The position numbers and the translations under genes are program-made. From a virus, in IMG/VR virus record IMGVR_UViG_3300033153_007777, positions 1-24,556 of that record: 24,556 bases of DNA; one strand, given 5' to 3'. Of the stretch, positions 1 to 24,556 are shown in pieces. The first letter of the stretch is position 1, and each line of letters opens with the position of its first letter. The notes beneath the pieces are model-generated. The model had not been told where the DNA came from. It saw only the letters and a list, made by a program, of their open reading frames with translations, and searched no databases.

Positions 1-251
1 CGTTGGTATGAAACGAGATGTGACAACCACACCATACATATTGTGGTATGGCCCAGCGGCATCACAACATATGGTATGCTCCTAGATACGTGGCGTTAGA
101 AGAATTGGTCAATGAGTGACCGAACCTTCTATCATTACTCCAAAGGCTGTCATTACCTCAAGGGGTGACAAACGCTCGCGTTGCTCACACAGGTGTGTAG
201 GCCAAGATCAAAATGAATGACGCAACAATATCGGTTGTTGTCATAACCCGT
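1..251. other. Non-coding left edge with short dyads
   Basis: I see no credible gene here. The window opens in the middle of a copy of the 21-bp dyad described below (CGTTGGTATGA at 1-11). An imperfect hairpin lies at about 100-130 (arms AGAAGAATTGGTC and GACCGAACCTTCT, 10 of 13 positions paired). It ends in the 12-mer ACCGAACCTTCT (119-130), which recurs exactly at 3240-3251 in the leader of the late operon. A weaker dyad with TGTCA/TGACA ends follows near 150-171. GAATGACGCAACA (215-227) begins the block shared with the P2 promoter. Confidence 0.5.
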
Positions 252-272
252 GTCATATCAATGGGTTATGGC
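252..272. promoter_or_regulatory. Dyad operator-like site upstream of P1
   Basis: GTCATA, nine bases (TCAATGGGT), then TATGGC. This is a copy of the 21-bp GTCATA-N9-TATGAC family found repeatedly in the non-coding left part of the window. It ends one base before the -35 box of P1. A larger inverted repeat, CATAACCC...GGGTTATG (242-270), overlaps it. The position suits either a repressor that blocks polymerase or an activator that contacts it at -35. The dyad is seen directly; the binding protein is inferred and no gene for it is visible. Confidence 0.6.
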
Positions 273-273
273 C

Positions 274-302
274 TTGACTTACGCCATCATGGCGTGTAAT
301 AT
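274..302 (+). promoter_or_regulatory. Promoter P1, sigma70-like
   Basis: TTGACT (274-279), a 17-base spacer, and TAATAT (297-302): a near-consensus sigma70/SigA-type promoter. The expected start is near 309, about 45 bases before the ATG at 356. The spacer carries a perfect palindrome, ACGCCAT-C-ATGGCGT (281-295), and a further dyad abuts the -35 box. This looks like a tightly regulated promoter. About 88 bp ending at its -10 box resemble the P2 promoter at 3120-3208. Confidence 0.75.
281..295. promoter_or_regulatory. 15-bp palindrome in the P1 spacer
   Basis: ACGCCAT-C-ATGGCGT is a perfect 7+1+7 inverted repeat lying exactly between the -35 and -10 boxes of P1. P2 does not have it. Spacer palindromes are a classic place for repressor binding. 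A 7-bp stem could also form in DNA, but it lies upstream of the start site and would not be in the RNA. The regulator is unknown. Confidence 0.6.
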
Positions 303-355
303 ACATATGATACGTGATACGTGATAGTGGTATTTGGCGAAGTAGGAGGTGTGAC

Positions 356-517
356 ATGGAGCTGTTGAAGCTGAAGTGTGTGCGGTGTGGGCATGTGTGG
401 ATTCCTCGAGTGGTTGACGTGAAGAAATGTCCGAAGTGCAGCTCTCGAGACTGGAATGGAGCGTATGTTAGGAAGGTGCTCGCAGATATGAGAAAGGCTG
501 GTGAGAGAGATGCCTGA
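356..517 (+). CDS. Small zinc-ribbon protein (53 aa)
   Basis: A 53-residue protein with two CxxC knuckles, CVRCG (about residues 8-12) and CPKCS (about 28-32), separated by a short Trp/Pro-containing segment, followed by a basic helix-like tail. The arrangement is a rubredoxin-like or zinc-ribbon fold that should bind one zinc ion. Similar stand-alone ribbons are common in phage and accessory regions, often without known function. The start at 356 is chosen because AGGAGGT (344-350) sits five bases upstream; an in-frame ATG at 314 has no such site and lies almost on the transcription start of P1. It is the first gene after P1, and its end overlaps the next gene, so the two are probably co-translated. 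A role in nucleic-acid binding is inference. Confidence 0.7.
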   Translation: MELLKLKCVRCGHVWIPRVVDVKKCPKCSSRDWNGAYVRKVLADMRKAGERDA

Positions 518-929
518 GAAAGGGTTGAGTAAACAATTCTTGGCGTGGCGAGCGAACCGTGATCGAAGTGGCACTCCGTGGAGAGGTGCTAAGAAGCAAT
601 GTAAGACTGGAGAATGTCGTGCGTGTTATGTCAGGCGGCGTCAGGCGGATAAACATAGACATCGTGCTAACAAACAGGTCCAACGTGCTGTGGAGCGTGG
701 TGAGTTGGTCCGTGGGAAGTGTGAGGAGTGTGGAACAGATGTTGGCGTGCACTTTCATCACAATGACTATAGTCACCCTCTTATTGTGATGCAACTCTGC
801 CCCCGTTGTCATAAGCAGGTGCATAAGGAGCGTACTATCAAAGCCAAGTGCCCTGAGTGTGGTAAGATGTATGATAAGATGACGCTGAGAGGTGCGGTTA
901 GTAAGTGTCCCTGGGATGTATTGTCATAA
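510..929 (+). CDS. HNH-like zinc-binding protein, putative endonuclease
   Basis: About 139 residues. The N-terminal half is very basic and contains CKTGECRACY and a long Arg/Lys helix. The middle has CEECG, then HFHHNDYSHPL and LCPRCHKQVH. This fits the small phage HNH family pattern of CxxCG...HHxDYxxPLxVxxLCxxCHxxxH. It is followed by another CPECG knuckle. HNH enzymes use a beta-beta-alpha metal fold to cut DNA; the HH pair and the final CH...H are the expected metal and catalytic positions. HNH proteins near terminase genes assist DNA packaging in some cos phages such as HK97, but here about 2.3 kb intervenes. A GTG at 501 is an alternative start; ATG 510 has GGTGAG a few bases upstream. 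The gene overlaps the preceding zinc-ribbon gene. The TAA stop lies inside the first TAACTCCAATGAT repeat. Confidence 0.65.
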   Translation: MPEKGLSKQFLAWRANRDRSGTPWRGAKKQCKTGECRACYVRRRQADKHRHRANKQVQRAVERGELVRGKCEECGTDVGVHFHHNDYSHPLIVMQLCPRCHKQVHKERTIKAKCPECGKMYDKMTLRGAVSKCPWDVLS

Positions 930-1058
930 CTCCAATGATGGTATGATGTTATGTGAATGTCTCCATAGGTTCATAATCCCATGATCTCATAACTCCAATG
1001 ATATCAACGGGTTACGTTGGATGGGGTGTTGACGTGTCTACAGCGTAACTCCAATGAT
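927..1058. repeat. Three copies of TAACTCCAATGAT
   Basis: Exact 13-base copies lie at 927-939, 990-1002 and 1046-1058, spaced 63 and 56 bases apart. Each is preceded by CA or CG, so it resembles the TAACCC half of the larger dyad family. TGTCTCCAT occurs at 958-966 and 1078-1086, with a near copy at 1151-1160, so the two motifs partly alternate. The second copy runs into ATATCAACGGGTTACG, which is the reverse-strand form of the dyad half-site. The first copy contains the stop codon of the HNH-like gene. Confidence 0.75.
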
Positions 1059-1089
1059 GGCATGGACATATGACAAATGTCTCCATCAT

Positions 1090-1115
1090 GTAGACACATG
1101 GCCCCATGTGTCCAC
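1090..1115. repeat. 26-bp palindrome of the GTRGACACATGG family
   Basis: GTAGACACATGG (1090-1101), two bases, then CCATGTGTCCAC (1104-1115). The 12-bp arms have one mismatch. Further single arms of the same family occur at 1034-1041, 1163-1172, 1343-1352 and 1474-1481, and another paired copy lies at 1400-1425. The repeated palindrome in non-coding DNA fits a protein-binding site distinct from the TATGAC dyads. Confidence 0.7.
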
Positions 1116-1355
1116 GGCATAACCCGTGTCATACCATACTGTTCTGACAAATGTCTCCAATCATGTGTCCACGGGCCATGCCCCCAGATGGCTTCTTGTC
1201 AAGATGCTTTCTAAAACCATAGTGTTGTAAAAAAAAAAAAAAATACTAACAAAACACTAACATTTTCACTTAACACGCTAAGTCGTTTCATATCAATGAC
1301 TTATGACAATGATAATTAGATACATCTAAACGGGCATACCCCGTGGACACATAAT

Positions 1356-1482
1356 CGGAGACAATTATCATAACCCGTTGATATAACACGATTTGCGTTG
1401 TAGACACATGACCGCATGTGTCCACATTGCGGAGACAATCAATGTAACCCGTTGGTATGACATGATTTGCATTGTAGACACC
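1356..1482. repeat. Tandem composite repeat, 74-bp period
   Basis: Segments 1356-1408 and 1430-1482 align over 53 bases with about 44 identities. Each unit holds, in order, CGGAGACAAT, the TAACCCGTTG dyad core, GATTTGC, and GTAGACAC. The three motif families therefore occur together in one ordered module that has been duplicated. The first copy is followed by the completing arm of the GTAGACACATG palindrome (1400-1425). The second has lost it and runs instead into the perfect dyad at 1493-1513. Confidence 0.7.
1400..1425. repeat. Second GTAGACACATG/CATGTGTCCAC palindrome
   Basis: GTAGACACATG (1400-1410), four bases, CATGTGTCCAC (1415-1425). It is the same inverted repeat as at 1090-1115, with the same single mismatch position but a longer centre. 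It sits inside the tandem composite repeat. Confidence 0.7.
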
Positions 1483-1546
1483 TCGGAAGCGTGTCATATC
1501 AACGACTTATGACAACATAACCCACTATCATCATCTCATCTAGATG

Positions 1547-1569
1547 TGTTAGTGTTACTGACACTAACA
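1547..1569. repeat. Hairpin, 9-bp stem
   Basis: TGTTAGTGT, loop TACTG, ACACTAACA: a perfect 9-bp stem. No T-run follows on either strand, so it is not a standard intrinsic terminator. ACACTAACAT also occurs at 1254-1263 just after the A15 run. Confidence 0.6.
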
Positions 1570-1586
1570 TCGTCAGTGGCGATAGG

Positions 1587-1665
1587 TTTCCTTTCTCCAT
1601 ACCCTATTGTATGTCCTTCAGGGGTGCACCCGAGTAGCTTTTCCTTTTCTCGTCCCCTATTGTAT
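1587..1665. repeat. Pyrimidine-rich direct repeat pair
   Basis: Segments 1587-1612 and 1640-1665 (26 bases each, 53 apart) agree at about 21 positions and share TTTCCTTT at the start and CCCTATTGTAT at the end. Between them lies the perfect 10-bp palindrome GGGTGCACCC (1622-1631). On the minus strand the shared end reads ATACAATAGGG. No function can be assigned. Confidence 0.55.
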
Positions 1666-1747
1666 CACTGTCATCATGGCGCGGAAGTACCGATCCCCAA
1701 GATGTGGTGTGTCCCAAATTGGAGCACCCCACCTGTGGTATGTCACA

Positions 1748-1772
1748 TAACTCGTGTCATAACCACGAGTTA
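1748..1772. repeat. Perfect 9-bp inverted repeat
   Basis: TAACTCGTG, seven bases (TCATAAC), CACGAGTTA. The arms pair perfectly. The motif is related to the TAACCCGTG half-sites of the dyad family, here arranged head to head. CACGAGTTAC also occurs as a single half-site at about 2952-2961, on the far side of the moron-like cassette. Confidence 0.65.
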
Positions 1773-1897
1773 CATCGAGTGCCGGAAACTCCAGCACGTC
1801 GCAAATCATGTGCCAAAATCGACGAGAAATATCATGCCAACGAAATTGTGTCGCATCTCGATACACGACAACGGGTTACGCTGGAATCGACATGTTA

Positions 1898-1924
1898 TGT
1901 GTCGTAACCCGTTGATATGACACA
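1898..1924. repeat. Dyad site with extended arms
   Basis: This copy of the 21-bp dyad (GTCGTA, ACCCGTTGA, TATGAC at 1901-1921) is extended by outer symmetric bases, giving TGTGTC...GACACA over 27 bp. A reverse-oriented half-site, ACGGGTTACG, lies about 30 bases upstream (1871-1880). It is the last well-formed copy before the small cassette promoter, about 150 bases away. Confidence 0.65.
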
Positions 1925-2052
1925 TCATCACGTCATGTCAACGAAACCCCATGACATGACATGAGTTCGGACAAATGTAAAAATGTAACCCCGCTCGTAA
2001 AATAAAATCCCAGAACTAAGTCCATATGTGGAAATGGGTTATGAAAAGGCAT

Positions 2053-2080
2053 TTGTTGGGGAAAAAATATGTGGTATAAT
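2053..2080 (+). promoter_or_regulatory. Extended -10 promoter of the small cassette
   Basis: TGGTATAAT (2072-2080) is a perfect extended -10 element (TGnTATAAT). The -35 region is weak: TTGTTG at 2053-2058 with a 16-base spacer, matching consensus only in its first three bases. Extended -10 promoters tolerate this. The start is expected near 2087, exactly where a perfect hairpin begins. It should drive the two genes at 2135 and 2378. Confidence 0.75.
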
Positions 2081-2086
2081 ACACAT

Positions 2087-2104
2087 GTCGGGCCGAAACC
2101 CGAC
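2087..2104 (+). promoter_or_regulatory. Leader hairpin at the transcript 5' end
   Basis: GTCGGG, loop CCGAAA, CCCGAC: a perfect 6-bp GC-rich stem beginning about where transcription should start. It could protect the 5' end of the mRNA from decay, or act as a repressor site over the +1 region. It leaves the ribosome binding site at 2118-2129 free. Confidence 0.6.
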
Positions 2105-2134
2105 GTGAATGATGTGGAAAGGAGGTGATGAAAC

Positions 2135-2332
2135 GTGTTACACCGATGGCCGTTGGCTGTGTTGACATGCCCATCGTGCAATGGCATGTCGGACGCAATC
2201 ATCATGTGTCCGTGCGAGGGGACAACGTTGCACGTCCATGATGATTGCGGTGCGGTAAACGTGCGAACGATCACGTTGACCGATGCCCAACGTGATGTGT
2301 TGCGCGAGTTGTTTGGATATGATGTGACATGA
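2135..2332 (+). CDS. Small cysteine-containing protein (65 aa), unknown
   Basis: A 65-residue protein starting at GTG 2135, directly after AAAGGAGGTGAT (2118-2129). That is a near-complete complement of the 16S rRNA 3' end and implies very strong initiation. CPSC at about residues 12-15, then CPC and a later His/Cys cluster (HVHDDCG), suggest a small metal-binding knuckle. The C-terminal third (LTDAQRDVLRELFGYD) looks helical and amphipathic. It is the first gene of a two-gene cassette with its own promoter and terminator. I do not recognise a family. A small regulatory or anti-defence protein is conceivable for this position but is not shown by the sequence. Confidence 0.65.
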   Translation: MLHRWPLAVLTCPSCNGMSDAIIMCPCEGTTLHVHDDCGAVNVRTITLTDAQRDVLRELFGYDVT

Positions 2333-2377
2333 TGTGACGTATCAACCGCAACAAATGGACGGGAGATCGGACGAACA

Positions 2378-2881
2378 ATGGACGCGAAATACGTAAAAAC
2401 GATCACGGGAACGGGCGCGGATGTAAAATCTCGCCAGAAGGACGCAGACGCACGGGCAAAAAAATGGATCGCCGATGCGCCGGACGGCGTGATCCGTGTT
2501 ATGGCCCGGACGCAACCGCACAATGGGACAACCGCTCTCGGTGAGGTGGTCGAATCCACGATTACCGATGATGAGCTCCGCACACATGCGCGGAAAAACA
2601 TCGTGATACACGTCCAGGGGATTGCGCGTGTCGGAGCCGGATGGCGAACGGAATCCGCCGGAGCCGCCAATACGCGATTGGTTGCGGCCATGGCCGATAC
2701 CGCCGGTGTGTCGGTTGCCGCGTTCATGGCCATGACGTCAGAAGAACGCGCCGCCGCATACGCGGCTGGTATCGCCGCACGTGCCAAATCGGTTCCGGCA
2801 ACCGCCGACGATATCACGGTCATTGCGGATGTGGCCGCCGCCGAACGGCCGAAAAACAAACGGTCGAAAAACAAAAAGTAA
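2378..2881 (+). CDS. Hypothetical protein of the moron-like cassette (167 aa)
   Basis: 167 residues, Ala-rich and mostly helical by appearance. It has a charged N-terminal third, a middle containing ITDDELRTHARKNIVIHV, an Ala-rich helical part (about residues 90-150), and a lysine-rich tail built from a 15-base tandem repeat (PKNKRSKNKK). The tail could bind nucleic acid or act as a flexible basic arm. There are no membrane segments or signal peptide. The ATG at 2378 has a modest site, GGGAG (2361-2365), 12 bases upstream. The gene is visibly richer in GC than the late genes and favours CGN arginine codons where the late genes often use AGG/AGA. This supports recent acquisition. No family is recognised. 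Confidence 0.65.
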   Translation: MDAKYVKTITGTGADVKSRQKDADARAKKWIADAPDGVIRVMARTQPHNGTTALGEVVESTITDDELRTHARKNIVIHVQGIARVGAGWRTESAGAANTRLVAAMADTAGVSVAAFMAMTSEERAAAYAAGIAARAKSVPATADDITVIADVAAAERPKNKRSKNKK

Positions 2882-2891
2882 TCGTACTCGG

Positions 2892-2926
2892 AAACCCCAC
2901 GTGAACCCCGTCCCACGTGGGGTTTT
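2892..2926 (+). terminator. Intrinsic terminator of the small cassette
   Basis: AAACCCCACGTG (2892-2903), a 10-base loop, CACGTGGGGTTT (2914-2925), with the T-run continuing to 2926. The 12-bp stem is perfect and lies 11 bases after the stop of the 167-residue gene. The U-run is short, but the A/T stem base compensates. It closes the cassette and, being nearly symmetric (AAAC...GTTT), may also work on the other strand. Confidence 0.8.
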
Positions 2927-2929
2927 CCA

Positions 2930-3119
2930 TTGTCATAACATCATATAGTAGCACGAGTTACGGCGAACGGCAAGCGGTGTCCCCTAACGGGGACGGACGC
3001 AAGTTGAAATAACGGCTATTATGTATAATAAAGACGTGCGTAACCTCTCTAAAAATTTCTCTGCGATTTTTTCATATTGTCCCAAGATGGAACACCTCCA
3101 TCTGTCTTCAGACCAATGT
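2930..3119. other. Non-coding spacer between cassette terminator and P2
   Basis: No gene seen. It contains a perfect hairpin, GTCCCC-TAAC-GGGGAC (2979-2994), a TATAAT box (3024-3029) without a well-spaced -35 box, an AT-rich stretch with six T after GCGA (about 3062-3072), and a 7-bp hairpin AGATGGA-ACACC-TCCATCT (3085-3103). A CACGAGTTAC half-site (about 2952-2961) links it to the repeat region upstream of the cassette. Confidence 0.5.
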
Positions 3120-3179
3120 GAGTGACGCAACATTTTTTATTTTTCCCGTAACCCGTGTCGTGTCATGGGTTTGTGGAGC

Positions 3180-3208
3180 TTGACTTGCACCGTGTTTCGA
3201 TGTAAAAT
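3180..3208 (+). promoter_or_regulatory. Promoter P2 of the late operon
   Basis: TTGACT (3180-3185), a 17-base spacer, TAAAAT (3203-3208). The upstream sequence from 3120 repeats the P1 block: GAGTGACGCAACA, then GTAACCCGTGTC, then ATGGGTT, then the -35 box, with the spacing conserved to within one base. The dyad next to -35 is more degenerate than in P1, and the spacer palindrome is absent. It reads into the small terminase gene and, with no clear terminator seen afterwards, probably through the whole structural operon. The leader contains ACCGAACCTTCT (3240-3251), also present at 119-130. Confidence 0.75.
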
Positions 3209-3268
3209 ATATATGACGTCGAGGGTGTAAGGCGACGTAACCGAACCTTCTTCTGTGGAGCATCTATC

Positions 3269-3790
3269 GTGCAAGAGCCGAGAGTACATGCCATCCTACG
3301 CGCAGACCTCAAAGGGCTACCAGACAGTTATATTATGGAGAAGATGGACATATCCCCTGGCATTCTGCAGCGCGTTCGATCTTCCGAGTTGTACCGAGAG
3401 CGCTTTACTGCCCTTCAAGCACGGGCCGATGAGCAAGCTCTGGATAAAGTGCGTGATGCTGATGATCCCGTGATGGAAGTGTTACAGGAAGCAGCTATCA
3501 ATGCAGCCAACAAGAATGTAGCACTACTCGCGTCGGCTACGGAGAAGGTAGCGCAGGCGAGTGCATGGGATATTCTCGACAGGACAGGATACCCGAAAGC
3601 GACGAGAGCTGAGACAACGCAGAAGACAGTCGTGACGGTGGATGAAGCAACGCTCAGAGCATTGGGAGAAGTGCTTGAGCCGCCTGCCATCTCTGATGAT
3701 GAGCCGTGTGACGTGGAGACAGATGGCGCTGAGGAGTTAGAGCCACCGGACGGTGTTGAGGTGGAGGAAAATGGGCCACCTTCCGTTTGA
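3269..3790 (+). CDS. terS: Terminase small subunit (putative)
   Basis: 173 residues, directly upstream of and overlapping the large terminase. The N-terminus (about residues 5-45) reads as a helix-turn-helix region (LKGLPDSYIMEKMDISPGILQ) followed by SELYRERFTALQ, a common form in phage small terminases that bind the packaging start site. The middle (about 55-105) is helical and suits ring oligomerisation. The last 50 residues are acidic and Pro/Glu-rich, possibly a flexible contact for the large subunit. The start is GTG 3269, with GGAG (3257-3260) eight bases upstream. It is the first gene after P2. The family assignment rests on position and the N-terminal pattern. Confidence 0.75.
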   Translation: MQEPRVHAILRADLKGLPDSYIMEKMDISPGILQRVRSSELYRERFTALQARADEQALDKVRDADDPVMEVLQEAAINAANKNVALLASATEKVAQASAWDILDRTGYPKATRAETTQKTVVTVDEATLRALGEVLEPPAISDDEPCDVETDGAEELEPPDGVEVEENGPPSV

Positions 3791-5672
3791 AGACTACATC
3801 CGACGTAAGTTCAATATGTCCATTCCAGAGTTGCGGGAATTGGCGTTGAAGGATTCCTTTGTCTTCGCTAAGGGTATCGCAGGGTATCATAGGTTGACAG
3901 ACATCCATCATAAACTGTGTCGTGTTCTCGATGATCCAGAGGTCACTGATGCAGGTGCAGTGATGCCTCGTGCGTCGGGTAAGTCCAGTACGTTCAAAGG
4001 GAAGCTGCTTCAGCTCATCTGCAGGTATCCCAACATTCGCATTCTCTATATATCTAAAACACAGGGACGTGCTGCCGGTGGGGTGAAGGAGATGAGGAAT
4101 AGGCTGATGGGGCAGGGGACGATTATACCTGTCTTGTTTCCAGAGCTTGTACCTGAAAACAAGCATGATGTCAGATGGTCAGGTAGCGCGTTCGAGGTCA
4201 ATCGTACTAAGTCTTGGGATGAAGCCACTGTTGAGGCAGCGGGTGTAGGTACTAACAAGACTGGCTTCCACTATGATGTTCTATACTTTGATGATCCGCT
4301 CTCCCCTGATAAAGATGACATCAGAGCTGAGGACATCATGTTCTCTGATGATGATGTGCAGAAGGTCATTGGCTATCTTCAGCTTGCAACCACGGGGCTG
4401 TTTGATCCTCCAGGGCTGCATCTCACGTACTTCTCAGGAACGCGCTACGCTACGAATGATGTTGTGGCTTGGATTAAAGATCATTGGCCTGGTATGGTGA
4501 TGGTGGATGAGGGGATTGAGGATGCCAACGGCAAGATCCAATTCCCCACGTTCTGGACTCAAAAGATGATAGACAAGGAGAAGAGGACAAAGGGCAGCTT
4601 CTTCTACATGTCTCAGTTCAAGAACCGCCCCGTTGACCTTGCCAACAAGACGTTTAGGATGGATGATATACAGGTGTATGATCGTGCTCCTCCATTGAAG
4701 TCAGGGTTCGTATCCATTGAGATTGATCCTGCGGGGGATAAGAAGGGTAGAGGTACGTCTAAGACAGCGGTGTCTGCATTTCTCACGAGCCACGATGGCT
4801 ATCTATATGTGCTTGATTATAAGAAGGGCCGCTATGGGTTGGGTCCAACTGTCAAGCAAGCGCTCAAATACGCTGAAAGGTACGATCCAGATGTGATTGC
4901 CTTCGAGTCCGTGGGGTACCAAGCCACCATTGAAACTGCGCTCAGAGATGCCCAGCGGCATGGGAAGAAGCGCTGGCGTATTGAGGCAGTGACGCGGGAC
5001 AGGCGGAGTAAGAACGCACGCATCCTCGAAGTTCAACCTTTGGTGCAGAACCACGATCTGCATTTGCGGAAGTGGATGGTCGAGTTGCGCCGTGAGTTGG
5101 ATGATTTTCCGTATGGAGAGAAAGATCTGCTCGACACCCTTGCAGATCATATCATGTTGACTCATAAGTATGGTGCGTCTCTACCATACCAGATCAGGGT
5201 ACGTGGCCTGGGAGATGCTGAGGTCAAGCAGGACGTTGTGCCGGAAGAAGGAGAGAAGATCGCAGTCATCTACATGGTTCCCACTCCTGATGGTACGTCT
5301 GGCTTTGTCATCAGTGCCATTAAGAGTAATGGTACGATCTACATAACAGACGCCATTAGCTTGGGCGAGGGTGATTTCGATATGGTAGGGATGATGCTCG
5401 CTGCGATAAAGGGTCGGCAGGTCATTACGTCTCGTGAGGTGTGGGAGACCTTCCTCAAGGGCAGAGACGTGCAAGCGAGGAAGAGATCGCTCCGGTCGAA
5501 GTTCCCAGTTGACGCAGCCGTCGCACGTATTGGGAAGGGAGAGATTAAGCTGACGGAGAATGCCTCCATCCTCACGGGTTATGCTTCCAGTATTGGGCTT
5601 GAGGCGATTGAGTTCATGGCGGAGAACTGTTCGGGCAATGGTAGTGGTGGCCTTCAGGTGGTAGCACTATGA
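3771..5672 (+). CDS. terL: Terminase large subunit, with C-terminal extension
   Basis: 633 residues. This is the ATPase-nuclease motor that pumps DNA into the prohead through the portal. The Walker A motif is PRASGKSS (about residues 66-73) and Walker B is VLYFDDP (170-176). The RuvC-like nuclease has SIEIDPAG (D319), VIAFES (E379) and DLLDTLADH (D455/D459). The nuclease domain appears complete by about residue 475. A further 155 residues follow, beyond the size of many large terminases, with a short beta-rich start (IAVIYMVPTPDG) and a Gly-rich end. ATG 3771 is preferred because GGAGG lies just upstream, inside the end of the small terminase gene; the two genes overlap by 20 bases. The stop overlaps the portal ATG (ATGA). 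Confidence 0.93.
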   Translation: MGHLPFEDYIRRKFNMSIPELRELALKDSFVFAKGIAGYHRLTDIHHKLCRVLDDPEVTDAGAVMPRASGKSSTFKGKLLQLICRYPNIRILYISKTQGRAAGGVKEMRNRLMGQGTIIPVLFPELVPENKHDVRWSGSAFEVNRTKSWDEATVEAAGVGTNKTGFHYDVLYFDDPLSPDKDDIRAEDIMFSDDDVQKVIGYLQLATTGLFDPPGLHLTYFSGTRYATNDVVAWIKDHWPGMVMVDEGIEDANGKIQFPTFWTQKMIDKEKRTKGSFFYMSQFKNRPVDLANKTFRMDDIQVYDRAPPLKSGFVSIEIDPAGDKKGRGTSKTAVSAFLTSHDGYLYVLDYKKGRYGLGPTVKQALKYAERYDPDVIAFESVGYQATIETALRDAQRHGKKRWRIEAVTRDRRSKNARILEVQPLVQNHDLHLRKWMVELRRELDDFPYGEKDLLDTLADHIMLTHKYGASLPYQIRVRGLGDAEVKQDVVPEEGEKIAVIYMVPTPDGTSGFVISAIKSNGTIYITDAISLGEGDFDMVGMMLAAIKGRQVITSREVWETFLKGRDVQARKRSLRSKFPVDAAVARIGKGEIKLTENASILTGYASSIGLEAIEFMAENCSGNGSGGLQVVAL

Positions 5673-7117
5673 GCGAATCTGAAAAAATTTCTGAGAAAAA
5701 ATCTGGGATCAACGTTTACATCCTCAAGAGTGCAGTTGAGGCAGATGCTATCCTCAAGTCGCGGGATAATCCTATGGAGCGCTTGGATGAAGAGTCACTT
5801 GAGTATTATGATCCTCCGTATGATCCCCAGGATTTGGTCGATCTTATGAGCGTCAGTACGACACATGCCCGTTGTGTTAAGGCCAAGGCAGCTGACGCAG
5901 CGGGGATTGGTTATAAGATCATCGGGTCTGATCCTGATGTGGAGCCGTCTAAGAAGAGCATCAAGAAGATTCGTGATTTCGTTCGACATGTCCATAGACG
6001 ATTTGACCTATGTACCATCTTGGAAGAGGCCGTTAAGGATAGGGAGAGCATCGGGTGGTCTGCCACAGAGGTCATTAGGAACAACGCAGGAAAGGTCAGC
6101 CGCCTCGTGCCTGTGCCAGCGCACAGCATTCGCGTTGTGAGGAAGGATGCAGATAGGAGAGCAGCGTTCGTGCAGATCTCAGATCTCAAGGCCAATGTGT
6201 ACTTTCAGGAGTTCCCAGATAAGTACAAAGATGGCAGGCCAAACTTCATTGGCGCAAAGGAAGGTAAAGACACTCGAAGACGTGTCAAGGGTTCAGCCAC
6301 TGAGCTGATCTTCTGGCAAAAGCCTCATACATCCGTGACCAGATGGTATGGTGTTCCAGACATTATTCCGTCTTCAGGAGATGTCGCGGCTGTGAGGCAG
6401 ATCAGGGATCGTTTCTTAAAGTTCTTTGACAACAACTGCATCCCTCGACACGCTATCACTCTCATCGGTTCGGAGCTGACGCCGGAAGCTCGTAGGGCGA
6501 TTGAAGAGTTCTTCCGTGCATCCCTTGAGAAAGACCCACATAAGACGCTCATCCTCGCCTCTGACGATCCCGACTTTAGCACTAAGTTCGATAAGGTAGA
6601 GGCGGAGCAGCTCGAAGCGGACTATCGAGAGACGCGGAAGGATTTGAGGGATTTCATCCGTCTAGCACATGGTATACCTCCAGCTATTCTTGGTATTGAA
6701 GGAGGTACGAGTAAGGGCGCAGGTTCGGGCCTCAGTCAAGCTGAGATCTATGTCAACCGCATCATTACACCAATTCAGCGAGGTCTGCACAAGATCCTCG
6801 ATAACATTGTGGAGTTTGGTCTTGGCATCACGGATGCAGTGATACGGTTAGATGCGCCTGACATCAGGGACTTGAATCTGGAGATGCGCCGCAACACGCA
6901 GTATATTTCTCATGGTGTATTCAGCATCAATGACGTGCTCAAGACCCTTGGGATGCCCAAGATCAAGGGTGGTGACAAGCATCACATTTGGTCTCGTCGT
7001 ACTCAACCAAAGATTGTGGGAGTTGACACGGGAGAGGAAGGCACTGACACAGGTGCGGGTACGGAGTCAGAAGGTGGAGGTGGTGGTGGAGCGGTCTCGG
7101 ACATGAACAGAGCATAG
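5669..7117 (+). CDS. Portal protein
   Basis: 482 residues. Portal proteins form the dodecameric ring at the capsid vertex through which DNA enters and leaves. The sequence fits the PBSX/P2-like portal family: DPPYDPQDLVDLMSVSTTHARCVKAKA near the N-terminus, RWYGVPDIIP near the middle (about residue 225), RDRFLKFFDNNCIPRHAI after it, and AHGIPPAILGI (about 330-340) followed by LSQAEIYVNRIITPIQ, where the crown and stem helices lie. The C-terminus is a Gly/Glu-rich tail with a run of six glycines. Its ATG overlaps the terminase stop by four bases, indicating coupled translation. Length and position are normal for the family. Confidence 0.9.
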   Translation: MSESEKISEKKSGINVYILKSAVEADAILKSRDNPMERLDEESLEYYDPPYDPQDLVDLMSVSTTHARCVKAKAADAAGIGYKIIGSDPDVEPSKKSIKKIRDFVRHVHRRFDLCTILEEAVKDRESIGWSATEVIRNNAGKVSRLVPVPAHSIRVVRKDADRRAAFVQISDLKANVYFQEFPDKYKDGRPNFIGAKEGKDTRRRVKGSATELIFWQKPHTSVTRWYGVPDIIPSSGDVAAVRQIRDRFLKFFDNNCIPRHAITLIGSELTPEARRAIEEFFRASLEKDPHKTLILASDDPDFSTKFDKVEAEQLEADYRETRKDLRDFIRLAHGIPPAILGIEGGTSKGAGSGLSQAEIYVNRIITPIQRGLHKILDNIVEFGLGITDAVIRLDAPDIRDLNLEMRRNTQYISHGVFSINDVLKTLGMPKIKGGDKHHIWSRRTQPKIVGVDTGEEGTDTGAGTESEGGGGGGAVSDMNRA

Positions 7118-7118
7118 C

Positions 7119-7202
7119 ATGTATCACTTACTGATGTTGCTGTCGGGATTGTTGCTGCTGCCACTTAGTTGGATATGTGGATGGGGAAGGAAGCGTAGAT
7201 GA
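7119..7202 (+). CDS. Tiny membrane peptide (27 aa), tentative
   Basis: A 27-codon frame starting one base after the portal stop codon. It encodes a hydrophobic, Leu-rich stretch (about residues 4-20) followed by WGRKRR, which is the layout of a single membrane helix with a positive cytoplasmic end. No strong ribosome binding site precedes it, but the close position allows re-initiation after the portal gene. Small peptides like this occur in phages as lysis or membrane accessory factors. The reading is based only on composition and position, and it may be untranslated. Confidence 0.35.
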   Translation: MYHLLMLLSGLLLLPLSWICGWGRKRR

Positions 7203-7227
7203 CGCTGTTTTTGACAGGGAGGTAGTG

Positions 7228-7401
7228 ATGGCAACTGCACGTCGTCCTAGTGGAGGCTCACGTCCTCGAGATGGACGTGGTGCTGGTCGAGGCATGTCTG
7301 GGGGACAGCGTGGTGGACGGAACACAGGAGGTTGTAGCAGAGGTGGCCCTGGCGCTGGACGTGGAGGTGGTAGGGGCAGAGGTAAAGGGCGCACAGGCTA
7401 G
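7228..7401 (+). CDS. Arg/Gly-rich mini-protein (57 aa)
   Basis: 57 residues, almost entirely Gly, Arg, Ser and Pro, with many RGG/GRG steps and one cysteine. The ATG at 7228 follows AGGGAGG at a normal distance, so translation is likely. The protein should be disordered and strongly basic. RGG-type sequences bind RNA or DNA non-specifically and promote condensation. It lies between portal and protease, where phages often carry small unassigned genes. A DNA-condensing or capsid-interior role is conceivable, but nothing in the sequence proves it. In-frame codons upstream to 7177 lack a good ribosome binding site. Confidence 0.55.
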   Translation: MATARRPSGGSRPRDGRGAGRGMSGGQRGGRNTGGCSRGGPGAGRGGGRGRGKGRTG

Positions 7402-7609
7402 AGTGCGAGAAAGTGTGGTCAGCCCGTGACCGAATCATCTATGGCTGCCTGTCGCAGCCCGCCCAGGGGGGTGAAAAATATGGGGCGTCCGAGCGAGGGA
7501 ACGAAGTGACCGAGCGAGCTCCCCTTGCGTTTGAGCGAGCGAGGGAGCGAAGCGAGCGAAGCGAGCGGGAGGACCCGTGTTGAACATGAAGTATGGGAGG
7601 TGATGTTGA
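7402..7609. other. Non-coding gap with GC-rich repeats
   Basis: There is no convincing gene. A 6-bp hairpin GGCTGC-CTGTC-GCAGCC lies at about 7443-7459. A repeat patch made of GAGCGA/GAAGCGA units covers about 7490-7568, including the 17-mer CGAGCGAGGGARCGAAG at 7490-7506 and 7536-7552 (one difference). The patch has higher GC than the flanking genes. The segment ends in GGGAGGTGAT, the ribosome binding site of the protease gene. At more than 200 bases this is the largest gap within the late operon. Confidence 0.6.
7490..7568. repeat. GAGCGA/GAAGCGA repeat patch
   Basis: Short units GAGCGA, GCGAAGC and GAGGGAGC are iterated. The 17-base segment CGAGCGAGGGARCGAAG occurs twice, 46 bases apart. 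The last part, GCGAAGCGAGCGAAGCGAGCG, is close to a perfect tandem array of a 9-base unit. Similar GCGAGCGAAGC arrays are seen scattered in some bacterial and organellar genomes, with no settled function. Confidence 0.7.
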
Positions 7610-8917
7610 GTGCCACTGCCAAATGAACACGCTTGTCGTCTGCGAGACCCCAGTGATTTCAAGCCTGAGAGCTTTCGTCGGATGGTGCGAGAGCACGCTG
7701 GAAAGGCATACTCTGTCATTATGGGCAGATTACGGGGTCAGGATACCTTGACTGAGCAGACATATCGTTATGACAAGAGTACGTGGACCGCTGATGCAGC
7801 GAGATCTCACTGTAAGGCTCACAAAGGCAGGTTCGAAGCTGCTCGCGTTGAAAAGGAGAATGAACGACAGGTGTTAAAGACTGTGGTTCGGAAGCTCAAG
7901 GACGCATTTTACACTGTAATGAAGCAGGTCGATGCAGTTGGGCAGGTTGAGGTGGCACAGGATATCTGGTTCGGCTGCTTCAGCAAGGCTGATAAAGCAG
8001 CGCTGTCTATGTTCGAGACAGTTCCCTCGGGTGAGGGCTTACGGTACTCCATACAGCGGTGTTATGTCGGCAAGACTGTATATGACATCCTCAATCTGGA
8101 CACTGGTGCTGGAGGAGTGCTGCGTTGGGCGTTGTTGTCAGCTGCAAAAGACGACGCGAAGGTGGTCACGACTCTGAAGGAGGCACTATCATGCTCTGCT
8201 GATGTCGACTTGGACTCTATTACCTGTGCGCCTCTGGAGGCGAGAAGCAAGGTTTGGATGCACTTGCATGGAGTGCAGCCTGTAGGCAAATCTGGTGCCT
8301 CTGCTGACTTCCCTGGAGTGTATCGACTCATAGATGAGGGAGATTTGGAGTATGGAGAGCAGACACCATACTCTCATGAGTACATTCTGAGTAAGGGGAA
8401 GCAAGAAGGTCGCTTCATGGTGCTGCTCACTAAGAGCGTCGCGGAAGGTGAGCAAGCAGGGGGCGAACTGATGCTCACTCCTGCGTTGTGGACGCTTTCT
8501 AAGGTCGTTGAGCCGAAGGTCGTACACAAATCTGGACCGAGGTCTGAGCTCATCTTCAAGTCAGTAGGAGAAGAGCCTGAGTACATCGTCGGCGGCATCG
8601 TCTACCCTGCAGATGCAGTTGATTTGCAGGGGGACACTGTATCAAAGGAAGACATTTGGAAACTCTTGAAACACTTCATGTTGAATGGGCGACAGTTCTC
8701 AGTTCAACATCATGGGCGTAAGGTAGCGCTGCCAATCATTGAGAGCTTTCAAGCAGAAGTGGACACGATAAAGGGAGGAGCACCTCTTCCAGCCGGCGCG
8801 TTCTGGCTCGCCGTCAGCTTGGCTAATGAGCGCAGTCTATTCACAGACATCAAGAACGGTGTCATAACGGGCTGGAGCATCGAAGGCACTGGAATGGCTG
8901 AACAGCTGAAAGGGTAG
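7610..8917 (+). CDS. Prohead maturation protease, XkdF-like (S78_2 type)
   Basis: 435 residues. The C-terminal domain (about 320-435) fits the XkdF/peptidase S78_2 pattern: YIVGGIVYPADAVDLQGDT, then SVQHHGR (H367/H368) and GVITGWSIEG (S423), the expected catalytic His and Ser of a prohead protease. Such enzymes trim scaffold and capsid protein during head maturation. The N-terminus (about 6-76) has a HACRLRDPSDF...HCKAHKGRFEAA module often fused to phage proteases. The middle (about 230-280) includes YSHEYILSKGKQEGRFMVL, which faintly recalls the LigD phosphoesterase-type fold; this is a weak inference. GTG 7610 is chosen because GGAGGTGAT lies just upstream; no in-frame ATG is near. The scaffold gene follows 10 bases after the stop. 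Confidence 0.82.
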   Translation: MPLPNEHACRLRDPSDFKPESFRRMVREHAGKAYSVIMGRLRGQDTLTEQTYRYDKSTWTADAARSHCKAHKGRFEAARVEKENERQVLKTVVRKLKDAFYTVMKQVDAVGQVEVAQDIWFGCFSKADKAALSMFETVPSGEGLRYSIQRCYVGKTVYDILNLDTGAGGVLRWALLSAAKDDAKVVTTLKEALSCSADVDLDSITCAPLEARSKVWMHLHGVQPVGKSGASADFPGVYRLIDEGDLEYGEQTPYSHEYILSKGKQEGRFMVLLTKSVAEGEQAGGELMLTPALWTLSKVVEPKVVHKSGPRSELIFKSVGEEPEYIVGGIVYPADAVDLQGDTVSKEDIWKLLKHFMLNGRQFSVQHHGRKVALPIIESFQAEVDTIKGGAPLPAGAFWLAVSLANERSLFTDIKNGVITGWSIEGTGMAEQLKG

Positions 8918-8927
8918 GTGAGGACGT

Positions 8928-9563
8928 ATGTTGAAGCCTAAACGTAGGCTCAAGGACTTGATTATAGATCTGATCGCACTGGTCAAGAGTCCCGCAACTG
9001 GAATTCGCTTTGCGATCATTAAGGACATGGAAGGGGGTGATGAACCCGTGGACAAGATTTTTCAGCTCATTCAAGAAATCTGCGCAGGTGAGACGTTTCC
9101 TGACGACTTAAGGAAGTCGGAGATCCCAGAGGCATTCCTCGAGAAGGTTCAAAAGGCTTTGAGCACTCTAAGTAACGTGATAAAGGACCTTCCTGAGGAG
9201 GCTCAAGATGCGATCAAGTTGGTAGTCAAGATCGCAGGTTATGGCTATCCTGCTGTAGAAGAGCAAAAGGAGTCTGATAAAGCTCCCAGTGAGTTCGTGA
9301 AGATGCTTCAAGAGATCCAAGCTCAAGTGGTCAATGCTGACAAGAAGTTCGATGCCACTGTGCAAGAGGTTGCGACCTCGAAGGGCACGATGGACGAGAT
9401 CAAAAAGTCTCTCAGCGCTCTCGTCGAGCGTCTGACCGCACTAGAGAAGGCAACTGGTGAGGAGAAGTCAAAGGGTGCGGATGAAGTCAAAGATGAGAAG
9501 AAAGTAGAGAAGGCAGAGGAGGACATGTTCGAGTCCGTGATTCCGCCAGAAGTGATGCTCTAA
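8928..9563 (+). CDS. Scaffold protein (putative), with possible internal start
   Basis: 211 residues between protease and capsid, rich in Lys, Glu and Ala, with a predicted coiled-coil middle (about 120-175) and a highly charged tail (about 175-200) ending in ESVIPPEVML. This is the usual make-up of a phage scaffold that guides capsid assembly and is then cleaved away. The first 35 residues (LIDLIALVKSPATGIRFAIIKD) resemble the short beta segment at the tail of XkdF-type proteases (V/ISLVxxPA...F...K), so they may be a split-off part of the protease fold. A strong site AAGGGGGTGAT (9031-9041) precedes an in-frame GTG at 9048 and could start a 171-residue form lacking that part. Confidence 0.65.
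   Translation: MLKPKRRLKDLIIDLIALVKSPATGIRFAIIKDMEGGDEPVDKIFQLIQEICAGETFPDDLRKSEIPEAFLEKVQKALSTLSNVIKDLPEEAQDAIKLVVKIAGYGYPAVEEQKESDKAPSEFVKMLQEIQAQVVNADKKFDATVQEVATSKGTMDEIKKSLSALVERLTALEKATGEEKSKGADEVKDEKKVEKAEEDMFESVIPPEVML
9048..9050 (+). promoter_or_regulatory. Candidate internal start codon in the scaffold gene
   Basis: This GTG, codon 41 of the scaffold gene, is preceded by AAGGGGGTGAT (9031-9041) at a spacing of six bases. The same GGxGGTGAT-(N)5-6-GTG layout starts the genes at 2135 and 7610, and a close variant starts 9633. A nested product would begin VDKIFQLIQEICAG and contain the whole helical scaffold part. Confidence 0.45.
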
Positions 9564-9632
9564 ACTGTTGTGAATGGAAATAGAGCACTTTGTCGTGTTC
9601 TTTAGGAAATTATGGGAGGAGGTGAATAGACA

Positions 9633-10643
9633 GTGGATAAAAGAGTGGATGTTGAAAAAGGTTCGTTGGAAGATGTTAGAGAACAGATCCGAAAGGCTGT
9701 AATCAACTCAACGAACCTGCCCAACGTGATCTTGAACCGAGTTCAGACTGATACGTTCATTGATGAGACAGTCGATGAGTCGGCTCTTCTGAAGATCGTC
9801 AGGATCGCGAAGCGAAAGGAGCCTTCGGGTGAGATCAACCGCTTGTACTTCGACGAGCCAGTCACTGAGGATGCGACTCTAACTCACTCTGAGCGCGTTC
9901 CCTCGGAGACCTATGTTCAGTACGACACCAAGAAGATGCGGTCTACATTCGATCTCAAGTCCGACTTCATGGAGGACATTAAGGCTACCTCTCCTGCACA
10001 GGCGAGGCAGCGTATTGCCACGATGTTCACCCATCAGATCGGCAACGATATGGAGCAGCTATCCATTGAGGGGGATGATTCTATCAGCGGTTCGACCACG
10101 GCGAGTGATCGCTTACTTCGAGCTAATGATGGGTTCTCTCAACTTATGACCGATAATCTGCCCTCTGGACAGGATATCGACGCTGCGGGCGCTGGCGTGT
10201 CGAAGAAGCTCTTCTTTGACATGATTCAAGCCCTGCCGAGTAAATGGAAAAGAAACAAGCCCAAGTATCGCTTCATCTTGCCGCCAGCGTTTGCAGAGCA
10301 GTGGATGTATGCCATCAGCGAGCTTGCGACTGGTGGAGGTGATGCTGCCATCGCTGGTGTCTCCATCAAGCCATTCGGTATTCCGCTTGCGGAGATTCCG
10401 CTGATGCCGACTGATCTCAGCTATGGCACAGGCACCACGGACTGCGGTGAGATCTGGCTCTGCGACCCCAAGAACTTGGTTGTTGTGATTCAGAGAAAAA
10501 TCACATGGGAGTGGGAGCGTAACCCTCGGAGTGATCTCTGGGAAGCGACGATTCACACTCGATGCGATTTCCTCATCGAAATCGAAAAGGCAGTTGTGAG
10601 GGCGAAGAATGTCTCGTCTTCTGGAACAGCTTATACAGGATAG
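9633..10643 (+). CDS. Major capsid protein (HK97-like)
   Basis: 336 residues, starting at GTG 9633 after GGAGGAGGTGA, a strong site suited to the most abundant virion protein. The order of features fits an HK97-fold capsid. There is a charged N-terminal arm. SETYVQYDTKKMRSTFDLKSDFMED (about 90-115) corresponds to the E-loop and spine region. RQRIATMFTHQIGNDMEQLSIEGD (about 125-150) is a spine helix with the usual acidic end. P- and A-domain strands follow. The C-terminus (NLVVVIQRKITWEWERNPRSDLWEATIHTRCDFLIEIEKAVVRAKNV) is typical of capsid subunits. Its last 35 bases overlap the start of the glycosyltransferase gene. It follows protease and scaffold genes, as expected. Confidence 0.88.
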   Translation: MDKRVDVEKGSLEDVREQIRKAVINSTNLPNVILNRVQTDTFIDETVDESALLKIVRIAKRKEPSGEINRLYFDEPVTEDATLTHSERVPSETYVQYDTKKMRSTFDLKSDFMEDIKATSPAQARQRIATMFTHQIGNDMEQLSIEGDDSISGSTTASDRLLRANDGFSQLMTDNLPSGQDIDAAGAGVSKKLFFDMIQALPSKWKRNKPKYRFILPPAFAEQWMYAISELATGGGDAAIAGVSIKPFGIPLAEIPLMPTDLSYGTGTTDCGEIWLCDPKNLVVVIQRKITWEWERNPRSDLWEATIHTRCDFLIEIEKAVVRAKNVSSSGTAYTG

Positions 10644-13260
10644 TAGCATGGTCTATGTGAAGGGACCATCTAAGAAGATGCCTAGAGGGTTGCTCCCCAG
10701 CGATCCTCAAGGTATCTTCGAGAAACGAATTCTCCTTCGGCGTGGCGGCGCATTAGGGGACGTGCTGTTTTCGGCTGCAGTGGCTTCGACGATTCGTGCT
10801 CGTCAGCCTCGCTGTTCGATCACGTTTGCATGTCCAGAGTGGATTATGCCTCTAATGCGCCGCGTCCCGGAGATAGATCAAGTTGTAGATAGTGCAGATG
10901 CGTGGAGGCAGAGCTTCTGGGAGAATTATGATTACCTCATTGACTTCGCAGGCCTGTTGGAGCGTGGAGATAGGGCCAAAACTGTAGACTACTTTCAGCT
11001 CCATCTTGAACATGCAGGTATCCAGGATTGGCCCCTGACGTTTCCAGAGTTTCAGTTCTCTCCAGGTTCGAAGAACTACATTGCGATTCATGTAGGTGGG
11101 TCAAATGCGAAGAAGAAGTGGCCTATTGCACATTGGAGTGATTTGATCTTGGATTTGGAGAAGAGGCAGATTCAGTTCGTCCTTCTGGGTGACGCTGGTG
11201 ATGATCACCCTGAGGTCAGCGATCCTGAGTGCAATCTCATTGGAAGTACTTCCATACTGGAGGCGTGCAAAGTTGTGTATGGTGCGGCGTTGTTTGTAGG
11301 CACAGACTCTGGACTCTTGCATTTCGCGGGAATGGCGAGAGTGCCATCTTTCTCGCTCTGGGGAGCGTTTGAGCCCAGATTGACATTACCCAACTATATC
11401 GCTGCACGACACATATCGCGGTTCGTAGGGTGTGCCCCTTGTATGGAACTTGATCCGAAGAAGTGTCAACACAAGTTTCGATGTATGACTTCACTTCTTC
11501 CAGCGATGGTAGCGACGAAGCTGTGGAATCATTCTGCTATTGCACATGCGTCTATGTCACGAAGTCCATCAGTGCTTAGCGTTCCTGCACCTGCGCCTTC
11601 GGCTGAAGATTTTGTGGTACAAGAGAGATACTTCTATAATGGTGTTGAGGTGGCTGAGTTGCCAGCTGAACGAGACACTGTTGAAGTCAGTATCTTGATC
11701 CCAAATCGAGGGACGGCGAAGTTTCTACCTAAGCTGTATCAGACAATCGTGAGTAACACTACTGGAGTTGCGTATGAAACTGTGCTCTGTACAGATGGGG
11801 ACAGTCCGCATAAGCCCAAGACTGGATTAGAAATTGTACTATCGAGGTCCTTGGGCTATGCAGGGGCTAATAATCGAGCGTATAGTGCAGCACACATGGA
11901 GAGTGAGTTCATCTGCCTGCTAAATGCAGATGTCGAAGTGGAGCCAAATTGGTTGAAGCCGTTGGTGGACTTCCTTAAGGCTCATCCTGACGTAGGCATT
12001 GTTGGGAGTAGGCAGAATAAGTTCAACGGGAAGATTGAATCTCTCGGCAGTCAATGGGATTGGAGGACGCATCACTTTCCTCACATCGGTTATGGGCAGA
12101 TGACGCATCCCGATACGAGTAAGTCCTGTGAAAGGGAGATGATTACCTTCTCAGCTGTCTTGATTCGTCGAAAGGTCTGGGAGCAGATCGACGGCTTGGA
12201 CATGACTTACGGTGCGGGGTACTGGGAAGACACAGATTTCTGTATGAGGGCGAGACAGCTTGGGTGGAAGATCTATTGTGTTCCTGAGAGCGTAGTCAAG
12301 CATCATGTTGGGGGCAGTAAGGCATTTCCTCGGGGTATTAAGGAGCGGAACAAGGCCATCTTTCATAAGCGCTGGATAGATACGGGGCTTGTGAACAAGT
12401 TTCGATGCCAGATGGGAGTACGACCTCACAAGGATCGCATCGTAGCCTGTTACATTGTGTTGAATGAAGAAGAGTTCATCGAAGCCAGTCTTGAGAGCAT
12501 CTATGACTTCGTAGATAAGATCATCATAGTTGAAGGGGGGAACGATTTTGCAGTCAAGGCTGGCTGGTGTGATAGCTCAAAGCGTAGCTCGGATCGTACT
12601 GTAGAGCGCATTGAGGCGCTTCCTGATTCAGAGAATAAAATAGAGCTGATTCAGGGGGATTGGAAGACGAAGACAGAGCAGCGTAACGCTTATGCTCAAC
12701 GGCTGCATCCTGGGGATTGGATGCTGTTGATGGATGGAGATGAGGTGTTTCTCGACTCTGGTATATGGCGTGTATCTGCTCTAATGCACACTTATGACAT
12801 CATCATGCCAGGTTTCTATCTATTCTGGAACAATTTTAACACAGTTGGAACGTCTGTGTGGGAGGACTTTCTTCAAACAAAGGTCGTACATTGGAGAGAA
12901 GGCTTCAGGTATGTGAACCACAACTGTCCATCAGACGCATCTGGGCGGTTGATTGTGAGGAATGGAGAGTATAAGAAGTGGCGAAATCGAGATGAGCGGC
13001 TCTATTGTCACTACAGCTGGGTCAAGCCCCTCGCGAAGTTGCGGGCAAAGGCAGAGTATTATCGGAAGCAGCCTGGAGGGCCGAAGGTAGTGCCTGAATA
13101 CATAGACCGCATATTCCTAGGCTGGAGGCAGGATCCGAAGACCGTCGAAAAGCGGTTTGGCACGCATCTCTACGGCGGAGGAGAGACGCGACACTTTGGG
13201 CATGAGCACCCTGTGGCTATTGCTAGGCGGTTGAAGGCAGGAGTATTTGACTGGGAATAG
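10609..13260 (+). CDS. Three-domain glycosyltransferase (GT9-GT2-GT2)
   Basis: 883 residues with three sugar-transferase modules. Residues ~40-320 resemble GT9 heptosyltransferases: RRGGALGDVLFSAAVA at the start, FVGTDSGLLHFAGM (about 229-242), and a cysteine cluster GCAPCMELDPKKC...C. Residues ~355-600 are GT2-like: VSILIPNRG, LLNADVEVEPNW (about 436-447, a DxD-like metal site) and GAGYWEDTDFCMRA (about 535). Residues ~605-880 are a second GT2-like domain: VACYIVLNEEEFIEASLESI and WMLLMDGDEVF (about 704-714). ATG 10609 has GAGGG six bases upstream, inside the capsid gene; ATG 10648 is an alternative that avoids the overlap. There is no membrane segment, so it should act in the cytoplasm. Target sugar and acceptor are unknown. 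Confidence 0.85.
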   Translation: MSRLLEQLIQDSSMVYVKGPSKKMPRGLLPSDPQGIFEKRILLRRGGALGDVLFSAAVASTIRARQPRCSITFACPEWIMPLMRRVPEIDQVVDSADAWRQSFWENYDYLIDFAGLLERGDRAKTVDYFQLHLEHAGIQDWPLTFPEFQFSPGSKNYIAIHVGGSNAKKKWPIAHWSDLILDLEKRQIQFVLLGDAGDDHPEVSDPECNLIGSTSILEACKVVYGAALFVGTDSGLLHFAGMARVPSFSLWGAFEPRLTLPNYIAARHISRFVGCAPCMELDPKKCQHKFRCMTSLLPAMVATKLWNHSAIAHASMSRSPSVLSVPAPAPSAEDFVVQERYFYNGVEVAELPAERDTVEVSILIPNRGTAKFLPKLYQTIVSNTTGVAYETVLCTDGDSPHKPKTGLEIVLSRSLGYAGANNRAYSAAHMESEFICLLNADVEVEPNWLKPLVDFLKAHPDVGIVGSRQNKFNGKIESLGSQWDWRTHHFPHIGYGQMTHPDTSKSCEREMITFSAVLIRRKVWEQIDGLDMTYGAGYWEDTDFCMRARQLGWKIYCVPESVVKHHVGGSKAFPRGIKERNKAIFHKRWIDTGLVNKFRCQMGVRPHKDRIVACYIVLNEEEFIEASLESIYDFVDKIIIVEGGNDFAVKAGWCDSSKRSSDRTVERIEALPDSENKIELIQGDWKTKTEQRNAYAQRLHPGDWMLLMDGDEVFLDSGIWRVSALMHTYDIIMPGFYLFWNNFNTVGTSVWEDFLQTKVVHWREGFRYVNHNCPSDASGRLIVRNGEYKKWRNRDERLYCHYSWVKPLAKLRAKAEYYRKQPGGPKVVPEYIDRIFLGWRQDPKTVEKRFGTHLYGGGETRHFGHEHPVAIARRLKAGVFDWE

Positions 13261-13291
13261 AAGGATCGGTTGGCGTATGACCGATCCTTCT
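13259..13291 (+). other. 11-bp hairpin between glycosyltransferase genes
   Basis: AGAAGGATCGG, an 11-base loop, CCGATCCTTCT. The stem is perfect and overlaps the stop codon of the large glycosyltransferase. GAAAAAGG follows rather than a T-run, so it is not a standard terminator. It may be an RNA processing or stability element that sets different levels for the genes on either side. The 3' arm CCGATCCTTCT is one base different from the CCGAACCTTCT found at 120-130 and 3241-3251. Confidence 0.55.
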
Positions 13292-13302
13292 GAAAAAGGT
13301 GA

Positions 13303-14322
13303 ATGATGAGACCAGAAGCGTTGGTTGCAGCAGGTGGAGGGCTTGGTGATATAGTAATGACAACGCCAGTGATATCCGCTGTCTACCAACTCGGCTACAC
13401 TATCGACGTTCTCATCAAGCCTGACATTGCGTGGGCAGCAGGACTTCTTGAGCCTTGGGACATTGTTCGTAAGGTGTACGTAGGTAAGCCTCCAGAACGA
13501 CAGTATGCTGTGGTAGTTCGAGCATGGTGGCACCGCGATGTCTTATTAGATAATGGCCCTGAAATCAAGGCGGATCACATCAGTCTCAGAACTAACCACG
13601 AGATTCTGGCGAATATGGGAGCTGTGAGAAAGCTCGGCTTCGTAGGTCCAACACCTCCAACATACGTTCCAGTGAATGGACAGTATACGGCGCGAGTTCT
13701 TCCTGAGCACTATGTTGCCATTTGTCCAGGGTATAGTGGAAAGCGTGGGCGGAAGTATTGGCAGAGGAAGCAGTGGCATCATTGGAACGAGTTTGTGCGA
13801 TGCACTCCATCTAAGCCCTTTGTGGTGCTTGGCTCAACGACGGATAAGGAGTCATTGCCGAAGATCACTGGGTCTAATGTCGTAGATCTCGTCGGAACTA
13901 CATCTTTATCGGAGGCAATCTCAATTCTGTCTCGCGCTGACTTCGTTGTCGCGCTCGACAATGGACTAGCGCATCTTGCTGCAGCACTGGGAAAGTCAGT
14001 ATTCGTCCTGTTTGGAGCGACCTCAGAGATCAAGAGTAGACCTCTGGGGAGGGAGGTAACAGTAGTTGCCGTAGACATCCCATGTCGTCCATGTCAGATG
14101 ACGGACGCTTGGGGGAGGTGTAAGGACTGGAGATGTATGTCTAGCATGGGTCCAGAATTCGTCTGGAACATTATTAGGGAGAGTCGAAATGGTGATCGAA
14201 GTATTGACGACGGCTCTGTTGGCGGCCGTGACGACTGGCGTGAGCATAGTGATAAAGCCTCTGTTCGGCTGGATGCGGTCAAAGGCGAACGAGCAGAAGC
14301 TGCTGGAAAAGTCGAGGCTTGA
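13303..14322 (+). CDS. GT9-family glycosyltransferase (heptosyltransferase-like)
   Basis: 339 residues. The N-terminus has the GT9 pattern GGGLGDIVMTTPVISAVYQLG (about 10-30), where the first glycine-rich loop contacts the sugar nucleotide. The second half has FVVALDNGLAHLAAALGKSVFVLFG (about 214-238), the signature donor-binding segment of ADP-heptose:LPS heptosyltransferases, and a final Cys cluster CRPCQ...CKDWRC. The domain should end near FVWNII (about residue 290). The remaining 48 or so residues are hydrophilic and are encoded by DNA that also encodes the start of the holin-like gene in another frame, so they may be a read-out tail. AAAGGTGA precedes the ATG. It may work with the preceding fused enzyme in the same glycan pathway. 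Confidence 0.82.
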   Translation: MMRPEALVAAGGGLGDIVMTTPVISAVYQLGYTIDVLIKPDIAWAAGLLEPWDIVRKVYVGKPPERQYAVVVRAWWHRDVLLDNGPEIKADHISLRTNHEILANMGAVRKLGFVGPTPPTYVPVNGQYTARVLPEHYVAICPGYSGKRGRKYWQRKQWHHWNEFVRCTPSKPFVVLGSTTDKESLPKITGSNVVDLVGTTSLSEAISILSRADFVVALDNGLAHLAAALGKSVFVLFGATSEIKSRPLGREVTVVAVDIPCRPCQMTDAWGRCKDWRCMSSMGPEFVWNIIRESRNGDRSIDDGSVGGRDDWREHSDKASVRLDAVKGERAEAAGKVEA

Positions 14323-14578
14323 CGAAGCGATCTTTGATGCGCTTGAGCTCGGTATCAGCAACGTGAGTCACACGACTCGAGAGACAATCCTCAAGGCTGC
14401 AGAGGATGGTAAGCTCTCGCAGGTTGACAAACGGGAGCTGTGTCGCGAGGCGAAGCACATTGCTAAGGAAGTTCTCCTGACGAAGGGCATTGATCTCTAT
14501 AAGGCGGCTAGCGCTGATGCGTTGGATGCAATCGTTCGCCGCCTTGTTGATGCAGGGCAGGAGTGCAAAAAGGAGTAA
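14189..14578 (+). CDS. LLH-type phage holin-like protein
   Basis: 129 residues. A hydrophobic segment at about residues 5-27 (LTTALLAAVTTGVSIVIKPLF) is followed by a charged helical part (KANEQKLLEKSRLDEAIFDALE) and a C-terminal helix region (KHIAKEVLLTKGIDLYKAASADALDAIVRRLVDAG). This order resembles the phage LL-H holin superfamily, whose members pair one membrane helix with a coiled, charged domain. In that family the role is membrane permeabilisation during lysis, but several members are assigned only by similarity. The start has AGGGAGAG upstream. It overlaps the GT9 gene by 134 bases. No endolysin is visible next to it. A membrane-anchored structural role is an alternative. Confidence 0.6.
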   Translation: MVIEVLTTALLAAVTTGVSIVIKPLFGWMRSKANEQKLLEKSRLDEAIFDALELGISNVSHTTRETILKAAEDGKLSQVDKRELCREAKHIAKEVLLTKGIDLYKAASADALDAIVRRLVDAGQECKKE

Positions 14579-14580
14579 GC

Positions 14581-15621
14581 GTGGCTCTCGTTTATCCGCC
14601 CACTATTACTGGTGAGACAGATCGCTACCGTCATCTGTATGCGGCGATAGAGGCGTTTCGCCTCAAGCACAACAAGCGGGCAGGTGATGTGTCGGGGAAA
14701 GCACATGCCTTTCGGCTCAAGCTGCGTGAGGTGCGGCAGACTGTTCTTGACGAAATGCTGCACCTCCGTCAGCTTGTCGGCACGCCAGGCTGGAAGCCGC
14801 CGAAGGACGAACTCGCAAGTGACCCTGTGCTCGACACGCTGAAGGCTGAAGGCAAGGCCGCCCACAAGACGGCGAATCTCAAGGAACTGACAGGCGTTGA
14901 TCTGGACGCGGTTATTGGCTCTAAGGAAATTCCGCCCGACCCGACAGAGGACTTCACCGGCTACACGTCCTTTGATGAGGGTAGCGACCTCACGATCACC
15001 GCGCCTAAGATCGACATTGACACAATGCGGAATGATGTCAGCGCGTACGTCTATGACGATAAAGGTGCTGCCCATTTCGGAGACGGGATTGATCACGACT
15101 TCGACATAAACTGGCACTACACGGGTCAGGGACGCTTCGCATTATGGGCAATGTCGAATCATCTTGAGTCGTACTACGATTGGTTCAACGGCGCAAATAA
15201 TGAAGCCATTGCCCTTGTAGTTTACGGTCCTAGTGCAGCTTGGTATCTTTATGACTTTGAAGATGATTCCTTTGACTACGCTACACATCCGACTGTCCCT
15301 GTGGGAGCAGATGCGTGGAATTACTGTACTGTCACTCGCTCTGGTGACAACGTTTCGATTGAATTTTTCTCCGACTCGAACAGGACCAGCAGCCGAGATG
15401 TGATAACAACGGCTGTGGCGAATGGGCGCACCTACCGCTACATCTATGGCCTCAACAGCTATGATGATCCTGGAACGAATGCGGGAGATGGTGGAGCGGT
15501 TATCCAAAACCTCGACCTGAATGAGGCCGCGGCTTTTGTCCCTTATCCTCTCTCTGCTCGCGGTGCTTCTGGTGGGCTGACTGTGCTATCTGGGGGCCTT
15601 GCGTCTGGAGGTAAAGCCTGA
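14581..15621 (+). CDS. Appendage protein with lectin-like beta domain (putative)
   Basis: 346 residues starting at GTG 14581, which is preceded by AAAAAGGAG inside the end of the holin-like gene. The N-terminal 110 residues are helical and charged (YRHLYAAIEAFRLKHNKR...). The remainder (about 125-320) is rich in Asp, Tyr, Trp, Thr and Gly with alternating strands, for example FDINWHYTGQGRFALWAMSN and the later YCTVTRSGDNVSIEFFSDSN. It resembles the concanavalin/laminin-G type jelly roll used for binding glycans. The end is Gly/Ser-rich. A virion surface or fibre protein is the likely role, since it precedes a large fibre-like gene with a one-base TGATG overlap. The family is not recognised with certainty. 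Confidence 0.55.
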   Translation: MALVYPPTITGETDRYRHLYAAIEAFRLKHNKRAGDVSGKAHAFRLKLREVRQTVLDEMLHLRQLVGTPGWKPPKDELASDPVLDTLKAEGKAAHKTANLKELTGVDLDAVIGSKEIPPDPTEDFTGYTSFDEGSDLTITAPKIDIDTMRNDVSAYVYDDKGAAHFGDGIDHDFDINWHYTGQGRFALWAMSNHLESYYDWFNGANNEAIALVVYGPSAAWYLYDFEDDSFDYATHPTVPVGADAWNYCTVTRSGDNVSIEFFSDSNRTSSRDVITTAVANGRTYRYIYGLNSYDDPGTNAGDGGAVIQNLDLNEAAAFVPYPLSARGASGGLTVLSGGLASGGKA

Positions 15622-18053
15622 TGAATGTGACTGGTGGTGCAACTGACGTTACTACCTACTTCGTCCTTCGCACGGCAGCCGATGGTACAGCGAAGACTGG
15701 AGCAACGATTGCTGATATTGATCTTCAGTATATACGTACTGGAGAATCGCCTTCGGCAAAAGTCGATGCAGTTGAACTTGCTACGATAAACGGCGCTCAC
15801 GAGGACAACAAGGTCAAGGAGGTGGATAGCACGGATGCGCCTGGCCTTTATCGGGTGGACTGGCCGGATGCTGCATTTGCCGCCGGTGTCAAGCAGGTGA
15901 TTCTGACCGTCAAGCTCGCGACGTGCTTCACTGAGCACATGGCCGTTGACATAGATGCACCAGTGAATACAACAAAGCTAAACGGCACGGCACAGACCGG
16001 CAGAGATATCGGCGCAAGCGTCTTGCTTTCCTCCGGTTCGGACCCAGGGCAATTAGATTTCACGTCTGGTGTGGTCAAGTCGGATCTCACGCAGATACTA
16101 GGTACAGCTCAACGCGCAACCGATCTTGCGGAAATAGCTCAGTATCTATTCGCAAACGAGGCAACCCTGACCTCTGTACTCGCTGACAACAGCGTGCTCG
16201 CACAACTATTGGCAACAGATGGGGACATTAGTGAGTACTCAAAAACTACAGACGCTCTGCAATCACTCAGGGATGCGATTTCTGAAATTCGGGCGTCTAT
16301 GCCGAGTACGAGTGTGGCAACGTTCGGGCAGATGCTGGCAGGTTCGCAGACGGATACATGGGCGAAGACAACTGCCACTGATTCTGATTATTGGATAGTC
16401 TCGCCGCCTGACAACGCGAATCCGCTTGACTGCGCTCTTGTATTTGAGGCCCCGTCTGGCAGCTCTCCCGTGCGGGTGGACGTACTCGGATATTTCGATG
16501 CCGCGCCGAATCGGTATGTCAATATCTGGTTGAATGATTTTAGTCACGCAAACGCAGTGGCAGATGATGCTGCAACTGCAACGGACGTCAATCCCTCTGT
16601 AATCACGGCTTCAGTGGCGGGCAGTTATGCGGGCCTGACGCTTGATGGACTGCCGCTCTACATTGATTCTGGGACGAACGTCACGCAGGGATTCTACACG
16701 ATTGCATCTAACACCGATGATACGATTACCCTGACCTCAAACTGTTGTTCCGGCGGTGCAGGTTCAGACATCCACATGAACGTAATCGTCTGGGAACGAA
16801 TGACTAGCAATGAATCCGCGATGGAGAATGCAAGCAGTTCGGCAAATTACTCGGTAGCTGTTCATGCAAGGCATATCTGTGCAAGCGGAGTTCATGTAAT
16901 AGTGCGGTTTACTGATTCGAGTGATACCGTATTTTCGACTGGCTATGAATTGAAACTGGATTACGTGACATTCACGTCTCAGGGTGCAACTGGGACGGTA
17001 TGTGATATTGGGTTGATTGTAGATGCAGTTATCAACGGTTCCGTGGCAAACGCAGATATTCCTCACACACTCGGCAGTATTTCGCGGGCATCACGGCTGG
17101 TCGAAACAAGCGTTGCTACTGCGGATTCCACAACCTCATTCACCTTGGCAGACGGCCCTGCTGTAGCGGATGCCTATGTCGGCGCGACGATAACTATCGA
17201 GGATAAGGACTCGATAGTAATGGCAAATGACCATCATCATCGAGAGGCGAGGATAATCACTGGCTGGACAGATGGGCGAGTGGTCACTGTCGATAGCGCG
17301 TTTGGATTCACGCCTGCTGTTGGCGACATCGTTTTCGTGTGGCCAGATTATTCGAGGCAGACGGGTGATTCTTACGGCCGCTTGGGTGCGCCTGCCAGCG
17401 CGAGTGTGTCTGCTGATATTGCGGCTGTGAAAACTGTGGCCGATACGATAGCAGGCGATGTGGAGAATATAGACGGCGAGGCAATGCGAGGAACCGATGA
17501 TGCAAATACAGTTGTGCCAGATGTGGCTGGTACGGCAGCTGCACTTCACACGACGACTGACGCAGCGATCGCTACCAGAAGTTCACACGATGCCGCTGCT
17601 GTGTGGGCTGTTGGCACACGAACTCTGTCCAGCTTTGGTACTCTACTTGCTGACATCTGGGCTTACGCGACTAGGACTCTAACTGGTGGTGGAGATGCTA
17701 CAGAGGCGAAGCAGAACACGATAATCGCTAATCTTTCGACCTTGCGTGGAGCGGACAACGATACACTGAAGACTCTGTCTGATCAACTTGACAGCGTTGG
17801 AGGACAGACAGGGAGTGGTGCTGATACAGTGACGCTAATTATCACAGATGGAGATGATAATCCTATCGCAGATGTAGATGTTTGGCTCACTTCTGATGAA
17901 GATGGAGATACGGTAGTCGCTGGCACGAAGCAGACAGACGCTGCTGGTGAGGTTGAGTTCATGTTGGATGCTGGTACTACTTACTATCGTTGGGCGCAGA
18001 AGTCTGGATATAACTTCACGAATCCAACGTCTTTTGTGGCGGTAGCAGACTGA
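15621..18053 (+). CDS. Large fibre/appendage protein (putative)
   Basis: 810 residues, low in Cys and Lys and rich in Asp, Ala, Thr and Ser, as is usual for phage fibres. The N-terminus (about 1-115, with a GLYRVDWPDAAFAAGVKQV motif) matches a recurring module of phage appendage proteins. The middle is long and beta-rich. About residues 590-720 are helical, with AAVWAVGTRTLSSFG and WAYATRTLTGGG motifs that often recur in fibre stalks. The last 75 residues (VTLIITDGDDNPIADVDVWLTS...) form an Ig-like or carboxypeptidase-regulatory-like fold often used for surface binding. It starts and ends in TGATG overlaps. It is probably a receptor-binding or capsid-decorating fibre. The place before the connector genes is unusual, since tail fibres normally lie after the tape measure gene. 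Confidence 0.6.
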   Translation: MNVTGGATDVTTYFVLRTAADGTAKTGATIADIDLQYIRTGESPSAKVDAVELATINGAHEDNKVKEVDSTDAPGLYRVDWPDAAFAAGVKQVILTVKLATCFTEHMAVDIDAPVNTTKLNGTAQTGRDIGASVLLSSGSDPGQLDFTSGVVKSDLTQILGTAQRATDLAEIAQYLFANEATLTSVLADNSVLAQLLATDGDISEYSKTTDALQSLRDAISEIRASMPSTSVATFGQMLAGSQTDTWAKTTATDSDYWIVSPPDNANPLDCALVFEAPSGSSPVRVDVLGYFDAAPNRYVNIWLNDFSHANAVADDAATATDVNPSVITASVAGSYAGLTLDGLPLYIDSGTNVTQGFYTIASNTDDTITLTSNCCSGGAGSDIHMNVIVWERMTSNESAMENASSSANYSVAVHARHICASGVHVIVRFTDSSDTVFSTGYELKLDYVTFTSQGATGTVCDIGLIVDAVINGSVANADIPHTLGSISRASRLVETSVATADSTTSFTLADGPAVADAYVGATITIEDKDSIVMANDHHHREARIITGWTDGRVVTVDSAFGFTPAVGDIVFVWPDYSRQTGDSYGRLGAPASASVSADIAAVKTVADTIAGDVENIDGEAMRGTDDANTVVPDVAGTAAALHTTTDAAIATRSSHDAAAVWAVGTRTLSSFGTLLADIWAYATRTLTGGGDATEAKQNTIIANLSTLRGADNDTLKTLSDQLDSVGGQTGSGADTVTLIITDGDDNPIADVDVWLTSDEDGDTVVAGTKQTDAAGEVEFMLDAGTTYYRWAQKSGYNFTNPTSFVAVAD

Positions 18054-18712
18054 TGGGAAATACATTTGATGATGCAGTAGTCGCGACTAGTGATGTCAGT
18101 GGGAATTACATCACGAAGGCGGATCTCACGAATTATGGCGTCAGCATATCTGATGTGGAGGACGCTCACCTAGCTATGTTGATCGCTGATGTGGAGAAGG
18201 CTATTGATCGTCATACTGGTGATCAGTTCTACCTTTCTTCCGGCGTTACGAAGTACTTTGATGGCAATGGCAGAGATACGCTGTACTTCATGCCAGCAAC
18301 ATCGCTTCGCCTGCGAAATCTCACATCAGTCGATATTTGGAACATCATCACTAGCAGTGTCACAACGACCTTAACGGAGACTGAGGACTACATTGTTGAT
18401 GACTCTGATGAGTACATCTTGCGTGTTGATGGTGGTACTTGGCCCAAGGGTGTTCGCAATGTGCGCGTTATCGGAGACTGGGGATGGACTTCGTGTCCAG
18501 ATCCCATCAGGTGGTGTGCAGCTCTTATGATCGCCTTGCGTGTTGACCCAAACTTCAAGGGCCTTCATACTGATGCCGCACTGAGCTGGCCTCATCTGTC
18601 CGTAGGTCGTGTGGTGACAGGGAGGAAGTTGTCTCCGATCTTGGGCGTTCCAAGCATTGACACGATTCTGTGGAGTTACCGTAGGGTTACTAGCTTGATG
18701 ATAGTGCCATGA
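18053..18712 (+). CDS. Head-tail connector (adaptor) protein
   Basis: 219 residues. It has the usual features of the gp6/gp15-like adaptor that docks under the portal: a helical N-terminal half with HLAMLIADVEKAIDRHTGDQFY (about 40-60), then a beta hairpin region (TKYFDGNGRDTLYFMPATSLRLRNLTSVDIW), DYIVDDSDEYILRVDGGTWPKGVRNVRVIGDWGW (about 110-145), and a closing helix (PDPIRWCAALMIALRV). The strand pattern and the W-P-G-N-V-x-V motif recur in this family. It starts in TGATG with the fibre gene and ends in ATGA with the next connector, so translation is coupled. It is the first of the neck genes. Confidence 0.78.
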   Translation: MGNTFDDAVVATSDVSGNYITKADLTNYGVSISDVEDAHLAMLIADVEKAIDRHTGDQFYLSSGVTKYFDGNGRDTLYFMPATSLRLRNLTSVDIWNIITSSVTTTLTETEDYIVDDSDEYILRVDGGTWPKGVRNVRVIGDWGWTSCPDPIRWCAALMIALRVDPNFKGLHTDAALSWPHLSVGRVVTGRKLSPILGVPSIDTILWSYRRVTSLMIVP

Positions 18713-19038
18713 CACTACAGCGTATGTTGGACAGAGGAACGATTCAAAGCAAGACTGAAGGTGGCAGTTATGGCCGTCTTACGGGAACGCCCGCTGATCT
18801 GTTCACGGGCTGGCATTGCACCATAACGAAGGATTTCAGTGCTTATGCTAGAGCACAACGAGGAAGGGGTGGAAGAGAAGCCTTCCTTGTGATCGGGAAG
18901 CCCACTAGCGTAGCAATTCTTCGAGGGTATGTTCTGGTCATAGACTCAATCAGATACGAGATCGTTGAAGCTACTGAGGAGCGTGATCCTTATGGTGCGG
19001 TGCATCATTGGTCTCTGCGTGTGGAGAAGATGGTCTGA
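18709..19038 (+). CDS. Head-closure (neck) protein, putative
   Basis: 109 residues with little helix and several strands, including AFLVIGKPTSVAILRGYVLVIDSIRYEIVEATEERDPYG, similar to the small beta-barrel head-completion proteins of the SPP1 gp16 type. They sit between adaptor and tail and act as the plug of the DNA channel. The role is inferred mainly from length and position between the adaptor and the gp10-like gene. It overlaps both neighbours by ATGA/TGATG. Confidence 0.6.
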   Translation: MTLQRMLDRGTIQSKTEGGSYGRLTGTPADLFTGWHCTITKDFSAYARAQRGRGGREAFLVIGKPTSVAILRGYVLVIDSIRYEIVEATEERDPYGAVHHWSLRVEKMV

Positions 19039-19916
19039 TGGCTAATGAGCTAAAGGTCGAGTTCAGAGTTGATACAGGGCCGGTCTTTGCGTTCCTGCGA
19101 AAGATGAAGGCTGCTGTGGATCCTGCTATCATGGGGCCGATCATTGAAGAAGAGGGTCAGATCTTCGTCAAACGCGCTGTGGAGATTCTTGAGAGTACGG
19201 ATTATGGGAAGAATCCACAAGTCGTGACTGGAGAGCTGCGTGATAGTGTGAAGTTTGAGTGCGTCCCTGGAGGTCCAAAGGGACGGTTGAAAGCGAAGTT
19301 CTGGGTCGATTGTCCGTATGCTGCGGCAGTTGAGTTTAAGACGCCTCGCAGACAGAATCCTCCATCGTTCGGAGAGATCCTAGCGTGGAAGATGAAGAAG
19401 ATAGGCCCGCGTGAAGGTGTTGAAGGCGGTATAAAGGCTTGGAAGCACATCATGGAGCATGGTGTGCAGAACCATCCGTTCTTTTGGCCTGCATACAGAA
19501 TGATGAAACCGATCTTCCTGTGGAACGTTAGGAAGCGCGTTATCATTGCTATCAAGGAGGATAAGATTGTTGCGCTAGCTTCAGTGCGTGCCCTCCGTCC
19601 TAAGCACATCTCGATATTGGGGTCATTCAGATCGCAGCTATACCGTTGGGCACGAATCCTCGGCTGGATACAAGCAGCGGGACTTGATGTGTCTGGAGCT
19701 AGGGTGTTCCTCTATGGAACTGCTCGAGGTATTGGCAACATACGTGCGATAACTGGTGCTACTGTGGCTCGACGCGCAATGCGTATAGGCGCTGGTGGCG
19801 TTGCATCTTTTGGAATTGGTATGGGAATACCTAACGTAGACCCGATAGCCGCTCGTGCGGGACGGGTTGTCGCAGGAAAGCTCGCAGGCACGCCTCTACG
19901 AGGAATGTCTCGATGA
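19038..19916 (+). CDS. HK97 gp10-like neck protein, extended
   Basis: 292 residues. The N-terminal 150 match the HK97 gp10-type tail-completion pattern: a helix with IMGPIIEEEGQIFVKRAVEIL (about 35-55), VVTGELRDSVKFECV (about 65-80), YAAAVEFKTPRRQNPPSF (about 100-117), then NHPFFWPAYRMMKPIFLWNVRKRVI (about 140-165). This protein joins head and tail. From about residue 170 there is a basic, Ala/Gly-rich extension (GWIQAAGLDVSGARVFLYGTARG..., ending in GTPLRGMSR) that ordinary gp10-like proteins, which are near 120-150 residues, do not have. I chose ATG 19038, which overlaps the preceding stop, rather than an upstream frame that would run through the previous gene. Confidence 0.72.
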   Translation: MANELKVEFRVDTGPVFAFLRKMKAAVDPAIMGPIIEEEGQIFVKRAVEILESTDYGKNPQVVTGELRDSVKFECVPGGPKGRLKAKFWVDCPYAAAVEFKTPRRQNPPSFGEILAWKMKKIGPREGVEGGIKAWKHIMEHGVQNHPFFWPAYRMMKPIFLWNVRKRVIIAIKEDKIVALASVRALRPKHISILGSFRSQLYRWARILGWIQAAGLDVSGARVFLYGTARGIGNIRAITGATVARRAMRIGAGGVASFGIGMGIPNVDPIAARAGRVVAGKLAGTPLRGMSR

Positions 19917-20350
19917 GAGATCTGTGGAGTGCTCTTGTAACGTGGCTCAGAGCGGATGAAGATCTCGTCGCGCTCACTACACACACAGCGAGTGATCTTC
20001 GGATCTATGCTTGGACCCCTGATGCTGATTTGAAGATTCCATCGCTGATTGTGGACTGTGCTGTCGATGAGCTGCTTGTGGGTAGAACAGTGTATGATGT
20101 CAAGGTGCGCTTTGAGTCATACCATCGAACGGAGTCAGTGTCTGGAGACATCATTGAACGAGTACGTGCTCTGTTGGTGAGTGCAGCTACTGTTGAGAAA
20201 CGTATACATGGTCCTGTGGCAGACATCACAGATGACACGGTTGACATAAAGTCATGTGAGCTCAGTTCTATCGCAAACCCTGTTTGGAATCAAGACATGC
20301 GCTATTGGAGCCATGAGCTCGGAGCTCGTATAATTTGGGCCTTTGTGTAA
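19913..20350 (+). CDS. Tail terminator / minor tail protein (DUF3168-like), putative
   Basis: 145 residues with the alpha/beta layout of tail terminator proteins: LWSALVTWLRADEDLVAL helix, PSLIVDCAVDELLVGRTVYDVKVRFESYHR strands, then IIERVRALLVSAA helix. These form a hexameric ring that caps the tail tube when it reaches full length. The assignment relies on this pattern and on the place before the tail-tube gene. The start overlaps the gp10-like stop by four bases (ATGA). No cofactor site or membrane segment is seen. Confidence 0.65.
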   Translation: MRDLWSALVTWLRADEDLVALTTHTASDLRIYAWTPDADLKIPSLIVDCAVDELLVGRTVYDVKVRFESYHRTESVSGDIIERVRALLVSAATVEKRIHGPVADITDDTVDIKSCELSSIANPVWNQDMRYWSHELGARIIWAFV

Positions 20351-20369
20351 AGAGGGGAGGTGAGAATTC

Positions 20370-20816
20370 ATGGCAGATACTGATGCCAATGTCGTTGTAG
20401 GGAAGGGTACTATCTCCGTTGACGGCATTGACTGTGGTCACTTAAGTGAGGCCGTCACGATCAGGATGCCTCGTGACTACTACGACGTTGAAGGCCAACA
20501 TCGAATCGGCCTGATTAAGAAGGTCAAGACAAAGGAGTCCTTCTTCATTGCGTCTACGTGTCAAGAACCTACGTTGACGATGATTAAGAACCTTTGGGAT
20601 CAAGGGACAGGCACGAATGCTGGTACCTCTCAGAAACTAGGCCACGATGATGAGCATGAGCATACGCTCACTATAACTGGTCCTGCGCCTGGAGCTGGTA
20701 AGACGACTCGTACCGTCACGATCTATCGCGCTATCTCGATCAATGAGGGTGCGATGGTCTTCGATAAGGGTGCGGAGTCTACAATCCCAATCGAGTTTGA
20801 GTGCTTGAAGGAATGA
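20370..20816 (+). CDS. Major tail tube protein (putative)
   Basis: 148 residues, preceded by GGGGAGGTGA, one of the strongest ribosome sites in the operon. That suits a subunit needed in hundreds of copies. The sequence is beta-rich: NVVVGKGTISVDGIDCGHLSEAVTIRM, HEHTLTITGPAPG, and a final strand STIPIEFECLK, in keeping with the tube fold that stacks as hexamers. The position between tail terminator and chaperone genes is the normal one for the tube protein. Only one such gene is seen and no sheath, so the tail is probably non-contractile. Confidence 0.78.
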   Translation: MADTDANVVVGKGTISVDGIDCGHLSEAVTIRMPRDYYDVEGQHRIGLIKKVKTKESFFIASTCQEPTLTMIKNLWDQGTGTNAGTSQKLGHDDEHEHTLTITGPAPGAGKTTRTVTIYRAISINEGAMVFDKGAESTIPIEFECLKE

Positions 20817-20828
20817 GGAACAAGAAAC

Positions 20829-21164
20829 ATGGAATATCAGACTGATGATATGTGGCTTGCCGCGTACTTGATGAATGAGGGAGCCAAACTCGAGCGTCTC
20901 GTCAGTGGAAAGGGAAGGCGGAAGACGTTTGTGCTTAGCTGTGCTGCAGCTAAGCTCACAGAAGCCTCTAGAGCATACTATCAAGGAACGGCCCGTGTCG
21001 ATCCTAAGGCGTTGCGGCACTGTCTTGCAGACCTTAAAGGCTTTATGTCTTCACGGGCCGTAACTTTAACTAAGCGAAAGGAAAGACAGAATGGAGCATC
21101 AGGCAGTAGGAACGGTGAGCTTGGAAACGGGAAAGAAGACACGGGTCAGAGCACTGAAGGCTAA
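20829..21164 (+). CDS. DUF5659-like small protein
   Basis: 111 residues. The N-terminal two thirds fit the DUF5659 pattern: YQTDDMWLAAYLMNEGAKLERL (about 3-24), an RKTFVLSC strand, AYYQGTARVDPKALRHCLADLKGFM (about 50-75). The family is of unknown function and is common in phage and accessory regions. The last 35 residues are Lys/Gly/Asn-rich and lie over the start of the chaperone gene: the two overlap by 74 bases in different frames. The start ATG follows AGGAACAAG. Its place between tail tube and chaperone is unusual and could point to a tail-assembly role, but this is inference. Confidence 0.62.
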   Translation: MEYQTDDMWLAAYLMNEGAKLERLVSGKGRRKTFVLSCAAAKLTEASRAYYQGTARVDPKALRHCLADLKGFMSSRAVTLTKRKERQNGASGSRNGELGNGKEDTGQSTEG

Positions 21165-21498
21165 AGAGCTCTCTAAAGTAGGAGAGCACATTGCTCAGGT
21201 CTTGGTGCACATATACTCCTCGAAGGGACAGAGCATCCCTGCGATCATCACTTCAGGGAGTAGTATCACCATCAACGCGATGTTCGACATTCTAGCGTTG
21301 ACTTCAGATCTCGCGAAGGAAGAGCTCGGCGAGCTGTCCATTGCAGATCTCATCAAGGTCGTCAATAAGTGGTTAGAGGTAAACCACCTTGACGAGGTGG
21401 GCCCAACTTTTTTCGCTCTGAAGGCACAGGTCAAGAAGATAGCGGCCTCGATGCCAGTGAAAAAGCCGCAAAGCAAGCATCCCAAGAAGCGGAGCTAG
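21091..21498 (+). CDS. Tail assembly chaperone, upstream (G-like) product
   Basis: 135 residues, starting at ATG 21091 with AAGGAAAG upstream, inside the end of the previous gene. The first half is an alpha/beta fold (VSLETGKKTRVRALKAKELSKVGEHIAQVLV), followed by helices (FDILALTSDLAKEELGELSIADLIKVVNKWLEVN) and a Lys-rich tail. In siphophages the gene just before the tape measure encodes a chaperone made in a short and a frameshifted long form, which binds the tape measure protein and recruits tube subunits. This gene sits in exactly that place and overlaps a downstream open frame in the -1 frame. It ends at TAG 21496-21498 if no shift happens. Confidence 0.75.
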   Translation: MEHQAVGTVSLETGKKTRVRALKAKELSKVGEHIAQVLVHIYSSKGQSIPAIITSGSSITINAMFDILALTSDLAKEELGELSIADLIKVVNKWLEVNHLDEVGPTFFALKAQVKKIAASMPVKKPQSKHPKKRS

Positions 21499-21770
21499 TA
21501 AATCTGTTTTGGTCCGCTTATGGACTGTCAGCAGAAGAGATGTATGAGTTGCCCCTCTGGCGGTTGCTGCGTCAGATACGTGCGATTCACACAGGGCGCT
21601 CAGAGGAACTTAGAGATTATGCACTTGCAGTACGTGCAGCTGTCAACGCTGGAGCATCAGATTTTCAGCGATATCTTGCAACGTTGGGGGCTGTAGCGAG
21701 AGTACGCGCCAAACCTATGCAACCTGCAGACATTGCGCGGTTTGGTCTGGCGTATCGGAAGGAGACGTAA
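21393..21770 (+). CDS. Tail assembly chaperone extension, -1 frameshift product
   Basis: The -1 frame is open from 21393 (just after a TGA at 21390-21392) to 21770 and overlaps the last 105 bases of the chaperone gene. The part that only this frame encodes begins ELVNLFWSAYGLSAEEMYELPLW, which resembles the T-like halves of siphophage chaperones (a helix plus xxGxxxEExxxLPLxxL). An ATG exists at 21540, inside this motif, but it has no good ribosome site and would cut off the conserved helix, so a frameshift fusion is more likely than an independent gene. Two candidate slip sites exist: TTTTTTC at 21408-21414 and GAAAAAG at 21459-21465. The fused product would be about 226 residues. Confidence 0.7.
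   Translation, partial: RGGPNFFRSEGTGQEDSGLDASEKAAKQASQEAELVNLFWSAYGLSAEEMYELPLWRLLRQIRAIHTGRSEELRDYALAVRAAVNAGASDFQRYLATLGAVARVRAKPMQPADIARFGLAYRKET
21408..21414 (+). other. Candidate slippery heptamer T_TTT_TTC
   Basis: Read in the chaperone frame the bases are T TTT TTC, a canonical X_XXY_YYZ heptamer at which both tRNAs can slip back one base and still pair. A shift here enters the open -1 frame and gives ...PTFFRSEGTGQED... as the junction. The stop in the -1 frame just upstream (21390-21392) means the shift must occur after this point, which the heptamer satisfies. An alternative site, G AAA AAG at 21459-21465, is also in register but pairs less well in the P site. Confidence 0.6.
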
Positions 21771-21773
21771 GAC

Positions 21774-24556
21774 GTGGCTGAAGACATTAATGCTGATATA
21801 GGCTTAGATGCAATTCCATTCCTCTCTGGGCTTAACAAGGCTGGAGATGCTATAACCAACTTTGTTACCAAAGCGAGGAAGGGAACTGCAGGTCTATCTG
21901 TCCTCATACAGGTATTTGGTCGCGTCTACCATGCAGCGATGAGTGTTGCAAAGATGCTCTTTGTCATTGGAGTTGCGATAGCTGCAGTCGCGACAGTTAT
22001 CACGACTAAAGCTGTCAAAGCCTTCGCGCAGTTCCAGCAAAGTATGCAAGAGATTGCATCTCTAATTCCTGGAACCGCTGTACCCGCGATTCAAGCTATG
22101 GGGGAGGCTCTACTTGCATTGACACGCAAGTTTGGGACAGTAGTGGAAGCCACTACCCGTGCCGCCTATAATCTCACGTCTGCAGTGTTCAGCATTGGTG
22201 AGACTATGGTCATTCTTGAGGCTAGTGGTGTCGCGGCGATAGCGGGTCTTACAGATCTCATGAGTGCTGCTCGTATCGCTGCTGCCGTAATGCGCTCTTA
22301 TGGTCAGGGAATTGAGGCTGTAACTGATGTGTATGATAGCTTGTTCATGACCGTGAAGTTGGGCATCCTCACCTTTGGTGATTTGGCTGAGAGCTTAGGT
22401 ACAGTTCTGCCAATCGCCAATGCAACTCGAACATCTCTTGACACTCTCCTTGCTACTCTTGCTGTAATTACCCAGAGTGGAATTCCATTCAACGAGGCAG
22501 TTACAGCCATGAATCGTCTCTTGACGCAGCTTGCTGCTCCAACAGAAACGCTGCAGAAGCGCATGAAGGAGTTAGGAATTGTCACGCTCGATGCTCATGG
22601 TAGAATGCTGCCCCTTATGGAGGTGCTTAAGCGCCTGCAGGGATTGACTCCTGTTGAGCTACGAGCGATAACGGGTGAGATGCGTGCTGCAAAGGCTGTG
22701 TTTGCACTGCTCGGCAATTATGACATGCTGCTGGATTACATAGAGCAGTTCGAGCGCAAGAGCGGTACGGCTTATAGAGCCATGACGAAGCAGGCAGATA
22801 CGCTCAACTTACGTTGGAAACAGATGGGCGCGACGTTCAGGAGTGTATGGATCACGTTTGGTGAGGCATTAGAGTCAATTGGCAGAGGTTTTGTCAAAGT
22901 TCTTCAGAGGATGGGTAATCAGCTTCTCCAGTGGGTAGAGAAGAATCAAGAAGATCTTAAGGCTATGGCTAGTGCAATAGGTCGAGTGGTTGAGCGAATC
23001 GGCTTGGCATTTATTGCACTCTTCAAGGGATTTAACTTTACGTCTCTTGCAAGCGCCGTCAACGAATATGCACTTGCGCTCAAAGATGGCTTAGTCACAG
23101 GTAAGATGTTTGTCACGATTCTAGCTTATGCTTCAACTACAGTGACGTGGCTCGTAGCGGCATTCCTTCATTTAACTGCAGTAATTGCTGGTATTCTTCA
23201 TATCATAACGTTTGGCCTGATTCCGGGTATGTGGGATTTTGCTAAAGAGACCATGCGGGTGAGTGCCTCTATGTATAGGTTCGGAGCCACGATTATGCAG
23301 ACTGATCAAAAGCTCGATAACATGCTTCAGTCTATCCTCTCAAGTGAAGGGCAGATGATACCCATTGTAGATGCACTTATTGAGAAGGAATCTGAGCACA
23401 TTAAGAAGTTGCGTGAGGCAATTGCGCTTGCTCGCACGCAGCGTAAGGAGGCAGCAGATGCAGCGCGTATGGAGTTAGAGGCTCCAAAGGCTCTCGTTCC
23501 TGGAACCGAGTTATATTTCAGGGAGTTAGAGCTTAATCTCAAGCGGCGCTATACGATGTTCGGCTTTAGTAACGCCGAGATTACGCGGTTGATGCGTGAG
23601 CACGGTCAAGAGATGGTGGCTATTGAGCAGATTCAAGCACGGCTCATAGACGGGATACATGATAGGCTTCTTGAAAAGGAGGCGGTCAGACGAAAGATAG
23701 ATGTAGACAGGGCGGAAGAAACTGCACAACAGATATATGAGCAAGCGCTCTTGCTTGAAGATAAGCTCTATGAGGCTCGAAGCAAAAAGGCCGCTCTCGA
23801 TAAGCTCATCGCTGAGGAGCGTAGTGCGCTGCGTACTGATGAGCTTTCAGAGATGGAAAAGCTCTGGGGTGAGGAAGTGGTTGCAGAGGCTGCAGGTAGG
23901 AAGAAAGCCGTGACTAAAGCTGAGTTGGCTCAGCAGGCCGAACTGGACGCGGAGGTAAAGCGGCAGGAGAAGGCGCTCGCTACGCTGTATGAGCAGTATA
24001 GGAAGTTCATAGATAAGAAACTCAAGGCTGATAAAGAGTACCATGACCTCACGGACAAGCGAGAGAAGAAGCTGCAACGTAAGGCGGCGTTCGAGGCGTG
24101 GGATGCAGCGAAAGAAGAGTATGAGGGCCTGAAGGCAATGGCGCAGAAGTTCGATGCGGAGAGGGAACAAGCTGCTGCTGAGTACTATCAAAAGTTCCGT
24201 ACTGATGTAATGGAGCGCGTGCGAGTGTTCAAGCAGGGTCTTGATGAGATGGAGAGAGATTATAAGCGTTTGCAGACCGACTTGAAACGTATCATGGAGT
24301 CTCGAACTGACTTCATCATGCAGCATCAAGACAGGATGTTTGAGTATACGATGTCTCGGACTAAGGAAGGTGCTCAGCTTGAGTTGAGGCAGGAGAGAGC
24401 GAAGTATTATGAGACGAGAGCAGCTCGGACTAAGGATGCACGAGAACGACGGAAGATGTTAGATGCAGCGCAGGTCCAAATCTTCCATCTGTTGACCTCT
24501 AATATAAAGAAGACAGACGAGCAGCGGAGGGCACTTGAGACGTCTGCTACACGGTT
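21774..24556 (+). CDS. Tail tape measure protein (partial, runs off the window)
   Basis: At least 927 residues, open to the right edge. GTG 21774 has AAGGAG nine bases upstream, three bases after the chaperone stop. The N-terminal part (about 60-370) fits the TP901-type tape measure core: a hydrophobic helix (MLFVIGVAIAAVATVI), then repeated MSAARIAAAVMRSYG, VLPIANATRTSLDTLLATLAVI and FNEAVTAMNRLLTQLAAPTE segments and KRMKELGIVTLDAHGRMLPL. A hydrophobic stretch follows at about 450-490. From about residue 535 the sequence is long coiled coil, rich in Glu, Lys and Arg. Tape measure proteins fix tail length and are ejected into the host envelope. The length so far already implies a tail of more than 130 nm if the usual rule of about 0.15 nm per residue holds. 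Confidence 0.9.
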   Translation, partial: MAEDINADIGLDAIPFLSGLNKAGDAITNFVTKARKGTAGLSVLIQVFGRVYHAAMSVAKMLFVIGVAIAAVATVITTKAVKAFAQFQQSMQEIASLIPGTAVPAIQAMGEALLALTRKFGTVVEATTRAAYNLTSAVFSIGETMVILEASGVAAIAGLTDLMSAARIAAAVMRSYGQGIEAVTDVYDSLFMTVKLGILTFGDLAESLGTVLPIANATRTSLDTLLATLAVITQSGIPFNEAVTAMNRLLTQLAAPTETLQKRMKELGIVTLDAHGRMLPLMEVLKRLQGLTPVELRAITGEMRAAKAVFALLGNYDMLLDYIEQFERKSGTAYRAMTKQADTLNLRWKQMGATFRSVWITFGEALESIGRGFVKVLQRMGNQLLQWVEKNQEDLKAMASAIGRVVERIGLAFIALFKGFNFTSLASAVNEYALALKDGLVTGKMFVTILAYASTTVTWLVAAFLHLTAVIAGILHIITFGLIPGMWDFAKETMRVSASMYRFGATIMQTDQKLDNMLQSILSSEGQMIPIVDALIEKESEHIKKLREAIALARTQRKEAADAARMELEAPKALVPGTELYFRELELNLKRRYTMFGFSNAEITRLMREHGQEMVAIEQIQARLIDGIHDRLLEKEAVRRKIDVDRAEETAQQIYEQALLLEDKLYEARSKKAALDKLIAEERSALRTDELSEMEKLWGEEVVAEAAGRKKAVTKAELAQQAELDAEVKRQEKALATLYEQYRKFIDKKLKADKEYHDLTDKREKKLQRKAAFEAWDAAKEEYEGLKAMAQKFDAEREQAAAEYYQKFRTDVMERVRVFKQGLDEMERDYKRLQTDLKRIMESRTDFIMQHQDRMFEYTMSRTKEGAQLELRQERAKYYETRAARTKDARERRKMLDAAQVQIFHLLTSNIKKTDEQRRALETSATR

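Follow-up and report, generated by a model that had tools for sequence, protein, structure and literature searches.

The window, that is, the whole stretch of 24,556 nucleotides analysed here, encodes a single chain of 883 aa in which a GT9 domain is followed by two tandem GT2 domains, and the gene for this chain begins inside the end of the major capsid protein gene. We consider it probable (roughly 0.6) that the product is a late, cytoplasmic, multi-step glycosyltransferase decorating a virion protein, with the capsid as the leading candidate. That the acceptor is some virion protein is about equally probable; that it is the capsid itself is a more tentative proposal, somewhat short of even odds.

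A fused glycosyltransferase gene overlapping the capsid gene

The gene upstream of the fusion is a true major capsid gene. Its tblastn search matched 205 phage records, and among the 20 matches listed most are annotated as major capsid protein or virion structural protein (26-29% identity). To follow the locus, we used six capsid relatives with 65-80% identity (L003, L004, L005, L007, L008 and L009). The glycosyltransferase gene starts 35 bases inside the capsid gene end, and an ATG occupies the same overlap position in all seven loci, so that the start within the last 35 bases of the capsid gene, in the head operon, stands as given in the preliminary description. An alternative start further in, the ATG at 10648 (codon 14), is preceded by AGGA but has less in its favour: L007, L008 and L009 lack a start codon at that point, and the overlap ATG is common to all the loci. 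The ORF has no internal stops, and the fusion is present in each of the five relatives long enough to show it: it is complete in L003, L004, L008 and L009 (879-884 aa) and incomplete at 839 aa in L005, whereas the sequence of L007 ends within the GT9 domain.

Selection on the three domains was assessed with the L008/L009 pair, for which dN/dS is 0.11 for GT9, 0.09 for the first and 0.065 for the second GT2 domain, all comparable to the capsid value of 0.10. The linker that joins GT9 to the first GT2 domain gave 0.18 in the same pair and 0.69 between the window and L005. A chance ORF is excluded by the start and overlap common to the relatives, the retained fusion and the capsid-like dN/dS of each domain; decay of one domain is ruled out by the dN/dS values. 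We also considered a frameshift fusion of the capsid and glycosyltransferase, for which no evidence was seen.

Table 1. Features of the window between the capsid gene and the first connector gene.
Feature	Position	Strand	Remarks
Major capsid protein gene, 336 aa	9633..10643	+	phrog_1623, E 1.7e-60
Three-domain glycosyltransferase	10609..13260	+	GT9, then two tandem GT2 (GT-A) domains; relatives keep start and fusion
GT9 domain	10723..11538	+	residues about 39-310; PF01075, 66 bits; aligned to WaaF structure 1psw
Variable linker, GT9 to first GT2	11539..11673	+	residues 311-355; lowest conservation in the chain
First GT2 domain, GT-A fold	11674..12408	+	residues about 356-600; PF00535, 62 bits
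Second GT2-like domain and C-terminal region	12424..13257	+	residues about 606-883; weak PF13704 match; GmaR match
Free-standing second GT9 gene	13303..14322	+	PF01075, 77 bits (cut-off 22)
Small protein, 129 aa	14189..14578	+	overlapped by 3' end of GT9 ORF; positional counterpart in L003 and L004
Predicted 352-aa protein	14563..15621	+	possible virion accessory protein, judging from position
810-aa protein with C-terminal Ig-like stretch	15621..18053	+	Big_1, E 4e-6, below cut-off; partial homologue in L004
Head-tail adaptor	18053..18712	+	phrog_442, E 3.7e-16; first connector gene past the inserted block

Domain structure and catalytic motifs

Pfam places Glyco_transf_9 at residues 142-280 (66 bits against a cut-off of 22); like the free-standing GT9 (77 bits), the fused domain thus clears the profile cut-off for assignment to CAZy family GT9. 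In the alignment of six homologues D51, K169/K170, D233-S234-G235 and H238 are invariant. By analogy with WaaC/WaaF, D51 is presumably the catalytic Asp of the N-terminal GD motif, K169/K170 the phosphate-binding lysines and D233-S234-G235..H238 the donor motif. The GT9s of the window share the GT9 signature and the catalytic motif with WaaF/WaaC and with TibC/Aah, a family that heptosylates protein. However, the LPS heptosyltransferase equivalog TIGR02195 (heptosyltransferase II) scores 70.1 bits against a cut-off of 134.6, and the autotransporter heptosyltransferase model TIGR04414 (TibC/Aah) gives the free GT9 27.6 bits against 200. With scores below these cut-offs, the proteins do not qualify for either functional group.

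The first GT2 domain matches Glycos_transf_2 (residues 361-483, 62 bits against 23) and combines this profile with a GT-A fold, an acidic metal motif and an ED catalytic motif. Its LNAD (D441) and GYWED (E540-D541) motifs are invariant among tandem-GT2 homologues; GT2s of the LNxD type usually carry N, as here, at the first position of DxD. Fold matches of this domain, modelled with pLDDT mostly >90, include chondroitin polymerase and polypeptide GalNAc-transferases. The latter, polypeptide N-acetylgalactosaminyltransferases acting on peptide Ser/Thr, are matched by both profile and fold, a likeness that is a fold relation only. The second GT2 domain stays under the profile cut-off of Glyco_tranf_2_4 (PF13704; residues 659-714, 20 vs 27.5 bits), but is predicted to have a GT-A-like fold with a DxDE motif: D709, D711 and E712 of DGDE are invariant in 15 homologues, and the usual D-x-G-S loop reads EGGN.

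Modelling of the two GT2 domains together, from 15 sequences, yielded a confident tandem GT-A structure (pLDDT 90.3, pTM 0.87). The full-length prediction from six sequences reached pLDDT 50 and was discarded, which confines the trusted model to the two GT2 domains and leaves the GT9 domain and the mutual placement of the three domains outside it. Thus, the structure prediction proposed in the preliminary description succeeded for the GT2-GT2 part and failed for the full chain, while the composition stated there, a GT9 module and two GT2-like modules in one 883-residue chain, agrees with Pfam and with the GT2-GT2 model. The same description had named degraded catalytic residues in two of the three domains as the result that would speak against it; by sequence, none of the three has lost its known catalytic motifs.

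Dual-domain GT2 polysaccharide synthases are both the best fold match of the GT2-GT2 model and the top sequence-profile match. K4 chondroitin polymerase and heparosan synthase likewise unite a pair of GT-A GT2 domains in a single chain, but identity is about 13% and rmsd near 18-22 Angstrom, and this poor global superposition indicates that the domain arrangement differs. Despite the likeness to these synthases, there is no evidence for a polymer product.

Position behind capsid genes and the probable acceptor

Distant capsid relatives have a single short gene between capsid and connector, and the block between capsid and connector in the window is therefore taken to be an insertion exactly behind the capsid. 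Within it, the 352-aa protein had no family match in Pfam and PHROG profile searches, no PHROG or Pfam family was found for the 129-aa protein, and the 810-aa protein is possibly a virion decoration or fibre. The post-capsid position is also seen elsewhere. Two GT2-GT2 relatives (L012 and L013), retrieved via the enzyme and not via the capsid, lie one directly behind a Phage_capsid-family gene and the other just behind a SU10-type capsid gene; BLAST found no similarity of their capsids to that of the window or to each other. Capsids of three sequence families thus have such an enzyme behind them, which strengthens the head-operon observation, although independent events may number fewer than three, because the capsid-adjacent enzymes all belong to one clade.

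According to the reading we prefer, the enzyme would be soluble and produced late, at the pace of the capsid protein; gene position is what suggests both the late timing and a translational coupling. Its target would be the capsid or a virion protein of the adjacent downstream genes. The three fused domains, complemented by the separate GT9, could attach as many as four sugars in succession, drawn from cytoplasmic nucleotide-sugar donors, which for GT9 would include an ADP-heptose-like sugar. The conserved overlap, the retained fusion, dN/dS near 0.1, the invariant motifs and the confident tandem GT-A model argue for this reading, as do the enzymes behind capsids without BLAST similarity to that of the window, the insertion exactly behind the capsid and the mycobacteriophage and chlorovirus precedents described below. 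A virion-protein acceptor is further favoured by the likeness of the first GT2 domain to peptide GalNAc-transferases. On the other side, adjacency is no proof of substrate, and the GT9 domains score well under the curated heptosyltransferase models. The capsid C-terminus, moreover, is similarly conserved in L010 and L011, which have no glycosyltransferase at this place. Also unfavourable are the tandem GT2-GT2 proteins known from large phages (L014, L036-L041). They have 34-38% identity over both GT2 domains and the same invariant motifs, and their records include a GT9 gene, but there is no GT9 fusion and no adjacent capsid gene where this can be checked; in two of these phages the distance to the gp23-type capsid gene is about 30 kb.

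Several other readings deserve consideration. A late-infection role on host surface glycans (LPS core, another envelope polymer or a lipid-linked precursor) is unlikely, though worth weighing; keeping progeny off debris or excluding other phages are examples of a purpose it could have. GT9 is named for LPS heptosyltransferases, which are soluble and peripheral, and both GT9s of the window match LPS heptosyltransferase models best; in one large phage (L018) a sugar-epimerase-like gene lies just downstream of the tandem GT2. However, 70 vs 134.6 bits is far under the curated cut-off, no membrane flippase or GtrA/B-type partner was recognised among the window proteins searched, and a host target is at odds with the capsid-gene location and overlap and with the recurrence behind other capsids. 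Similar, low weight goes to a variant of the preferred reading, in which the acceptor is the downstream Ig-like protein or another accessory virion protein (14563-15621) rather than the capsid, glycosyltransferases and acceptor having been inserted as one decoration cassette. The genes do form one block from capsid to connector, with the order kept in L004, but the enzymes of L012 and L013 follow the capsid without recognised counterparts of these proteins, on contigs that both end soon after.

Glycosylation of modified phage DNA bases as a defence against restriction is considerably less probable. Viruses are known to encode glycosyltransferases for DNA hypermodification (Pyle 2024, as quoted in PMC12619734), a D12 DNA adenine methyltransferase gene lies about 1-2 kb upstream in several large-phage relatives, and a thymidylate-synthase-family protein occurs in 3 of 16 records, all three from large phages. 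On the short, fragmentary contigs of the relatives, however, no gene of the thymidylate synthase/hydroxymethylase family was found, DNA-modifying enzymes have no need of linkage to a capsid gene, and fold comparison points to polysaccharide synthases and peptide GalNAc-transferases. Least probable of all is a mobile sugar-transfer gene inserted after the capsid and carried passively: capsid relatives at greater distance lack the block here, but purifying selection of capsid strength, the conserved overlap and the recurrence are hard to reconcile with a passive passenger.

Related viral systems and a fourth glycosyltransferase gene

The preliminary description called such a fusion uncommon, which was overstated, given that chlorovirus A111/114R has three glycosyltransferase domains and our structure search returned many multi-domain viral glycosyltransferase proteins. 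According to the excerpted account in PMC7826918, A111/114R of PBCV-1 has 860 aa and three domains of about 300 aa, serves the synthesis of the major capsid protein's glycan and is proposed to add three of its core sugars. Likened by description, the two are virus-encoded single chains of similar length with three glycosyltransferase domains; they differ in that PBCV-1 is a eukaryotic algal virus and the domains of its enzyme are described as similar to Gal-, Xyl- and Fuc-transferases, with no GT9 named in that account (PMC7826918). Covalent capsid and tail-tube glycans are described for mycobacteriophages (Che8, Rita and others; Freeman et al. 2023, as quoted in PMC12619734 and PMC11256854). 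These, too, are tailed phages encoding glycosyltransferases; in the F1 phage Maravista, however, several glycosyltransferase genes lie near the genome 3' end, unjoined to the capsid gene. Of the traits of virion glycosylation systems, intact phage-encoded glycosyltransferases are present in the window. Three-domain glycosyltransferases in chloroviruses and capsid glycans in mycobacteriophages are thus already known, but separately. No homologue covering 80% of the fusion enzyme was found among INPHARED phage records, an insensitive scan of genome contigs with two short peptide patterns gave four distant partial matches and no bacterial source or host, and our search of the literature on multidomain phage glycosyltransferases and capsid-adjacent glycosyltransferases returned nothing directly on point.

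If the preferred reading is true, phage shell glycosylation extends past the mycobacteriophages, where it was found, and can be recognised by genome position, from glycosyltransferases directly behind the capsid gene. The chlorovirus three-domain capsid-glycan enzyme would have a bacterial-virus counterpart, and a compact enzyme set would be at hand to place defined sugars on self-assembling protein shells. More speculatively, tailed phages might possess a modular, capsid-coupled glycan assembly line, a chain produced in translational step with the capsid. A swappable first module (GT9 in the window, GT2 in L012 and, in L013, separate genes) would start the sugar on a capsid residue, possibly with heptose from ADP-heptose, and the next two modules would extend it, giving the shell of each phage lineage a coat of its own short oligosaccharide.

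The free-standing GT9 gene, a fourth glycosyltransferase absent from the preliminary description, is conserved beside the fusion in L003, L004 and L009. Its ORF has 339 aa in the window and 297-301 aa in relatives, and the protein groups with GT9s that neighbour tandem GT2s in large phages.

Position of the glycosyltransferase fusion in the head operon

The preliminary description had proposed a single-chain glycosyltransferase (GT) fusion overlapping the capsid gene, and this is borne out: one open reading frame (ORF; table) of the window, a virus record of 24,556 bases, encodes a protein with GT9 and GT2 domains scoring far over Pfam cut-offs and a third domain with a weak GT2-like match, and it overlaps the capsid gene by 35 bases. 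The gene upstream is a genuine major capsid gene; its product matches 205 phage records, most of them, among the matches listed, labelled major capsid or virion structural protein. The GT block lies in a normal head operon (terminase, portal, protease, capsid, GT block, head-tail adaptor, neck protein, tape measure). Positions 1-3250 are without a long plus-strand ORF; the longest ORF there (1933-2916, minus strand) matched no family in family profile searches.

Coordinates of the capsid and glycosyltransferase genes in the window
Feature	Position	Location	Remark
Major capsid gene	9633-10643	upstream of GT fusion gene	phrog_1623 match
GT fusion ORF	10609-13260		883 residues, stop-free
Free GT9 enzyme (fourth GT)	13303-14322	next gene after fusion	

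In distant relatives of the window's capsid the connector genes follow close behind the capsid gene. In Streptomyces phage Coruscant and Vibrio phage D4, a single short gene separates the capsid from the connector genes; in Bacillus phage PBP180, the genes behind the capsid are short and unnamed. In the window, this junction is occupied by GT genes and accessory genes spanning ~7.4 kb. Two viral contigs with capsids 35% identical (L010, L011) carry other genes behind the capsid, and the weak GT9 match of the L010 contig lies elsewhere.

Conservation, catalytic residues and structure

Capsid and enzyme searches of viral contigs yielded six relatives, with capsids 65-80% identical to that of the window. 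The ATG of the GT gene occupies exactly the same overlap position in all six, even where the encoded N-terminus differs, and the whole GT9-GT2-GT2 fusion is present (47-67% identity) wherever the contig extends far enough. Within the overlap, 22 bases (10621-10642, CTGGAACAGCTTATACAGGATA) are identical in the window and two relatives, L003 and L004, with flanks differing at many sites; this segment is constrained by two reading frames, and its sequence differs in relatives L008 and L009.

Most pairs show saturation at synonymous sites; for the closest pair, L008/L009, dN/dS is 0.11, 0.09 and 0.065 for GT9, first GT2 and second GT2, respectively, and 0.10 for the capsid. These low values, near that of the capsid, show that all three domains are maintained; the linker is under looser constraint. 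In homologue alignments, D51, K169/K170, D233-S234-G235 and H238 of GT9 are invariant and align with heptosyltransferase II (structure 1psw). Also invariant are LNAD (D441) and GYWED (E540, D541) of the first GT2 and, among 15 homologues, D709, D711 and E712 of the DGDE motif of the second. Thus, the degradation of catalytic residues in two of three domains, which the preliminary description had considered, was not found; the known motifs are intact in all three. The donor loops, read from the alignment by eye, are unusual, T-[DN]-G-[DE] in the first GT2 and EGGN instead of the usual DxGS in the second, and both are kept in the window's clade.

The two GT2 domains were modelled from 15 sequences (pLDDT 90.3, pTM 0.87), and a fold search with this model retrieved K4 chondroitin polymerase, heparosan synthase and polypeptide GalNAc-transferases, in agreement with a sequence profile search. 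Superposed as a whole, the model fits the dual-domain synthases (K4 chondroitin polymerase, heparosan synthase) poorly, so the likeness is limited to domain folds and does not extend to their arrangement. A model of the entire chain, built from 6 sequences, was of poor quality and was set aside.

Proposed function

Most likely, the enzyme is cytoplasmic and modifies a virion protein during that protein's synthesis, with up to four sugar-transfer steps in all. The gene overlap suggests that GT and capsid protein would be translated together. The identity of acceptor and donors, and the sequence in which the steps would occur, are inferred; as a variant of this explanation, the acceptor might be an accessory virion protein. 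Modification of the host surface by these enzymes is an unlikely alternative, and hypermodification of DNA a considerably less probable one. The GT9 domains fall under the curated cut-offs of both lipopolysaccharide heptosyltransferases and the protein-modifying TibC family, so heptose as a possible GT9 donor is only a lead.

Related enzymes in other viruses

Chlorovirus A111/114R, an 860-residue protein for the capsid glycan, resembles the window's enzyme in having three GT domains in one viral chain (PMC7826918). In mycobacteriophages, capsid and tail-tube subunits bear glycans, and the described F1 phage has its GT genes near the genome end (PMC12619734, PMC11256854). A structure search also found many multi-domain viral GT proteins in BFVD, a viral structure database. 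Therefore a multi-GT fusion by itself is not new; such fusions are not rare in viruses, and the preliminary description overstated this point. The novelty, as far as our searches show, lies in the combination GT9-GT2-GT2, in the overlap of its gene with that of the capsid and in the repeated occurrence of the enzyme family behind capsids that belong to different families.

A search that used only the enzyme as query brought in two further contigs, L012 and L013. In L012, a Phage_capsid-family gene stops 19 bases ahead of an 884-residue enzyme gene encoding GT2-GT2-GT2, with a GT2 domain in place of GT9. The same tandem GT2 part behind another first module (L012:7011-9665) represents a natural N-terminal module exchange. 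The order in L013 is SU10-type capsid gene, GT9 gene, small gene, GT2-GT2 gene, two methyltransferases and another GT2-like gene. Its separate GT9 and GT2-GT2 enzymes, with unrelated catalytic domains, have in common an N-terminal stretch of ~40 residues (45% identical; L013:5892-6017, L013:7761-7889), which matches no Pfam family and could be a common docking tag.

BLAST detected no similarity among the capsids of the window, L012 and L013. The tandem-GT2 tree separates the capsid-linked enzymes (support 100/100) from the enzymes of large phages; in the large phages checked, the enzyme gene is not beside the capsid (in two, a gp23-type capsid gene is ~30 kb off). These patterns put the number of independent arrivals behind a capsid at between one and three.

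The free GT9 gene is kept in three relatives (L003, L004, L009). Its ORF in the window extends ~40 codons beyond the end of its homologues and has a 134-base overlap, at 14189-14322, with the next small gene. In the tree, the free GT9 is apart from the fused one and groups with GT9s adjoining tandem GT2 genes in large phages (support 99/98), so that GT9 and tandem GT2 are associated also outside the window's clade. GT9 was found in 15 of 16 records searched, a count that includes L010, recruited by its capsid and having a weak GT9 match, and some of the 16 have GT2-GT9 proteins and not tandem GT2s. Other large phages (L019, L020, L026) carry fusions in reverse order, GT2 then GT9. In four large phages (L039, L041, L047, L048), a D12 DNA adenine methyltransferase gene lies ~1-2 kb before the tandem GT2 or GT2-GT9 gene, with a few small genes just ahead of the latter.
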